From assembly GCA_016213405.1 (NCBI GenBank), contig JACRAM010000125.1:1-64000 (forward strand): a stretch of DNA of 64,000 nt. The letters run 5' to 3'. A program made the position numbers and the translations under genes. The notes beneath the pieces were generated by a model, which worked only from the letters and a program-made list of their open reading frames with translations, was not told the origin of the DNA and did no database searches. This DNA comes from Bacteroidota bacterium. GTDB lineage: Bacteria; Bacteroidota; Bacteroidia; Palsa-948. Shown in pieces: positions 1-64,000 of this stretch. Position 1 is the first letter of the stretch; every line of letters starts with the position of its first letter.

Positions 1-1341
1 AGCAGTGGCAGTTCCGTTATTCACTGTGCATCCGCTTTGAGTGGAAGTAGCGGTTACGCTCAATGTGTTAACAGAATTTACTGTTACGGTTTGTGTTTGC
101 GTGCAGCCGTTGGCATCGGTAACAGTAATGGAATAATTTCCTGCTACCAATCCTGTGGCGGTTTGTGTGGTTTGCGCGGAAGGATTCCATAAATAAGTAT
201 AACCTGTTGTTCCACCCGAAGCATTCGCGGTAGCAGTTCCTGTGTTTGCGCTGCAAGCGGCAGCAGTGGCAGTGGCGGTTGCAGTAAGAAGGGCGGGTTG
301 TGTGATGGTAACAACAGCCGAATCAGCGCTGCCGAGAGAATCAATTACAGTTACCGAATAAGTTCCTGCGCAAAGCCCGGTGGCGATTTGAGTGGTTTGA
401 CTGTTACTCCAATTATAAGTATAAGGACTTAGTCCTCCTGATGGCACTACTGTAGCAGTGCCAATGCATTGACCGTTGCAAAGAACATTAGTGGCTGTAA
501 CAGTTACACCTAGCGCAGAAGGTCCGCATCTACATGTTCCTGTATCTACTTCAATAGCAGTGATTGTATTATTATAGGAATCTTTAGACCAGAGAGCCAA
601 CTTGGGAGCAAAGTTAATATTATCGCAAGCCAAATCTTCATCCCTGCCACCCGGGGTAAAAAAAGAACTAATGAAACTTCCTGTAGTTTTGGTAACCTTT
701 ACAATCTGACCGTTTCCATCCTGTCCGAGAAAAAGAACACCATTACCCGCTACCACACCACTTATAGAACTGCCTACAGCCGGGTATAAAACTCCCAAAT
801 AAGTTCCATTATCCCGAAAGTGGTCAATGCCCATGTTTACATCGTCACTAACCCAAACAGTACTATCGCTGGGGTCATAAGCAATGCCATCTATAAATCC
901 TATAGGAGAATTAGGGGATGTAAACTGAAAAGTAGACATTCCGGTAGCAGGGTCAATCAAATAAACACTTGCCGGAGAGCCGCTATTATCGGTTCCGGCC
1001 CAAAACTTCTGACGGTTATTATCCCAAGAGATAGCGCCAAAAGAAATGGGTGCTCCGCTTGAAACATCCGTCAAAGGCACAGTACCTAATAAAGTTCCAT
1101 ACATATCTATCTTATAAAGAAAAGCCGAGTAAGTGTTTGTGTAATATAAATTTCCATTGCAGTCCACCTCAACCCCGATTCCGCAGCAGGAAGTGCTCAG
1201 AACAGGAACGGTGATTTGCGCTAACTGCGTTCCGACTTGTCCAATAACCATAGAACTCGAAAAAAAACAAAAGGCAAAAATTCTATAGCCCAGACAAAAA
1301 TTTCTAAAAGCGCCAAGAGAAAATTTAAGAGAGTATAGCAT
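1..1341 (-). CDS. SprB-repeat surface protein, 3' end outside window
   Basis: An open frame runs leftward from ATG at 1341 to base 1 without a stop (447 codons), so the C-terminus lies outside the window. After a hydrophobic N-terminus (about residues 1-35), residues 36-250 resemble an NHL/beta-propeller-like repeat region with phrases such as GIGVEVDCNGNLYY and GFIDGIAYDPSDSTVWV. From about residue 270 there are SprB-type repeats of the form CxGxxTGTATxxxSGG, YTYLWNPSAQTTQTATGL and AGNYSITVTDANGCT, about 75-80 residues each. In Flavobacterium, SprB-repeat proteins are large T9SS-exported cell-surface adhesins involved in gliding. A C-terminal sorting domain is expected but cannot be seen. 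The family call is firm; the exact role is inference. Confidence 0.85.
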   Translation of the reverse strand, partial: MLYSLKFSLGAFRNFCLGYRIFAFCFFSSSMVIGQVGTQLAQITVPVLSTSCCGIGVEVDCNGNLYYTNTYSAFLYKIDMYGTLLGTVPLTDVSSGAPISFGAISWDNNRQKFWAGTDNSGSPASVYLIDPATGMSTFQFTSPNSPIGFIDGIAYDPSDSTVWVSDDVNMGIDHFRDNGTYLGVLYPAVGSSISGVVAGNGVLFLGQDGNGQIVKVTKTTGSFISSFFTPGGRDEDLACDNINFAPKLALWSKDSYNNTITAIEVDTGTCRCGPSALGVTVTATNVLCNGQCIGTATVVPSGGLSPYTYNWSNSQTTQIATGLCAGTYSVTVIDSLGSADSAVVTITQPALLTATATATAAACSANTGTATANASGGTTGYTYLWNPSAQTTQTATGLVAGNYSITVTDANGCTQTQTVTVNSVNTLSVTATSTQSGCTVNNGTATA

Positions 1342-1464
1342 TGTAATTTCTTTTATGTTATTTTATGAGAATAAGTTTTGTTACTGTTCGGGTTATTTGT
1401 CACTGGAAATATACACATTATTTAAATTAACAAGTGGTTATTACTATTTTATTTAACCATTTGA

Positions 1465-2451
1465 TTATTCCTCATCATGTCCTTTGGACGGTTTTCCGGT
1501 CTTCCACATTTTTTCAGTTTCTTTTTCAGCGGTCTTGAGTGAATCAGAAACTTCTTTGGTGAGCAGGCGGTCGAGGTTGGGTTTGCCTGCATTCATCCAG
1601 GCGGTGAACCAGAAACTTCCCACATCAATGATTGACTGGCGCATTCTTCGCTCCACCATTCCGTTCAGTTTTTTTTCATACGCATTTGAATATTCTTCGG
1701 AATAAACTTTAGTCATCATGTTTCCTTTGTTCTCGAAAGAATATTTTTTATCTGCGCTCCAATACGCGTTGAGATCGGCTTCAAACTTCAGCACCGAATC
1801 TTTTTCAGCATTGCTCTCTTTCACGATTTGCCAGATTCTGTCATTTATTTTATCTACAAACTGCGCCTTGCCGGTAAACAAATCCCACTTGTCTGCAAAT
1901 AATTCCGGAATGCGCGATTCCCAAAAAGCGTGAATGCCTTTTTGATTGGTGAACTGCCCGTTATAGTTTTCCGTTGTGTGAAGCGGCACGTGTGCATCTT
2001 CTATATAATGTCCGATATTGGCAGAGAGATAAAGAATCCTGTCCACATTTTCTTCCTTGAATGCTGCCGTGAGGCGATACATCATTGTTTCGACATACCA
2101 GGGAACGATGCCATACGCATTGAGCGTATCTTCAGAATATTTTTTCACCGCGTCTTTCCAATGATGTGGAACTGAATCAAAAGGACTTTTTCCGTAATGG
2201 TCAATGTCAATGTAATGGCGTGCCGCTTCATCGGGATTGGAATGCCTGCGCCTGTCAGGGTCAACGGCATGGGCTGTGATGTAATCAATATTTTTTTTGT
2301 AGAACGTAATCATCTCAGGCGGAAGCGTGAACACCGCCAGCTGATTTATTTTTTTATGGGCGAAGAAACCCCAGGGGGAAGCAGAAGTAGGCAACAGGCA
2401 GTAGGCAATTGGCAAAAGGAAATAAAGAAGAAAAAACTTTTTGCGTGACAC
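1465..2451 (-). CDS. Zinc-dependent phospholipase C / S1-P1 nuclease-like secreted protein
   Basis: 328 residues with a GTG start at 2451. The signal peptide (about 1-25) ends just before WGFFAHKK; in this fold the mature N-terminal Trp is a zinc ligand. Further likely ligands appear in order: HAVDPDRRR, HYIDIDHY, HYIEDAHVPLH and HAFWES, the His/Asp/Glu pattern of the S1/P1 nuclease and zinc phospholipase C superfamily. The substrate (phospholipid or nucleic acid) cannot be decided from sequence. The signal peptide (PIAYCLLPTSA) is encoded by a TTGCCTACTGCC-type tandem repeat also seen at 22541-22570. It stands alone on the minus strand, about 28 bp downstream of the next gene on that strand. 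Confidence 0.8.
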   Translation of the reverse strand: MSRKKFFLLYFLLPIAYCLLPTSASPWGFFAHKKINQLAVFTLPPEMITFYKKNIDYITAHAVDPDRRRHSNPDEAARHYIDIDHYGKSPFDSVPHHWKDAVKKYSEDTLNAYGIVPWYVETMMYRLTAAFKEENVDRILYLSANIGHYIEDAHVPLHTTENYNGQFTNQKGIHAFWESRIPELFADKWDLFTGKAQFVDKINDRIWQIVKESNAEKDSVLKFEADLNAYWSADKKYSFENKGNMMTKVYSEEYSNAYEKKLNGMVERRMRQSIIDVGSFWFTAWMNAGKPNLDRLLTKEVSDSLKTAEKETEKMWKTGKPSKGHDEE

Positions 2452-2478
2452 AGAAAATTATTTTCCGTAAAGATAGAA

Positions 2479-3543
2479 TTACTTCACAACAGCAAGTTGT
2501 TTTGTAATTGAGTATTTATCGGAATGAATGCTGAGATAATAAATTCCAGCCGGCTGAGAAGAAAGGTCAATTTGAAAATTTGAGGATGTGCTAATGTGCT
2601 GATAAATGCATTCTCCAAATACATTATATATTTTTATTTGCACATTTTGGAATTGTCTCAATTGCATACTAAAGATTCCACTTGATGGATTGGGGAAGAT
2701 GGAAATACTATTCTCTGCGGAATTATTTTGAACTCCGGTAGGAGGATTTCCTCCAATAGAAGTTTTTAATGATGAACGGCAGCTATTGATAGAATTCCAC
2801 ATAACTGCTTTTTGTCCGGAAGTGAAAAAACATTTATTCCCATCATCACTGAATGTCATATAGTTCAGGCAAAGCAGGAATTGAGCCAACCCGCTGCAAG
2901 TATCAATGAATAATGGTGAACAAATGCCATCCGCTGTATAAGTATCTGGAATGCCATCTACATCAACTGCACAGGAATTTCCAACAGTATGAAATAATCC
3001 AAACCAATGACCCAGTTCACTGCTTGCTGTTCTGCCATATTGATACGGAGCACAAGTTCCCGGTGAAGTCAAACTTCCTGCAGTGCAGTAATGTATTACC
3101 AATGCATCTGTACCAGCAGCTCCGCATGGAAATTGCGCATACCCTAACAATCCTCCGCCAAGGTTGCATACATATATATTAAGGTAACTATCCCTGTCCC
3201 AAATGTCGTCTCCGCCAGATGCATTAGACATCATTGCATTGTTAGTTGTGAAAGAAGCAACAGTCGTCTGCTTGTGAATAATTCCATTTGTAGCATTTCC
3301 ATTCGGGTCTTGCTGTGCTAAAACAAATTGTATTTCTGTATTTATATCCTGCGCATACGTGCCAGCGCAAGTTGTGTCTGAATAATCAGAATTCAATTGC
3401 TGAAGCTGCTGTAGAACCTGCGAATTGGAAATATTCTGTGCAGCACTATTGTAAATCACATGAAACACGGTTGGAATTACAATCGGCTGAGAAAATAGTT
3501 TCCCGCAGAGAGCAATAAAGAGAAGAGTAAATATTTTTTTCAT
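2479..3543 (-). CDS. M43-type secreted metalloprotease homologue with T9SS sorting domain; zinc motif altered
   Basis: 354 residues. Signal peptide 1-18 (ends LFSQ). Residues 20-255 match the pappalysin-like M43 metalloprotease domain of Bacteroidota, with QFVLAQQDPNG, YLNIYVCNLGG and a Met-turn region NYMTFSDD. The family zinc motif HExxHxxGxxH reads SELGHWFGLFH (175-185): the first His is replaced by Ser (codon AGT). Catalysis is therefore probably weakened or lost, unless another residue substitutes. Residues about 282-354 form a type A T9SS sorting domain (FPNPSSGIF ... YNVFGECI ... GIYYLSI ... KQLAVVK). A TAnnTTTG promoter lies at 3563-3570. A paralogue with intact HExxH is at 57869-59962. 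Confidence 0.85.
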   Translation of the reverse strand: MKKIFTLLFIALCGKLFSQPIVIPTVFHVIYNSAAQNISNSQVLQQLQQLNSDYSDTTCAGTYAQDINTEIQFVLAQQDPNGNATNGIIHKQTTVASFTTNNAMMSNASGGDDIWDRDSYLNIYVCNLGGGLLGYAQFPCGAAGTDALVIHYCTAGSLTSPGTCAPYQYGRTASSELGHWFGLFHTVGNSCAVDVDGIPDTYTADGICSPLFIDTCSGLAQFLLCLNYMTFSDDGNKCFFTSGQKAVMWNSINSCRSSLKTSIGGNPPTGVQNNSAENSISIFPNPSSGIFSMQLRQFQNVQIKIYNVFGECIYQHISTSSNFQIDLSSQPAGIYYLSIHSDKYSITKQLAVVK

Positions 3544-3562
3544 GTTGATTGAATTATAAAGT

Positions 3563-3570
3563 CAAAGGTA
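3563..3570 (-). promoter_or_regulatory. Bacteroidota -7 promoter box TACCTTTG
   Basis: Matches the TAnnTTTG consensus exactly and lies 19 bp upstream of the ATG of the M43-like gene. No clear -33 TTTG at the usual spacing was confirmed. Confidence 0.55.
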
Positions 3571-3658
3571 TGTAATAGGATTGTATTCGCCAAATCAGCT
3601 TTTTAACTGCTGTTTCAATCCATTAATCCCGCAGGATTCTCCATCCAACGGGATTAAT

Positions 3659-3666
3659 TACTTTTG
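3659..3666 (+). promoter_or_regulatory. Bacteroidota -7 promoter box TACTTTTG
   Basis: An exact TAnnTTTG match 18 bp upstream of ATG 3685. It overlaps an upstream in-frame TTG at 3664, which argues that 3685, not 3664, is the start of the serine hydrolase. Confidence 0.55.
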
Positions 3667-3684
3667 AACCTCAAAATATTATCT

Positions 3685-5337
3685 ATGAAAAAACTTTTTT
3701 TCAGAGCCCATCCTAAATCCTTCCCTAAGGGAAGGACTTTGTATATATTACTTTTACTTTTCTCCCTTCCCTTCGGGAAGGGCTGGGGATGGGCTCTTGC
3801 TCAACCCACCTTCGTCAAAGATAGTTTAGATAAATACGTTGAGCGCGAAATGAAACGTTGGAATGTTCCCGGTTCGGCAGTCGCAATTGTGAAAGACGGA
3901 AAAGTGGTGGTGATGAAAGGGTATGGAGTGCGTGCAATTAAAGTCTCCTCCAATGAAGGGGATTTAGGGGAAGCTGTAGATGAGAATACGTTGTTCCAGA
4001 TTGCATCCAACACAAAAGCATTCACTGCTACATCACTTGCTTTGCTTGATGTTCAAAAAAGAATTGCGCTGGATGATAAAGTCACCAAATGGCTTCCCTA
4101 CTTCAAATTGAACGATGAACTTGCATCACGTGAAGTAACTGTAAAAGATTTGCTCTGCCACCGAATCGGCTTCCAGACATTTCAAAGTGATTTACTGAAC
4201 TGGAACTGCAATCTCTCCCGCAAGGAACTCATCACGAACATGCGCAACGTGAAACCGGTTTACAGTTTCCGTTCTCATTACGGTTACTGCAATGCCGCAT
4301 TTCTCACAGCGGGAGAAATAATTCCGGCTGTAACTGATACGAGTTGGGATGATTTTCTGAAATATCATTTCTTCATTCCGCTGAAGATGAATCATACTTC
4401 CACTACCTACAAAACAATTATTGCCGATAACAACGCTAGCAAACCTTACACGATTGTTGACGATAAATTAGTGCTTCTCCCCTATGCCAACGTGGATAAT
4501 CTTGGTCCGGCTGCGAGTATAAATTCCTGCGTGAAGGATTTAGCGAACTGGCTCCTTATGCAATTAGACAGCGGAAAGTTTGAAGGCAAACAAGTTGTTC
4601 CGTTTGAAGCCTTGCAAATGACACGCGCTTCCAACTCAATTGTTTCGGATATGAATCCGAGAATGGGTTCTAACTTTCAGATGTATGGGCTTGGATGGTT
4701 CACGCTTGATTATTACGGAAAAAAAATCATCCGACATGATGGAGGCGCGGATGGTTTCGTTACAACAACTTGTTTTGTTCCTTCTCTGAATCTTGGAATT
4801 GTTGTATTGACCAATACGGATGCAAATGCGTTTTATGCAGCATTGCGCACACAAATTATTGACGCCTTCATGAATCTTCCTTACCAAAATCACAGCGAAC
4901 GAATTTACAAAGCAGTTTCGGCAAATACAAAACTGGATAATGCGGAAATAAATAAAATGCGTGAGGTCGCTGCTAAAAAACCGAAACCTGCAATAAAAAA
5001 TGAAGATTACTCAGGGAAATATAGAAATGAGGTGTATGGAGAAATCGAAATTACCTCATCCCCTAACCCTTCTCCTAAAGGAGAAGAGAGTTTAACTGTT
5101 CACTTTTCACATCATCCATTTCTCACAGGAAAACTGGAGCCGATGGGAGAGAATGATTTTCTCTGCACTTACAGCGTTGCCACTTATGGAATAAAGAAAA
5201 TAAATTTTGTTGCCTCACCCTCTTATCCCTCTCCTCATGGAGAGGGAAGTAAACAGCCAGCACAAAAAGTAAAAAGTGTAATCATTCGCGTAAATGATTT
5301 TGTGGATATGATGGAGTATGAATTCACAAAAGAATAA
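3685..5337 (+). CDS. Serine hydrolase, class C beta-lactamase/esterase family
   Basis: 550 residues from ATG 3685. Exported or membrane-attached penicillin-binding-like hydrolase. The motifs are present: SxxK in IASNTKAF, YxN in HYGYCNAAF, and HDGG in place of KTG. An extra C-terminal domain (DYSGKYRNEVYGEIEI...) is common in Bacteroidota homologues. The substrate is unknown (peptidoglycan peptide, D-amino acid peptide or ester). Oddity: at least four palindromic repeat elements are read in frame. A 95-bp composite provides most of the signal peptide (residues about 7-38), a degenerate copy lies near residues 87-97, and two copies sit in the C-terminal domain (PNPSPKGEE and SYPSPHGEG). It is monocistronic and followed by a hairpin region. 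Confidence 0.88.
   Translation: MKKLFFRAHPKSFPKGRTLYILLLLFSLPFGKGWGWALAQPTFVKDSLDKYVEREMKRWNVPGSAVAIVKDGKVVVMKGYGVRAIKVSSNEGDLGEAVDENTLFQIASNTKAFTATSLALLDVQKRIALDDKVTKWLPYFKLNDELASREVTVKDLLCHRIGFQTFQSDLLNWNCNLSRKELITNMRNVKPVYSFRSHYGYCNAAFLTAGEIIPAVTDTSWDDFLKYHFFIPLKMNHTSTTYKTIIADNNASKPYTIVDDKLVLLPYANVDNLGPAASINSCVKDLANWLLMQLDSGKFEGKQVVPFEALQMTRASNSIVSDMNPRMGSNFQMYGLGWFTLDYYGKKIIRHDGGADGFVTTTCFVPSLNLGIVVLTNTDANAFYAALRTQIIDAFMNLPYQNHSERIYKAVSANTKLDNAEINKMREVAAKKPKPAIKNEDYSGKYRNEVYGEIEITSSPNPSPKGEESLTVHFSHHPFLTGKLEPMGENDFLCTYSVATYGIKKINFVASPSYPSPHGEGSKQPAQKVKSVIIRVNDFVDMMEYEFTKE
3703..3797. repeat. Composite palindromic element (family A pair) inside signal-peptide coding region
   Basis: Two hairpin units face each other: a forward unit with CCTTCCCTAAGGGAAGG and a reverse unit with CCCTTCCCTTCGGGAAGGG. 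The outer ends form a perfect 11-bp inverted repeat, AGAGCCCATCC (3703-3713) and GGATGGGCTCT (3787-3797). The spacer is T-rich and encodes the hydrophobic core LYILLLLFS of the signal peptide. Confidence 0.85.
3943..3974. repeat. Degenerate family A palindromic element, reverse orientation
   Basis: CTCCTCC-AATG-AAGGGG followed by ATTTAGGGGAAGCT, an eroded hairpin plus lead sequence. It encodes the peptide SSNEGDLGEA within the serine hydrolase. The match is weaker than in the other copies. Confidence 0.5.
5054..5087. repeat. Family A palindromic element, forward orientation, in serine hydrolase
   Basis: Lead CCTCATCCCCTAA followed by the hairpin CCTTCTCC-TAAA-GGAGAAG. It is read in frame as the peptide SSPNPSPKGEE in the C-terminal domain. 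Confidence 0.75.
5213..5249. repeat. Family A palindromic element, forward orientation, in serine hydrolase
   Basis: Lead CCTCACCCTCTTA followed by the hairpin CCCTCTCC-TCAT-GGAGAGGG. It is read in frame as the peptide SPSYPSPHGEGS near the C-terminus. Confidence 0.75.
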
Positions 5338-5435
5338 GTTCCAAGTATCAAGTCCCAATCCCCAAGTCACAAGAAATCAAGAACGGGTGTATCCTTGGAA
5401 CTTGGAATTTGGAATTTGGAATTTGGGGCTTTGTT
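5336..5435. repeat. Intergenic inverted repeat of CAAGTTCC/GGAACTTG type
   Basis: Starts at the serine hydrolase stop. AAGTTCCAAG (5336-5345) and CTTGGAACTT (5394-5403) form a perfect 10-bp inverted repeat. The right arm continues as tandem TTGGAAT units. Similar CAAGTTCC tandem units occur at 19512-19546 as part of a signal-peptide coding region. It may act as a terminator between convergent genes, but no clean T run follows the stem. Confidence 0.6.
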
Positions 5436-5445
5436 TTTTCTCCCT

Positions 5446-6171
5446 TTAGGGGTGGGGAACCAGCGCTCCTTCCTTATATATAGGAATAACTCTTGTTTGA
5501 TTTGGCGTAAGGCAGTAACGCACATCTTCTTTCAAGTTTAATTTTGCAAGACGTTCTTTGTGCGAAGATTCGGTCAGGAATTTATTGGGATTCTTTTTCG
5601 CCATTTGCGAAAGATATTTCAGTGCAAGGCACGCATCTCCAAAATCATATTTCTCCGAGCGTTTTGAAATCTCATCCGTTACTGCACCGGCAAAAACAGC
5701 GTCTTCCAGATTGAATTTATTTTTCCATCCCGAACAAAGAAGAAGAATATTTCTGTCTTCCGAAATAAGAAAATTACACAGAGCATCAATATTCAGAAAA
5801 GAACCAATAACAATTTTGTAAGCGTCTTTTGCAGCTTCAATTGCCTGAGTGCCATTGGTAGTGGTGAGTACAATGGTTTTTCCTTTTATATGTTCGCCCA
5901 TGTAATGAAACGGAGAATTGCCAAAATCAAAACCATCTACTGGCAATCCGTTTCTTTCCGCTCCAACTAAAAAACCTTTCTGCTTATATGCTTTTGCTTC
6001 TTCAAGTCTTGCGACAGGAATAATTTTTTCCGCACCATTCTCAAAAGCTGTACAGATGGCTGAAGTTGCACGAAGGACATCAATGATAACAACTATATTT
6101 TCTTCGTCCTTGTAAACAGGATAGAGATAAGGAGAAAAACAGGCATCTATTTTCAATTTCTTTTCTTCCAT
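5446..6171 (-). CDS. comB: 2-phosphosulfolactate phosphatase family (ComB)
   Basis: 241 residues. Signature stretches of the ComB family are seen: VIIDVLRATSAICTAFENGA, GAERNGLPVDGFDFGNSP, KTIVLTTTNGTQAI and LLCSGWKNKFNLEDAVFAGA. In methanogens ComB removes phosphate from 2-phosphosulfolactate on the way to coenzyme M. Bacterial homologues are usually linked to sulfolactate or other sulfonates. This bacterium is not expected to make coenzyme M, so the physiological product is inference. The ATG at 6171 shares one base with the gcvT stop (TAATG), suggesting translational coupling. The last codons (VPHP) run into a partial palindromic repeat at 5440-5458, which may have replaced the original C-terminus. 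Confidence 0.85.
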   Translation of the reverse strand: MEEKKLKIDACFSPYLYPVYKDEENIVVIIDVLRATSAICTAFENGAEKIIPVARLEEAKAYKQKGFLVGAERNGLPVDGFDFGNSPFHYMGEHIKGKTIVLTTTNGTQAIEAAKDAYKIVIGSFLNIDALCNFLISEDRNILLLCSGWKNKFNLEDAVFAGAVTDEISKRSEKYDFGDACLALKYLSQMAKKNPNKFLTESSHKERLAKLNLKEDVRYCLTPNQTRVIPIYKEGALVPHP

Positions 6172-7274
6172 TACTTTTTCAAAAACGGAATCTTAATTAT
6201 TTTTGCTTTAAGATTTTTGTCGCGAATCTTAATAAAGATTTCAGAATCCGGTTTTGAGAATTCTGTTTTCACATAACCCATTCCGATTCCTTTGTTCAGT
6301 GAAGGAGATTGGGTACCAGATGTTACTTTTCCAAGAACATTTCCATTAGCATCAGTTATTTCATAATCATGGCGGGGAATTCCGCGGTCAACCATTTCAA
6401 AGGCTACAAGTTTTTTTGCAACTCCTTTTTCTTTTTGTTCTTTCAGATTTTTTGAATTGGTGAACTCTTTTGTGAATTTTGTTATCCATCCGAGACCTGC
6501 TTCCAAAGGTGAAGTGGTATCATCAATATCATTTCCATAGAGACAAAAGCCCATTTCCAATCTCAATGTATCGCGTGCTCCAAGCCCGATTGGTTTTATT
6601 CCGAATTCTTTTCCGGTTTCCATGATTGCATCCCACATTTTTTCAGCGTCCTTGTTCCATACATAAATTTCAAAACCTCCTGCGCCTGTATAACCAGTGT
6701 TAGAAATTATCACATCATCGCATCCTGCCATTTTTCCTGTGTCAAAAGCATAATATTCCATCTTAGACAAATCAATGTCCGTTAATTTTTGAAGAGTAGT
6801 AATTGCTTTTGGACCCTGCACGGCAAACAAACTCAAATCATCGCTAATGTTTTTCATTTCAACTCCAAATGTATTGTGTTTCGAAATCCAGTTCCAGTCT
6901 TTTTCAATGTTCGAAGCATTCACAACCAAATAATATTCGTTCGCATCCCAGCGGTACACGAGCAAATCATCTACCATTCCACCTTTATCATTCGGCAAAC
7001 ACGTATACTGAACTTTTTTATCTGTAAGTTTAGATGCGTCATTGGAAGTTACAAGTTGAATGAGGTCAAGCGCTTTTTCACCTTTGAGCATAAATTCTCC
7101 CATGTGGCTTACGTCAAAAATGCCGACAGAGTTTCTCACCGTTAAATGTTCATCGTTCAAACCTGAATAAGAAACCGGCATATTGAAACCTGCAAAGGGA
7201 ACCATCTTTGCTCCAAGTGAAATATGCCTGTGTGTGATTGCTGTGTTTTTCATTTGCTCTACAAGAGTTTCCAT
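6171..7274 (-). CDS. gcvT: Aminomethyltransferase, glycine cleavage T protein
   Basis: 367 residues from ATG 7274 ([17 protein letters not shown]); a second start at 7253 is possible. The frame is open further upstream to 7454, but that extension is not GcvT-like and overlaps the divergent gene and both promoters, so it is excluded. T-protein hallmarks are [55 protein letters not shown] and [12 protein letters not shown]. It moves the aminomethyl carbon of the H-protein-bound glycine intermediate to tetrahydrofolate, releasing ammonia and methylene-THF. The start lies 27 bp downstream of a TAnnTTTG box at 7301-7308. It is coupled to comB. Confidence 0.93.
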
Positions 7275-7300
7275 ATAAATATGATTAAAAGGTATCTGTG

Positions 7301-7308
7301 CAAAAGTA
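7301..7308 (-). promoter_or_regulatory. Bacteroidota -7 promoter box TACTTTTG for gcvT-comB
   Basis: An exact TAnnTTTG match with its 3' end 26 bp upstream of ATG 7274. The divergent box for the plus-strand gene lies 36 bp away at 7344-7351. Confidence 0.5.
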
Positions 7309-7343
7309 AAATTATTCAAGTATATAATCTGTGCGATGTTGCC

Positions 7344-7351
7344 TATCTTTG
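7344..7351 (+). promoter_or_regulatory. Bacteroidota -7 promoter box TATCTTTG
   Basis: An exact TAnnTTTG match 17 bp upstream of the TTG start at 7369, supporting that unusual start. Confidence 0.5.
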
Positions 7352-7368
7352 AGAAATAATTTTTACAG

Positions 7369-7866
7369 TTGAAAAAAATATTTCTTCTCCTGTTTCTTGG
7401 CTTCATTTCCATTCCTTTTTTTGGGCAGGAAGGTCTTTTAATCCGTAATCTCAAAAACGGAAAAGGATGGATGTATGAAAAAAATTCGCGGGTAACATAT
7501 ATTCTCTTTCACGAACAGGAATACACAACAGGAATATTGAATGCTTTGCTTGATTCTTCAGTTGTTTTCGGAAAAGATACGGTGCGGCTGAAAGACATTG
7601 CAGGCATCCGAAAAAAATCTCCGAGTCATAATATCACCCGCATAATAGGTTTGCCGCTTATGCTCATCGGAAGTTTATTTATGGGAGATGGTGTTGCAGG
7701 AATGATTTCAAATCCTGATTCTGATGGAGGAACAAAACTTTTTTTACTGGGAGCAGGAGTTTTTGCGCTTGGCTACATTCCTTATATGTTTGAAATGAAA
7801 GACCTCACTGTCGGATTTAAAGGAGAATGGTCACTTGAAATATGTAAAGGATGTGTGCTGCGTTAA
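7369..7866 (+). CDS. Conserved-looking exported or membrane protein, function unknown
   Basis: 165 residues, TTG start. A signal peptide ([19 protein letters not shown]) is followed by a soluble part with [12 protein letters not shown] (residues 83-94) and two hydrophobic segments (about 103-120 and 127-142). The C-terminus ends in a Cys-containing tail (CKGCVLR). The arrangement resembles Bacteroidota proteins in which a small sensor-like region precedes two membrane helices, but I do not recognise a named family. It is divergent from gcvT and followed by the MITE-like element. Confidence 0.7.
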
Positions 7867-7925
7867 TATCATCGGGCAGGCAAGTTGTTTTTCTTCAACT
7901 ATTTTTCTGACTATAATAAGTAAAT

Positions 7926-8172
7926 AGGTATATGCACATAAGAATCCCAAGCATGACAGGACTTGTCCAAACTCTGCGGCTCTCTGCGAAAATCTCAGCG
8001 TTCTCTGCGGTTAGGTTTCCATCCCTTCGGGAAAAATTTTTAACCGCTGAGTTCACAGAGAAAAATCACGCTGAGAACTTTACCCCGTTGGATTCACCCC
8101 GTAGGTCGGACGACCAACGGGGCAAGGAGAAATACAAGAATTAACTATACGGCAACCTAAGTGCATATACCT
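7926..8172. mobile_element. MITE-like element with perfect 12-bp terminal inverted repeats and 10-bp target duplication
   Basis: The 247-bp element begins AGGTATATGCAC and ends GTGCATATACCT (exact reverse complements). It is flanked by identical ATAAGTAAAT at 7916-7925 and 8173-8182. It has no coding capacity for a transposase. The interior holds nested repeats: CTCTGCG/CGCAGAG-like inverted segments, a CCCGTTGG...CCAACGGGG palindrome and a TCCATCCCTTCGGGA segment. This is the classic structure of a non-autonomous DDE transposon copy. The intergenic stretch 7867-8265 contains nothing else apart from the promoter of the next gene. Confidence 0.85.
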
Positions 8173-8241
8173 ATAAGTAAATTAACATTATGTTGTTTTC
8201 AAATCCCAAATCCTCTTTCTAATTCCTGAATTGAATTGTTC

Positions 8242-8249
8242 TATCTTTG
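8242..8249 (+). promoter_or_regulatory. Bacteroidota -7 promoter box TATCTTTG
   Basis: An exact TAnnTTTG match 16 bp upstream of ATG 8266. Confidence 0.5.
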
Positions 8250-8265
8250 AACACAAATTACATCT

Positions 8266-10146
8266 ATGCTCCTATTCGAACGAACGGTTCCGCGATGGAC
8301 AAAACTTCTGGCTGACCTGCTGATTTGCCTTTTCTCCCTCATCCTCGCTTATTTGCTCCGCTTCAACTTTGCCGCCATCCCGCAGGATGAGATAGATAGG
8401 TTTCCTGTTATTTTTCCTTTTGTCATTGGAATACGTGCGCTTAGTTTCATTCTTGGAAGAACCTATAAGGGAATTTTCCGCTATACCGGCTCACAAGATG
8501 CTCAGCGGATTTTTATTGTAAATGTAATAACAAGTTTTTTTTTCGCTGCGGCAAATGTAGTATCCTACTATTTCATCACAACAACATTTATTGTTCCGTA
8601 TTCTATTGTTGTGATTGAATTTATGTCCTGCACATTCCTGATGATAAGTCTGCGCCTTGCTTATAAATCCATTTACATGGAATGGAAAAATCCGAGCCGC
8701 ACCAAAACAAGTGTCATTATTTTTGGAGCAGGCGAATCAGGTATCATTACAAAAAGAACGCTGGACCGCGATGCGGGAATGAAATACAAAGTGCTTGCTT
8801 TCATTGATGACGATGAAAATAAATTGGGAAGCAAACTAGAAGGAATTACTATTCATCCGTTCAATAAGATGGAAGAACTACTGCAGAACGGAAATGTGGC
8901 GCACATGGTAATTTCCGTTCAGCATATTTCCGCAAAAAGAAAAGAAGCCATCGTGGAAGCATGTTTAAAATATAATACAAAGATCCTGAATGTTCCACCC
9001 GTCAGCAGCTGGATAAACGGAGAACTCAGCTTCAAGCAAATCAAAAAAATTCAGATTGAAGAATTACTGGAACGGAGCCAGATACAACTGGATATGGAAA
9101 ACATAAAAAGACAGACACTTGACAAAGTAATTCTTGTTACAGGTGCAGCCGGCTCCATCGGCAGCGAAATCGTGAAGCAATTGTCAAAATTCAATCCTAG
9201 AAAAATAATTCTGGTTGACATTGCCGAATCTCCGCTCTATGAAATGGAAGTGGAACTCAAAAATATTTTTCATCTCCGCTCTTTTGAAATTGTTATTGCT
9301 GACATTCGAAATAAAGAACGGATGGAAAGTATCTTTTCAAAATATTCTCCGCAAGTTGTTTATCACGCTGCTGCCTATAAGCACGTGCCAATGATGGAAT
9401 ATCATCCCATTGAAGCGGTTCAAACCAATGTGCTCGGTTCAAAAATCATTGCTGACCTTGCAGTAAAACATGGTACTGAAAAATTTGTGATGATTTCTAC
9501 TGATAAAGCTGTGAACCCAACAAACGTGATGGGGGCTTCAAAAAGAATTGCGGAAATGTATGTTCAATCATTAGGCAAAGAATCAAAAACAAGATTTGTC
9601 ACAACAAGATTTGGAAATGTGCTCGGTTCCAACGGCTCAGTGATTCAGTTTTTCCGTCATCAGATTGAAAAAGGCGGACCGATTACCGTAACGCATCCAG
9701 ACATCACAAGATACTTTATGACAATTCCTGAAGCTTGCCAACTAGTTCTCGAAGCTGGTTCCATGGGGAAAGGCGGAGAAATATTTTTGTTTGATATGGG
9801 AGAGTTGGTAAAAATTTCTGACCTGGCAAAAAAAATGGTACAGCTTGCAGGATTAACTTTAGGAAAAGACATTCAGATTATTTACACTGGACTGCGTCCT
9901 GGCGAAAAACTCTTTGAAGAACTTCTTGCCACGAAAGAAAATTCCATTCCAACTCATAATCCTCAGATCATGGCAGGAAAAATGAGAGAGTACGATTACA
10001 AAGGAATTTCTGAAAAAGCAGACGCACTCATTTCTCTTCTACACAATCAAAACAACAAAGAAATTGTCAGAAAGATGAAAGAAATGATTCCTGAATTCAA
10101 AAGTGAGAATTCCGTTTACGAGGAGTTAGACAAAGCTTCAGTTTAA
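8266..10146 (+). CDS. Membrane-bound nucleotide-sugar 4,6-dehydratase (CapD/WbpM/FlaA1-like)
   Basis: 626 residues. The N-terminus has four predicted membrane helices (about residues 14-130). A Rossmann-like region follows (VIIFGAGESGIITKRTL, 147-163), then a full extended short-chain dehydrogenase domain starting LVTGAAGSIGSEIVKQL (about 289-305). Also visible are YHAAAYKHVPMME, FVMISTDKAVNPTNVMGASKR (the SMK-type triad with Met in place of Tyr) and RPGEKLFEELL. Family members convert UDP-GlcNAc to the 4-keto-6-deoxy sugar, the first step towards bacillosamine, QuiNAc or FucNAc in surface glycans. It is followed after 3 bp by the thioesterase and mqnD, so probably cotranscribed. The exact stereochemistry is not predictable. 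Confidence 0.9.
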   Translation: MLLFERTVPRWTKLLADLLICLFSLILAYLLRFNFAAIPQDEIDRFPVIFPFVIGIRALSFILGRTYKGIFRYTGSQDAQRIFIVNVITSFFFAAANVVSYYFITTTFIVPYSIVVIEFMSCTFLMISLRLAYKSIYMEWKNPSRTKTSVIIFGAGESGIITKRTLDRDAGMKYKVLAFIDDDENKLGSKLEGITIHPFNKMEELLQNGNVAHMVISVQHISAKRKEAIVEACLKYNTKILNVPPVSSWINGELSFKQIKKIQIEELLERSQIQLDMENIKRQTLDKVILVTGAAGSIGSEIVKQLSKFNPRKIILVDIAESPLYEMEVELKNIFHLRSFEIVIADIRNKERMESIFSKYSPQVVYHAAAYKHVPMMEYHPIEAVQTNVLGSKIIADLAVKHGTEKFVMISTDKAVNPTNVMGASKRIAEMYVQSLGKESKTRFVTTRFGNVLGSNGSVIQFFRHQIEKGGPITVTHPDITRYFMTIPEACQLVLEAGSMGKGGEIFLFDMGELVKISDLAKKMVQLAGLTLGKDIQIIYTGLRPGEKLFEELLATKENSIPTHNPQIMAGKMREYDYKGISEKADALISLLHNQNNKEIVRKMKEMIPEFKSENSVYEELDKASV

Positions 10147-10149
10147 TTT

Positions 10150-10566
10150 ATGGAAGGATTCAAACACAAAACTCCGATTCAAATCCGCTTCAAGGATGTG
10201 GATATGATGGGACACGTAAACAATGCAAACCATTTCACCTATCTTGAAATTGCGCGAGCGAAATACTTTGACGATGTTGTGGCAGAAGAAGTAAATTGGT
10301 CAAAAGAAGGAATTATACTTGCGAAATTGCTTTGCAACTATAAAATGCCGATTTTATTCAAAGACAAAGTTTTTGTCTATACGAAATGCGCCAAAATAGG
10401 AAATAAAAGTTTTGAGCTCGATTATAAAATCATCAAAGAAGAAAACTCAAAAGAAATTATTCTGGCCGAAGCTTCTTCTGTTCAGGTTTGTTTTGATTAT
10501 GAGAAAAAAGAAAATATCCTGATGCCTGAAAAATGGAGAAAAAAAATTGAAGCTTTTGAGAAATGA
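10150..10566 (+). CDS. Hotdog-fold acyl-CoA thioesterase (4-hydroxybenzoyl-CoA thioesterase/YbgC type)
   Basis: 138 residues. The catalytic region IRFKDVDMMGHVNNANHFTYLE carries the Asp and the HVNN motif of the 4HBT family. It hydrolyses an acyl-CoA thioester; the substrate cannot be inferred. The stop codon overlaps the mqnD start by 4 bp (ATGA), indicating coupling. This is curious because the futalosine route to menaquinone has no known CoA thioester step. Confidence 0.87.
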   Translation: MEGFKHKTPIQIRFKDVDMMGHVNNANHFTYLEIARAKYFDDVVAEEVNWSKEGIILAKLLCNYKMPILFKDKVFVYTKCAKIGNKSFELDYKIIKEENSKEIILAEASSVQVCFDYEKKENILMPEKWRKKIEAFEK

Positions 10567-11399
10567 AAACTCAAATTCTTGCTCTTGGTTTTTCTCCCTG
10601 CCCAAACGACTGTTTCATCTTTGACGCACTCCTTCACAAAAAAATTGATACCGAAGGATTAAAGTTCAAACCATTTATTGAAGATGTCGAAACGCTGAAC
10701 AAAAAAGCTTTCCAAAATAGATTAGATATTTCGAAGCTCAGCTTCTTCACGTTCGCACAAGTTCAAAAAAAATATTCTCTTCTTGATTCGGGCTCGGCTC
10801 TGGGTTTTGGCGTTGGCCCGTTGGTTGTTGCCAAACCCAATTTCAAACTCCCTTCCCTTGGGGAAGGGTTGGGGATGGGCTTCAGAATTGCTATCCCCGG
10901 GAAAAACACAACCGCCAATCTTCTTTTCTCACTCGCCTACCCTCTTCTTAAAAATAAAACCGAAATTCTTTTCTCAGAAATAGAAAATGCTGTACTGAAA
11001 GGAAAGTTTGATTTAGGGCTTATCATTCACGAGAGTCGTTTTACTTACGAGCAACAGGGATTGAAGAAAGTAATTGATCTTGGCGAATGGTGGGAGAAAA
11101 AAACAAAACTTCCTATTCCGCTGGGTGGAATTGCTATCAAAAAAACCTTTTCGAAAGAAATTCAGGATAAAGTCAACCGCGTCATTAGGAGAAGCGTTGA
11201 GTTTGCTTTTGCGAATCCTGATTCAAGTAAATCATTTGTAAAAAAACACGCGCAGGAAATGGATGATGACGTGATTAAACAGCACATTAATCTTTATGTA
11301 AATAAGTTTTCCATCTCACTTGGAAAGAAAGGAAGGGAAGCTGTAAAGATTTTTCTGAAAAAAGCTACTTCTTTAAATGATTCCATCCCTGCGCGGTAA
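10563..11399 (+). CDS. mqnD: 1,4-dihydroxy-6-naphthoate synthase (futalosine pathway)
   Basis: 278 residues. The family signature is at the start (LGFSPCPNDCFIFDALLHKKI), followed by DISKLSFFTFAQV, LDSGSALGFGVGPLVVAK and IAIPGKNTTANLLFSLAYP. MqnD converts cyclic de-hypoxanthinylfutalosine to 1,4-dihydroxy-6-naphthoate for menaquinone, the quinone that feeds the oxidases encoded downstream. Residues about 96-107 (LPSLGEGLGMGF) come from a 36-bp palindromic element inserted just before the conserved RIAIPGKNTTANLL strand, keeping the frame. The 3' end overlaps convergent thiL by 35 bp. Confidence 0.92.
   Translation: MKTQILALGFSPCPNDCFIFDALLHKKIDTEGLKFKPFIEDVETLNKKAFQNRLDISKLSFFTFAQVQKKYSLLDSGSALGFGVGPLVVAKPNFKLPSLGEGLGMGFRIAIPGKNTTANLLFSLAYPLLKNKTEILFSEIENAVLKGKFDLGLIIHESRFTYEQQGLKKVIDLGEWWEKKTKLPIPLGGIAIKKTFSKEIQDKVNRVIRRSVEFAFANPDSSKSFVKKHAQEMDDDVIKQHINLYVNKFSISLGKKGREAVKIFLKKATSLNDSIPAR
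10848..10883. repeat. Family A palindromic element, reverse orientation, in mqnD
   Basis: Hairpin CCCTTCCC-TTG-GGGAAGGG plus lead TTGGGGATGGGCTTC. It is exactly 36 bp, adding 12 codons in frame. Confidence 0.85.
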
Positions 11400-12465
11400 G
11401 TTGAGTAAGCATTTCGGTTCCGGTGAGGACTAAATTGGTTCCTTCGGATTGTTCGGTGATGTGCCCTATGACTGTAATATCAAGCCCCCTCCCGACCTCC
11501 CACATTAGGGGAGGAGAAATAGATGAAGGTTTAGGCGGGGCTTTTAATTTTTCATAATCATTAATATCAATGGTAAAAAGCAATTCATAATCTTCGCCAC
11601 CATTCAGCGCGCAAACGGTTGGATTCATATTAAATTCTTTCGCCCGTTGAATAGCAATATCATCAATCGGAATTTTATTTTCATACAATCTGCAACCCAC
11701 ACTTGATTCCGTGCAGAGGTGAAGTGTTTCAGAAGCAAGTCCGTCAGAAATATCAATCATCGCAGTGGGCTTCACACCAATTTCTTTTAACTTCTTTATA
11801 ATATCTTTTCTTGCTTCAGGTTTTAACTGACGCTCTATCAGGTAATCATTCCCGCTCATGTCAGGCTGAATGTTGGGATTTTCCAAAAATATTTTTTTCT
11901 CTCGCTCAAGAATCTGCAAGCCAAGATATGCCGAACCCAAATCTCCCGACACACAAAGCAGATTGGTGGGCTTGGCACCACTTCGATAAACAATTTCATT
12001 TTTATCTGCTTCTCCGATAACCGTAATATTTATTACCATTCCTGTTTTTGAAGAACTTGTATCTCCTCCGACTAAATCAACATCAAAACGTTTGCAGGCA
12101 AGAAGCATTCCTGCATAAAGTTCTTCAATCGCTTCAAGTGAAAAACGATTGGATATAGCAATGGAAACCAAAATCTGTCTCGGCATTGCGTTCATTGCAT
12201 AAATATCTGACACATTCACTGAAACTGCTTTGTAACCAAGATGTTTCAGCGGACAATAGGTCAGATCAAAATGTACTCCTTCAATCAGCATATCAGTGCT
12301 AACAACCGTTTGCTTCCCCTCAGAATATTTTATCACAGCAGCGTCATCGCCTATGCCGCAAACAGAAGATTCATTATGGAGCAGAACGTGTTTAGAAATA
12401 TGTTTTATCAGGCCGAATTCTCCAAGTGAAGAAAGTTCAGTACGTATGTCTTTGTTGTCAAACAT
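11365..12465 (-). CDS. thiL: Thiamine-monophosphate kinase
   Basis: 366 residues. ThiL/AIR-synthase-type signatures: GIGDDAAVI, VSTDMLIEGVHFDL, HLGYKAVSVNVSDIYAMNA, DLVGGDTSSS, MIDISDGLASE and LNGGEDYELLFTI. It phosphorylates thiamine phosphate to thiamine diphosphate using ATP. An insertion of about 20 residues (APPKPSSISPPLMWEVGRGL, near residue 307-326) comes from an eroded composite palindromic element in the loop before DITVIGHITE. The gene is convergent with mqnD, with overlapping 3' ends. No other thiamine gene is nearby. Confidence 0.93.
   Translation of the reverse strand: MFDNKDIRTELSSLGEFGLIKHISKHVLLHNESSVCGIGDDAAVIKYSEGKQTVVSTDMLIEGVHFDLTYCPLKHLGYKAVSVNVSDIYAMNAMPRQILVSIAISNRFSLEAIEELYAGMLLACKRFDVDLVGGDTSSSKTGMVINITVIGEADKNEIVYRSGAKPTNLLCVSGDLGSAYLGLQILEREKKIFLENPNIQPDMSGNDYLIERQLKPEARKDIIKKLKEIGVKPTAMIDISDGLASETLHLCTESSVGCRLYENKIPIDDIAIQRAKEFNMNPTVCALNGGEDYELLFTIDINDYEKLKAPPKPSSISPPLMWEVGRGLDITVIGHITEQSEGTNLVLTGTEMLTQLTAQGWNHLKK
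11482..11544. repeat. Eroded composite palindromic element in thiL
   Basis: The left end AAGCCCCCTCCCGACC plus hairpin CTCCC-ACATTA-GGGGAG is followed by a decayed right unit ending GGTTTAGGCGGGGCTT. The outer ends keep the AAGCCCC...GGGGCTT inverted repeat. Only part of the second hairpin survives. Confidence 0.65.
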
Positions 12466-12557
12466 GATATTCAGCTAAAAATATTTCGAACTTTTATTAA
12501 AGAAACGCAAAGATGTAAAAAATTACTTTCTCATGACATTTCTCCATTCACCAGCAT

Positions 12558-12565
12558 TAATTTTG
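12558..12565 (+). promoter_or_regulatory. Bacteroidota -7 promoter box TAATTTTG
   Basis: An exact TAnnTTTG match 17 bp upstream of ATG 12583. Confidence 0.5.
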
Positions 12566-12582
12566 CGAATTAATAATTATTT

Positions 12583-13674
12583 ATGAAAATTGTTATTACC
12601 ATAGCAACTGCCAGTGTATTATGCTTGGTTTTTTCATTCGGTAAAATTCCGCCTGTTCGCAAAACCTCTACTGCCATTTCTGATTCCCTGATTCAGTATC
12701 CTGAAGAAAAACATTTCAAGAATATTCGTCAGTTGACCTTCGGAGGAGATAATGCAGAAGCGTATTTTAGTTTTGACGGCACGCAGATATCGTGGCAGAA
12801 AACTAATCCGAAAGAAAATCTTCCATGCGATCAGATCTTTATTTCATCTATCGAAGGATTCCTTTCTCCAAAACTTATCAGCACCGGAAAAGGAAGAACC
12901 ACCTGCGCCTATTTCATGAAAGGCGACAAAGAAATTTTGTTTGCTTCCACACATCTTGCCGATACCGCATGTCCTCCTGTGCCCGATAGAAAAAAGATTG
13001 GCAAATACGTCTGGCCTATCTACCCGAGCTACGATATTTTTGTTGCTGATGTAAACGGAAAAATTAAAAAGCAACTCACCAATTCTCCCGGCTATGACGC
13101 AGAGGCAACTGTTTCACTGCAGGGTGATAAAATTGTTTTTACTTCCATGCGCAATGGCGATATTGATCTTTATGTGATGAATACTGACGGTTCAAACGTT
13201 AAACAGATTACCAGTTCACTCGGGTACGATGGTGGCGGGAGCTTTTCTCCCGATGGAAAAAAAATTGTGTTCCGCGCTTCTCGTCCAAAAACCGAAGAAG
13301 AAATAAAAGAATACAAGGATCTTCTATCGCAAAATCTTGTCGCTCCCACTCACATGGAACTTTTCACCTGCAATGCTGACGGAAGCGATATGAAACAGAT
13401 CACTACTCTCGGGGGCGCTAACTGGGCTCCTTTCTTTCATCCTTCCGGTAAAAAAATAATCTTCTCATCGAATCATCAATACGAGCGGGGTTTTCCCTTC
13501 AACTTATACCTTATAAATACTGACGGGACAGGTCTTGAAAAGGTCACACACGATGGAACTTTTGACGCCTTTCCGATGTTCTCTCCCGATGGGAAAAAAT
13601 TCATCTTCTCATCCAATCGGAATAATAAAGGAACGCGTGACACCAATCTTTTCATTGCAGATTGGGTGGAGTGA
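12583..13674 (+). CDS. Secreted TolB-like beta-propeller protein (PD40/WD40-like repeats)
   Basis: 363 residues with an N-terminal signal peptide (about 1-20). At least five propeller-type repeats contain phrases such as AYFSFDGTQISW, GGSFSPDGKKIVFRASR, APFFHPSGKKIIFSSN and AFPMFSPDGKKFIFSSNRN, each followed by a blade ending like DLYVMNTDGSNVKQIT. The pattern matches the TolB/DPP-IV N-terminal propeller families. No catalytic domain follows, so it is probably a periplasmic or surface scaffold or ligand-binding protein. It is monocistronic with its own promoter box. Confidence 0.85.
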   Translation: MKIVITIATASVLCLVFSFGKIPPVRKTSTAISDSLIQYPEEKHFKNIRQLTFGGDNAEAYFSFDGTQISWQKTNPKENLPCDQIFISSIEGFLSPKLISTGKGRTTCAYFMKGDKEILFASTHLADTACPPVPDRKKIGKYVWPIYPSYDIFVADVNGKIKKQLTNSPGYDAEATVSLQGDKIVFTSMRNGDIDLYVMNTDGSNVKQITSSLGYDGGGSFSPDGKKIVFRASRPKTEEEIKEYKDLLSQNLVAPTHMELFTCNADGSDMKQITTLGGANWAPFFHPSGKKIIFSSNHQYERGFPFNLYLINTDGTGLEKVTHDGTFDAFPMFSPDGKKFIFSSNRNNKGTRDTNLFIADWVE

Positions 13675-13703
13675 TTCGATGGTATTCAGTTCTGAATTAT
13701 CTC

Positions 13704-13711
13704 TATCTTTG
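13704..13711 (+). promoter_or_regulatory. Bacteroidota -7 promoter box TATCTTTG for deoC
   Basis: An exact TAnnTTTG match 26 bp upstream of the GTG start at 13738. Confidence 0.5.
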
Positions 13712-13737
13712 AATCTAAATTTTATCATCGTTTATTT

Positions 13738-14649
13738 GTGCAATCATTAGTTTCATTTCCAGACATTAATAAAATTTCGCGCATTGACCAGATTGGTGTT
13801 GAAGAACGCGTTGCAAGATTTTGTTCGCGAAGCATTAAGAATGAAAGTAAAATGCAAGGACTGAAACTTGCACTGAGCATGATTGATTTAACAACGCTGG
13901 AAGGAAAAGATACCGAAGGAAAAGTAAAACAGATGTGTTACAAAGCAGCTCACCTTCACAATGAAATTGAAAACCTTCCAACTGTTGCGGCAGTTTGTGT
14001 TTATCCGACTTTCGTGAAAATTGCGAAACAATCTTTGAAGGGGACAAATATTAAAGTTGCTTCAGTCGCCACAGGTTTTCCAAGTGGACAAACAACAACT
14101 GAAATAAAAATCTCCGATACAAAATTTGCTGTTGCAAACGGAGCCGATGAAGTGGATATGGTAATTTCCCGCGGAGAATTTCTTGAAGGAAATTATAATT
14201 ATGTGTTTAACGAAATCTCTAGAGTGAAAGAAGCCTGCGGAAATGCAAGATTGAAAGTTATTTTGGAAACTGGAGAACTTTCAACACTTGATAACGTCCG
14301 CAAGGCAAGTGAAATTGCCATGCATGCGGGAGCAGATTTCATTAAAACCTCTACAGGAAAAATATCTCCTGCTGCTACAATGCCCGTAACTTTAGTTATG
14401 CTGGAAGCAATACGTGATTTTTATTATAGTACCGGCAAAATGATCGGCATGAAACCCGCTGGCGGAATTTCCACAGCGAAAAATGCGTTACAGTATTTAG
14501 TGATGGTGAAAGAAACTTTAGGAAACGATTGGCTGAGCAACGAATGGTTTCGCTTTGGCGCGAGTAGTTTGGCAAATGATTTATTAATGCAGATTGCAAA
14601 GCAAACAACAGGAGTTTATCAGGGCGCAGAATATTTTTCAAAAGATTAA
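13738..14649 (+). CDS. deoC: Deoxyribose-phosphate aldolase
   Basis: 303 residues, GTG start. It splits 2-deoxyribose 5-phosphate into acetaldehyde and glyceraldehyde 3-phosphate. DERA signatures are MIDLTTLEG, VCVYPTFV, VATGFPSGQT, GADEVDMVIS, KVILETGEL, the Schiff-base lysine in GADFIKTSTGK and the second essential lysine in GMKPAGGIS. It is longer than E. coli DeoC (about 259 residues), like other DeoC type 2 proteins with an N-terminal extension. Two aldehyde dehydrogenase genes follow, fitting oxidation of the acetaldehyde, but a GxxExxY gene flanked by inverted repeats separates them. Confidence 0.93.
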   Translation: MQSLVSFPDINKISRIDQIGVEERVARFCSRSIKNESKMQGLKLALSMIDLTTLEGKDTEGKVKQMCYKAAHLHNEIENLPTVAAVCVYPTFVKIAKQSLKGTNIKVASVATGFPSGQTTTEIKISDTKFAVANGADEVDMVISRGEFLEGNYNYVFNEISRVKEACGNARLKVILETGELSTLDNVRKASEIAMHAGADFIKTSTGKISPAATMPVTLVMLEAIRDFYYSTGKMIGMKPAGGISTAKNALQYLVMVKETLGNDWLSNEWFRFGASSLANDLLMQIAKQTTGVYQGAEYFSKD

Positions 14650-14653
14650 AAAA

Positions 14654-15093
14654 AGATTACAGTGATTTGAAAAGAGATTACATGATGCCAAAATTTAAAA
14701 ACGATACTCTTACTGAAAAAATAATTGCTTGTTGTTTTAAAGTTCATACTGAATTAGGCGCTGGGTTTCCAGAGAGAATTTACCACAATGCATTGGCAGA
14801 TTGTCTTGCAGAATCAGAATTTAAAGTTATATCTGAAAAAGAATTTAATGTATTCTTCAATAAGAAAAAAGTTGGAACTTTCAGATGTGATTTGCTTGTA
14901 AACGATAAAGTAATAATTGAAATAAAAGCCGTAAGCGGTAAAACACCAATTATCTTCGAATATCAATTATTATCATATTTGAAAGCTTCAGGAATTAAAA
15001 CAGGATTATTAGTTAATTTCGGAAATAAGAGTTGTGAACTAAGAAGATTAAATATGTAATCACTGTAATCAGAAAGAAAAAATCATTGTAATC
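14654..15093. mobile_element. Inverted-repeat-bounded GxxExxY cassette
   Basis: GATTACAGTGATT (14655-14667) and AATCACTGTAATC (15058-15070) are perfect 13-bp inverted repeats hugging the GxxExxY gene. A second tier exists: GATTACATGAT near 14675 and ATCATTGTAATC at 15082-15093. The right repeat begins inside the gene's stop codon. The cassette lies between deoC and its likely partner dehydrogenase genes, as expected for an insertion. No transposase is present and target duplications were not identified. Confidence 0.6.
14682..15059 (+). CDS. GxxExxY family protein (PD-(D/E)XK nuclease-like)
   Basis: 125 residues from ATG 14682 (14685 also possible). It contains the family motif in GAGFPERIY (GFPERIY fits GxxExxY) plus the nuclease-like core FRCDLLVNDKVIIEIKAV (D ... 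E-x-K) and YLKASGIKTGLLVNFG. The GxxExxY family is widespread in Bacteroidota and environmental genomes; its function is not established, though the fold resembles PD-(D/E)XK nucleases. The flanking inverted repeats and its position inside a catabolic operon suggest a mobile or selfish cassette. Confidence 0.85.
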   Translation: MMPKFKNDTLTEKIIACCFKVHTELGAGFPERIYHNALADCLAESEFKVISEKEFNVFFNKKKVGTFRCDLLVNDKVIIEIKAVSGKTPIIFEYQLLSYLKASGIKTGLLVNFGNKSCELRRLNM

Positions 15094-15097
15094 ACAG

Positions 15098-16561
15098 ATG
15101 AAATTAAAAGAATCAAAACTGAATTTTAAAACGGATTGGGAGTATTCTGCTTCTCCCGAAGGTACTTCGCATGTTAATCTGAAGAAGCAATATGATTTGT
15201 TTATCGGAGGAGAATTTGTAAAACCGAATTCAAAAAAATATTTTGATACAATGAATCCGGCAACAGAAGAAAAAATTTCTGAAATAGCTGACGCAGATGA
15301 AAAAGATGTGGATAGCGCGGTGAAGTCCGCTCGTAAGGCTTTCAACATATGGAGCAAAATTTCTAAGAAGGAAAGAGGAAAATATATTTACCGAATTGCG
15401 CGCATGCTTCAGGAACGTGCGCGCGAATTTGCTGTGATTGAATCAATGGATGGCGGAAAACCCATCCGAGAATCACGCGACATTGATATTCCGCTTGCCG
15501 CAAATCATTTTTTCTATTACGCAGGTTGGGCAGATAAACTGGAATATGCTTTTCCAAACAGAAAACAAAAACCGCTCGGTGTTGCCGGACAAATCATTCC
15601 TTGGAATTTTCCTTTACTAATGGCTGCGTGGAAAATTGCTCCTGCACTTGCCTGTGGTAATACGGTCGTGCTCAAACCTGCAGAAACTACTTCTCTCACC
15701 GCTCTTAAACTTGCTGAACTCATTGCAGATTCAGGATTGCCCGATGGAGTTGTAAATATTATCACCGGTGCCGGAAGAACTGGCGCTGCCATTGTAAATC
15801 ATCCGGATATAGATAAAATTGCTTTCACCGGTTCAACGGATGTCGGAAAAATAATTCAGAAAGCAATTGCGGGAACAAAAAAGAAAGCAACACTCGAACT
15901 CGGAGGAAAAGCTGCTAACATTATTTTTGAAGACGCACCGATTGACCAGGCGGTTGAAGGAATCATCAACGGAATATTTTTTAATCAGGGTCATGTTTGC
16001 TGTGCGGGTTCGCGATTGTTTGTTCAGGAAAGCGTGGCTGATGTTGTGATTCGCAAACTGAAAGACAGAATGGAAACTTTGATTGTCGGAAATCCTCTCG
16101 ACAAAAACACAGACATCGGTGCAATAAATTCTAAATCGCAATTGGAAACAATAAATAAATTTATTGATATCGGAAAAAATGAAGGCGCTGATTTTTATCA
16201 GTCATCTTGCACAATTCCTTCAAAAGGATTTTTCTGCAAGCCGACTTTATTTCTGAACGCTTCGCAATCGCACCAAGTTGTGAAGGAAGAAATATTTGGT
16301 CCTGTTCTCACAGTTCAGACCTTCAGAACTATTGAAGAAGTGATTGAAAAAGCAAACAACATTCCTTACGGACTTTCAGCAGGAGTGTGGACAGATAAAG
16401 GTTCCAAAATTTTTAATCTTACTAGCAAGCTTAGGGCAGGAGTTATCTGGGCAAACACTTACAATAAGTTTGACCCGACTTCTCCTTTTGGCGGATACAA
16501 AGAAAGCGGTTTCGGAAGAGAAGGCGGATTGCATGGACTTTCAGCATATTTAAATATTTAG
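15098..16561 (+). CDS. NAD(P)-dependent aldehyde dehydrogenase
   Basis: 487 residues. All class hallmarks are present: PWNFPLLMAAWKIAPALACGN, FTGSTDVGKII, the general-base Glu in LELGGKAANII, the catalytic Cys in FFNQGHVCCAGSR, EEIFGPVLTV and PFGGYKESGFGREGG. Encoded just after deoC and the GxxExxY cassette, it probably oxidises acetaldehyde released by DeoC to acetate. It is followed after 3 bp by a truncated aldehyde dehydrogenase homologue, so the two products may assemble together. Confidence 0.92.
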   Translation: MKLKESKLNFKTDWEYSASPEGTSHVNLKKQYDLFIGGEFVKPNSKKYFDTMNPATEEKISEIADADEKDVDSAVKSARKAFNIWSKISKKERGKYIYRIARMLQERAREFAVIESMDGGKPIRESRDIDIPLAANHFFYYAGWADKLEYAFPNRKQKPLGVAGQIIPWNFPLLMAAWKIAPALACGNTVVLKPAETTSLTALKLAELIADSGLPDGVVNIITGAGRTGAAIVNHPDIDKIAFTGSTDVGKIIQKAIAGTKKKATLELGGKAANIIFEDAPIDQAVEGIINGIFFNQGHVCCAGSRLFVQESVADVVIRKLKDRMETLIVGNPLDKNTDIGAINSKSQLETINKFIDIGKNEGADFYQSSCTIPSKGFFCKPTLFLNASQSHQVVKEEIFGPVLTVQTFRTIEEVIEKANNIPYGLSAGVWTDKGSKIFNLTSKLRAGVIWANTYNKFDPTSPFGGYKESGFGREGGLHGLSAYLNI

Positions 16562-16564
16562 AAG

Positions 16565-17446
16565 ATGGAAAGAATAGACGTACAAAAAACTTACAAGATT
16601 TATATCGGAGGGCAATTCCCCAGAACCGAAAGCGGAAGATTTTATCCTCTGAAAAATAAAAAAGGTGAATTGCTTGCGAATATTTGTCTGTCATCAAAAA
16701 AAGATTTTCGTAATGCAGTTGTTTCCTCTCGCGGAGCGTTTGCAGGTTGGAGTTCTCGAAATGCTTTCAACCGCTCGCAGATTTTGTACCGAATAGGTGA
16801 AATGCTAGAAGGAAGAAAATCACAATTCATTTCCGAAATAATTTTGCAGGGAGGAAACAAAAAAGACGCAGAGAAAGAAGTTTCGCTTTCCATTGACAGA
16901 TTGGTTTATTATTCCGGCTGGTGTGATAAATATTCCCAGATTTTCTCTTCGGTTAATCCTGTTTCATCTTCACATTTTAATTTTTCTGTTCCCGAGCCGA
17001 CCGGAGTTGTTTCAATCATCGCTCCGGAAGAAAATTCTTTAATCGGCTTAGTTTCTGTAATTGCTCCTGTAATCGCAAGCGGAAATGCTTGTATTGTTCT
17101 TGCTTCAGAAACAAAACCTCTTTGCGCTGTTTCGCTTGCTGAAGTTTTGAATTCTTCGGATGTTCCGGCAGGAGTTGTAAATATTCTTACGGGAAAATCC
17201 TCCGAACTTCTTCAAGATTTTTCTTCGCACATGGACGTGAACTCAATTATCTATTGTAGAAAAAATCTTGATGAAATAAAAAAAGCACAGGAAAATTCAT
17301 CTCTGAATGTGAAACGTTGCTTCATCCGAAATCAAAACTGGATGAGCGAATCTTCACAGAATCCATATTTCATTCTCGATACAACAGAAATAAAAACCAC
17401 CTGGCACCCGATAGAAAATATCGGCAGTGCAAAAGCTGGTTATTAA
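16565..17446 (+). CDS. Truncated, catalytically deficient aldehyde dehydrogenase homologue
   Basis: 293 residues, about 60 percent of a normal aldehyde dehydrogenase. The N-terminal cofactor-binding half is recognisable (YIGGQFPRTESGRFYPL, RSQILYRIGEMLEGRK, VYYSGWCDKYSQIF, EPTGVVSIIAPEENSLIGLV, AGVVNILTG). The LELGGK general base, the catalytic Cys segment and the EEIFGPV region are absent. The frame is clean and ends in a specific tail rather than a frameshift scar. The arrangement of a full domain followed by a degenerate one resembles ALDH16 proteins, where both are fused, so this may be a split structural partner. Enzymatic activity is unlikely. Confidence 0.8.
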   Translation: MERIDVQKTYKIYIGGQFPRTESGRFYPLKNKKGELLANICLSSKKDFRNAVVSSRGAFAGWSSRNAFNRSQILYRIGEMLEGRKSQFISEIILQGGNKKDAEKEVSLSIDRLVYYSGWCDKYSQIFSSVNPVSSSHFNFSVPEPTGVVSIIAPEENSLIGLVSVIAPVIASGNACIVLASETKPLCAVSLAEVLNSSDVPAGVVNILTGKSSELLQDFSSHMDVNSIIYCRKNLDEIKKAQENSSLNVKRCFIRNQNWMSESSQNPYFILDTTEIKTTWHPIENIGSAKAGY

Positions 17447-17455
17447 TTAAACACT

Positions 17456-18544
17456 ATGTCAAAAACTGCACTCATCACAGGAATAACAGGACAAGACGGA
17501 GCGTATCTTGCAGATCTTCTTTTGAAAAAAGGATATACCGTTCACGGCATCAAGCGCAGAAGTTCGCTCTTCAACACGCAGCGTGTTGACCATTTGTATG
17601 AAGATGTACACGAGAAGGGGGTGAAATTTTTTATGCATTATGGCGATTTAACTGACAGCACGAACCTCATTCGAGTAGTGCAGGAAACACAACCGGATGA
17701 AATTTATAATCTCGCAGCTCAGTCACACGTACGTGTTTCATTTGAAACACCAGAGTACACTGCGAACGCTGATGCTATAGGAGCGCTTCGCCTTCTGGAA
17801 GCAATTCGTATTTTGAAATTAGAAAAAAAAACTAAATTCTACCAGGCATCCACTTCAGAACTTTATGGTAACGTTTTAGAAATTCCGCAGAAGGAAACAA
17901 CCCCTTTCAACCCGAGAAGTCCGTATGGCGCTGCTAAAGCATACGCATTCTATATCACAAAAAATTATCGTGAAGCATATGGTATGTTCGCCTGCAATGG
18001 CATTCTTTTTAACCACGAAAGTCCTGTTCGTGGAGAAACTTTTGTAACCAGAAAAATTACTCGTGCGGCAGCAAAAATTTCTCTCGGGCTTCAGAAAAAA
18101 CTTTTCTTAGGAAATTTAGATGCCAAGCGTGACTGGGGACACGCGAAAGATTACGTAGACGGCATGTATTTGATGCTCCAGTATAAAGAAGCTGAAGATT
18201 TTGTCCTGGCAACCGGCAAAAAAATATCTGTAAGAAAATTTGCTGAGATGGCTTTTGCTGAAACAGGAATAAAAATTGCATGGAAAGGGAAAGGAGAGAA
18301 CGAAAAAGGAATAGATGTTTCATCGGGGAAAATAATCATAGAAATTGACAAAAAATATTTCCGTCCTGCTGAGGTGGATTTGCTTGTTGGCGATGCATCC
18401 AAAGCAAAAAAACTACTCGGCTGGAAACCAAAATATACTGTCGAGGATTTGGTGAAAGAAATGGCAGCAAGTGATTTAAAACTTTTTGAAAGGGATAAAT
18501 ACCTGATGCAAGGCGGACATAAAATTATGAGCCAGAATGAATGA
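17456..18544 (+). CDS. gmd: GDP-mannose 4,6-dehydratase
   Basis: 362 residues. Family signatures are [63 protein letters not shown], the YxxxK pair in [32 protein letters not shown] and [18 protein letters not shown]. It converts GDP-mannose to GDP-4-keto-6-deoxymannose. The stop overlaps the start of fcl by 4 bp, so the two steps to GDP-L-fucose are coupled. The product feeds surface polysaccharide or glycoprotein synthesis along with neighbouring wecA-like and dehydratase genes. Confidence 0.95.
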
Positions 18545-19470
18545 TGGAAAAAAATTCAATAATATATGTAGCAGGTCATCGCGGAATGGTTGGCTCCGCC
18601 ATTGTAAGAAAACTTCATAAGGAAGGATTTAAAAACATTGTCCAGCGCACATCAAAAGAACTTAACCTCTGCAATCAGCAGGCGGTTAAAGATTTTTTCT
18701 CATCTGAAAAACCGGAATATGTTTTCCTTGCGGCCGCACGTGTTGGAGGAATTCACGCTAATAATTCCTTCCGTGCGGAATTTATTTATAGCAATCTAAT
18801 GGTTCAGAGCAATGTGATTCATTCTGCATACGAAAATAAAACGAAAAAACTTTTGTTCCTCGGCTCATCCTGCATTTATCCGAAACTTGCTCCCCAGCCG
18901 CTGAAAGAAGAATATTTACTGACCGGCACTTTGGAAGAAACTAATGAGCCTTACGCGATTGCAAAAATTGCCGGCATTAAAATGTGCGATGCTTACCGCG
19001 CGCAGTATGGATGCAATTTTATTTCAGTGATGCCTACCAATCTTTTCGGGCCGAACGATAATTATGATTTGAATACTTCGCATGTGCTTCCTGCCCAGCT
19101 CAGAAAATTTCATGAAGCTAAAAAAAATAGCAAACCGTATGTGGAACTATGGGGAACAGGAATACCGAAAAGAGAATTTCTGCATGTTGATGATTGCGCA
19201 GAAGCCTGCTTATTTCTTATGGAAAAATACAACGATGCAGGACAAATCAATGTAGGAATGGGCGAGGACATTTCCATTATAGACCTGGCTCGGCTCATAA
19301 ACAAAATAACAGTATATAAAGGAGAAATGAAATTCGATTCTTCAAAACCCGATGGCACTCCACGTAAACTCATGGATGTTTCAAAAATCCATGCTCTCGG
19401 CTGGAAACACAAAATTGGCTTGGAAGAAGGAATAAGAAAAGTGTATGAGGAAGTGAAAACACAATTCTAA
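18541..19470 (+). CDS. fcl: GDP-L-fucose synthase
   Basis: 309 residues. Signatures are [52 protein letters not shown] (catalytic Ser), [17 protein letters not shown] (YxxxK), [25 protein letters not shown] and [17 protein letters not shown]. It epimerises and reduces GDP-4-keto-6-deoxymannose to GDP-L-fucose. The gene starts ATGATG within the end of gmd. A CATTGCGAGCGAAGCGAAGC-type dispersed repeat begins 4 bp after its stop. Confidence 0.95.
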
Positions 19471-19473
19471 TCG

Positions 19474-19500
19474 TCATTGCGAGCGAAGCGAAGCAATCTC
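19474..19500. repeat. Dispersed CATTGCGAGCGAAGCGAAGC-type repeat
   Basis: A short sequence of a type found repeatedly in intergenic regions of many bacterial genomes. It lies between fcl and the RemB-like gene and accounts for an artefactual upstream start of the latter. Confidence 0.6.
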
Positions 19501-19506
19501 ACAGAA

Positions 19507-21207
19507 ATGAAAGTCTCAAGTTCCAAGTTCCAAGTTTCAAGTTTCAAGAATTTTATCCTGCTTCCTACTTGCTATTTGCTACTTGCTGCTTCTCTTCAAG
19601 CCCAGCAAAAAAATCTGCCGCTGAATAGGGAATGGTCTTTAAAGCCCGAAAGATATTTTATTAAATATGACTCTCTCTCCCTTTCAAGCTTTAAACCTGT
19701 TATAGAATCGCAAGGAACTACTATGGATAAATACTATTTTTATAATAATTATGTTCGAGAATCTCCCTATAGAATTACTCATAAATTGTTGAGAAGAAAA
19801 TTAACGGATGAAAATCTAATAATCATCCATGATAGCACTAACAAATTCCATCTCGCCATTGACCCTCTCTTTAATTTTGAATTCGGAAAAGATTATGCAG
19901 ATTCATCAAAATCATTTTACAAGAACACCCGTGGAGTTTTAGTGAGAGGAGACATCGGCACAAAATTTTCTTTTGAAACCTCTTTCCTTGAAAACCAGGC
20001 GACATTTGTAAAATACATAGATGATTATATCAAAAACACCAACAATCTTTTTTCCAACTCAACAAATTATCCTTACAACGCAATTCCGGGACAAGGGCGG
20101 GCAAAATCATTTAAGAAAACAGGATATGATTTCGGATTTTCATCCGGCTATATTTCCTATTCTCCAAGCAAACATTTTAATTTTCAACTCGGTCATGGAA
20201 AACATTTCGTGGGTGATGGTTACCGCTCGCTTTTGCTGAGTGACAATGCCTTCAATTACCCGTTTCTTCGAATAACTTCTTCTTTCGGAAAATTTCAGTA
20301 TACAAATCTTTATACATCATTTATGAATCTTACTGACGGAGGTGTAAAAACTCCACCCGGCACAGAAAGATTATTTCAGAAAAAATCCGGTGCCTTTCAG
20401 TTCCTCAGCTGGAATGCGAGCAAAAGAATTCAGTTGGGTCTGTTTCAGGGAATGATATGGAAAGCTTCTGATTCAAAAAACCTTCAGCAACTGGATATGT
20501 TTTTCTTCAACCCTGTGATTGGAGTCAGTGCTGTAAAATTTGGTTTTGGCAGTACAAATAATGTTTTGCTTGGTATGACCGGAAAACTAAAAATCACCAA
20601 CTCGTTCCTGATATACGGTCAATTCATGATGGATGATTATGATAAAGATTTTTTCGGAGGTGGCTCGATCCATAACAAACATGGATTTCAAGCAGGAATA
20701 AAGTATTTTGATTTTCTCCGCCTGAAAAATCTGCATCTGCAGTTAGAATATAATGAAACCCACCCTTATTCCTATGCACATAAAAAGCCAGCACAGAGCT
20801 ATACTCACTACAACCAGCCTCTTGCCCACCCGCTTGGCGCAAATTTTAGCGAAGCCATCGGATTCATAAATTACCGGGTGGGAAATTTTTTTGCTGAAGT
20901 GAAATCCAGTTTCGCAATAATTGGAAAAGATTCTTTGGGAAAAAATTACGGAAATACTGTTTTTAATTCGGATAACGATGCGGTTTACGGAATTAATTCA
21001 AATGAACATTCATGGCTTCGGGGAATCAAAACAATTTTAACTCACAACAATTTTCATATCGGATATCTCATAAATCCAAGCACAAACCTTAATGTTGTAA
21101 TTGGCGCGAGTTTGCGAAATGAAAAAAACAGTTACACTTCTTCAAAAACTGAATTTTTTTATGTAGGAATCCGCACGTCATTAAACAATATTTATTACGA
21201 CTTTTAG
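19507..21207 (+). CDS. RemB/Wzi-like outer-membrane beta-barrel protein
   Basis: 566 residues from ATG 19507; an upstream TTG at 19477 lies in a dispersed repeat and is rejected. The signal peptide (ILLPTCYLLLAASLQAQ) is preceded by a CAAGTTCC-repeat-derived stretch KVSSSKFQVSSFKN. The body shows alternating aromatic strands typical of outer-membrane barrels, with GYISYSPSKHFNFQLGHGKHFVGDGYRSLLLSD, YNQPLAHPLGANFSEAIGFINYR and a C-terminal strand ending YYDF. Such proteins are annotated as capsule-assembly Wzi family or gliding protein RemB. The polysaccharide neighbours fit a surface-glycan role. A paralogue lies at 22528-24132. Confidence 0.82.
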   Translation: MKVSSSKFQVSSFKNFILLPTCYLLLAASLQAQQKNLPLNREWSLKPERYFIKYDSLSLSSFKPVIESQGTTMDKYYFYNNYVRESPYRITHKLLRRKLTDENLIIIHDSTNKFHLAIDPLFNFEFGKDYADSSKSFYKNTRGVLVRGDIGTKFSFETSFLENQATFVKYIDDYIKNTNNLFSNSTNYPYNAIPGQGRAKSFKKTGYDFGFSSGYISYSPSKHFNFQLGHGKHFVGDGYRSLLLSDNAFNYPFLRITSSFGKFQYTNLYTSFMNLTDGGVKTPPGTERLFQKKSGAFQFLSWNASKRIQLGLFQGMIWKASDSKNLQQLDMFFFNPVIGVSAVKFGFGSTNNVLLGMTGKLKITNSFLIYGQFMMDDYDKDFFGGGSIHNKHGFQAGIKYFDFLRLKNLHLQLEYNETHPYSYAHKKPAQSYTHYNQPLAHPLGANFSEAIGFINYRVGNFFAEVKSSFAIIGKDSLGKNYGNTVFNSDNDAVYGINSNEHSWLRGIKTILTHNNFHIGYLINPSTNLNVVIGASLRNEKNSYTSSKTEFFYVGIRTSLNNIYYDF

Positions 21208-21268
21208 CATTAATTACGCAAATTTCAACTAATTGAAATCTCATTGTAACCTTTGGAGACATTTTCCG

Positions 21269-21276
21269 TAAATTTG
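21269..21276 (+). promoter_or_regulatory. Possible Bacteroidota -7 promoter box TAAATTTG
   Basis: An exact TAnnTTTG match 15 bp upstream of ATG 21292, with an ATTG 22 bp further upstream. Confidence 0.4.
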
Positions 21277-21291
21277 TCCAAGATTCAGTAA

Positions 21292-22494
21292 ATGGAACTT
21301 CTTCTTCTTACATTTATCACTGCTTTTGGTGTGGTGTTGCTTTCAACACCATCGCTCATCAAAGTTGCCATTCTTAAGCGGCTGTTTGATGAACCGAGTG
21401 AAGAAAGAAAACTCCACAAGCGGGTAATTCCAACCATTGGAGGCGTGATTATTTTCGCGGGAACATTTTTTTCTTTTGTTCTTTGGTTTCCTTCCGATAA
21501 TCTGCTCGACATTGATGTAGGCAGTTCTACTTACCTGAGGAATGCACTCGCGCTGGAAGTCACCAAATCCGCTCTCAACGATTTCAAATATATTCTCGCT
21601 ACAGTTTTTGTTTTGTTTTTTGTCGGAGTGAAAGATGACATCATCGGAACTTCCCCGATAAAAAGATTAGCCGCACATGTGCTCGTTGCATTGATGATTG
21701 TGCTCATGGCAGACATTCGCATCAAAAGCATGTATGGAATTTTTTCCGTGGATGAAATTCCTTTCTGGTCGAGCATATTCATTTCTCTTTTCGCCATTAT
21801 CGTTATTATCAATGCCGTCAATTTCATAGACGGAATTGACGGGCTTGCAGCCGGAATCGGATTCATCGCCTCCATGATTTTCGGAATTTGGTTTTATATG
21901 GCGCATGACATTGTAATGTCTCTTCTTTCATTTTCTCTTGCTGGATCCTTGTTTGCTTTTTTGTTCTTTAATTTTTCTCCCGCACATATTTTCATGGGTG
22001 ATTCGGGTTCCACTACCATTGGTCTGATGCTTTCTGTACTCGCTATCAAAGCAATTGGAACTCCAAATGCAGACGTAAGCGACTCTATTATTGGAGAAAT
22101 TCACCGTCCTGTTTTTGTCATGGCGGTTCTCTCCTACCCGCTTATTGATACGCTGCGGATTTTTGTCTACAGAACCGTTAAAGGCGTTTCTCCTTTTGAA
22201 GCCGATAAAAATCATATTCATCACGCGTTGCTTGATTCCGGAATGAGCCACCGTATGATTTCTCTTTCTCTTTACGGTGCAAATTTACTCATCATCACTC
22301 TTGCCGTTCTGTTAAGGGGAATGACTCCAACCACTTTATTTATCGTAATTTTTTTCTCAGCTGTGGCATTAGCTCAGGTTCCGTTTATGCTAAAAAAGAA
22401 AAACCACGCTAAATTAAATGGCGATAACGCAAACGGTCACGGAAAAGTTAGCGATGAAGCAAAGAAAAAATTATTTCACGAAGAAGATTTTTAG
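21292..22494 (+). CDS. Undecaprenyl-phosphate sugar-1-phosphate transferase (MraY/WecA family)
   Basis: 400 residues, about 10-11 membrane helices. Family motifs are VGVKDDIIGTSPIKRLAAH (DD pair), NAVNFIDGIDGLAAGIG, FMGDSGSTTIGLML and the WecA-type carbohydrate-recognition loop EADKNHIHHALLDSG. Members transfer GlcNAc-1-P or a related sugar phosphate from UDP-sugar to undecaprenyl phosphate, starting glycan synthesis at the inner membrane. It sits between two RemB/Wzi-like genes and near gmd-fcl. The C-terminal tail is Asn/Lys-rich and cytoplasmic. Confidence 0.9.
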   Translation: MELLLLTFITAFGVVLLSTPSLIKVAILKRLFDEPSEERKLHKRVIPTIGGVIIFAGTFFSFVLWFPSDNLLDIDVGSSTYLRNALALEVTKSALNDFKYILATVFVLFFVGVKDDIIGTSPIKRLAAHVLVALMIVLMADIRIKSMYGIFSVDEIPFWSSIFISLFAIIVIINAVNFIDGIDGLAAGIGFIASMIFGIWFYMAHDIVMSLLSFSLAGSLFAFLFFNFSPAHIFMGDSGSTTIGLMLSVLAIKAIGTPNADVSDSIIGEIHRPVFVMAVLSYPLIDTLRIFVYRTVKGVSPFEADKNHIHHALLDSGMSHRMISLSLYGANLLIITLAVLLRGMTPTTLFIVIFFSAVALAQVPFMLKKKNHAKLNGDNANGHGKVSDEAKKKLFHEEDF

Positions 22495-22527
22495 GTTACC
22501 AATAACTAATCTTTACGAATTTTACGA

Positions 22528-24132
<1,605 letters not shown>

Positions 24133-24187
24133 AATCCTCTTTTCTACAGTGTCAAGTTTAGTATATTCGCCCTGCTAAAAAAAAATT

Positions 24188-25090
24188 GTGTTAAGCAAAT
24201 CCTCGCAAACCATTTCTAAACAAATTACCATTCCGGGGAAAGTCGCGGATTACGCCATGTTCCTCAAACTGCGCCTCGCAAGTCTGGTAGTTTTTTCTGC
24301 CGTGCTTGGATTCATGATTATATCAAAAGGAAATATTGATTGGGTGAAAGCCGCCTGGCTTACGCTTGCCGGATTTCTTGTAACAGGTTCCGCAAACGGT
24401 TTCAACCAGATTATTGAAAGAGAGTATGACAAAATAATGAATCGCACCATGATGCGTCCGCTTCCGCAAGAAAGAATGAGCATGCCGGAAGCAATTCTTC
24501 TCGCATCAGTTTTAGCAGTCACAGGGCTTATCATTCTCTGGTTTTTTCTGAACCCTCTCAGTTCTCTTCTCAGCGCTTTATCCATAGCTCTTTATGTTCT
24601 CGCTTACACACCTCTGAAAAGAAAAACCGCTTTTGCTGTTATGGCGGGTGCGTTCCCTGGCGCGTTTCCTCCTTTGCTCGGTGCCATTGCCGCCACCCAA
24701 AATTTCGGGCATGTTCCGTATTTCGGATTGCTTCTCTTTGCCATTCAATTTATGTGGCAGTTTCCGCACTTCTGGGCAATCGCCTGGGTGATGGATGATG
24801 ATTATAAAAAAGCGGGCTTTCGTTTGCTTCCTTCGGGAGAAAGAAACAAAGCAAGTGCCTTTCAGATTGTGGTGTACACGCTTTTTCTTTTGCTCATGAG
24901 CATGGTTCCTGTTTTCTTCGGAATGACGCATACTGTTATTTCTCCGCTTATCATCATTGTTTCCGGACTTTTATTTTTTTATCAGGCAGTGAAATTATAT
25001 CGCGAATGTTCTGTTAAAACTGCACGCGAAGTAATGTTTGGTTCGTTCGCCTATTTACCAATAGTTCAGCTTGCTATATTATTAGGATAA
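24188..25090 (+). CDS. ctaB: Protoheme IX farnesyltransferase (heme O synthase), copy 1
   Basis: 300 residues, GTG start. UbiA-type prenyltransferase with the aspartate motifs NGFNQIIEREYDKIMNRTMMRP and WVMDDDYKKAGFRLLP, and about nine membrane helices. It farnesylates heme b to heme O for heme-copper oxidases. First gene of a set ctaB, two subunit III-type genes and a subunit IV gene. A second ctaB lies at 33953-34846. A TATATTCG box (one mismatch to TAnnTTTG) lies about 18 bp upstream. Confidence 0.93.
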   Translation: MLSKSSQTISKQITIPGKVADYAMFLKLRLASLVVFSAVLGFMIISKGNIDWVKAAWLTLAGFLVTGSANGFNQIIEREYDKIMNRTMMRPLPQERMSMPEAILLASVLAVTGLIILWFFLNPLSSLLSALSIALYVLAYTPLKRKTAFAVMAGAFPGAFPPLLGAIAATQNFGHVPYFGLLLFAIQFMWQFPHFWAIAWVMDDDYKKAGFRLLPSGERNKASAFQIVVYTLFLLLMSMVPVFFGMTHTVISPLIIIVSGLLFFYQAVKLYRECSVKTAREVMFGSFAYLPIVQLAILLG

Positions 25091-25094
25091 AAGT

Positions 25095-25673
25095 ATGAAT
25101 ATTTCCGCTGAAGAAAAACAATCCATCAAAAACAAATCAGCCAAGCCCATGCTTTGGCTTGCCATGGTTTCCATGTGCATGATTTTTGGCGGGCTCACCA
25201 GTGCCTATGTGGTGCGAAGCGGAGATCCGGGGTGGTTGTCATTTGAACTTCCTCAACTATTTTTTGTAAGCACGGCAGTAATTATCGCCAGCAGTTTCAC
25301 GCTATTGTTCGCCTATCGGTCAGCACAAAAAGATAATTTTTCAGGAGTGAAGATTGGTACGATGCTTACACTTTTTCTGGGAATCACTTTTATCGTTTGC
25401 CAATTTTTGGCGTATGATGCGTTGGTCAAGCAAGGAATTTTTTTAGGAGGGAACAAAAGCAATCCGGCCGGCTCTTTCCTCTATGTTATTTCAGGCGCTC
25501 ACCTGGCGCATTTTGCAGGCGGAATCGTCATGTTAATAGTTGTTTGCATTAAATCTTTCAACGGATTTTATCATTCAAAAAATTTATTAGGTTTGCAACT
25601 CTGTTCAATTTTCTGGCACTTTCTTGATTTGCTTTGGGTATATTTATTTTTGTTTATGCACTTCACGCACTAA
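25095..25673 (+). CDS. Heme-copper oxidase subunit III family protein (coxP/coxO-like)
   Basis: 192 residues, five or more membrane helices. Subunit III hallmarks are MIFGGLTSAYVVR near the first helix, a central YVISGAHLAHFAGGIV with conserved His/Ala pattern, and IFWHFLDLLWVYLF at the end. It starts 4 bp after ctaB and is shorter than classical subunit III (about 260 residues), as usual for split Bacteroidota versions. It pairs with the next gene. Confidence 0.88.
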   Translation: MNISAEEKQSIKNKSAKPMLWLAMVSMCMIFGGLTSAYVVRSGDPGWLSFELPQLFFVSTAVIIASSFTLLFAYRSAQKDNFSGVKIGTMLTLFLGITFIVCQFLAYDALVKQGIFLGGNKSNPAGSFLYVISGAHLAHFAGGIVMLIVVCIKSFNGFYHSKNLLGLQLCSIFWHFLDLLWVYLFLFMHFTH

Positions 25674-25701
25674 CGTTAAACTTTAGATTTTAAACTTATA
25701 T

Positions 25702-26421
25702 ATGTCTTCACACACAGCAGCAAAACCGCAAGGATGGGGAGGAGGAACCTCACCGCTGGGAATCAGTACCGGAAAAATGTTCATGTGGTTCTTCCTTATT
25801 TCTGATGCGCTCACCTTTTCAGGACTTCTTGTTGCGCTCGGATTTTTTCGCCACAAATTTGCCGATGTGTGGCCCGTGTCAACCGAGGTATTCACCCACT
25901 TTCCAGGCACACATGCCCATTTGCCTCTGGTCTATGTAGGCTGGATGACCTTCGACCTTATTTTAAGTTCCGTCACCATGGTTCTTGCCGTTGAAGCAGG
26001 CCATCGCTGCGATAAGAAAGCAGTATTATTATGGATGGGACTTACTATCCTTGGCGGTGCAATATTCCTTGGCTCACAGGTGTGGGAGTGGTGGGTTTTC
26101 ATCGAAGGTTCTGAAACAGGCGCCATGAGAACGATGTTTGTTGACGGGCAATGGGTGCAACAGGTTTTTCACGGAGCCAATCTTCAGTACAATGAATATT
26201 CTGTTACACCCCACTACGCAAATTTCTTTTTTGGAATAACGGGCTTTCATGGTTTCCACGTTTTCAGCGGAGTGGTCATCAACATCATTACATTCCTCAT
26301 GGCATACAGAGGAGTTTTTGAAAGAAGAGGTCATTACGAATGGATTGAAAAAGTCGGACTATACTGGCACTTTGTAGACTTAGTTTGGGTATTCGTATTT
26401 ACTTTCTTCTATTTACTGTAA
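25702..26421 (+). CDS. Heme-copper oxidase subunit III family protein
   Basis: 239 residues. An N-terminal KMFMWFFLISDALTFSGLL segment, a periplasmic loop (VWPVSTEVFTHFPGTHAHLP), then helices ending ITGFHGFHVFSGVVINI and VGLYWHFVDLVWVFVFTFFYL, the characteristic subunit III C-terminus. It probably forms part of the oxidase with subunits I and II encoded elsewhere or at 29818-32197. Same set as the preceding gene. Confidence 0.9.
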   Translation: MSSHTAAKPQGWGGGTSPLGISTGKMFMWFFLISDALTFSGLLVALGFFRHKFADVWPVSTEVFTHFPGTHAHLPLVYVGWMTFDLILSSVTMVLAVEAGHRCDKKAVLLWMGLTILGGAIFLGSQVWEWWVFIEGSETGAMRTMFVDGQWVQQVFHGANLQYNEYSVTPHYANFFFGITGFHGFHVFSGVVINIITFLMAYRGVFERRGHYEWIEKVGLYWHFVDLVWVFVFTFFYLL

Positions 26422-26454
26422 TCTGTATTAATAATCAAAGTAATCATTTTATTT

Positions 26455-26880
26455 ATGGAATTTCAAGACAACTTTCCCAACTACGAATTTCTCGCACAGC
26501 ACAACAACGAAGCGGGAGTAGGTGTAAGAAAAAACCTGATGAAAGTATTCTGGCTTCTGCTCGTGGTCACGCTCATCGAACTCACCATCGGCTGGTTCTG
26601 GCATGACATTCACAATTCATTGCACGTTTCCAAAACATACCTCATCATCTTCTTTGTTATGTTCACGCTCGTTAAAGCAGGATATATTGTAATGGCGTTC
26701 ATGCACCTTGGTGATGAAAACAAATGGATGCGATGGATAGTGCTCGCACCTTACTGTTTTTTCATTGTATACCTTATCTATATGACTGCTGTTACTGAAG
26801 GCAGTTACTCAAAAGGTTTCCGCAACCCCATTGACCCTGTTTCTAAAACGCAGACCGAAATTCCTTCCCATCACGAATAA
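26455..26880 (+). CDS. Cytochrome c oxidase subunit IV family (caa3-type)
   Basis: 141 residues with three hydrophobic segments (VFWLLLVVTLIELTIGWFW, YLIIFFVMFTLVKAGYIVMAFMHLG, IVLAPYCFFIVYLIYMT). The layout, including the VKAGYIVMAFMHL motif, matches the small subunit IV of bacterial caa3/bo3 oxidases, thought to stabilise the complex. Last gene of the first oxidase set; a convergent Crp/Fnr gene follows. Confidence 0.85.
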   Translation: MEFQDNFPNYEFLAQHNNEAGVGVRKNLMKVFWLLLVVTLIELTIGWFWHDIHNSLHVSKTYLIIFFVMFTLVKAGYIVMAFMHLGDENKWMRWIVLAPYCFFIVYLIYMTAVTEGSYSKGFRNPIDPVSKTQTEIPSHHE

Positions 26881-26953
26881 TAGTTTCAGGTTTCAGGTTG
26901 TTCACCTTTCAATTGTTCAATAGGAGGTTAAATAAAAAAAATATGAATCTTCT

Positions 26954-27679
26954 TCAACTTGATGCTTGCTGAGAATCAGAAGATGAAATCTCTTCCAGTT
27001 TTTTCTTGTCAAGAATTTTTATTCTTCTTCCTTGCACTTCAATGATGCCTTCTTTTTCAAAAACAGTGAGTGTGCGGCTTACGCTGGAAGCTGTCATTCC
27101 GGCAAGCGCGGCAAGATCATCTCTTCTCAACAATGTGTGAATGCTGACTTCATCGTTTTTGTTCACGCCATATAAATTGCAATACTCAAGAAGAGCTTCA
27201 GCAAGGCGGGCATCCAGATTTTTTTGAGTGAGCGATATTATTTTGTTCTGCATTCTGGACAGTTCTTCTGCGAAATACAGATTGATGCGAGAAGCAAATG
27301 CATTGTTTCCGCCAAGCACTTTGAAAAAATCATTTTGGTCAATGACACAAACTGCCGAATCCTCCAGTGCAACTGCGTTTGTTTCATATCTTTTATGGGT
27401 AAGCAGCTCTGTGAACCCGATAAAATCAACGGGCTTCTTTAATTCCACAATCAGTTCTTTACCGTCATCATGACTTCGCTTCGTAATCTTTGCTTTGCCT
27501 TTGCTGAGGCAGAGCAATCCATGCGGTAAAAGTCCTTCTTTATAAATGGTTTCTCCTGCATGATAAGATACTACCGTTCGTTTTTCCTCAAGTAATGCCA
27601 ATTCATTGTCATTCAGCCCTTCAAGAAGAGATAAACATTTTTTTCCGCAGGTAACGCAATTACTTCCCCCTTTGTTCAC
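26954..27679 (-). CDS. Crp/Fnr family transcription regulator with N-terminal cysteine cluster
   Basis: 241 residues, GTG start. A cyclic-nucleotide-binding-like barrel (about 20-140) is followed by a Crp-type helix-turn-helix with RRDDLAALAGMTASSVSRTLTVFEKEG (about 185-215). The N-terminus carries CVTCGKKC (Cys 8, 11 and 15), with further Cys in GLLCLSKG and SAVCVID. This could hold an FNR-like iron-sulfur cluster, which is inference. Placed between two cytochrome oxidase gene sets, it is a good candidate to control them by oxygen or redox state. Confidence 0.88.
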   Translation of the reverse strand: MNKGGSNCVTCGKKCLSLLEGLNDNELALLEEKRTVVSYHAGETIYKEGLLPHGLLCLSKGKAKITKRSHDDGKELIVELKKPVDFIGFTELLTHKRYETNAVALEDSAVCVIDQNDFFKVLGGNNAFASRINLYFAEELSRMQNKIISLTQKNLDARLAEALLEYCNLYGVNKNDEVSIHTLLRRDDLAALAGMTASSVSRTLTVFEKEGIIEVQGRRIKILDKKKLEEISSSDSQQASS

Positions 27680-27865
27680 TATAAATAAATTATTTATGAC
27701 AAAAGTATTGCCTGTCGGCAGAATAAATTATGATATGAAACATATTTTTTTATGATTCAAGTCATTGCTCAGAAACAAGAACATACTTTTCTTTACATAA
27801 AATTTGATGAAGCGCAGAAAAATTTCTGACCAATAACAAAAATAAATACTAATATCTTTAAAAGT

Positions 27866-28318
27866 ATGAAAATCCGTAGTAAAATTTTCCTCTCCTTGGT
27901 TGGCATCGCTGCAATGAGCGTGCTGAGTAATTGTACTCAGAGCGGAGGTAATAATGACAGCGCAGCAACCGCAACAGAATCTGACCCGATGAAGGATAAA
28001 GGAATTGGTCCGGTAACGAGTTTGACTCTTGGTGTGATTGATACAACGATGGCTGCCGAAGGAAAAACTATTTACAACTCTAAATGCACTGCCTGCCACA
28101 ACCCCACTCAAAAACTGATTGGACCTCCGCAAAAAGGAGTGTTGGACAGGCGAACTCCTGAATGGACAATGAATATGATTCTGAACCCGCAGGAAATGTT
28201 AGACAAAGATCCAATCGCGCAAAAGCTGCTGAAGGAGTTTAATAATGTTCCGATGACAAATCAGAATTTATCGCAGGAGGATGCAAGAAAAGTTCTTGAA
28301 TATTTGAGGTTACTATAA
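27866..28318 (+). CDS. Lipoprotein c-type cytochrome
   Basis: 150 residues. The signal sequence ends in a lipobox-like LSNC (Cys about 23), so the protein is probably lipid-anchored. A Ser/Gly/Asn-rich linker follows. One class I heme c site, KCTACHNPT (CxxCH), and a distal Met in NNVPMTNQNLSQEDARKVLEYLR are present. It likely passes electrons to the cytochrome c oxidase encoded downstream. Between it and coxB lie a minisatellite and an unrelated gene. Confidence 0.9.
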   Translation: MKIRSKIFLSLVGIAAMSVLSNCTQSGGNNDSAATATESDPMKDKGIGPVTSLTLGVIDTTMAAEGKTIYNSKCTACHNPTQKLIGPPQKGVLDRRTPEWTMNMILNPQEMLDKDPIAQKLLKEFNNVPMTNQNLSQEDARKVLEYLRLL

Positions 28319-28340
28319 AAACCAATAAACAGCAGGCAGG

Positions 28341-28679
28341 ATGAAATCAGCAACCAATACGTATGAGAAAATAACTAACGGGATTCGGCACGAAGGACTC
28401 TCAGATAAGTTTCATTATACTCTTTCGGAGCAAAGTATCTTTTGCTTTTTGTTGCTCACAGGGAGTTCCTGTAACACAAAGGATGGCTTCTATACAACTA
28501 ATGATACCTTCTATATGACTAAGAATGGCTTCTATAACACCAACCATGGCTCCAGGGTTGGTCATCTAAGAGCCAGGGTTGGTTATCCAAGAGCCAGGGT
28601 TGAGCATCCAAGAGCCAGGGTTGGTCATCTGAGAGCCAGGGTTGAGCATCTAAGAGTCAGGGTTGAGCATCTAAATTGA
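28341..28679 (+). CDS. Doubtful ORF encoding heptad repeats
   Basis: 112 codons starting ATG 28341, 22 bp after the cytochrome c gene. The first 48 residues are not recognisable. The rest is three GFYTTND-type and six VGHLRAR-type heptads created by the 21-bp minisatellite. No signal peptide or known domain. It could be a real repeat peptide or an accident of a repeat whose length is a multiple of three. Confidence 0.3.
   Translation: MKSATNTYEKITNGIRHEGLSDKFHYTLSEQSIFCFLLLTGSSCNTKDGFYTTNDTFYMTKNGFYNTNHGSRVGHLRARVGYPRARVEHPRARVGHLRARVEHLRVRVEHLN
28482..28679. repeat. 21-bp minisatellite of two unit types
   Basis: Three units of the form GATGGCTTCTATACAACTAAT (28482-28544) are followed by six units of CAGGGTTGGTCATCTAAGAGC with few changes (28553-28678, last one partial). 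The unit length stays 21 bp across both types. The array fills most of the gap 28319-28723. An open frame 28341-28679 (112 residues) reads it as heptads (GFYTTND and VGHLRAR types), but the minus strand is almost equally open, so coding is uncertain. Confidence 0.85.
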
Positions 28680-28723
28680 ATTTTTGAACTAAAAACAACA
28701 AAAATAACAAAAAAAAGAAAAAA

Positions 28724-29758
28724 ATGGCACAAAGAAACGTTAGCGTAGAAATACCCATCGAAAGTCCTGATGACATGGAAACATTAACCGATGCCGCATT
28801 AACAAGGCATGCTGTTCTTGGAGCAGGCAGCCCGCTCACAGGAGAAGTGGACATGGTTTTGCTGGCAACCAAGCATGGCATAACGGTTGCCAAAAGAGCG
28901 CAGGGCAATGCCGCGCAAGCAAATTCGGAAGCCGACATGCTGGAAGCAAACACGGCAATGGGAACCGCGCCCGGGCAAAATGTGGATACTGCCGGCACGG
29001 TGTATCACTTAACCGCTATGATACGCGACCGCCTGCTGTTTGTTCATGCCGATTTAGAAGAAGAACTTGAAAAATACGGTTTCAATGTGGTCATCAGCAA
29101 TGCGGGCGGAATAAAAAACGTATCGGTTGAAATACCCATCTTCGAATATCAGAAAATGGAAAAGTTAGCCAAGAATATTCTTGACCGCCACGCTGCGCTG
29201 GGTGCAGGCAGCCCGCTCACCGGGCAGGTGGATATGACCTTGTATTCAACCCAGCTTGCCACCGCCAAAACCAAACGCAAGAGTTCGCAGCAGCAGCACG
29301 GAAGCGCCCAGCCCCTCATGCAGGCAGCCGACACCGCGCTGGGAACTGAAGCAGGGCAAACGAGCAAAACCAAAGGAACGGTTTACAACCTCATTACCCG
29401 TGTGCGCGACCGGCTGCTGTTTGTTCACAACGGCTCGGAGGAAGAACTCAGCACCTATGGTTTTAATGTGGTAATCACCGAAGGGCGCGATAACAGCGTG
29501 CCGCCCACCGGAACGTTTACGGCAAACCCAACGGCTATCACGGCAGGGCAATCATCTACACTAACAAGAAACATCAGCGGCTCGGTGAGCCAGAGCATTG
29601 AACCCGGCATTGGCGAAGTAACTCCCGTGGGCACCACGCAGGTAACTCCTGCTGTAACCACCACCTATACGCTCAAAGCCATTGCCGAAGATGAATCCAC
29701 CTTAACCATTACCGCGCCCGTGAGCGTGGGCGATGTGCAGCCACCGCCTGCCCCGTAA
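28724..29758 (+). CDS. Duplicated-domain protein of unknown function with C-terminal Ig-like domain
   Basis: 344 residues, not recognised as a named family. Two tandem copies of a domain of about 120 residues occupy 1-125 and 127-250. Shared segments are NVSVEIPI, RHA(V/A)LGAGSPLTG, DM(V/T)L, GTAPGQNVDTAGTVYHL / GTEAGQTSKTKGTVYNL, RDRLLFVH and EEEL-YGFNVVI. A C-terminal region of about 85 residues (TFTANPTAITAGQSSTLT...) looks like a bacterial Ig-like domain. No signal peptide or sorting domain is evident. Codons are visibly richer in G+C than in the surrounding oxidase genes, suggesting separate origin. It sits between cytochrome c and coxB. Confidence 0.8.
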   Translation: MAQRNVSVEIPIESPDDMETLTDAALTRHAVLGAGSPLTGEVDMVLLATKHGITVAKRAQGNAAQANSEADMLEANTAMGTAPGQNVDTAGTVYHLTAMIRDRLLFVHADLEEELEKYGFNVVISNAGGIKNVSVEIPIFEYQKMEKLAKNILDRHAALGAGSPLTGQVDMTLYSTQLATAKTKRKSSQQQHGSAQPLMQAADTALGTEAGQTSKTKGTVYNLITRVRDRLLFVHNGSEEELSTYGFNVVITEGRDNSVPPTGTFTANPTAITAGQSSTLTRNISGSVSQSIEPGIGEVTPVGTTQVTPAVTTTYTLKAIAEDESTLTITAPVSVGDVQPPPAP

Positions 29759-29817
29759 CGAATGTATCGGGGACACAACCGTAAAAAAAAATAAGCCCTA
29801 ACCCTAATCATTTTTAT

Positions 29818-30516
29818 ATGAAAATATTTCCAGATAATATCAGCACCTACGGGCAGGAGATAGATGATTTATTTTATCTCATATTGATTTTTGTCAGCAT
29901 AGCATTTTTAATCAGCATTATTGCGCTGCTCATTCCTCTTTTCCGAAAAAGAGAAAAGGCAGCTTATTTTACAGGAGACAAATGGGTTCATTTGAAATGG
30001 GTGGCACTGCCGTTAACGCTTCTCGCCATCAGCGATTTTATCATTCTTGCAAAAGAGCACGGCACATGGGCAAGGATTGAAGAACAAATTCCTCAGGCAG
30101 ATGTTCACATTGGCATAATCGGCAGGCAATGGAATTGGGTTTTTGTTTATCCGGGGCAGGATAATGAACTGAATACTTCTGATGATATTGTGGTGGACGA
30201 GCAGAACAGCGAACTGCACGTGCCGGTGAATAAAAATATTGTCATTGATATTAGGGCAAAAGATGTGCTTCACACTGTTACCATTCCTGTTTTGCGATTT
30301 AAGCAGATGGCAATTCCCGGCAGAACTATTATGAAATGGTTTCAGGCAACAAAGCCGGGGAAATATGAAATTCAATGTTCAGAAATCTGCGGGCTGCTTC
30401 ATTCAAGGATGAGAAACTTTTTGGCAGTGGAAGATGAAAATGATTATAAAAAATTTCTTTCAGAATTGTATCAGCAAAATAAACAGCTCGAAAATTCATT
30501 AGTCAGTTCAAAATAA
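29818..30516 (+). CDS. coxB: Cytochrome c oxidase subunit II
   Basis: 232 residues, two N-terminal membrane helices, then a cupredoxin domain. The binuclear CuA site is intact: His in KDVLHTVTIPV and CSEICGLLHSRM (CxExCxxxHxxM). IGRQWNWVFVYPG holds the aromatic residues used for electron entry. It accepts electrons from cytochrome c. Followed after 7 bp by coxA. Confidence 0.93.
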   Translation: MKIFPDNISTYGQEIDDLFYLILIFVSIAFLISIIALLIPLFRKREKAAYFTGDKWVHLKWVALPLTLLAISDFIILAKEHGTWARIEEQIPQADVHIGIIGRQWNWVFVYPGQDNELNTSDDIVVDEQNSELHVPVNKNIVIDIRAKDVLHTVTIPVLRFKQMAIPGRTIMKWFQATKPGKYEIQCSEICGLLHSRMRNFLAVEDENDYKKFLSELYQQNKQLENSLVSSK

Positions 30517-30523
30517 TTTTTAT

Positions 30524-32197
30524 ATGAATCATACAAAACAAAACTTCTGGACAAAATATGTTTTCGCAACCGATCATAAAGTAATCGGTAAGCAATACAT
30601 CATAACCGGATTGATTATGGCTCTGGTGGGCGGTTATCTCTCCTATGTTTTCAGAATGCAGCTTGCTTATCCGGGGCAATCCATTCCGCTCTATGGAGAC
30701 ATGGGACCTCAGCAATACAACGCATTTATCACCCTGCACGGAATGATTATGTTCTTTTGGTTTGCAATGCCGATTCTTCTCGCAGGTTTCGGCAACCTGT
30801 TTATTCCACTGATGATAGGAACAGACGATATGGCATTCCCTACCGTGAATATGATTTCGTTCTGGATATTTTTTGTCTCCACCATTGTTTTGATGGTTTC
30901 CTTTTTTCTTCCCGGAGGCGCAGCAGCGGGTGGGTGGACCATGTATCCTCCGCTTTCCATAACGGCACACCAACCTACCTTCTGGGGCTCTTTTTTTACA
31001 GGACAAACATTTCTCCTTCTTGCAGTTGCGCTTGAATTTGTTTCCATGCTCATGGGAGGAATAAATTTTTTGACCACCACCATTAACAAACGCGCACCGG
31101 GAATGACGGCATTTCGTTTACCTATTTATGTATGGTTTGCAAATCTTGCAGGTATAATTTTTATGTTTTCTGTGGGACCTCTTATTGCAGGAGCTTTTAT
31201 GATGCTGTTGGATATTAATATGGGAACAGGATTTTATGACCCTTACCGCGGAGGCGACCCGATTTTATTTCAGCACCTGTTTTGGTTTTTCGGGCACCCT
31301 GAAGTATATGTTTTACTGCTCCCTTCGCTGGGAGTAACAGCCGAAATCATTTCAACATTTTCACGCAAACCGATTTTCGCTTATAAAACTATTATCTACA
31401 TGGCGCTGATTGCTTCTGTTCTTTCTGTGATTGTTTGGGCGCATCATCAGTTTATTTCAGGCATTGACCCAAGGATGGCGACATTTTTCAGTGTGGGAAC
31501 AATTTTGATTTCTATTCCGTTTGCAGCAATAATTCTTTCTTACTTAGCCACCCTTTGGGGCGGTTCCATCCGTTTAAAAATGCCGATGATATGGACCATT
31601 GCTGGCATTGGTTCTTTTTTAATAGGAGGATTGACAGGACTTTTTCTTGGTTCCGATACGTTTGACATCTATGCACACGATACCTACTTCGTAATTGCGC
31701 ATTTTCATTATGTGCTGATTCCTGTTGTGATATTCGGAACTTTCGCAGCTATTTATTATTGGTATCCGAAATATTTTGGCAGAATGCTCAACGAGAAGAT
31801 TGGAAAAATCCATTTCTGGCTGACCTTCCTTTCATTCCATGCGTTTGCTTTTCCGCTTTTCTTTTCAGGGCTTCAGGGCGAACACAGAAGAATTGCCGAC
31901 TATTCCAGTTTTGATTCGCTCATGACTCTTCCTATTCAACATATTCGGATTATATCCACCATTGCAACCATTATACTTATTTCTTCTCAACTGCTTCTCA
32001 TCATCAATGTTTTCTGGAGTTACAGAAAAGGAAAAGTGGCAGGCAGAAATCCATGGGAGGCAAACACGCTTGAATGGCAGACAGATTCTCCTCCACAGCA
32101 CGGAAACTTTGAAGTGTATCCGGAAGTGTATCGAGGCGCTTATGAATACAGTTTGCCTGACAGGACAGAAGATTTTTATCCACAAAACGAAAAATAA
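30524..32197 (+). CDS. coxA: Cytochrome c oxidase subunit I
   Basis: 557 residues, about 12 membrane helices. Heme and copper ligands are present: ITLHGMIMFFWF (low-spin heme His), WFFGHPEVYVLLLP (CuB His with cross-linked Tyr), VWAHHQF (CuB HH) and DTYFVIAHFHYVLIP (heme a3 and heme a His). The GHPEVY motif fits an A-type oxidase. It reduces oxygen to water and pumps protons. Centre of the operon coxB-coxA-subunit III-subunit IV-subunit III-ctaB. Confidence 0.95.
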   Translation: MNHTKQNFWTKYVFATDHKVIGKQYIITGLIMALVGGYLSYVFRMQLAYPGQSIPLYGDMGPQQYNAFITLHGMIMFFWFAMPILLAGFGNLFIPLMIGTDDMAFPTVNMISFWIFFVSTIVLMVSFFLPGGAAAGGWTMYPPLSITAHQPTFWGSFFTGQTFLLLAVALEFVSMLMGGINFLTTTINKRAPGMTAFRLPIYVWFANLAGIIFMFSVGPLIAGAFMMLLDINMGTGFYDPYRGGDPILFQHLFWFFGHPEVYVLLLPSLGVTAEIISTFSRKPIFAYKTIIYMALIASVLSVIVWAHHQFISGIDPRMATFFSVGTILISIPFAAIILSYLATLWGGSIRLKMPMIWTIAGIGSFLIGGLTGLFLGSDTFDIYAHDTYFVIAHFHYVLIPVVIFGTFAAIYYWYPKYFGRMLNEKIGKIHFWLTFLSFHAFAFPLFFSGLQGEHRRIADYSSFDSLMTLPIQHIRIISTIATIILISSQLLLIINVFWSYRKGKVAGRNPWEANTLEWQTDSPPQHGNFEVYPEVYRGAYEYSLPDRTEDFYPQNEK

Positions 32198-32203
32198 AAA
32201 ACT

Positions 32204-32809
32204 ATGAGCACAACAACTATTTCCATTCCCTCCATCAAAGATGTTCCGCAAGGGCGGCTCGGTGTATGGGTTTTGATTGCAGGCGAACTGATTATTTTCG
32301 GAGGCCTTATCGCCTGTTACATTTTATACCGCTTGCGCTATCCCGAATGGGGAGAGCAGGCAGCGCATACTTCCACTCCGCTGGGAGCATTGAATACCAT
32401 CGTGCTTCTCACGAGCAGTTTTACAGTTGTTATGTCGCATACGGCATCTATCAAAAAGCAGTTGAATAAAATTGTGCTCTGGATGAGCGCCACCATCGGA
32501 TTAGGATTAATGTTTCTGGTTGTGAAATCAATTGAATACACCAATGAAATCAGTCATGGTTTTACACTCACAAGTCCATCGCTTGTCGCAAAAGGAGAAT
32601 CGGTTGGCGCAAACTTCTGGTCATTTTATTATCTCGCAACAGGATTGCATGCGTTACATGTGATAGTGGGAATGCTCATTTTGTTTATCGTTATGATGGG
32701 AGCGCGCAAAGGAAAAAACCTTCACCGCGTGGAACTTGGAGGAATGTACTGGCACATGGTGGATATTATATGGATATTTCTGTTTCCACTATTGTATCTC
32801 GCAAAATAA
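32204..32809 (+). CDS. Cytochrome c oxidase subunit III
   Basis: 201 residues, five predicted membrane helices. LGVWVLIAGELIIFGGLIACYILYR, FWSFYYLATGLHALHVIVGMLI and GGMYWHMVDIIWIFLFPLLYLAK are the expected conserved stretches. It starts 6 bp after coxA. It is followed by a composite palindromic repeat in the intergenic space. Confidence 0.92.
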   Translation: MSTTTISIPSIKDVPQGRLGVWVLIAGELIIFGGLIACYILYRLRYPEWGEQAAHTSTPLGALNTIVLLTSSFTVVMSHTASIKKQLNKIVLWMSATIGLGLMFLVVKSIEYTNEISHGFTLTSPSLVAKGESVGANFWSFYYLATGLHALHVIVGMLILFIVMMGARKGKNLHRVELGGMYWHMVDIIWIFLFPLLYLAK

Positions 32810-32810
32810 A

Positions 32811-32940
32811 AAGCCCATCCCTACCCTTCCCAAAGGGAAGGGTAATTAGATTGGAATTAAAAAGTAAAAACTATAAAAAAGTAAAAACATAAGAAACAAC
32901 ACCCCTTCATTCTCCCCCTTTGGGGGAGTTAGAGGGGGCT
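32811..32940. repeat. Intergenic composite palindromic element (family A pair)
   Basis: A forward unit, AAGCCCATCCCTACCC plus hairpin CCTTCCC-AAA-GGGAAGG (32811-32842), and a reverse unit with CTCCCCC-TTT-GGGGGAG and lead TTAGAGGGGGCT (32910-32940) face each other. They fill the gap between the subunit III and subunit IV genes, in the middle of an operon, so they do not simply mark a terminator. Confidence 0.8.
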
Positions 32941-32952
32941 AAACAAAAAACT

Positions 32953-33291
32953 ATGAATCACTCAATCACAAACCAGCCGCCCGGAAAAGCATTTCCTGAT
33001 GAACAGGATTATCACGGGCATCCTAATTACGGAAAAATATTTTTGTCTCTTCTTGTACTGATGGGGGCGAGTTTGGTAGTAGGATATTTTACTTCTCCCA
33101 TGATCGGAGTAAGCTTAATATTTCTTGTTGCGCTGATAAAAGCAGGGCTTGTAGTAGGAAATTTCATGCATCTTAAATTTGAACCAATACTGATTTTGGT
33201 AGTGGTATTGGTTGTGGTTTTTATTCTTGCTTCGTTTTTCTGGGGAGTGTTCCCCGATATTACATTAATAACCCGTGATGTTGTAAAATAA
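32953..33291 (+). CDS. Cytochrome c oxidase subunit IV-like protein
   Basis: 112 residues from ATG 32953; an upstream TTG at 32920 lies in the palindromic element and is rejected. Three hydrophobic segments, including YFTSPMIGVSLIFLVALIKAGLVVGNFMHLKFE, whose IKAGLVVGNFMHL matches the subunit IV motif of the gene at 26455. Operon position fits a small stabilising subunit of the oxidase. Confidence 0.82.
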   Translation: MNHSITNQPPGKAFPDEQDYHGHPNYGKIFLSLLVLMGASLVVGYFTSPMIGVSLIFLVALIKAGLVVGNFMHLKFEPILILVVVLVVVFILASFFWGVFPDITLITRDVVK

Positions 33292-33415
33292 AAGCCCATC
33301 CCTAACCATTCCCAAAGGGAAGGGGAAACAAAAACAAATTGAAAATGCAAACGGAAATAGTTACAAAAAATAAATTATACTCTCTCCCCTTTGGGGAGAG
33401 GCGGAGAGGGGCTTT
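33292..33415. repeat. Composite palindromic element containing a start codon
   Basis: The forward unit begins AAAGCCCATCCCTAACC with hairpin TTCCC-AAA-GGGAA (33292-33324). The reverse unit is CTCTCCCC-TTT-GGGGAGAG with lead GCGGAGAGGGGCTTT (33381-33415). The outer ends AAAGCCCATC and AGGGGCTTT are inverted. ATG 33345 of the next gene and its first 23 codons lie inside the element. Confidence 0.8.
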
Positions 33416-33950
33416 AATTTCTGACGGAGCAATAGGAATGTCTTTGCTCATTGCAACAGAGTTAATGTTCTTTGCGGGATTAATCAGCGCGTATCTTGTG
33501 AACAAAGCGGGTGCCTCGTGGCCCCCATACGGGCAGCCAAGATTACCGATTGAAATAACTGCAATGAACACATTCATTCTGCTTCTTAGTTCAGTTACTC
33601 TTTACTTCTTTCGAAAAAAATATGCAGAAGGAAACGAAAAAAAATTATTGATAGTTACCCTGTTGTTAGGATTTGCTTTCGTTACCATACAGGGAATAGA
33701 ATGGGTAAAACTTTTACAATTCGGGCTGACCACCACCTCCAGTTTATACGGTGCATTTTTCTATACGCTGATAGGCGCACATGGATTTCATGTAATTGTT
33801 GGACTTTGCATTCTTCTTTACATTTTACTTTCAGTCAATAAAAAATCGCCCAACGAAAAATTACTCAATAGAATATCAGCATGCAGTATGTACTGGTATT
33901 TTGTTGTTGGAATTTGGCCTGTGCTTTACATACTTGTTTATTTAAGTTAA
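33345..33950 (+). CDS. Heme-copper oxidase subunit III family protein with repeat-derived N-terminus
   Basis: 201 residues from ATG 33345 (an in-frame TTG lies 6 bp upstream). Residues about 11-23 (LYSLPFGERRRGAL) come from the palindromic element. The normal subunit III sequence then starts ISDGAIGMSLLIATELMFFAGLISAYLV. The core includes FYTLIGAHGFHVIVGLCIL and SACSMYWYFVVGIWPVLYILVYL. Where most family members have His in the last motif (YWHFVD), this protein reads YWYFVV. Operon with ctaB downstream. Confidence 0.85.
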   Translation: MQTEIVTKNKLYSLPFGERRRGALISDGAIGMSLLIATELMFFAGLISAYLVNKAGASWPPYGQPRLPIEITAMNTFILLLSSVTLYFFRKKYAEGNEKKLLIVTLLLGFAFVTIQGIEWVKLLQFGLTTTSSLYGAFFYTLIGAHGFHVIVGLCILLYILLSVNKKSPNEKLLNRISACSMYWYFVVGIWPVLYILVYLS

Positions 33951-33952
33951 AA

Positions 33953-34846
33953 ATGGAAACAACCATCTCCATAAAAACTCCTATACAAATTCTGAAAGCA
34001 AAACTTTCTGATTACGCGCAACTGATTAAAATGCGTTTGTCATTTCTCGTTGTGTTTTCTGCTGCGATGGCATATTTGTGGGCAACTCACAGAAATGTAG
34101 ATACGTTATCAATATGGATGCTTTCCATAGGGGGATTTTTTATCACAGGTTCGGCAAATACGTTCAATCAAATTATTGAAAGAGAATCAGACAAACTGAT
34201 GAAGCGCACGGCTAACCGTCCGCTTGCGACAGAGCGTATGCAAGTAAGCGAAGCGTTGATACTTGCTCTTATTCTTGGAATTTCCGGACTGTATATTCTT
34301 TCTCAAATAAATTCTATCTGTGTTGTTCTTGGCGCTGTCGCAATGTTCATTTACATTTGCATTTACACGCCACTAAAAAAAATCACCTGGTTATCTGTAG
34401 TTCCCGGTGCTATAGCGGGTTCGCTGCCTGTTGTCATCGGCTGTGCTGCGGCAACAGGTGCAATTTCTCGCGAAACATTATTCTTGTTTCTGATTCAGTT
34501 CATCTGGCAATTTCCGCACACTTGGTCTATTGCATGGCTGCTCAGTGATGAATACAACAAAGCAGGAATAAAAATGCTGCCCACATCTGAGAAAAGTAAA
34601 ACATCCGCCATTCTTATACTGCTTTCAACATTTCTTATTATTCCTACTGGACTTCTGTTATATATGTATGAGTCATCTGGCATTCATGTAACATGGATGA
34701 TTGCCCTTGCAGGAATCATCATGCTTTTGTTTGCCTTCCGATTTTATAAATTAAGAACCGATAAATCAGCAGTGAGTTTAATGCTGAGCTGTTTTGCTTA
34801 TTTGCCTATTGTGTTAATCATTCTTGTTGCAGAAAATTTTTTATGA
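33953..34846 (+). CDS. ctaB: Protoheme IX farnesyltransferase (heme O synthase), copy 2
   Basis: 297 residues from ATG 33953, 2 bp after the preceding stop; the longer upstream frame overlaps the subunit III gene and is rejected. Signatures are NTFNQIIERESDKLMKRTANRPL, YTPLKKITWLSVVPGAIAGSLPVVIG and AWLLSDEYNKAGIKMLP. Same reaction as the protein at 24188. The stop overlaps the next start by 4 bp (ATGA). Confidence 0.93.
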   Translation: METTISIKTPIQILKAKLSDYAQLIKMRLSFLVVFSAAMAYLWATHRNVDTLSIWMLSIGGFFITGSANTFNQIIERESDKLMKRTANRPLATERMQVSEALILALILGISGLYILSQINSICVVLGAVAMFIYICIYTPLKKITWLSVVPGAIAGSLPVVIGCAAATGAISRETLFLFLIQFIWQFPHTWSIAWLLSDEYNKAGIKMLPTSEKSKTSAILILLSTFLIIPTGLLLYMYESSGIHVTWMIALAGIIMLLFAFRFYKLRTDKSAVSLMLSCFAYLPIVLIILVAENFL

Positions 34847-35058
34847 AAAAAAAATTCATACTTGTAATTTCTTTGCTGTTCTTTTTTCTGCCTGAAGCTA
34901 TTTTCGCTTGCAGTGTGTGTAAAGGAGGAGCTTCGCAGGAAAAATTAGATGCTTATATCCTGACTACAGGTATACTTGCAGGGCTACCGATTTTAATGGG
35001 CTTGCTTTTTTTCTTTTTATTTCGCAGGGCATCCAGAGCAACAAAATTGAATCCTTGA
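34843..35058 (+). CDS. Small membrane protein with periplasmic CxxC motif
   Basis: 71 residues: signal peptide (about 1-22), then CSVCKGGAS right after the cleavage site, then one membrane helix (ILAGLPILMGLLFFFLF) and a basic tail. Overlaps ctaB by 4 bp, so it is part of the oxidase operon. A similar layout (CSMCRKIA plus helix) is found in the protein at 36403-36654. A role in copper or thiol handling during oxidase assembly is inferred only from the motif and context. Confidence 0.75.
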   Translation: MKKKFILVISLLFFFLPEAIFACSVCKGGASQEKLDAYILTTGILAGLPILMGLLFFFLFRRASRATKLNP

Positions 35059-35162
35059 ACAATAGATAAAAAATCTTTCAAGATAAATTAATAAATGTGC
35101 TGATGGAATGAATTTCTTTTGTTCTCTTTCGTACATTCGTCCACATTCGTATTTTGTAAATC

Positions 35163-35858
35163 ATGAAAAAGCCCGTTCTTCTTCTGGTAATCCTACTTTT
35201 CCCAGCGCTTGTTTACATTTTTTTCTCCACAGGCAAACACCGCATGATGCACCTTTCCATTTTTTACCCCGAAGATGTAAAGACAACCGTTGTGGATGGA
35301 AAAGAAAAAACCGATACCATCTACCACACCATCCCCCCCTTCCGGTTTATTAATCAGGATGGCGATACAGTTACAGACAAAAACTTTGCTGACAAGATTT
35401 ATGTGGCTGATTTCTTTTTCACCACCTGTCCTACCATTTGCCCCAAAATGATGTTCCAGATGGAGCGCGTGAACGCAGTAACACAGAAAACTCCTGACTT
35501 TCTTATCATTTCACATACTGTAAATCCAGCGCACGACAGCGTTCCCGTTCTTGCCGAATACTCAAAATTGGTTCATGCCGATTCAAAAAAGTGGATGCTG
35601 GTAACAGGAAACAAAAAAGATATTTATGACATTGCGATTGACGGTTACAAACTTGCCGTGGAGGAAGACCCGCGTGCACCTGGAGGGTTTCTTCATAGCG
35701 AAATGTTCGTTCTTGTGGATAAGGATAAAAGAATACGCGGTTATTATGACGGCACCGATTCTGCCCACGTTAACAAACTGATAAATGATATAAAAATAGT
35801 ATCCGCTGAATACCAATCCAGAAATTCAAAACCAAAAATTTATCAGAAGCACGAATGA
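35163..35858 (+). CDS. Sco1/SenC-family copper chaperone
   Basis: 231 residues, N-terminal membrane anchor (about 5-22), then a thioredoxin-like domain with the copper site FFTTCPTICPKM (CxxxC) and the distal His in PGGFLHSEMFVLVD. It delivers copper to, or reduces, the CuA centre of oxidase subunit II. Starts about 100 bp after the small CxxC protein; its stop overlaps the DUF420 gene by 4 bp. Confidence 0.9.
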   Translation: MKKPVLLLVILLFPALVYIFFSTGKHRMMHLSIFYPEDVKTTVVDGKEKTDTIYHTIPPFRFINQDGDTVTDKNFADKIYVADFFFTTCPTICPKMMFQMERVNAVTQKTPDFLIISHTVNPAHDSVPVLAEYSKLVHADSKKWMLVTGNKKDIYDIAIDGYKLAVEEDPRAPGGFLHSEMFVLVDKDKRIRGYYDGTDSAHVNKLINDIKIVSAEYQSRNSKPKIYQKHE

Positions 35859-36379
35859 CGGATAAGAAAATTTTTATTCTGAGTGTTATTGTTTCATTAA
35901 TTGTCTTTACTGTTGTTGTCATATTAAATATTATTCCGAAACCTGATTTTGTTCCTGATTTTGTCAGGCATTTACCCTTTCTTAATGCAGTAATTAACGG
36001 AACGTGCTCGGTATTACTGCTTGCTTCCCTCTACTTTATCAAAAGAAAAAATATTCCGGTTCACAAGAAAATAAATCTCACTGCATTTCTTCTTTCTTCT
36101 CTATTTCTTGTTTCATACATTCTCTACCACTACTTTTCCGAAGAAACTAAATTCCCAGTCGATAGTTCTCTTCGTCCTCTCTATTTAGTAATTCTTCTTT
36201 CGCACATTCTTCTTGCCAGCCTTGTGCTTCCTTTTATTTTAATTTCTTTTTATTTCGGATTGAACATGAAAGTTCCCCAGCATAAAAAAATTGTCCGATG
36301 GAGTTATCCTGTCTGGCTATATGTTACCATCACAGGAGTTATTGTTTACCTTATGATTTCCCCCTATTATTCCTTCTGA
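35855..36379 (+). CDS. DUF420 membrane protein (CtaM-like oxidase assembly factor)
   Basis: 174 residues, five predicted membrane helices. DUF420 signatures are LPFLNAVINGTCSVLLLASLYFI, HKKINLTAFLLSSLFLVSYILYH, LLSHILLASLVLPFI and HKKIVRWSYPVWLYVTITGVIVYLMI with conserved His residues. A DUF420 protein (CtaM) is needed for aa3-type oxidase maturation in Staphylococcus. Coupled to the sco gene by a 4-bp overlap. Confidence 0.88.
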   Translation: MTDKKIFILSVIVSLIVFTVVVILNIIPKPDFVPDFVRHLPFLNAVINGTCSVLLLASLYFIKRKNIPVHKKINLTAFLLSSLFLVSYILYHYFSEETKFPVDSSLRPLYLVILLSHILLASLVLPFILISFYFGLNMKVPQHKKIVRWSYPVWLYVTITGVIVYLMISPYYSF

Positions 36380-36402
36380 ATTTTTCTTCTTATATTTGTT
36401 TC

Positions 36403-36654
36403 ATGAAATTCAAAGGCACTCGTATTTTCTTAATGCTCTTTATTATCGCACTGGTAATTTTTCTGGCAGATGATTCCATTGCGCAGTGCTCTATGTGCCG
36501 GAAGATTGCAACTGACGGAGCAAATTCAAAAACGGTTGGCAACGCATTGAATCATGGAATTCTTTATTTACTTGCACTTCCTTATTGCATGATTGCGTTT
36601 ATCTTCCGCAAACAGATCCTTGGCTTTATGCGCTCCTTTCTAGCCAAGAAGTAA
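36403..36654 (+). CDS. Small membrane protein with CxxC motif
   Basis: 83 residues from ATG 36403. A signal-like helix (FLMLFIIALVIFLADDSIAQ) is followed at once by CSMCRKIATDGANSK and a C-terminal helix (ILYLLALPYCMIAFIFRK). Same design as the protein at 34843-35058. Together they bracket the sco and DUF420 genes. Function is unknown; participation in oxidase assembly is inference from position. Confidence 0.72.
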   Translation: MKFKGTRIFLMLFIIALVIFLADDSIAQCSMCRKIATDGANSKTVGNALNHGILYLLALPYCMIAFIFRKQILGFMRSFLAKK

Positions 36655-36656
36655 TT

Positions 36657-36687
36657 TTTGCCTGTTTGCTCATCTTGCTTATCTTTG
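36657..36687 (+). promoter_or_regulatory. metH promoter: TTTG-N19-TATCTTTG
   Basis: TTTG at 36657-36660 and TATCTTTG at 36680-36687 are spaced 19 bp, the best complete Bacteroidota promoter in the window. Transcription would start just before the riboswitch. Confidence 0.7.
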
Positions 36688-36704
36688 CACTAGTTCTTAT
36701 AAAT

Positions 36705-36802
36705 TACTTATCGCGAAAGGTGGAGGGAGACGCCCAGTGAAACCTTGACAACCGCCTCCGATTTATCGGAGGAAAGGTGCCAAATCGTAAAAAAGATAAG
36801 TC
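36705..36802 (+). ncRNA. SAM-I (S-box) riboswitch upstream of metH
   Basis: P1 is ACTTATC (36706-36712) with GATAAGT (36795-36801). The conserved core reads GCGAAAGGTGGAGGGA, GCCCAGTGAAACC, TTGACAACC, then P3 and AAAGGTGCCAAATC. These are the diagnostic S-box segments. P3 is an 18-nt perfect palindrome, CCTCCGATTTATCGGAGG (36755-36772), whose reverse complement occurs as a dispersed repeat at 47377-47394. Binding of S-adenosylmethionine is expected to lower expression of methionine synthase. Confidence 0.93.
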
Positions 36803-36834
36803 GGAGGTAATTGAAATAAAACACAATTATATAT

Positions 36835-36869
36835 AATCCCTTCCGACAAAACGGTAGGGATTTTTTTTT
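36835..36869 (+). terminator. Riboswitch-controlled intrinsic terminator before metH
   Basis: AATCCCT (36835-36841) pairs with AGGGATT (36856-36862), extended by CCG/CGG after one mismatch, followed by a run of T residues to 36869. It ends 3 bp before ATG 36873. A competing antiterminator is possible: GTCGGA (36800-36805, overlapping the 3' strand of P1) with TCCGAC (36842-36847, inside the terminator). Confidence 0.85.
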
Positions 36870-36872
36870 AAA

Positions 36873-39800
36873 ATGAATGACATAAGAAAAATATTAGAAG
36901 AGCGCATCCTCGTCATTGACGGGGCAATGGGCACGATGATTCAGCAGCACAAACTGAGTGAAGCGGATTATCGTGGCTCTCGATTTAAAAATTTCCCAAG
37001 TGATTTGAAAGGAAATAATGATTTGCTTGTTCTCACGCAACCCGATATCATTAAAAACATTCATCTTGAATATTTAAAAGCAGGTGCAGATATTATTGAG
37101 ACGAATACTTTCAATGCGCAGAAAATTTCTCTGGCGGATTACAAGATGGAAAGTTTGGCGTATGAAATTAATTTGGAAGCCGCGAAGATTGCAAAATCTT
37201 CGGTCGAAGAATTTCATCAACAAAATCCTAAATCCAAAATCCTTAATCCTAAATTCGTAGCTGGCGCACTTGGTCCCACCAACAAAACTCTTTCTCTCTC
37301 TCCCAATGTAAATGACCCGGGTTTTCGCGCTGTGACCTTTGACGAAGTCGTTGAAGCATATTCTGAACAAGTCAGAGGTTTGATGGACGGAGGTGTTGAT
37401 TTGCTTTTGGTTGAAACTATTTTTGATACGCTGAATGCGAAGGCTGCTCTCTTTGCAATTCAAAATATATTTGAAGCAAAAGGAATTGAATTGCCCGTGA
37501 TGGTTTCGGGAACCATCACTGATGCAAGCGGAAGAACCTTGAGCGGACAAACCGTAGAAGCTTTTCTAAATTCTATTTCGCACATGAACTTATTGAGCGT
37601 TGGTTTAAACTGTGCGCTTGGAGCAAAAGAGATGAGGCCTTACCTGGAAGAACTTTCCTCGAAAGCTCCTTTCTTCATCAGCGCCTATCCGAATGCCGGT
37701 TTGCCCAATCAATTTGGCGAGTACGATGAAACACCTGAGACCATGTGTCAGCAGATTGATGATTTTCTGGAGAACGGTTTTCTGAATATCGTTGGCGGCT
37801 GCTGTGGAACAACACCTGACCACATCCGTCATATTGCGGAACACGCACGTAAAACTAAACCGAGGGAAATTCCGAAGACAGAACCCTATCTGCGCCTGAG
37901 CGGATTGGAAGCAGTCACTTATCGTCCTGATTCTAATTTCATGAATATTGGTGAACGTACAAACGTGACTGGCTCGCGTAAGTTTGCCAAACTTATTATT
38001 GACGGAAAATATGATGAAGCACTTTCCGTAGCCCGCGATCAGGTGGAAGGCGGTGCACAGGTGATTGACATTTGCATGGATGAAGGAATGCTGGATGCCG
38101 TGGAAGCGATGACAAAGTTCTGCAACCTCATCGCGGCTGAACCCGATATTTCGAAAGTTCCGATCATGCTCGACTCCTCCAAGTTTTATGCGATTGAAGC
38201 CGGGCTGAAATGTATTCAGGGAAAAGGAATCGTGAATTCCATTTCGATGAAAGAAGGGGAGAAAATTTTTATTGAGCAGGCGAAGAAAGTAAAAAAATAT
38301 GGCGCTGCTGTGATCGTAATGGCGTTTGACGAAAAGGGACAAGCCGATACTTACGAGCGAAGAATTGAAGTATGCGCGCATGCCTACAAAATTCTCACCC
38401 AAGTGGTGAAGTTCCCTCCGCAGGACATAATTTTTGACCCCAATGTTTTTCCCATCGCAACAGGAATGGAGGAACATCGCAAGAATGCGATAAATTATTT
38501 TGAAGCAACAAAATGGATCAAGAAAAATCTTTCGTTGGCAAAAGTCAGCGGGGGTGTGAGCAATGTATCGTTTTCTTTCCGCGGAAATGATCATGTGCGT
38601 GAAGCCATTCACTCTGCATTTTTATATCACGGAATAAAAGCCGGAATGGATATGGGGATTGTGAATCCGTCACAGCTTCAGGTGTACGATGAGATTCCGA
38701 AAGAACTATTGGAATTGGTGGAAGATGTTCTCCTCGACCGAAACGATGACGCAACCGAACGGTTAATTAATTACGCAGAAAAAGTTAAAGGAGCGGGAAA
38801 ACAAAAAGAAGTTAAGGACGAAGAGTGGCGCAGAGGAACTGTAGGTGAACGGCTCACTCATTCACTCGTGAAAGGAGTTACCGATTTTATTGAATCGGAT
38901 GTGGAAGAAGCTCGCAAAACTTTCCCGAAGGCATTGCACGTAATCGAAGTCCCTCTGATGGATGGAATGAATGTGGTGGGGGATTTATTCGGAAGCGGGA
39001 AAATGTTTTTACCCCAGGTAGTGAAAAGCGCACGCGTGATGAAAAAAGCGGTAGCGTATCTGGAATCCTATCTGCAAGTTGAAAAGGTTGCAGGTGAAGA
39101 AGGAAAGTCTGCCGGAAAAGTTTTATTGGCTACCGTGAAAGGCGATGTGCACGACATCGGTAAAAATATTGTGGGCGTTGTACTTGCCTGCAACAATTAC
39201 GAAGTGATTGATCTTGGCGTAATGGTGCCTTGCGAAAAAATTCTTGCCGCAGCGAAAAAAGAAAAAGTGGACATCATCGGCTTGAGCGGACTCATCACTC
39301 CTTCATTGGATGAAATGGTGCATGTGGCAAAAGAAATGGAGCGAGAAGGATTTAATATTCCTTTACTCATTGGCGGTGCAACCACTTCGAAAGTTCATAC
39401 GGCTGTAAAAATCGCCACAAACTATTCTCATTCTGTGGTGCATGTAAATGATGCATCGCGCAGTGTTCCTGTTGTGGGAAATCTGGTTTCTAAAGCATTG
39501 CACAAGAATTTTATGAAAAATGTTCAGGATGAATACCACCTCATCCGTGAGCAAAACAAAAAATCACATTCACAGAATATTTATTTATCGCTGGAAGAGG
39601 CAAGGAAAAATAAATTCCTGCTCAGCGAATCCGCCATACCTGTGAAGCCCTCTTTCATCGGCAACAAGACATTGAAAAATTATCCACTGGAAGAAATCGC
39701 AAAGTTTATTGACTGGACTCCGTTTTTTCATAGCTGGGACATGAAAGGAACCTATCCGAAAATATTTGATAATAAAGAAAGAGGAGCAGAAGCCAAAAAG

Positions 39801-40529
39801 CTTTTCGATGATGCTCAAAAAATGCTGAAGAAAATTATTGAAGGGAAGTGGCTTCAGGCAAATGCAGTGATTGGATTTTATCCTGCACATTCTGCAGATG
39901 ATGATATTCATATTGCGAATGGCAAGAAAGAAGTTGTTCTTCACACGATTCGGCAGCAAACAAAAAAAACAAGCGGACAGTTCAATGTTGCGTTATCTGA
40001 TTTTGTGAAAGCAGAAAATGATTTTATCGGGGCATTCGCAGTCACCACCGGAATCGGAATAGAAAAAAAATTAGCCGAATTTGAAAAAGACCACGATGAT
40101 TATTCTTCCATCATGCTAAAAGCGCTCGCTGACCGGTTAGCCGAAGCATTCGCAGAACATCTTCATGCAAGGGTGAGAAAAGAATTCTGGGGTTATGCAA
40201 AGGAGGAAAATCTTACGGGTGAAGAAATCATACAGGAAAAATATATTGGCATTCGTCCAGCACACGGTTATCCGGCACAGCCCGACCATACTGAGAAAAA
40301 GATTTTATTTGATTTGCTTGAGGTGGAGAAGAACACAGGCATCACCCTGACTGAAAGCATGGCGATGTACCCAACTGCTGCCGTATGCGGTTTATATTTT
40401 TCACATCCTGAATCTCATTATTTCGGAGCGGGAAAAATCAGAAAAGATCAGGTGGAAGATTACGCAAAGCGGAAAGGAATGAAGTTGGAAGAAATGGAGA
40501 AATGGTTAGGTCCAATACTCGCGTATTAG
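36873..40529 (+). CDS. metH: Cobalamin-dependent methionine synthase
   Basis: 1218 residues, full length (E. coli 1227), with all four modules. Homocysteine domain: DGAMGTMIQ, the zinc Cys in GLNCALG and [11 protein letters not shown]. Pterin domain: [14 protein letters not shown] and [10 protein letters not shown]. Cobalamin domain: [15 protein letters not shown] (DxHxxG) and [14 protein letters not shown]-terminal reactivation domain: [12 protein letters not shown]. It methylates homocysteine with methyl-THF. It is controlled by the upstream SAM-I riboswitch. The 3' end overlaps the convergent pirin gene by 4 bp. Confidence 0.97.
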
Positions 40530-41236
40530 TTCATCGGCACTTCTATCACAAGGATTTCTGAATCAGAATTTGCTTTGATGCTGACCTTATTTGTATCCCA
40601 AATGCCCATAGCATCTCTTCTTGATAATTTTTGTCCGTCAATTTCAATTTCTCCTTCCACCACCATTACGTAGGCGCCATTTCTTTTATGCCGGATAGAA
40701 TAATCAGAAGTTTTTCCTTTGTCGAAATTTCCGAGAGCGAAAAACGCGTCCTGATTGATCCACATCGTTTTATCTAACTTCTCCGGAGAGACAATCGTAT
40801 GAAATTTATTTTTTCGTTCTTCAGCAGAAAATGATTTCTGTTCATAGCGAGGTTCAACGTCTTTTACTTTCGGAAAAATCCAGACCTGAAAAAGTTTTGT
40901 CTCTTCAGTTTTTGAGCCGTTATATTCGGAATGAAAAACTCCTGTGCCTGCGCTCATCGCCTGTATTTCGCCAGGTTTTATTTGCCCGGTATTTCCCATA
41001 GAATCCTTATGCTCGAGAATTCCTTTCAGGGGTATCGTTACGATCTCCATATTATCGTGCTGGTGCATCCCGAAACCCATAGCGGGAGCAATGGTGTCAT
41101 CGTTCAAAACTCTCAGCAAACCGAACTGAACTTTCTTTGCGTCATACCAGTTTGCAAATGAAAATGAATGATAGGCATTCAGCCATCCGTGATCGGCATG
41201 GCCGCGTTCATCAGCAGGGTGAAAAATTGTTTTCAT
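40526..41236 (-). CDS. Pirin family protein (cupin)
   Basis: 236 residues from ATG 41236 ([19 protein letters not shown]); a start at 41245 is also open. Pirin signatures are [34 protein letters not shown] (metal-binding His), [27 protein letters not shown] and FQVWIFPK. Bacterial pirins are iron-type cupins, some with quercetinase activity. It forms a cluster with CDGSH, YceI and MarR genes, a frequent association in this phylum. Confidence 0.9.
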
Positions 41237-41272
41237 ATCAAACACCCCTACATTCCACTTCCAGGGAGAGTT

Positions 41273-41458
41273 CTATCCGACAAAATTATTCTGCTTATGC
41301 GCTCCATCACAGTACGGCTTATTGGAAGAGTGTCCGCACCGGCACAAAAATGATTTCTCTTCTTTTACTTCTGTTGTTCCGTCCGTTTTTATGACAATGA
41401 TGTTTCCTTCCACCATGAGTGGTCCGTTTGCAAGCGCTGTAACTTTTGTTGTTTCCAT
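41273..41458 (-). CDS. CDGSH iron-sulfur domain protein
   Basis: 61 residues. The cluster-binding motif is complete: CRCGHSSNKPYCDGAHKQ (C-x-C-x2-S-x3-P-x-C-D-G-x-H). It would bind a 2Fe-2S cluster in mitoNEET style. Probably a small redox or iron-sulfur-handling protein. It lies between pirin and YceI genes on the same strand. Confidence 0.9.
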   Translation of the reverse strand: METTKVTALANGPLMVEGNIIVIKTDGTTEVKEEKSFLCRCGHSSNKPYCDGAHKQNNFVG

Positions 41459-41486
41459 AAAGATTATTTAAGATTATTATTAATAG

Positions 41487-42089
41487 TTATTTTGAAGCAA
41501 CAACATTAAATTTAACAGTGAACTCATCGTAAATTATTTTATCTCCTATTTCAGGGAAAAAAGATTTTGAACCATACTTGATGTCAAACTTGGAGCGGTC
41601 AATGGTAGCTGTTCCGACACAGGCAATATTTTCACCTTTCATTTTTATCACAGCGTCAAACTCAATTAGGTTTGTTATTTCCTTTATTGTCAAATTGCCT
41701 TTTACGTGATGCGTAAAGTCACCTTCTTTTGCATCTTTAATCGGGGTGGCAGATATAATTTCAAACTTTCCTTTCGGGAATTTTACCGGATCAAAAAAAT
41801 CTGCCGACTTTAAATGTCCATCCATCTTGGTTTTCCATTCTCCGGATAAATCTTTGTCTTCGATACTGGTCATATCTATTTCAAATTTTCCTCCTGTAAC
41901 AACGTCTTTCTTCATCGTTATTTCTCCAGATGAGAGCAGGATGGTTCCGTTGTGTTCGCCAGTGAGTTTTTTACCAGTCCATTCCAGGGAACTTGCTTTT
42001 GTGTCTACCTTGTAGATGTCATCATTCATTGTGAAAGCGGAGAGGGCAATCATTCCGATCACTGTAACTCCATAAATTGTTTTTTTCAT
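41487..42089 (-). CDS. YceI family periplasmic lipocalin-like protein
   Basis: 200 residues with a signal peptide (about 1-21). YceI features are YKVDTKASSLEWTGKKLTGEHNGTI, FEIDMTSIEDKDLSGEWKTKMDGHLKSADFFD and FPKGKFEIISA. The family binds isoprenoid-type lipids such as polyprenols and is linked to stress or respiratory quinone handling. A TTTTTG tandem stretch (about 42090-42111) lies directly upstream. The gene is followed by CDGSH and pirin and preceded by a MarR gene. Confidence 0.9.
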   Translation of the reverse strand: MKKTIYGVTVIGMIALSAFTMNDDIYKVDTKASSLEWTGKKLTGEHNGTILLSSGEITMKKDVVTGGKFEIDMTSIEDKDLSGEWKTKMDGHLKSADFFDPVKFPKGKFEIISATPIKDAKEGDFTHHVKGNLTIKEITNLIEFDAVIKMKGENIACVGTATIDRSKFDIKYGSKSFFPEIGDKIIYDEFTVKFNVVASK

Positions 42090-42165
42090 TTTTGTTTTTG
42101 TTTTTGTTTTTAGTTGTTTTTAATTTGTTCTGACCTTTGATATATATATGAATCATTCTAAAAAA

Positions 42166-42615
42166 TTATTTTCTCATTTTGTCTAATATGCCATTTACCA
42201 TCTTCGCTTCTTTTTCTGATAGATGAGAAATTAATTTATTCCATTCTTTTTCCGCTTTATCAAGTTCCGCGAGCAGGGTTAAACCTTTTTTTGTAATAAG
42301 CACGTCACAAGCCCTGCGGTCATTTATAGAAATTTTCCTTTCTATAAGTCCTTTCTTTCTCAGCTTTTCCACCAACCTTGATGCGTTAGACATTTTATTC
42401 AACATTCTTTCGATCAGAAGGTTTACGGTTGCAGGATTCGGAAATTGCCCGCGGAGTATTCTCAGGATATTAAACTGCTCGGAAGTAATGTTATGCAGAC
42501 GACAATGTTTCGCATGATGATGCGTCAGCCAGTTAGCCGTATAAACAATATTTATCCCGAGCTTCTGGTATTCGCTTTTGAATTTGTTTTGTTTTATTTC
42601 ATCCTCCAGCTTCAT
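42166..42615 (-). CDS. MarR family transcription regulator
   Basis: 149 residues. The winged-helix core reads ITSEQFNILRILRGQFPNPATVNLLIERMLNKMSNASRLVEKLRKKGLIERKISINDRRACDVLITKKG, with the MarR DR-x2 wing (NDRRACDV). It probably controls the downstream YceI-CDGSH-pirin genes and itself. A candidate operator is the inverted repeat at 42640-42655. Confidence 0.9.
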   Translation of the reverse strand: MKLEDEIKQNKFKSEYQKLGINIVYTANWLTHHHAKHCRLHNITSEQFNILRILRGQFPNPATVNLLIERMLNKMSNASRLVEKLRKKGLIERKISINDRRACDVLITKKGLTLLAELDKAEKEWNKLISHLSEKEAKMVNGILDKMRK

Positions 42616-42639
42616 GGATCAAATATATGCATAAACATT

Positions 42640-42655
42640 ATATGTATGTACATAT
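42640..42655. promoter_or_regulatory. Candidate MarR operator, ATATGTA-N2-TACATAT
   Basis: A perfect inverted repeat 25 bp upstream of the MarR start, in a spacing typical for autoregulated MarR genes. The surrounding sequence also has TATGCATAA-like direct repeats (about 42625-42665). Confidence 0.45.
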
Positions 42656-42707
42656 ATTTTTGCATAACTCATAACTTACTGAACTTCAGGGCAGAAAAAT
42701 CTGCAGA

Positions 42708-43082
42708 TTAACTCTTTTCGATGAAACTGATTGGAATAGTAAGCCCTTGGGCGAACTCATATTCAAATTCCTCTTTGGCACTTTCATCATCATAATACCA
42801 GTTCACGGTCATCTTTACACCTTTCTTATGGAGGTTTTCCAACTGGTCAAGGATTTCGCGGAGTACGCGCGCAGAAGGTGTGTTAAAATATTCTATTTTG
42901 AAATTTATCGTTGCACCATTCAATTGTTTTTCTCCGTTCTCCTCTATCCATTTCATCACAGGATCGTAAAACTTAGAGGGACTTTCAGGGCGCGACCATC
43001 CTGAAATAGAATATTTTTTATCACCAGGACTCATGATAACTTCCGGAGATACATCCGTTGCTTTAATGAAAATTGCTTCCAT
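42708..43082 (-). CDS. SiaC family regulatory phosphoprotein (DUF1987), copy 1
   Basis: 124 residues. DUF1987 pattern: KATDVSPEVIMSPGDKKYSISGWSRPESPSKFYDPVMKWIEENG, then INFKIEYFNTPSARVLREIL and VNWYYDDESAKEEFEYEFAQGL. In Pseudomonas, SiaC is reversibly phosphorylated and activates a diguanylate cyclase within the SiaABCD system. No SiaA, SiaB or SiaD gene is nearby. It is 17 bp from a close paralogue. Confidence 0.85.
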   Translation of the reverse strand: MEAIFIKATDVSPEVIMSPGDKKYSISGWSRPESPSKFYDPVMKWIEENGEKQLNGATINFKIEYFNTPSARVLREILDQLENLHKKGVKMTVNWYYDDESAKEEFEYEFAQGLTIPISFIEKS

Positions 43083-43099
43083 AGGAGTATATTAAAATA

Positions 43100-43477
43100 T
43101 TATTGTTTTTTTTCTATGTACTTAATCGGAAAACCCAATCCTTGTGCGAACTCATACTCAAATTCTTCTTTAGATTCCACATCATCATAGTACCAAACCA
43201 CATTCATCTTCACGCCTTGCTGATACAGCAAATCTAATTTTTCAAACATATGACGAATCATTTTAGCCGAAGGGGTGTTGAAATATTCGATCTTGAAATC
43301 TATAGTCGCGTTGTTCAGAAACTTCACGCCTTTATCTTCAATCCATTTAAAAACCTGCTCATAAAACTTGAACGGACTTTCCGGACGAGACCAGCCGGAG
43401 ATAGAATACGTGCTGTTCTTCGGGCTAAAAACAACTTCGGGGGAGTAGTCTGTTCCTTTAATAATCAGTTCTTCCAT
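43100..43477 (-). CDS. SiaC family regulatory phosphoprotein (DUF1987), copy 2
   Basis: 125 residues, very similar to the neighbouring copy: KGTDYSPEVVFSPKNSTYSISGWSRPESPFKFYEQVFKWIED, IDFKIEYFNTPSAKMIRHMF and WYYDDVESKEEFEYEFAQGLGFPIKYIEKK. This is a recent tandem duplication by appearance. Its function is probably a phosphorylation-dependent switch, as in SiaC. Confidence 0.85.
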   Translation of the reverse strand: MEELIIKGTDYSPEVVFSPKNSTYSISGWSRPESPFKFYEQVFKWIEDKGVKFLNNATIDFKIEYFNTPSAKMIRHMFEKLDLLYQQGVKMNVVWYYDDVESKEEFEYEFAQGLGFPIKYIEKKQ

Positions 43478-43507
43478 GGCGCTGGCTTACACAGGCAAAA
43501 GTAAAAA

Positions 43508-46500
43508 TTAATTCAAGATAACCACAAGGTCATCCGCACTTACACGGACACCCTCTTTAAGCGAAATATTTTTTACCTCCACATCTGTTTGAGCAGTGAC
43601 TGTTGTTTCCATTTTCATCGCTTCAATAACGAAAAGCGGTTCGTTCTTTTTTACTGTCTGTCCTTTCTTCACAAAAACTTTTGAGAGGAGTCCCTGCAAC
43701 GGAGCACCGATATGTTTTGAGTTTCCATTCTCCACTTTTTGGTTTTCTTCCTTTTTAATATTGAGCGAGCGGTCTTGCACTTCAATGTTGCGGGTTTGTC
43801 CGTTTACTTTGAAGAAGACCGTTCTCATTCCGTTTTCATTCGGTGGACCGATGGAAAGCAATTTCACGATGATGGATTTTCCAGCCGTGAGTTCAATAAT
43901 CGTTTCTTCGTTTAAATTCATTCCGAAGAAAAAATTTCTTGTTGGTATGCGAGAAACAAACCCAAATTCTGTCCACTTCTTAAACGTATCTTCAAAGACC
44001 TTCGGATACATTTTGTATGAAAGAAAATCGGTGATATAAATAGGTCTGCCTAAATCGCTTTCCCTGAACTTCTTTTTAAACTCTTCAAACTCTTGTTCAA
44101 AATCAACCGGCTCAAGATGTGCGTTAGGGCGATTGGTGTAGGGTTTTTTATCTTTCAAAACCAACTTCTGTAATTGCTTTGGAAAACCTCCTGGCGATTG
44201 TCCCAAATCTCCTCTGAAAAATCCATGCACGGATTCGGGGAAAGAAAGTGTACCACCTTTTTCCAGCACATCTTTTGCCGTGAGCCCATTTGAAATCATG
44301 AACAGAGTCATGTCGCCTACCACTTTTGAACTTGGAGTAACTTTCACAATGTCTCCGAACAAAAGATTCACATCACGATAGGTTTTCTTGATTTCTTCAA
44401 ACTTCTCCCCTACTCCAAGCGCACTTGCCTGCTGAACCAGATTGGAATATTGCCCGCCCGGCATTTCGTGGTAGAAAACTTCTGCAGTACTTGCTTTCAA
44501 TCCCGATTCAAAAGAATAATAATACTCACGCACGTCTTCCCAGTAATTTGAGAACTGATTTAATTTATCTACATCAATCTTATTTTCCCGCTTGTGAAAT
44601 TTCATCATCTCAACGATGGAATTAAAATTGGGCTGGGAAGTCAAACCCGACAATCCGCCAAGCGCAACGTCAATCACGTCCACTCCCGCTTCAATCGCTT
44701 TGAGATACATGGCTGATTGAAGTGAAGAAGTATCATGCGTGTGAAGGTGAATCGGGATTTTTATTTTTTGTTTCAGTTCGGAAATAAGTTCGTAAGCAGA
44801 ATATGGCTTGAGCAAACCAGCCATATCTTTTATCGCAAGAATGTGCGCACCTGAATTTTCTATTTCCTTCGCTAGTTTGAGATAATACTTGAGATTATAT
44901 TTTTTCCTGCTTGTATCGAGAATCTCTCCTGTGTAACACATCGCCACTTCCGCGATACTTTTGGTTTTTTTTCGGATGGCGCTAATGCTCGGCTCCATCG
45001 CTTTCAGCCAGTTAAGCGAATCAAACACACGAAAAATGTCTATGCCATGCTCATATGATTTCTCGATGAACTTTTCCACAAGATTATCAGGATACGCAGT
45101 GTAGCCCACTGCATTTGAGCCGCGGATGAGCATCTGCAAAAGAATATTAGGAACTGCTTTGCGGATGTCTATCAATCTGCGCCATGGATTTTCATAGAGG
45201 AAACGCAGGCACACATCAAACGTGGCGCCACCCCAAACCTCCATGCTGAACACCTGCGGGTGGTTCTTTGCGAAACTTTCAGCCACTTTCAGCATGTCAT
45301 AGGTTCTCATACGAGTTGCAAGAAGTGACTGATGCGCATCGCGGAAAGTAGTATCGGTGTAATGAATCTTTTTTTCTTTTTTCAGCCACTCGCAGAATTT
45401 TTCAGGACCTAATTTCGTAAGAAGGTCTTTTGTTCCTTCAGGAAATCTATCATAATGATTGTACGAAGGAACATTCGGTTTCTGAAATATTTTCGTCTTA
45501 TCCACTACTTTTACATCCGGATTTCCGTTCACAATAGTATCTCCCAAAAACTTCACTACCTTGGTTGCCCTGTCTAATCGTTTCTGAAAGATAAAAAGCT
45601 CTTTGTGATTCGCAATAAAAGAAACTGTTGCTTTGCCATCGTGAAAATCTTTGTGGTTAACGATGTTTTCAAGAAAAGGAATATTCGTCTTCACTCCACG
45701 GATGCGGAATTCAGAAAGCGCACGGTGCATTCTTCTGCAAGCGCCATCGAGCGTGCGGGAGTGCGCGGAAATTTTTACCAGCATGGAATCAAAGAACGGG
45801 CTGATGGTTGCTCCCTGATAAACACTGCCGGCATCCAAACGAATTCCAAATCCGCCAGGACTTCGGTAAGTAATCACCGTTCCGTAATCGGGTTTGAAAT
45901 CCTGCTCAGGATCTTCGGTGGTAACACGGCATTGAATTGCATAACCGTTTGTTTTTATCGCATCCTGTGATAAAATTTTAATCTGCGTATCGCTTAGTTT
46001 GTATCCTCCCGCAACAAAGATTTGTGTTTTCACGATATCAATTCCAGTTACCATTTCAGTTACAGTATGCTCTACTTGAATACGGGGATTTACTTCGATG
46101 AAGTAAAGAGACCATGAAGCCCCACCTAAATCCTCCCCCAAGGGGAGGACTTTTTTTTCACGCTTTCTGTTCTCAGAATTTTTTTTCTCCCTTCCCTTGG
46201 GGAAGGGCTGGGGTTGGGCTTCTTCTCCATCTCCCTTCCTTTGGGGAAGGGTTTGGGCGCTCACTAGAAATTCCACCGTCCCGACATTATTATAGTTTAC
46301 TGCTTTGCAAATCTTCAGGGCGTAGTTATAGAGTTTTTGCCTTACTTCCTGCGGCAAACCAAACGAAGGGGCTACTTCTACCACCTTCTGATACCTGCGC
46401 TGAACGGAACAGTCGCGCTCAAAAAGATGAACAATGTGTCCGAAATTATCAGCCGCAATCTGAACTTCAATGTGTTTGGGATTTTCTACAAACTTTTCAA

Positions 46501-47101
46501 GAAATACGGTGTCATCACCAAAAGCATTTTTTGCTTCGCGCCTTGCTTCATCAAAAGATTTTTCCAGATCTTCCGAATTGCGAACCACACGCATTCCTCT
46601 TCCTCCACCTCCGGCTGTTGCTTTCAGCATCAACGGAAATCCGATTCTATCCGCTTCCTCCAGAGCGACTTTTATATTCTTCAAATCCTTGTTACTGCTT
46701 TCAATGATGGGAATATTATTTGCCTGCGCAATTTTCTTGGCAGAAATTTTATCGCCCAGTGCGAGCATTACTTCAGGTTTGGGACCTATGAAAATAATTC
46801 CGTTCTCTGCACACTTGCGCGCGAATTCTGCATTCTCGGAGAGAAATCCGTAGCCGGGATGAATGGCATCTACTTGTTTTTCTTTGGCAAGATTTATTAT
46901 TTCGTCCATGTTCAGGTAGGGCTTGAGCGCTTCGTCATCTTTTCCGACCTGATAGGACTCATCGGCTTTGTAGCGGTGCTGGGAGTAGCGGTCTTCGTAG
47001 GTATGAATTCCGACCGTCTTCAAACCAAGTTCAAAGCAGGCGCGGAAAACCCGGATTGCGATTTCGCCACGGTTGGCGACCAATATTTTTTTGATTTTCA
47101 T
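43508..47101 (-). CDS. pyc: Pyruvate carboxylase with repeat-derived insertion
   Basis: 1197 residues, about 50 longer than usual. Biotin carboxylase: KILVANRGEIAIRVFRAC, ATAGGGGRGMRVV, FIEVNPRIQVEHTVTE. Carboxyltransferase: FRDAHQSLLATRMRT, EVWGGATFDV, HLHTHDTSS, GQYSNL. Biotin carrier: FVIEAMKMETTV. It converts pyruvate, CO2 and ATP to oxaloacetate for anaplerosis. Residues about 281-331 (from SAQTLPQRKG to LGGASW) come from a palindromic composite plus a single element, inserted just before the YFIEVNPRIQVEHT strand of the ATP-grasp fold without breaking the frame. Upstream lies a GATTACACAGATT-type repeat. Confidence 0.95.
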   Translation of the reverse strand: MKIKKILVANRGEIAIRVFRACFELGLKTVGIHTYEDRYSQHRYKADESYQVGKDDEALKPYLNMDEIINLAKEKQVDAIHPGYGFLSENAEFARKCAENGIIFIGPKPEVMLALGDKISAKKIAQANNIPIIESSNKDLKNIKVALEEADRIGFPLMLKATAGGGGRGMRVVRNSEDLEKSFDEARREAKNAFGDDTVFLEKFVENPKHIEVQIAADNFGHIVHLFERDCSVQRRYQKVVEVAPSFGLPQEVRQKLYNYALKICKAVNYNNVGTVEFLVSAQTLPQRKGDGEEAQPQPFPKGREKKNSENRKREKKVLPLGEDLGGASWSLYFIEVNPRIQVEHTVTEMVTGIDIVKTQIFVAGGYKLSDTQIKILSQDAIKTNGYAIQCRVTTEDPEQDFKPDYGTVITYRSPGGFGIRLDAGSVYQGATISPFFDSMLVKISAHSRTLDGACRRMHRALSEFRIRGVKTNIPFLENIVNHKDFHDGKATVSFIANHKELFIFQKRLDRATKVVKFLGDTIVNGNPDVKVVDKTKIFQKPNVPSYNHYDRFPEGTKDLLTKLGPEKFCEWLKKEKKIHYTDTTFRDAHQSLLATRMRTYDMLKVAESFAKNHPQVFSMEVWGGATFDVCLRFLYENPWRRLIDIRKAVPNILLQMLIRGSNAVGYTAYPDNLVEKFIEKSYEHGIDIFRVFDSLNWLKAMEPSISAIRKKTKSIAEVAMCYTGEILDTSRKKYNLKYYLKLAKEIENSGAHILAIKDMAGLLKPYSAYELISELKQKIKIPIHLHTHDTSSLQSAMYLKAIEAGVDVIDVALGGLSGLTSQPNFNSIVEMMKFHKRENKIDVDKLNQFSNYWEDVREYYYSFESGLKASTAEVFYHEMPGGQYSNLVQQASALGVGEKFEEIKKTYRDVNLLFGDIVKVTPSSKVVGDMTLFMISNGLTAKDVLEKGGTLSFPESVHGFFRGDLGQSPGGFPKQLQKLVLKDKKPYTNRPNAHLEPVDFEQEFEEFKKKFRESDLGRPIYITDFLSYKMYPKVFEDTFKKWTEFGFVSRIPTRNFFFGMNLNEETIIELTAGKSIIVKLLSIGPPNENGMRTVFFKVNGQTRNIEVQDRSLNIKKEENQKVENGNSKHIGAPLQGLLSKVFVKKGQTVKKNEPLFVIEAMKMETTVTAQTDVEVKNISLKEGVRVSADDLVVILN
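46116..46261. repeat. Composite plus single palindromic element in pyruvate carboxylase
   Basis: The composite 46116-46222 has outer ends GAAGCCCCACC and GGTTGGGCTTC (10 of 11 positions inverted) and hairpins CCTCCCC-CAA-GGGGAGG and CCCTTCCC-TTG-GGGAAGGG. A third unit, TTCC-TTT-GGGGAAGGG with lead TTTGGGCGC, follows at 46231-46260. Confidence 0.88.
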
Positions 47102-47107
47102 TTAAAC

Positions 47108-47142
47108 GATTACACAGATTATGAAAAATGATTACACCGATT
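47108..47142. repeat. GATTACACAGATT-type direct repeat
   Basis: GATTACACAGATT and GATTACACCGATT lie 8 bp apart just upstream of pyruvate carboxylase. The motif resembles the inverted repeats around the GxxExxY gene (GATTACAGTGATT). Confidence 0.6.
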
Positions 47143-47223
47143 TTTTTACCGCGCGAAAATAGATAGGAAACGAAACGGAAACAAGCAATTCAATTAACAA
47201 ACAATTAACGATGGGTGTTATTT

Positions 47224-47632
47224 GGGCGCGTCCCCAAGCGAAACGCAAGGGATCAGGCTATCCGCTACAATCTTTGGCTTTGTCATTCTGAGCAAAGCGA
47301 AGAATCTTCTCGCCAAAGGATTTTCGCTTCTATCCTTCGCGCAAACAGCCGTGTGAGGTGTGGGCATTTCGTTTTCCCTCCGATAAATCGGAGGACTATT
47401 AACATATCGCTCCTATGGAGCGAGGAAAAACTCCTTAGGAGTTTAATATTAATAGCCCCGACATTCATGTCGGGGTAAAATGATTCACCAAAAAATCTCC
47501 CCTCCTTTTGAAGGAGGGGAAGGGGTGGTAATTTTTTTGCGCGAAGGATTGAGCCAATTGTCTGAGCTCTTTTTGTGTTTCACAAAAAAGCGAGTGGCGA
47601 AAGCCTGACCTGAGTCTTCGAAGGACGCGCCC
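47224..47632. repeat. Mosaic palindromic element with GGGCGCGTCC terminal inverted repeats
   Basis: The gap 47102-47631 has no gene. GGGCGCGTCC (47224-47233) and GGACGCGCCC (47623-47632) are exact inverted ends. Just inside, GATCAGGCTATCCGCTAC (47251-47268) is roughly complementary to GAGTGGCGAAAGCCTGACC (47592-47610). The interior carries further dispersed palindromes: TCATTCTGAGCAAAGCGAAG (47283), CCTCCGATAAATCGGAGG (47377-47394), CGCTCCTATGGAGCG (47409-47423), ACTCCTTAGGAGT (47430-47442), CCCCGACATTCATGTCGGGG (47456-47475) and a family A unit (47497-47529). The right end supplies part of the recG stop codon. Confidence 0.75.
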
Positions 47633-50202
47633 TAACTAATCCTTCCCCAATACGGTTTTGCTTTTTTGATTCGGGTGAGTTCGGTAAGGATGGGCAGGTT
47701 TTCAGGGAGGGAGAGGTCGGGGTCAGCTAGTAAAAGTTTTTCTGCAATGTCGCGGGAGAAAGTGAGTATCTGCGAATCTTTTATCAGATCGGCTATGTGC
47801 AAATCGGTGATTCCGCTTTGCTGTGTGCCCGCCATGTCGCCCGGACCGCGGAGGTGCAAATCCACTTCGGCAATTTCAAAACCGTTGTTGGTGCGCACCA
47901 TCGTTTCCATACGCACTCGCGCTTCGGCAGAAAGTTTATAGCCCGTCATGAGAATGCAAAATGATTCTTCGGCACCGCGCCCTACTCTTCCACGCAGCTG
48001 GTGTAACTGTGAAAGACCGAAACGTTCAGAACTTTCAATCACCATCACACAGGCATTGGGAACATCTAAGCCCACTTCAATCACTGTGGTGGCAACAAGG
48101 ATATTTATTTTCCCTTCGGCAAATTCTTTCATGTTGTGGTCGCGTACATTATTTGGAAGTTGTCCGTGAACCATTGCAACACGAACAGGAGCCCCACCCC
48201 TGCCCTCCCCCAAGGGGAGGGAGATTAATTCCATTTTTATTTTCTCCAATACCGCTTCTGCATTACCAATCACCTCTTCATTTTTAAAACGAATAATTTT
48301 AAAACCTAAATTTTCTAATCGCATTGTTCGTTCTTTATCTGCTTGCACAATTTCTGGTCGAAGATGATACCCACCATCCACTTCTATAATCAGGAGTTTT
48401 GATAAGCAAACAAAATCAACAATGAATTCATCAATGATGTGCTGTCTTCTGAATTTGTATTCCTCAAGATTTTTCTTTCTCAAACATTGCCAAAGAACTT
48501 TTTCCGCTTCTGTTGTAGCCCCTTTTCTTTCTTCCTGAAGTTCTTTGAACAAATGGTACATGGAAGGTCTTGCGGTCTCGTAGAAAGGTTTTTCATCTCC
48601 ACTTCCTTGGGAAGGGGACGGGGGTAGGCTTCCGAACTCTTTTGTAATTCTTTCCCATCCTTCTCTAAGATTTTCATAATCCAAAACTTTTGATTCTTCT
48701 ATAATCGGATACACAACATAAACCTGTCCGCCTTTTGCAATCTGTTCTTTCATAAACTGAAAAACTTTCGGGCGGTGCACATCTATGCGATGAGCTGTTT
48801 TGATGGGTTTTCTGCCGGGAGGGAGTTCATCAATAGTAGAAATATCTAAATCTCCATAGAGAGTCATTGCTAATGTTCGGGGGATTGGGGTGGCGGTCAT
48901 TACTAATACATGAGGGGGTGCCCATGCCCCCTCCCTACCTCCCCCATTGGGGGAGGAAGAACTTTTTTTCCACAGACGGGAGCGATGAGCAACTCCGAAT
49001 TTATGTTGCTCGTCAATTACGGCAAGCCCTAGATTTTTAAATTGAACCACTTCTTCTACAAGCGCATGTGTGCCGATGAGAATATTAAGTTCTCCACTTT
49101 GCAATTGTTCATGAATTATTGTTCTTTCTTTCTTTTTTGTTGAGCCGGTTAGCAAAGCAATTTTCACATTCGTATTCTGCAATAATCGTTCAAGATTTTT
49201 ATGATGTTGCATGGAAAGAATTTCTGTTGGAGCCATCACGCAGGCCTGAAATCCGTTATCAATCGCAATGAGCATGCTCATCAGCGCGACAATTGTTTTT
49301 CCACTTCCCACATCACCCTGCAAAAGGCGGTTCATCTGCTTGCCAGTTGCCATATCAGTGCGAATTTCTTTGATGACTCGCTTTTGTGCGTTCGTTAATT
49401 CAAACGGGAGATGGTTCCTGAAAAAATCATTGAAGTGATTTCCAACAGAAGAAAAATTAAATCCTGAATATGTTTTCTTGCGAATTGCTTTCATCTGCAA
49501 AAGACGGAGTTGGATGAAAAACAATTCGTCAAACTTCAGCCGAAACTCAGCACGCTTCAGAATTTCTGGATTTTGCGGAAGATGAATGTTCTTGATTGCT
49601 TCTTCACGGGAAATGAATTTATTTTTTTCAATCAGCGAAGCAGAAAGAATTTCAGGAATATTATTATTGATCTTAGGAACAAGTGCGCGCTGAAGTTTCC
49701 ATATTCCATTGCTGTCAAGCCACTTTCGTTTCATCTTTTCAGATGTATGATACACTGCCTGCAATTTGCTCATGAACTTTATATTCTCTTCGGAGGCTTC
49801 TTCCATTTCAGGGTGGGAAATACTGAAGGTGTTTTGAAATCGCGCGGGCTTTCCGAATACAATGAATTCAGCCCCTGGTTTTAGTTTGGGCGCAATCCAT
49901 TTTATTCCCTGAAACCAGACCAGTTCAATAACCCCTGTGTCATCAGCTAACTTTGCGACCAATCTTTTCTTTCCTGTGGAAATAACTTCTGCGCTTTTTA
50001 TTTTTCCGTGCAACTGAACAAACGGTAAATCAGTATTCAGTTCTTTTACTTTATAAAATTTTGTGCGATCTACATAGCGGAAAGGAAAATGATGAAGCAA
50101 ATCACCAAATGTCTGAATGTTCAATTCGGCTTTCAGTAATTTTTCGCGTTCAGGACCAACGCCTTTAAGAAATTTTATCGGAGTATTGAGAAAAGATTCC
50201 AA
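47632..50202 (-). CDS. recG: ATP-dependent DNA helicase RecG with in-frame DUF559 nuclease insertion
   Basis: 856 residues (usual length about 700). N-terminal wedge domain, then helicase motifs QGDVGSGKTIVALMSML (I), VMAPTEILS (Ia), VIDEQHKFGV (II, DEQH), VLVMTATPIPRTLAMTLYGD (III), VATTVIEVGLDVPNA (V) and QLRGRVGRG (VI). RecG remodels stalled forks and Holliday junctions. Two in-frame insertions: residues about 414-428 (SSSSPNGGGREGAWA, one palindromic element) and about 525-672, a DUF559 endonuclease domain enclosed by two facing palindromic elements, between motifs III and V. The frame is open throughout. Whether the helicase still works is unknown. Confidence 0.92.
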   Translation of the reverse strand: MESFLNTPIKFLKGVGPEREKLLKAELNIQTFGDLLHHFPFRYVDRTKFYKVKELNTDLPFVQLHGKIKSAEVISTGKKRLVAKLADDTGVIELVWFQGIKWIAPKLKPGAEFIVFGKPARFQNTFSISHPEMEEASEENIKFMSKLQAVYHTSEKMKRKWLDSNGIWKLQRALVPKINNNIPEILSASLIEKNKFISREEAIKNIHLPQNPEILKRAEFRLKFDELFFIQLRLLQMKAIRKKTYSGFNFSSVGNHFNDFFRNHLPFELTNAQKRVIKEIRTDMATGKQMNRLLQGDVGSGKTIVALMSMLIAIDNGFQACVMAPTEILSMQHHKNLERLLQNTNVKIALLTGSTKKKERTIIHEQLQSGELNILIGTHALVEEVVQFKNLGLAVIDEQHKFGVAHRSRLWKKSSSSPNGGGREGAWAPPHVLVMTATPIPRTLAMTLYGDLDISTIDELPPGRKPIKTAHRIDVHRPKVFQFMKEQIAKGGQVYVVYPIIEESKVLDYENLREGWERITKEFGSLPPSPSQGSGDEKPFYETARPSMYHLFKELQEERKGATTEAEKVLWQCLRKKNLEEYKFRRQHIIDEFIVDFVCLSKLLIIEVDGGYHLRPEIVQADKERTMRLENLGFKIIRFKNEEVIGNAEAVLEKIKMELISLPLGEGRGGAPVRVAMVHGQLPNNVRDHNMKEFAEGKINILVATTVIEVGLDVPNACVMVIESSERFGLSQLHQLRGRVGRGAEESFCILMTGYKLSAEARVRMETMVRTNNGFEIAEVDLHLRGPGDMAGTQQSGITDLHIADLIKDSQILTFSRDIAEKLLLADPDLSLPENLPILTELTRIKKAKPYWGRIS
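48187..48630. mobile_element. Composite palindromic element carrying DUF559, inserted in recG
   Basis: The left unit is forward, GCCCCACCCCTGCCC with hairpin CCCTCCCC-CAA-GGGGAGGG (48191-48222). The right unit is reverse, CTTCC-TTG-GGAAGGGG with lead ACGGGGGTAGGCTTC (about 48602-48632). The facing layout matches the 95-bp and 107-bp non-coding composites in the serine hydrolase and pyruvate carboxylase genes. The inside encodes the nuclease domain on the minus strand in the recG frame. Confidence 0.8.
48223..48561 (-). other. DUF559 (Vsr-like) endonuclease domain inside recG
   Basis: Residues 548-660 of the RecG fusion, starting at an in-frame ATG (48561) that could serve as an internal start. 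Domain features are ATTEAEKVLWQCLRKKNL, YKFRRQHIIDEFIVDFVCL, LLIIEVDGGYH and LENLGFKIIRFKNEEVIGNAEAVLEKI. The DF Asp, the IEVDG Glu/Asp and the His expected for the Vsr/PD-(D/E)XK-like fold are all present, so the nuclease looks intact. DUF559 proteins are usually free-standing and about 110-130 residues long. Confidence 0.85.
48919..48963. repeat. Single family A palindromic element in recG
   Basis: Lead GCCCATGCCCCCTCCCTA followed by the hairpin CCTCCCCC-ATT-GGGGGAGG. It encodes about 15 extra residues just before helicase motif III (HVLVMTATPIPRTL). Confidence 0.82.
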
Positions 50203-50208
50203 CTCAAA

Positions 50209-50430
50209 TCAGATTGCCTTGCTATCAGAAGGGAGAAGAGTTTTAAGTTTATCGTAACTCACATTCACAAGTAAGTCATCTCCGTGAAACATAGTTATCG
50301 AAGTTCCTTTCCCTTTTCTCGAAATCGAACGGATGTTTTCCTGGTGGATAAAATATTTTCCAAGCTTCCACCAAACAGGAGTTTTAGTGCTTTTCAGAGA
50401 CGCATCAAGTACGATGATTTTCTTAGACAT
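50209..50430 (-). CDS. Small protein, LytTR-like beta domain suspected
   Basis: 73 residues, starting ATG 50430, ending 6 bp upstream of the recG start. Sequence such as YFIHQENIRSISRKGKGTSITMFHGDDLLVNVSYDKLKTLLP resembles the small beta-rich LytTR DNA-binding layout (dI-xI-ggx-sxixxxdgxxlxvxxsxxxL), but the match is too short for confidence. Probably cotranscribed with recG. Function unknown. Confidence 0.6.
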   Translation of the reverse strand: MSKKIIVLDASLKSTKTPVWWKLGKYFIHQENIRSISRKGKGTSITMFHGDDLLVNVSYDKLKTLLPSDSKAI

Positions 50431-50471
50431 GATTAAATCAAATTTGAACGAGCGAAATTACATAATTCCTA

Positions 50472-50479
50472 TATCTTTG
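50472..50479 (+). promoter_or_regulatory. Bacteroidota -7 promoter box TATCTTTG for rfaE2
   Basis: An exact TAnnTTTG match 8 bp upstream of ATG 50488, implying a very short leader or a nearly leaderless transcript. Confidence 0.5.
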
Positions 50480-50487
50480 AAACTCTT

Positions 50488-50982
50488 ATGACCAACTTAG
50501 AAATAATTCAAAAGAAAATTGTTCCGCTGGAACAGCTCAGGCGCAATGTAGCCGTGTGGAAAATGAAGGATTTGAAAATCGTTTTTACCAACGGTTGTTT
50601 TGATTTGCTTCACCACGGACACATTGATTATCTCAGCAAAGCAGCAGATCTTGGCGATGTACTTGTCATAGGAGTTAATTCGGATTCTTCTGTAAAAAAA
50701 TTGCATAAAGGTGCAAATCGTCCGATACAAAATGAAAACGACCGAGCGCTTATTCTTTCCGCGTTTCAGTTTGTTGAAGCCATCACAATTTTTGAAGAAG
50801 AAACTCCCCTTGAACTCATAAAAATTATTCAGCCGGATGTTTTGGTGAAAGGCGGTGACTGGAAAGAAAATGAAATAGTTGGTGCTGACATGGTTAAAGC
50901 AAAAGGCGGAACGATTGCTGTCATTCCGTTTGTGGAAGGATACTCAACCACGAATATTGAGAATAAGATTAAGTCTTCATAA
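50488..50982 (+). CDS. rfaE2: D-glycero-beta-D-manno-heptose 1-phosphate adenylyltransferase
   Basis: 164 residues. Nucleotidyltransferase signature FTNGCFDLLHHGHIDYLSKAADLGDVLVIGVNSDSSV (HxGH as HHGH), PIQNENDRALILSAFQFVE, TPLELIKIIQPDVLVKGGDW and IVGADMVKAKGG. This corresponds to the HldE C-terminal domain as a separate protein. It makes ADP-heptose precursor for lipopolysaccharide core. Followed after 14 bp by a membrane glycosyltransferase-like gene. Confidence 0.92.
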   Translation: MTNLEIIQKKIVPLEQLRRNVAVWKMKDLKIVFTNGCFDLLHHGHIDYLSKAADLGDVLVIGVNSDSSVKKLHKGANRPIQNENDRALILSAFQFVEAITIFEEETPLELIKIIQPDVLVKGGDWKENEIVGADMVKAKGGTIAVIPFVEGYSTTNIENKIKSS

Positions 50983-50996
50983 TATTTTCTCAGCAA

Positions 50997-52517
50997 ATGA
51001 TTGAGCGAATGAAAATTCTCTGGGAAGAAAAACCTCTCAGATTAATTTTATTTTCTGCTGTTTTTTTTCGATTGCTTGCCGTAATTTTCTCCAAAGGCTA
51101 TGGCATGCACGATGACCATTTTCTTGTAATTGAATCCGCTCAATCATGGGTAGATAATTTTGATTACAACAATTGGCTTCCCTCTTCTTCCTCTTCCCCG
51201 CAACCAAGCGGGCATAGCTGGTTTTACTGCGGGCTTCATTATTTTCTTTTCAAAGGTTTGCAGGTAATCGGCATTTATGACCCGCAGATAAAAATGTATA
51301 TCGTGCGGTTGCTGCATGCTTTGCTTTCATTAATCACTGTTATTCTAGGCTATAGAATTGCCCAGTTAGTTTCTGATAAACATTCAGCCCGCATGGCTGG
51401 AATCCTTCTTGCTGTTTACTGGTTTTTCCCAAATGCAAGTGTGAGAAATTTAGTAGAAGTAGCATGCATTCCTTTCCTGATGATTTCAACCTGGATGTTA
51501 GTGAGACCATCTCGGATGAATTTTTTTCTACATTTTTTTCTCGCAGGAATAATTGCAGGCATTGCCTTTTCCATTCGTTTTCAATCCATTCTTTTCGTAG
51601 GAGGATTAGGACTCGCTCTGTTGTTTCAGAAAAAATGGAAAGAAACCGTTTTCTTTGGAATCGGGGCATTGATCTGCATGGCTTCTTTGCAGGGAATTAT
51701 TGACGAAGTAATCTGGGGACATCCATTCATGGAGTTTAAAGAATATGTGCGATATAATATTGAGAATGCAGAAACTTATTTTGTACAGCAATGGTATATG
51801 TACTTCGGGCTTTTGCTGGGGCTATTAATTCCTCCTATCAGCCTGTTTCTTCTTTTTGGATTTTTCAGAAGCTGGAAAAAACATCTCCTGCTTTTTCTTC
51901 CCGGTTTTATTTTTCTTGCTTTTCATTGTTACTTTCCGAATAAGCAGGAGCGGTTTATTTTACCTATCATTCCCTTTGTAATTATTCTCGGAGTAATAGG
52001 ATGGAATGATTTTGTTAAAAAATCTGAGTTCTGGAATAACCGAAAAAAACTTCTTCGCGCCTGCTGGATTTTTTTCTTGACGCTGAACCTTTTGCCTTTG
52101 CTCGTAGTGTCCGTTGCCTATTCAAAAAAAAGCCGTGTAGAAGCCATGGTTTATTTGTCAACGAAAAAAGATTTTAATCGTCTTCTGGTGGAAGAAAGTT
52201 TTCGCGATGAGTTTACCATGCCTCCGTTTTTCTATCTTCGAAAATGGTACCGCGATGGCTATGTGCAGGGGGTTACGAGTGTTTACACAATTGATTCCCT
52301 CTGCGCGTGCATTCAAAAAAATTCCTCCATGCGTCCCAACTATGTAATTTTCTTTGACGAGGAAAATTTAGATAACCGTATAAAGAAGTTCAAAACATGT
52401 TTCCCGAATATAAAATATGAAACTACTGCTGAATCGGGATTCCTTGATAAATTACTATTTTGGCTCAACCCTATAAACCGGAATTATGATGCGTACATTT
52501 ACAAAATAGAGAAATAG
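50997..52517 (+). CDS. Polytopic membrane protein, GT-C (ArnT/PMT-like) glycosyltransferase candidate
   Basis: 506 residues with about 11-12 membrane helices and a soluble C-terminal part. An early acidic motif in the first periplasmic loop (GYGMHDDHFLVIE) is typical for GT-C enzymes that use polyprenyl-linked sugars. HCYFPNKQERFILPIIPFVIIL resembles the PIG-M/ALG12-like (GT22) HKERFxLPxxP pattern. Next to rfaE2, so a role in lipopolysaccharide or glycoprotein sugar transfer is plausible. Confidence 0.72.
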   Translation: MIERMKILWEEKPLRLILFSAVFFRLLAVIFSKGYGMHDDHFLVIESAQSWVDNFDYNNWLPSSSSSPQPSGHSWFYCGLHYFLFKGLQVIGIYDPQIKMYIVRLLHALLSLITVILGYRIAQLVSDKHSARMAGILLAVYWFFPNASVRNLVEVACIPFLMISTWMLVRPSRMNFFLHFFLAGIIAGIAFSIRFQSILFVGGLGLALLFQKKWKETVFFGIGALICMASLQGIIDEVIWGHPFMEFKEYVRYNIENAETYFVQQWYMYFGLLLGLLIPPISLFLLFGFFRSWKKHLLLFLPGFIFLAFHCYFPNKQERFILPIIPFVIILGVIGWNDFVKKSEFWNNRKKLLRACWIFFLTLNLLPLLVVSVAYSKKSRVEAMVYLSTKKDFNRLLVEESFRDEFTMPPFFYLRKWYRDGYVQGVTSVYTIDSLCACIQKNSSMRPNYVIFFDEENLDNRIKKFKTCFPNIKYETTAESGFLDKLLFWLNPINRNYDAYIYKIEK

Positions 52518-52521
52518 GATC

Positions 52522-53892
52522 ATGAGCAAAATCAAAACATCTTTCTTCTGTCAGAATTGCGGAGCGCAATCCGGAAAATGGATTGGCAAATGTCCTTCTT
52601 GTAATGAGTGGAACACCTATGTGGAAGAAGTCATTCAGAAAAGTGGTGACGAAAAGAAAAAAGGAATCGGAAGCAGCAATCAACGCGCAACAAAACCTCT
52701 GCGCATTTCTGAAATCGAACAAAGCGGAGAAATCAGGATCGCTCTTCCCGATAAAGAATTGAACAGAGTGTTGGGCGGAGGAGTTGTTCCTGGCTCGGTG
52801 GTTTTATTCGGAGGTGAACCGGGAATAGGAAAATCAACATTGATGTTGCAGATTGCTTTGCAACAGAAAAAAATCAAAACACTTTACATTTCAGGAGAAG
52901 AAAGTGAACAGCAAATAAGAATGCGTGCGGACAGAATGGGAGGAAAAAATGAGGACTGTTATATTCTTTCCGAAACGAGCATGCAGAATATTTTCAAGCA
53001 GATTGAAATGCTGGAGCCAAATCTGGTGATTGTTGATTCCATACAAACCATGTATAGCTCGCATATTGATTCTTCGCCAGGAAGCATTTCTCAGGTGAGA
53101 GAATGCACGGCAGAACTTTTGCGCTATGCGAAAGAAAGTTCTACGCCTGTGTTTCTTATAGGGCACATCACCAAAGACGGAATGCTCGCAGGTCCAAAAG
53201 TTTTAGAACACATGGTGGATACAGTTTTGCAGTTTGAAGGCGACCGGCACCATATATATAGGTTGCTCCGCACATTGAAAAATCGTTTCGGCTCCACGAA
53301 TGAATTAGGAATTTACGAGATGACAGGAATTGGTTTGCGCGAAGTGAGCAACCCATCTGAAATTCTCATCACCGCACGCGAAGAACCCGTGAGTGGAGTT
53401 GCAATCGCTACAACAATGGAAGGAATCCGACCGATGCTCATAGAAATTCAAACGCTCGTTAGTTCTGCAGTATACGGAACTCCGCAACGAACCGCAACAG
53501 GTTTCGATACAAAAAGATTATCCATGCTTCTTGCCGTATTGGAAAAAAGATGCGGTTTCAAACTCGGATTGAAAGATGTTTTTCTGAATGTGGCGGGCGG
53601 AATAAAAGTAGAAGACCCGGCTATTGACCTTGCCGTGATTTGTGCGGTACTTTCCTCCAGCGAAGATATTCCCATCTCACAAAAGTTTTGTTTCTGTGCG
53701 GAAGTCGGATTGAGCGGAGAGATTCGTCCTGTCAGCAGAATAGAAAGCCGTATTTCAGAAGCGGAAAAACTCGGCTTTTCAACTATTTTTATTTCCAAAT
53801 ACAACCTGAAAGGGTTGAATCAAAAAAGTTTTGGAATAAAAATCACTTCTGTCGGAAAAGTGGAAGATGTGTTTCGGTTACTGTTCGGCTAA
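52522..53892 (+). CDS. radA: DNA repair protein RadA
   Basis: 456 residues. N-terminal zinc finger CQNCGAQSGKWIGKCPSCNEW, Walker A GGEPGIGKSTLMLQIA, Walker B LVIVDSIQTMYS, the RadA-specific KNRFGSTNELGIYEM and a Lon-like C-terminal domain (DVFLNVAGGIKVEDPAIDLAV, SGEIRPVSRIESRISEAEKLGF). It promotes branch migration in recombination. It starts 4 bp after the preceding gene and is convergent with the 53895 gene. Confidence 0.95.
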   Translation: MSKIKTSFFCQNCGAQSGKWIGKCPSCNEWNTYVEEVIQKSGDEKKKGIGSSNQRATKPLRISEIEQSGEIRIALPDKELNRVLGGGVVPGSVVLFGGEPGIGKSTLMLQIALQQKKIKTLYISGEESEQQIRMRADRMGGKNEDCYILSETSMQNIFKQIEMLEPNLVIVDSIQTMYSSHIDSSPGSISQVRECTAELLRYAKESSTPVFLIGHITKDGMLAGPKVLEHMVDTVLQFEGDRHHIYRLLRTLKNRFGSTNELGIYEMTGIGLREVSNPSEILITAREEPVSGVAIATTMEGIRPMLIEIQTLVSSAVYGTPQRTATGFDTKRLSMLLAVLEKRCGFKLGLKDVFLNVAGGIKVEDPAIDLAVICAVLSSSEDIPISQKFCFCAEVGLSGEIRPVSRIESRISEAEKLGFSTIFISKYNLKGLNQKSFGIKITSVGKVEDVFRLLFG

Positions 53893-53894
53893 TT

Positions 53895-54278
53895 TCACGG
53901 AGGCAATTCCATATTTCCTATCAATCGTTTCACATCATTAATGTTAATGTAATGTGCCGGAATGATATTCGTGTGCAGGCGGGGATTGCGGAAAATTTTA
54001 TCAAGCCAGGGCAATGTAATTCCTCCGCGGGAAAGGCAGGTCAGTCCTCTCTTCGGATGCATCAGAATGGTGATGACGCGTTTGTTGAGAGCATCCACAA
54101 GCATGGTGACTTTCCCGTCAGCCGAAGTAAGCAAAAAATCATCTGCGGTAAAAATCATTATCTCATTCTTCCTGCCTGAATACTTCCACCACCATTTGCG
54201 TGCGAGCAACTTGGAACAGTCAATCATATATTGCAGATTAATGACCCGTGTGCTTTTATTTTTCTTGCTCTCCCTCAT
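53895..54278 (-). CDS. Hypothetical protein
   Basis: 127 residues, no signal peptide or membrane segment. The N-terminus is basic (RESKKNKSTRVINLQYMIDCSKLLARKWWWKYSGRKNE). The rest includes FTADDFLLTSADGKVTMLVDALNKRVITILMHPKRGL and IPAHYININDVKRLIGNM, the latter resembling LytTR-like endings. I do not recognise a family. It ends 2 bp from the radA stop, transcribed towards it. Confidence 0.6.
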   Translation of the reverse strand: MRESKKNKSTRVINLQYMIDCSKLLARKWWWKYSGRKNEIMIFTADDFLLTSADGKVTMLVDALNKRVITILMHPKRGLTCLSRGGITLPWLDKIFRNPRLHTNIIPAHYININDVKRLIGNMELPP

Positions 54279-54386
54279 TTAAAATAGTTTCAAAAGCAAT
54301 TACCATGCTAAAACGAGAACCAAGTATAAAATATTTGATTTCATTACGAGAAATTAGACGAGTGCTCTGTTTTCAGCAGACGAATT

Positions 54387-55634
54387 TCAGAAAATCTTAG
54401 ATGAAAGAAAAACCCTGAAATGATAGAATCCCATAGCACTTATTACCGCAATCAAAGGCATTGCAGGAATTCTCAGTCGGGCTTCGGAAAAGGGGGGAAC
54501 TGTCATGTTTGCGAAATAGAAGATGAGAAGTAAAAAAAAGAGAAGAAAAATCAATTGCTGTTTCATTGAAAATATTCCTTTTAAAAAAGCCGCATATATG
54601 ATTGTAAGCAAAATTATCTGCAATACAACCAGAATCTTAGTCAGAATACTTGTATTCTTATTCCCAATCTGAAAATCAATGTAACTTCTGATTGGTTTAG
54701 CAAAAAAACCAAAAACATTTTGCACATGCTGTTTGAGGAAAATACCAAAATCATTGAAAATTATTTTCATTGATTCATTTCGAATGAACCCGGCAAATTC
54801 TGCAGGTTGTTTGAGGGCGTCACCACTGAATTGCTTTATCATTTTGGTTCTGAATTTGACCTCCGCATCCATGTATGAAATATTTTCCTTCTCAGCAATA
54901 ACATTTGCCGCATGATGATTCATCAGGTTGTGACTTGGCAAATAGCTTATGGAAAATTCTCCAAAAGCAATTTTATTTCGGATAAGCCAGGGCGAAATAA
55001 TAATCAAAGGAAGAAAAACAGAAATTGTAATTCGTATGAATATTTTTTTTCTTCTAAACAATAAAACAGCTGCTTGAATCACCGGAATAAAAACAGCAAT
55101 AGGTCTGCATAGAATAAGTAATCCGCAAAAAAAAGAAGCATAGAAAAGAAATTTTCTTTCGTTAGATTTTAAAAACCTGACAAAGAAAAGACAGTAAACT
55201 GAAAATAAAAAACTAAAAAGTGTTTCCGTGAGTATGAAATTTGAAAAAATGATAGAAGAAAAATCAAGGGCTATAATTAATCCTGCAATAAAAACAATTT
55301 TTCGGTTCTGAAATATTTCTTCGCAGATGCGCATTGTAAAATAGCAGGTAAAAGCAGAAAGAATTGCCTGAGCAAGCACGATAAAGAAATTATTAAGATG
55401 CAATAATTGAAAGAGAGAAATTAAAATCGGATACAAAGGAGTGCGAAAATAATCGGGGTCGAAAGGAAGAGAAGCACACTGGCTGAACACTCCATGCTCC
55501 AATAAATTTTTTGCCAGATACCAGTAGCCGTAAGAATCATATACCCAAATACCATCGGGGTTGAGAAACAAAACCGCCAATGCCCAGCCGAGGCGCAGAA
55601 GAAAAGCAAGCAATACTATTTTTCTGATTGTCAT
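54387..55634 (-). CDS. Polytopic membrane glycosyltransferase-like protein (GT39/ArnT type)
   Basis: 415 residues, about 10 membrane helices. The first loop has GIWVYDSYGYWYLAKNLLEHGVFS (acidic D-x-x-x-Y-x-x-x-A pattern) and FRTPLYPILISLFQ; later DFSSIIFSNFILTETLFSFLFSVY and ISPWLIRNKIAFGEFSIS. This matches the dolichyl-phosphate-mannose-protein mannosyltransferase-like family of Bacteroidota. The donor is probably a polyprenyl-phosphate sugar; the acceptor is unknown. Confidence 0.78.
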   Translation of the reverse strand: MTIRKIVLLAFLLRLGWALAVLFLNPDGIWVYDSYGYWYLAKNLLEHGVFSQCASLPFDPDYFRTPLYPILISLFQLLHLNNFFIVLAQAILSAFTCYFTMRICEEIFQNRKIVFIAGLIIALDFSSIIFSNFILTETLFSFLFSVYCLFFVRFLKSNERKFLFYASFFCGLLILCRPIAVFIPVIQAAVLLFRRKKIFIRITISVFLPLIIISPWLIRNKIAFGEFSISYLPSHNLMNHHAANVIAEKENISYMDAEVKFRTKMIKQFSGDALKQPAEFAGFIRNESMKIIFNDFGIFLKQHVQNVFGFFAKPIRSYIDFQIGNKNTSILTKILVVLQIILLTIIYAAFLKGIFSMKQQLIFLLFFLLLIFYFANMTVPPFSEARLRIPAMPLIAVISAMGFYHFRVFLSSKIF

Positions 55635-55662
55635 TCGCTTTTTTCCGGTTCAACATTTTTTC

Positions 55663-56553
55663 TTACGCTGCAGCTGCTTTCTTTTCGATACTCACTAAAT
55701 AAACACCTGTAAATATCATCAGCGCAGAAAAAATCTTTTCCCATGTTAACGTATCATTTTTAAAAACAAAAATAGAGATGAGCGCTGTGAGAAACGGTTG
55801 CGTATAAATGTAGGCACTTACGATGGAAGGAGAAAGTTCTTTCAGCGCAAGGGTGTTGAGCAGATAGGCCACAAAGGTAGTGAACACAATTACAAATCCG
55901 GCATAGAACCAAACATGCATAGATAAATTTTGCCACTCTAAATTTATTCCATCAGCAATGCCGAAAGGGAGAACAAGCGGTAATCCGAAAAGAAAAACCC
56001 ATTTGAGTATGGTGATGCTGTGGTATTTTTTCATCAGCGGTTTCACCAGCACGAGAAATGTTCCCCACGAACAGGCATTGATGAACACAAATACATCTCC
56101 GAGAAAAGAAGCTTCTTTTTGCTCCCCGCCCATATTCTGGTAAACTAAATAGGCGGCACCTGAAAAACCTATTGCAATACCCACCGTTTTTAAAAGAGTG
56201 ATTCTTTCTTTGATGATCAAACTGGCGATGATGAGCACAAGAATAGGAGTGGTAATCATCATAATGGCGGCATCTATGGGAGAGGTGAGGTGAAGTCCTT
56301 TCAGAAAAAGCGACTGATTGATTGCCACACCACAAATTCCCAACGCGAACAATCTCAAAAAATCCTTCTTATCAACCTTTTCATTAATGATGAATGAAGA
56401 TGTCCAGAATAAAATAATTGCTCCTGCCACGCGCATAATCACCAGCACGTTGTAAGGAATATCTGCCATCACGATTTTCGCTATAGGAAAACTTGCCGCA
56501 TACAGCGCCTGCGAAATAAAAAGAAAGATGTGGGCCTGGAGATTTTTGTTCAT
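55663..56553 (-). CDS. EamA family (DMT superfamily) transporter
   Basis: 296 residues, ten membrane helices in two EamA halves. The first starts IFLFISQALYAASFPIAKIVMADI with the ITTPILVLIIASLIIKERITLLKTVGIAIGFSGA motif. The second contains FVFINACSWGTFLVLVKPLMKK and YTQPFLTALISIFVFKNDTLTWEKIFSALMIFTGVYLV. Drug/metabolite-type exporter; the substrate cannot be predicted. Divergent from the cystathionine gene with about 100 bp between starts. Confidence 0.88.
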   Translation of the reverse strand: MNKNLQAHIFLFISQALYAASFPIAKIVMADIPYNVLVIMRVAGAIILFWTSSFIINEKVDKKDFLRLFALGICGVAINQSLFLKGLHLTSPIDAAIMMITTPILVLIIASLIIKERITLLKTVGIAIGFSGAAYLVYQNMGGEQKEASFLGDVFVFINACSWGTFLVLVKPLMKKYHSITILKWVFLFGLPLVLPFGIADGINLEWQNLSMHVWFYAGFVIVFTTFVAYLLNTLALKELSPSIVSAYIYTQPFLTALISIFVFKNDTLTWEKIFSALMIFTGVYLVSIEKKAAAA

Positions 56554-56604
56554 GGTAAATTGCCAATATACAAATGATACAAATCGGACTAATGGAGAAA
56601 AATT

Positions 56605-56612
56605 TACCTTTG
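56605..56612 (+). promoter_or_regulatory. Bacteroidota -7 promoter box TACCTTTG
   Basis: An exact TAnnTTTG match 44 bp upstream of ATG 56657. It lies inside the longer open frame beginning at 56528, so that longer start is unlikely. Confidence 0.5.
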
Positions 56613-56656
56613 TTCACATCGCAAATCTCACTACTCACTACTCAAGACTCAAGACT

Positions 56657-57796
56657 ATGCGTTTCGCAACCAAAGCTATTCACGCAGGGCAGGAGCCCGA
56701 CCCGACCACGGGCGCCATCATGACTCCCATTTATCAGACTTCCACTTATGTACAGGAAGCTCCCGGAAAAAACAAGGGCTACGCTTACGCTCGGGGAAAA
56801 AATCCTACACGCATCGCTCTTGAAAAATGTATTGCTTCTCTCGAGAACGCAAAACACGGCTTGTGTTTCTCCAGTGGAATGGGCGCAAGCGATGCGATTA
56901 TTAAATTACTCAAGCCGGGCGATGAAGTGATTGCCACCAATGATTTGTACGGAGGAAGCTACCGAATGTTCGAAAAAATTTATTCCGGCTACGGAATAAA
57001 ATTTCATTATGTGGATATGAGTTCTCCGAATACTATTTCAAAGCAGGTAAATGCGAAAACAAAAATGCTTTGGGTGGAATCTCCCACCAACCCGATGATG
57101 AAGATCATTGACATCTCCGCCTGCGCAAAAATCGCGAAAGATAAAAACCTGATTCTTGTTGTGGATAATACATTTGCCTCACCTTATCTGCAAAACCCTC
57201 TCGGCATAGGCGCATCCATTGTTATGCATTCAGTTACAAAATACATTGCCGGGCATTCTGATGTGGTGATGGGCGCCACCTGCACCAACGATGACAAACT
57301 TCATGAACAGCTTGCTTTCATTCTAAACTCTTGCGGGGCGAATCCCGGACCGATGGATTCATTCCTTGTCCTCCGCGGAATAAAAACCTTGCATGTGCGG
57401 ATGGAAAGGCATTGCGAGAACGGGAAAAAGATTGCCGAGTTCCTGAGAAATCATCCGAAGGTGGATAAAGTGCATTGGCCCGGATTTCCTGATTCTCCTA
57501 ATCACAGCATCGCAAAAAAACAAATGAAAGATTTCGGAGGCATGATGTCGTTCACATTAAAAGGAAATAAACTGGAAGATGCGTTCCGCATAGCGTCAGG
57601 CACAAAAGTTTTTTCACTGGCAGAATCGCTGGGCGGTGTTGAATCGCTCATCAGCCATCCCCCTACCATGACGCATGCTTCCATTCCTAAAGAAGAGCGC
57701 GCAAAAATAGGAATAGCGGATTCATTTCTCCGTATCAGCGTGGGAATTGAAGATGCAGAGGATTTAATCGAGGATTTGAAACAAGCACTGGGATAA
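56657..57796 (+). CDS. Cystathionine gamma-synthase/beta-lyase family PLP enzyme
   Basis: 379 residues from ATG 56657 (MRFATKAIHAGQEPDPTTGAIMTPIYQTSTY). Cys/Met-metabolism signatures are GYAYARGKNPTR, LCFSSGMGASDAIIKLLKPGDEVI, YGGSYRMFEKI, WVESPTNPMMKIIDI, VDNTFASPYLQNPLGIGA, the PLP lysine in MHSVTKYIAGHSDVVMG, and SLGGVESLISHP. It makes or cleaves cystathionine in the methionine-cysteine pathway; distinguishing MetB from MetC by motifs alone is unsafe. Function fits with metH elsewhere in the window. Confidence 0.92.
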   Translation: MRFATKAIHAGQEPDPTTGAIMTPIYQTSTYVQEAPGKNKGYAYARGKNPTRIALEKCIASLENAKHGLCFSSGMGASDAIIKLLKPGDEVIATNDLYGGSYRMFEKIYSGYGIKFHYVDMSSPNTISKQVNAKTKMLWVESPTNPMMKIIDISACAKIAKDKNLILVVDNTFASPYLQNPLGIGASIVMHSVTKYIAGHSDVVMGATCTNDDKLHEQLAFILNSCGANPGPMDSFLVLRGIKTLHVRMERHCENGKKIAEFLRNHPKVDKVHWPGFPDSPNHSIAKKQMKDFGGMMSFTLKGNKLEDAFRIASGTKVFSLAESLGGVESLISHPPTMTHASIPKEERAKIGIADSFLRISVGIEDAEDLIEDLKQALG

Positions 57797-57814
57797 TATT
57801 TCTAACGTTTTCTC

Positions 57815-57845
57815 TTGGCAATCTTAAATCTTTAATGTACCTTTG
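57815..57845 (+). promoter_or_regulatory. Promoter TTG-N20-TACCTTTG
   Basis: TTG at 57815-57817 and TACCTTTG at 57838-57845 precede ATG 57869 by 23 bp. A good Bacteroidota consensus match. Confidence 0.55.
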
Positions 57846-57868
57846 TTTTTCCTTCTAAATAAATCAAT

Positions 57869-59962
57869 ATGAAAAAACTATTACTTTCCTTCGCGCTGAT
57901 TACCATCTGCCTTCTCCCCTCTTACTTCTTACAGGCACAAGAAGTTCATCCTGTTTCTGGCGAGCCGCTTAAATACTGCGGTGCCACTGAAGCCATGCAG
58001 GAGCTTTACAAAAACAATCCTTACCTGAAAAATGTTCAGGACATCATTGACCTTCAGGATGAGGAAAACAGCAAGACCAATCCTGTTCCACACGGAGTTG
58101 TTTATACCATTCCTGTTGTAGTTCATGTGTTGCACAACTACGGACCAGAAAATATTTCTGACGCCCAGGTGAAAGACGCTGTAAATATTCTTTTACGCGA
58201 TTTCAGAAAACAAAATGCTGATACCGCTACGGTTGCCACACCCTTTAAAGCTCTTATTGCTGATTGTGAAGTTGAATTTAAACTTGCCCAACTCGACCCC
58301 AACGGCATCTGTACAAATGGCATTGACCGAATAGCAACCCAGTTAACCTATAATGCAAGTGATGCTTCAAAGCTGAATCAATGGCCCCGAAATAAATACC
58401 TCAATATATGGACCTGTTCCAGCATAGCAAGCGGAGCCGCGGGATATTCATATTATCCTTCTGCTACTGTAAGCAATCCGGCAATTGATGGTGTAATGAT
58501 TCTTCACAGTTATGTGGGAAGCATTGGCACCAGCAGCGCTACCACGTCAAGAGCATTAACGCATGAGGTTGGGCACTGGGCTAACCTTCAGCATTGCTGG
58601 GGAAGCACCAATCAGCCGGGCGTTGCCTGCGGGGATGATGTTGTTACCGATACACCCGTTACCATGGGCTGGACTTCCTGCAATCTCTCCAGTAATGATG
58701 TATGCACTCCGGGCACAGATGAAAATGTGGAGAACTATATGGAATATGCCTACTGCCAGAAAATGTATACTTCCGGACAAAAAACTAGAGTGAGAAATGC
58801 TTTATTCTCTTCTACTGCCAGCAGAAACAATCTGTGGTCTGCCGGAAATCTTACCGCCACCGGATTAAGCGGTTCAGCCCAGTTATGCACAGCAGATTTT
58901 TCGGTGAACAAAAAAGTTGTCTGCGTGGGCACATCCATAACATTCACTGATTTATCATGGAACAACCCTCCCACATCATGGCAATGGGATTTTGATAACA
59001 ATACCACCATAGATGCAACTACACAAAATCCTACATACATTTACAACACGCCCGGAACTTACAGCGTTACACTTACTGTAAGCGATGGCATATCAACCAA
59101 AACAACTACTAAAGCATCTTATATTATTGTTTTAGGTAATACCGCAACAGGCATTGCACCTTATTCTGAAGGATTAGAAAACGCAGGGTTTCCTTATAAT
59201 GATTGGTATAATAATTTAGTGAGCGGCAGTACTTCCCCAACCTGGAACAGAACAACATCTGCAGCATATACAGGAAGTGCTTCTTTAACTCTTAATAATT
59301 ACTCCTCAACCCTTCCTTATGTGGAGGAAACCATGGGACCGTCTGTTGATCTTTCACAAATTACAAGTCCTACTCTCAATTTCCGGGTGGCCTATGCTCA
59401 AAAAACTTCAAGTGATGCAGATAAATTAAGAATGCTCGTTTCAACTACTTGTGGTGCCGCATGGTCGCAGAAATATTCAAAGTTCGGGGCAAATCTCGCA
59501 ACAGCAGGCGTTGTGTCAAGTTCCTTCACTCCCACTATTTCAAGCCAATGGAGATTGGAATCTGTAAGTTTGGCAAGCTATTCCGGCAGTAATAATTTCA
59601 GATTTAAGTTTGAATTTACCGGAGCTGGCGGAGCAGGAAACAATGTGTATATTGATGACATCAACATTACCGGAACTCCTCTTGGCATTGCTGAAGAAAC
59701 CGCCAATGAATTCGGATTTTCTGTTTTTCCAAATCCCTTAAATGAAAACACAACGGTTTCTTTTTCTATAGCCAACAAACATACTGTTTCCATTGGCATT
59801 TATGATGTGATAGGAAAAGAAATAACGCCCGTTTCAACTACCGAATTGGGAGCAGGCACTTATGAATTCCCAATAAGCGGAAAAACCCTCAACGCGGGAG
59901 TTTATTTTGTGAAACTAAATGTGGATGGTTATTCGGTGATGAAGAAAGTAATCGTTGAGTAA
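57869..59962 (+). CDS. Secreted M43 metalloprotease with PKD and T9SS sorting domains
   Basis: 697 residues. Signal peptide 1-24. Propeptide-like region 25-70, M43 domain about 75-320 with THEVGHWANLQHCWG (zinc His 232, 236, 242 and Glu 233) and Met-turn ENYMEYAYC. The family Gly between the second and third His is Asn here. A PKD domain (about 333-423) has TSWQWDFDNNTTIDATTQNPTYIYNTPGTYSVTLTVSDG. A MAM/jelly-roll-like segment follows (about 430-605), then a type A T9SS sorting domain (FSVFPNPLNENTTVSF ... GVYFVKLNVDGYSVMKKVIVE). Exported protease, likely active. Confidence 0.9.
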   Translation: MKKLLLSFALITICLLPSYFLQAQEVHPVSGEPLKYCGATEAMQELYKNNPYLKNVQDIIDLQDEENSKTNPVPHGVVYTIPVVVHVLHNYGPENISDAQVKDAVNILLRDFRKQNADTATVATPFKALIADCEVEFKLAQLDPNGICTNGIDRIATQLTYNASDASKLNQWPRNKYLNIWTCSSIASGAAGYSYYPSATVSNPAIDGVMILHSYVGSIGTSSATTSRALTHEVGHWANLQHCWGSTNQPGVACGDDVVTDTPVTMGWTSCNLSSNDVCTPGTDENVENYMEYAYCQKMYTSGQKTRVRNALFSSTASRNNLWSAGNLTATGLSGSAQLCTADFSVNKKVVCVGTSITFTDLSWNNPPTSWQWDFDNNTTIDATTQNPTYIYNTPGTYSVTLTVSDGISTKTTTKASYIIVLGNTATGIAPYSEGLENAGFPYNDWYNNLVSGSTSPTWNRTTSAAYTGSASLTLNNYSSTLPYVEETMGPSVDLSQITSPTLNFRVAYAQKTSSDADKLRMLVSTTCGAAWSQKYSKFGANLATAGVVSSSFTPTISSQWRLESVSLASYSGSNNFRFKFEFTGAGGAGNNVYIDDINITGTPLGIAEETANEFGFSVFPNPLNENTTVSFSIANKHTVSIGIYDVIGKEITPVSTTELGAGTYEFPISGKTLNAGVYFVKLNVDGYSVMKKVIVE

Positions 59963-59982
59963 ATCAAACTCCTTCCTTTTTA

Positions 59983-60019
59983 AAAAAGCCCTGACCGTAT
60001 TTACGCATCAGGGCTTTTT
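59983..60019 (+). terminator. Intrinsic terminator after the M43 protease gene
   Basis: AAAAAGCCCTGA pairs with TCAGGGCTTTTT, a 13-nt loop between, with T tracts on both sides, so it may work in both directions. Confidence 0.8.
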
Positions 60020-60022
60020 ATT

Positions 60023-60118
60023 TTACCTCAGCACCACCACCTTTCCCGAAGGGATGGATACCCGCCTGCTCACTATATCTTGCACGGTTTCTATCTTTAT
60101 AAAATAAATTCCTTCGTG
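60023..60118 (-). pseudogene. Orphan remnant of a T9SS C-terminal sorting domain
   Basis: Reading the minus strand from 60118 gives HEGIYFIKIETVQDIVSRR, then VSIPSG, then KVVVLR and a stop (TAA at 60023-60025). This is the last third of a type A sorting domain (compare DGIYFVKIETEQGMISKKVVVMR of the gene at 60679). The VSIPSG insertion is a family B repeat (TCCCGAAGGGATGGATACCC on the plus strand, 60044-60063). No protein precedes it, so it is a leftover of a deleted or rearranged gene. Confidence 0.7.
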
Positions 60119-60126
60119 ATTATTTG

Positions 60127-60134
60127 TATCTTTG
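60127..60134 (+). promoter_or_regulatory. Bacteroidota -7 promoter box TATCTTTG
   Basis: An exact TAnnTTTG match 21 bp upstream of the TTG start at 60156. Confidence 0.45.
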
Positions 60135-60155
60135 TGTAGAAAGTAAATTCAACCG

Positions 60156-60389
60156 TTGAAGACAACAAGGTATTTTGAAGAACAAGTTCTGAGAAAAAGA
60201 ACTTATATTAAACGAGAATGGTGCATACAAGTAATGAAAAGCCCGGCAAGGAAAGAAACACAACCCGATGGAAGAATCCGCTATTGGGGTTTTATTCCTG
60301 AACTTGATAGGTTTCTTCGGATTGTTGTTTTAGAAGATGGCGAAACCATACACAATGCATTCATTGACAGAAATTTTAAATTAAAATAA
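60156..60389 (+). CDS. Small basic protein, possible toxin-like partner of DUF2283
   Basis: 77 residues, TTG start. Sequence KTTRYFEEQVLRKRTYIKREWCIQVMKSPARKETQPDGRIRYWGFIPELDRFLRIVVLEDGETIHNAFIDRNFK resembles small DUF4258-like proteins with compact RNase-toxin-like folds. It is 2 bp upstream of a DUF2283 gene, the arrangement of a toxin-antitoxin-like pair. The toxin role is inference; homologues of this pair are common in environmental bacteria. Confidence 0.7.
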   Translation: MKTTRYFEEQVLRKRTYIKREWCIQVMKSPARKETQPDGRIRYWGFIPELDRFLRIVVLEDGETIHNAFIDRNFKLK

Positions 60390-60391
60390 AT

Positions 60392-60610
60392 ATGAAACTC
60401 CATTATTATTCAGATACCGATTCACTCTATATTGATTTTAGCGCAAAGCCCAGCGTGGAATCAGAAGAAGTAAGAGAAGGAGTGGTGATTGACTTTGATA
60501 AAGAAGGCAATATTGCAGGCGTTGATATTCAGCATGCTTCAGAAAAATTAGATCTTACAAGTATGGAAATGATTGCTCTGCCTACACCCATTACCAAAAT
60601 CGCCTCGTAA
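60392..60610 (+). CDS. DUF2283 family protein
   Basis: 72 residues. The DUF2283 signature is at the N-terminus: LHYYSDTDSLYIDFSAKPSVESEEVREGVVIDFDKEGNIAGVDIQHASEKLDL. DUF2283 proteins are often encoded next to DUF4258-type proteins and are suspected antitoxins or accessory factors. Immediately downstream of the 60156 gene. Confidence 0.85.
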   Translation: MKLHYYSDTDSLYIDFSAKPSVESEEVREGVVIDFDKEGNIAGVDIQHASEKLDLTSMEMIALPTPITKIAS

Positions 60611-60678
60611 ATTTTTTCATGTTTTTATTTACCAACCTCCATCTTTCCCCAGTTGGTCGGGATTTATCCTAAAGGTGG

Positions 60679-62274
60679 TTACCTCATCACCACCACCTTC
60701 TTTGAAATCATTCCCTGCTCGGTTTCAATCTTTACAAAATAAATACCATCAGGCGCTTCGCGCAAATCAATTTGCTGATGTGCGGATGTGCTGATATGCT
60801 GATGAATACATTCTCCAAATACATTGTATATTTCTAAACCGTAAACTGTAGACTGTAAACCAGAAACCGAAAACAGCCCGCTGGTGGGATTGGGGTAAAG
60901 AGAAATTAAATTTTCTAAACCATATTCATTTACTCCAGTGATAATGGATGAACAAAGAAAAGAATCAGGCATTTGCCATGTACCTATAACGAGCGGACCT
61001 TCATTGGTAATGATGCCGGGTGTTTCGGAAGAATCTATTCCTCCTGCTCCTACAATAATGTTAGGTACTAATACTGTTGGCGAAGTACTAATTTCATTGC
61101 AGCCGCTCACTCCGTTCACATCTGTTTTTATAAGCCAGCCATCCCAATCTCCTGCACCCATAGTTTCAGTGCCGCCTGATAACACAAAACCACCATTGTT
61201 TGTATTTTCTACAATGCTAGCCCAATCATTTCCAAGTGGATTAGTTGCAACAGAGCCATACATTTTTGCCCATGTAAGATTTCCAGTACCATCCAGCCTT
61301 GCTAACAAGGTTCTATTATCAGATTGAACTGTTTCAACACCGCGTGTTATTCCCAGAAGAATATACCCTATTGCTCCTACAACCTGTCTGATGTTAACTC
61401 CCAGATCTACTCCTCCAACTCCTCCTCCGTAAGTTTTTGACCATTGTAAATTTCCGGAGGAATCAATTTTTACAACAAGAATATATGGTATAGACGCCAC
61501 ATCAGTAGTACCAGTAAAAATATATCCTTTGTCATTGGTTTGCTGAATGCATTTATTTCCCCAAGCGAGGTATTCCATATTAGTTGTACCATAAGAATGT
61601 GACCATTGAACAGAACCCATCGAATCAGTTTTTACAACATACAAATCCCTATCACCCGCTCCGCCAGAGGCATAAACCTGAGAATTTCCGTATATAATAT
61701 ATCCTCCATCTTCAGTTGGTTCCATCCATTTCATCTGGGAGTATCCATAATATTTCTTTCCAAAAAGAATGTTGTTAAAACCGGAATCAACTTTCCAGAG
61801 ATCATGCATTCCAGCCATCACTGTATAAGTTCCATCTGCATTTTCATACATAACATTTCCCGGAACAACCCTTTTCGCCCAAACCGTATCTCCGTTTGAA
61901 TCGGTTTTTATTAAACAGTAATGGTCCGGCTGGCCAATATTTCCACCAATAAAAAAACCAACCGGAATGAAATACCCTCCATCTTTAGAAAGAAATACAC
62001 CTAAGTTTGATTTAAGATTCGGATTAGGGCTTTCATACGTTTTTGTCCAAAGGCTGTCACCTATAAAATCTGTTTTCATAATAAAATTTTGTATAATGAT
62101 GGGAGGCACCATAATGCCTCCGCTCATAATATACCCTCCATCAGGAGTAGGAGGGCCTCCCACACCATCATACGCTGAAGTTCCGAATGTTTTTTGAAAT
62201 TTTATTTGTTGGGAATAAGCATGAAGATAAAAAGATAGAAATAGAAAAAATAATATTTTATTTATTGCTTTCAT
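60679..62274 (-). CDS. Exported repeat protein with T9SS sorting domain
   Basis: 531 residues from ATG 62274 (MKAINKILFFLFLSFYLHAYSQQ); the longer frame upstream crosses a terminator hairpin and is rejected. The body contains repeats of about 50-55 residues of the form DGGYI(I/M)-G-(x)n-KTD(S/T)-G(D/S)--W-(K/H)-YG, a beta-propeller-like family common in Bacteroidota surface proteins. A type A sorting domain ends it (LYPNPTSGLFSVSG ... GIYFVKIETEQGMISKKVVVMR). The domain's DNA contains a GTGCTGAT tandem stretch shared with the M43-like gene at 2479. Function unknown. Confidence 0.85.
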   Translation of the reverse strand: MKAINKILFFLFLSFYLHAYSQQIKFQKTFGTSAYDGVGGPPTPDGGYIMSGGIMVPPIIIQNFIMKTDFIGDSLWTKTYESPNPNLKSNLGVFLSKDGGYFIPVGFFIGGNIGQPDHYCLIKTDSNGDTVWAKRVVPGNVMYENADGTYTVMAGMHDLWKVDSGFNNILFGKKYYGYSQMKWMEPTEDGGYIIYGNSQVYASGGAGDRDLYVVKTDSMGSVQWSHSYGTTNMEYLAWGNKCIQQTNDKGYIFTGTTDVASIPYILVVKIDSSGNLQWSKTYGGGVGGVDLGVNIRQVVGAIGYILLGITRGVETVQSDNRTLLARLDGTGNLTWAKMYGSVATNPLGNDWASIVENTNNGGFVLSGGTETMGAGDWDGWLIKTDVNGVSGCNEISTSPTVLVPNIIVGAGGIDSSETPGIITNEGPLVIGTWQMPDSFLCSSIITGVNEYGLENLISLYPNPTSGLFSVSGLQSTVYGLEIYNVFGECIHQHISTSAHQQIDLREAPDGIYFVKIETEQGMISKKVVVMR

Positions 62275-62306
62275 TTTTATTTGATAATAAGATATGATAA
62301 AGATAA

Positions 62307-62350
62307 TACAAAGCGAGGCAATTTTATTTTTGAAATTGCCTCGCTTTGTA
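62307..62350 (-). terminator. Strong hairpin terminator between two T9SS protein genes
   Basis: An 18-bp perfect stem, TACAAAGCGAGGCAATTT (62307-62324) with its complement at 62333-62350, and an 8-nt loop. It lies 7 bp after the stop of the 62357 gene. The run after the stem on the minus strand is TTATCTTT rather than pure T. Confidence 0.75.
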
Positions 62351-62356
62351 AATACT

Positions 62357-63115
62357 TTATTGAACAATTATTTTTTTGTAAAACAGAACTTTTTCATTGC
62401 TTTTCATTTCAAGATAATAAACACCTTTGCTCTCTTTTGAAATGTCAATGATTTGTTTGGTTTCCACATTAGTTTCGCCCCATACTGATTCACCCTGCAT
62501 ATTGTAAACATGAATTGTCATATTCGGCAATATATCTTCTACTTCAAGAGTAAAAACCCCGGGATTAGGGTTCGGATAGAGTTTTGTTTTTACATCGTTT
62601 ATTTCCGGCTGCCTGTCGGGATTTAGGCGCGCGCAGCAAGTCTGAGTACTTTTAGTTACTTTTACTACATCTGTTCTGTTTTGTGTTCCGGAACAATAGG
62701 GTGATGTGGTACAGGTGCTGCCGCTGCATCCATCAAGGCAACAATCGTAGGGTCCTCCAGCACCCGGACAAGTACTAACATGACCGCAGGTATAAGTTAC
62801 AGTTAAAGTATAATTTGTTGTTGCAGAAGGTGTAGCAGTTGGATTGCAAATATTCGGATTGCTTAATCCTGTAGTAGGCAGCCATGAATAACTTATCTGA
62901 CAGGGTCCGCATGCCTGGTTGCCCCCAGCGCAGCCAAGTGATGTTGTTCCGCCAATTGTAGGAGGCGTGCAGCAAGGGCCTGTTGAGTAAACTTTATCCG
63001 GTCCGGCATCCGCACCTGCTGTTGCACTACACGAACCTTGTCCAAATATAAAATTCGTGTTTAGCGTCATCGCCACTATGACAACAACCGCTTTTGTTAA
63101 AATAATTGTTTTCAT
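62357..63115 (-). CDS. Cys-rich exported protein with T9SS sorting domain
   Basis: 252 residues. Signal peptide about 1-26 (ends IFGQ). Residues 27-165 contain about 20 cysteines (GPCCTPPTIGG, CAGGNQACGPCQISY, CGHVSTCPGAGGPYDCCLDGCSGSTC), plus an Ig-like stretch SWLPTTGLSNPNICNPTATPSATTNYTLTVTY. The sorting domain at about 177-252 reads LYPNPNPGVFTLEVEDILPNMTIHVYNMQGESVW ... GVYYLEMKSNEKVLFYKKIIVQ. Likely a disulfide-stabilised surface protein; no known catalytic family. Confidence 0.82.
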   Translation of the reverse strand: MKTIILTKAVVVIVAMTLNTNFIFGQGSCSATAGADAGPDKVYSTGPCCTPPTIGGTTSLGCAGGNQACGPCQISYSWLPTTGLSNPNICNPTATPSATTNYTLTVTYTCGHVSTCPGAGGPYDCCLDGCSGSTCTTSPYCSGTQNRTDVVKVTKSTQTCCARLNPDRQPEINDVKTKLYPNPNPGVFTLEVEDILPNMTIHVYNMQGESVWGETNVETKQIIDISKESKGVYYLEMKSNEKVLFYKKIIVQ

Positions 63116-63267
63116 TTTCGATTTGTATTACGAAGTTAAACATAAAAGGTTACATTCTGCCTGTATAATAACCTTGTTATTTACAGGGCGGTGTTAGTTT
63201 TGTTTTTTTTGGTTGTTTTGGTTTTAGTTGTGTTTATTGTTACTATATTTTAATTTGAAAAAATATT

Positions 63268-63774
63268 TTAATCAGCGAGATGAAATCTTGTTTTTACCTC
63301 ATTATAATTACTCCAATCTAAATCAGGATTTGCTTTTCTTGCTCCTGCTGAAACACAAACAACTTTAAACATAGCAGTTACTCCATATACTGTATTAGGG
63401 TCAGAACCCGAGGATAGCGAAGAACTATATGTCCATGTGGGTTGAACATTGCCAACAGAAGTATTATAACCCCAATAATAATCGCTAGTTCCAATATATT
63501 GTGTAAAAGGCAACGCTCGCCATGTTGTTCCTCCATTAGAGCTGAAAAACAAATCAACCGTACCTGAATTTTGAACAGTAGAAGTTATATCTGCATCGGA
63601 ATAATTAGCATAATAAGAAGGTGAAGAATACGCCCAGCTTGTTACTGAAAAAGTTTGAGCTTTTACATTCGCATCCTTTCCCGCTGCTCCTGCGGGTCCT
63701 TCTTTTTTTTTGCATCCGATGGATGTTACTAGTGCTGTAATTATAGTAAACACAAAAAGTAGTTTTGATTTCAT
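63268..63774 (-). CDS. Lipoprotein with short collagen-like stalk
   Basis: 168 residues. The lipobox is in TSIGCKKKEGPAGAAGKDA: Cys about 21, followed by a short Gly-x-x stalk (GPAGAAGKDA). The rest (NVKAQTFSVTSWAYSSPSYYANYSDADITSTVQNSGTVDLFFSSNGGTTWRALPF) is a beta-rich domain. This layout is frequent among small Bacteroidota lipoproteins of unknown function. Confidence 0.78.
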   Translation of the reverse strand: MKSKLLFVFTIITALVTSIGCKKKEGPAGAAGKDANVKAQTFSVTSWAYSSPSYYANYSDADITSTVQNSGTVDLFFSSNGGTTWRALPFTQYIGTSDYYWGYNTSVGNVQPTWTYSSSLSSGSDPNTVYGVTAMFKVVCVSAGARKANPDLDWSNYNEVKTRFHLAD

Positions 63775-63806
63775 TGTTGCGGTTTTAGTTGATATTGTTT
63801 TTTGAT

Positions 63807-63992
63807 TTATTTATTTCGAACTGTTACACCGCCATGTGTAGGAGGTGTAATTGTCGGATCGTTACAGGATTTAATTATAAATCCTCCTCCAAATAGAATT
63901 GCAAAGGCTATGGTCGCTGCTTTGACACCAGCGTAATTACCCATCGCTTGCCAAAAGCTATCGAAGAAGTTGCTTTTCTTTTTTGCTGTCAT
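63807..63992 (-). CDS. Small membrane protein, function unknown
   Basis: 61 residues with a basic N-terminus (TAKKKSNFFDSFWQAMGNYAGVK), one membrane helix (AATIAFAILFGGGFIIKS) followed by CNDPTITPPTHGG. It could be a small lipid- or membrane-anchored peptide. Upstream of the lipoprotein gene on the same strand (32 bp). Confidence 0.55.
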   Translation of the reverse strand: MTAKKKSNFFDSFWQAMGNYAGVKAATIAFAILFGGGFIIKSCNDPTITPPTHGGVTVRNK

Positions 63993-64000
63993 GGCTTTTT

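Follow-up and report, generated by a model that had tools for sequence, protein, structure and literature searches.

A low-copy MITE built from nested palindromic repeats in a Bacteroidota genome

A 247-bp element at positions 7926–8172 of the window (the whole 64,000-nucleotide stretch analysed, contig C125 of a 3.65-Mb, 127-contig genome, G000, which groups with six congeners) is very probably a MITE moved by a trans-acting transposase, with a 48-bp palindrome gained later by the window copy; the probability of this reading is put at about 0.92. The element is a low-copy MITE confined to this genome among those searched. It represents a new family of a well-known kind, built from nested palindromic repeats, and extends the list of small transposon families in Bacteroidota. 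Its sole unusual feature, and the part worth following, is a core held in common with elements that have quite different ends.

The element is bounded by perfect 12-bp inverted ends, AGGTATATGCAC on the left (7926–7937, plus strand) and, as read on the plus strand, GTGCATATACCT on the right (8161–8172, minus strand), with 223 bases between them. The direct repeat ATAAGTAAAT lies on both flanks (7916–7925 and 8173–8182) in 100% identical form. The repeat search that returned it also gave longer inverted arms, 7924–7940 and 8158–8174, the innermost 12 bp of which are perfect. Perfect 12-bp inverted pairs 60–1500 bp apart number 35 in the window, against 13.5 expected from a first-order chain; only the AGGTATATGCAC/GTGCATATACCT pair has an exact direct repeat of 10 bp on its flanks, and 30 simulated windows with the same dinucleotide make-up contained no inverted pair bounded in this way. 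The only ORF within the element (7932–8144, 70 aa) matches no Pfam family and is judged spurious, and neither a sigma-70 promoter nor an intrinsic terminator was found inside the element. The sequence-only reading had described a 247-bp MITE with perfect 12-bp ends, a 10-bp target duplication and no coding capacity; all of this is borne out exactly, with 12-bp ends and a 10-bp duplication being confounded with 13 + 8 and 14 + 6.

A genome-wide search for the exact 12-mer end found five occurrences in 3.65 Mb, all five at the ends of three copies of the element, so that two further copies accompany the one in the window. The second full copy (C71:100534–100736, minus strand) is 203 bp long, has both 12-bp ends perfect and is flanked by a different 10-bp duplication, ATTGTTTTAT; like the 247-bp copy, it has no transposase gene and stays below the length of about 500 bp that goes with a MITE; its neighbours are a DUF167 gene and a 23S-rRNA-intervening-sequence-protein gene. 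Because this duplication is located in a stretch rich in TTTTATTG, a direct repeat at that site is less remarkable. The third copy (C56:34062–34239) has an intact left end and 178 aligned bases, the right 25 bp being missing. Its left flank enters the start of an ORF, whose product MKSIEELNVYQFSMEMGEKIWNIV resembles by eye small helical proteins of the 23S-rRNA-intervening-sequence type; to judge from the sequence, this copy may have interrupted a gene. In the alignment, the window copy differs from the C71 copy at 6 of 198 positions and from the C56 copy at 3 of 152, and the latter two differ at 3 of 178. The three copies are thus 97–98% identical, and the word 'recent', applied earlier to the transposition, holds only in a relative sense, with divergences of 1.7–3.0%. 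The differing flanks of the full copies argue strongly against an origin by segmental duplication that included the flanks.

The element lies between a hypothetical gene (7369–7866, plus strand, 165 aa, no Pfam match) and a CapD/Polysacc_synt_2-type gene (8266–10146, plus strand, 626 aa). In two congeners, G001 and G004, the homologues of these genes are adjacent, with about 105–125 bp between them and no element; identity is about 76% (G004) and 65% (G001) for the upstream gene and 69–76% for the downstream gene. In G006 and G005 a different stretch separates the homologues. The sequence AAAGAAGTTACAAAATTAACATAATGCTGTTTTCAAATC, which in G006 borders the downstream gene, can be aligned to the right flank of the window element and to the target in single copy, the two flanks of the empty site together not being alignable base for base in the relatives. 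The two points on which the sequence-only reading could be contradicted, the lack of any other copy and conservation of the region in relatives, have therefore both come out in favour of a MITE.

The consensus of the Bacteroidota −7 box is TAnnTTTG. The octamer TATCTTTG (8242–8249, plus strand) fits it and, in an alignment, is conserved 5′ of the downstream gene in most congeners; it is probably the promoter box of that gene. As some 60 bp separate the insertion from this box further downstream, the promoter of the downstream gene was probably left alone. The intergenic position, together with strong single-strand folding (z = −5.0), could also indicate a conserved regulatory or RNA structure that is not mobile at all. 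Such an explanation is hardly credible, given that relatives have the same genes without the element, that Rfam holds no match for it, and that the C71 and C56 copies lie beside unrelated genes, the latter apparently inside a gene start; the strong folding is a consequence of the nested inverted repeats.

The restriction of the MITE to one genome is seen at several scales. Its ends have no match in the six congeners, and about 390 further genomes of the class gave one weak match, a 31-bp stretch in G288, which has an unrelated context and was judged to be chance. Where relatives contain the exact 12-mer, the sequence around it is unrelated. GTDB genomes have neither the exact 19-base end pattern nor the paired-end pattern, the latter is also absent from IMG/VR, and the plasmids searched gave no match.

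The left targets of the three copies, ATAAGTAAAT in the window, ATTGTTTTAT in C71 and ATATTGTTAT in C56, all fit the pattern AT-N6-AT. AT is always present on both sides of the element, and 12-bp ends with a 10-bp duplication are therefore inseparable from 13 + 8 or 14 + 6, depending on whether T or AT is counted with the terminal repeat; the 12 + 10 description was adopted as the longest repeat seen. In the mechanism proposed, a transposase supplied in trans would recognise the 12–14-bp ends and cut both; the ends would then be joined to an AT-rich AT-N6-AT target that had been cut in staggered fashion, and gap repair would leave the short direct repeat, which is read as 10 bp. The window copy would later have reached 247 bp by gaining the 48-bp CCCCGTTGG palindrome. 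Movement by a transposase acting in trans is established for MITEs in general; the anatomy of the present element suggests it here, together with DDE chemistry. The sequence-only reading had spoken of DDE-type transposition outright; its hallmarks are present, the DDE type being a deduction from them with no partner transposase found.

An insertion sequence with the same AGGTATATGCAC ends, which the earlier reading had proposed to look for as the source of the transposase, was not found in the genome among the DDE_Tnp_1, IS1595, ISL3 and IS256 families. Draft assemblies often lose multi-copy elements, and ends in common with an autonomous insertion sequence, though useful for naming the partner, are no requirement for a MITE. 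The single DDE_Tnp_1 gene, at C45, is IS982-like by our judgement and lacks such ends, and a DDE_Tnp_1 partner of the IS4/IS5/ISAs1 type was accordingly rejected. ISL3- and IS256-type transposases are absent from the genome. Two IS1595-type genes are present. One locus, L137, has no AGGTATATGCAC-type ends; the other, L138 on contig C95, holds a complete IS1595-family element (L138:613–2403) with 24-bp ends TGCACATATCCCTAAGATTATTTT, an 8-bp duplication AAAAATAA and extra ORFs beside the transposase. This element resembles the MITE in that its 8-bp duplication is AT-rich and its end, TGCACATA..., is similar to the bases just inside the left end of the MITE; however, its ends start at TGCAC, 7 bases inward of where the MITE ends begin. 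It was rejected as a partner since its ends differ in register and sequence, an 8-bp duplication being possible for the MITE but confounded with 10 and 6. A genome-wide search for the ends with up to three mismatches gave 255 sites versus 224 for a reversed control, which leaves not much signal apart from the five exact ends, and 18 loci with two-mismatch ends, among the matches listed, included no plausible pair. The genome also has eight Y1 (REP-type) transposase genes, two of which have CCCCGT[T/A]GG-type palindromes no more than about 1.1 kb away (L127:1005–1145 and L128:341–480). These palindromes may bear on the inner CCCCGTTGG palindrome, not on the MITE; a REP or REPIN moved by a Y1 transposase was rejected for the element itself, which has terminal inverted repeats and target duplications.

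The internal anatomy was read from an alignment of six elements (the window, C71 and C56 copies and elements in C36, C54 and C88). The outermost layer is the AGGTATATGCAC shell. The second, CAGGACTT[A/G]TCCAAA, is a leftover of the left end of a TAGGACTTACGCAAA-ended MITE family and appears in the window as CAGGACTTGTCCAAA (7957–7971, plus strand). The third is a CTCTGCG hairpin core, with four CTC[T/A]GCG units 9–12 bp apart in its left arm (7972–8011, plus strand) and complementary units in its right arm, TAACCGCTGAGTTCACAGAG...GCTGAGAAC (8041–8078, plus strand). The loop of the core holds the 21-bp CCCTTCGGG hairpin, in the window the module TAGGTTTCCATCCCTTCGGGA (8012–8032, plus strand), which is present in all three MITE copies and missing from the C36, C54 and C88 elements. 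The last layer is the 48-bp palindrome CCCCGTTGG...CCAACGGGG (8079–8126, plus strand), found in the window copy only, where it replaces the CGCA of the C71 and C56 copies. The order of the layers can thus be read: core and shell came first and the CCCCGTTGG palindrome later. The claim that the interior had collected other dispersed repeats applies to this palindrome and not to the CTCTGCG core and CCCTTCGGG hairpin, which occur in every one of the three copies and so travel with the element.

Outside the AGGTATATGCAC shell, the core and its CAGGACTTATCC left edge also occur in the TAGGACTTACGCAAA-ended MITEs C36:5739–5862, C54:54506–54625 and C88:43173–43261, of which the complete C36 and C54 copies have 5-bp duplications, ATTGA and ATAAA. 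From this it might be argued that the inner CTCTGCG cassette, or an older TAGGACTTACGCAAA element, is the mobile thing and that it is framed by AGGTATATGCAC ends only by accident. This is very unlikely: the C71 and window copies share the whole 203-bp unit and have different duplications exactly at AGG/CCT. A further proposal concerns the origin of the MITE and is a variant of the MITE explanation, not an alternative to it; the 203-bp unit would have arisen from a TAGGACTTACGCAAA MITE by a change of ends, the two families being two branches served perhaps by related enzymes. Besides the common core and left edge, the two families have the same TAGG start and both have ACTTA...CGC close to the right end, but their duplications are of 5 bp versus 10, 8 or 6 bp and the similarity of the ends (AGGTATATGCAC versus TAGGACTTACGCA) extends over only a few bases, and such a descent is considered improbable.

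CTCTGCG cores are found within still other ends. The element C110:20807–20960 is TGTACGACAA-ended, with a CTCTGCG-type core and no clear target duplication, and another TGTACGACAA-ended element with such a core, at C69:107403, runs off its contig. At C16:44790–45020, GTTACGCA/TGCGTAAC lie near both ends of a unit containing a CCCGTAGG/CAACGGGG palindrome, the CTCTGCG core and the CCCTTCGGG hairpin. Near-identical GTTACGCA-type repeats end contigs C120, C63, C42 and C19, several assembly breaks falling in them. The same or a closely similar core, partly with CCCTTCGGG and CCCCGT[T/A]GG hairpins, is thus present inside at least four kinds of element in one genome. It can tentatively be suggested, with the odds somewhat against it, that palindromic cores made up of CTCTGCG units at helical spacing serve as interchangeable passengers in four or more kinds of small element (AGGTATATGCAC, TAGGACTTACGCAAA, TGTACGACAA and GTTACGCA ends). 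If true, the core would itself be mobile, homing into MITEs, or would aid the spread of any MITE, for example as a protein-binding array, and common repeats like CTCTGCG may spread by riding in several unrelated MITEs. A literature search by sequence for the core and GGACTTACGCA returned nothing relevant; its coverage was partial, so this is not proof that they are undescribed. Two contigs, C2 and C32, have near-matches to ATACGGATAAGCAC at their ends, which proved to be part of another MITE-like repeat, ending in TAGGACTTTCGCAAA. This repeat (L111:1–140, the end of L112 and the end of L113) has a CACGGAT/ATCCGTG core, a second kind of core between similar ends.

Three known systems are comparable. 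Bacterial MITEs such as MITEAba12 of Acinetobacter are short and non-coding, have terminal inverted repeats and a target duplication and are moved in trans (PMC6382973); the window MITE shares these traits, but has three copies and no partner insertion sequence was found for it. BrickBuilt of Porphyromonas gingivalis, with 19 copies and a 23-nt tandem minisatellite inside (PMC4596501), is likewise a Bacteroidota MITE with an interior of repeated DNA, whereas the window MITE contains nested inverted repeats and has three copies. TIMEs are miniature elements derived from Tn3 that give rise to mosaic elements; their ends are of the Tn3 type and 38 bp long, and their duplications measure 5 or 6 bp (PMC4133298); like the window MITE they are non-autonomous and take up other modules, but the 12–14-bp ends of the latter are unlike those of Tn3.

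Elsewhere in the window (3664–5337 and 10563–11399), predicted proteins contain LPFGKGWGWA, SPSPKGEES, YPSPHGEGS and LPSLGEGLGMGF stretches, which look like in-frame translated copies of a dispersed DNA repeat.
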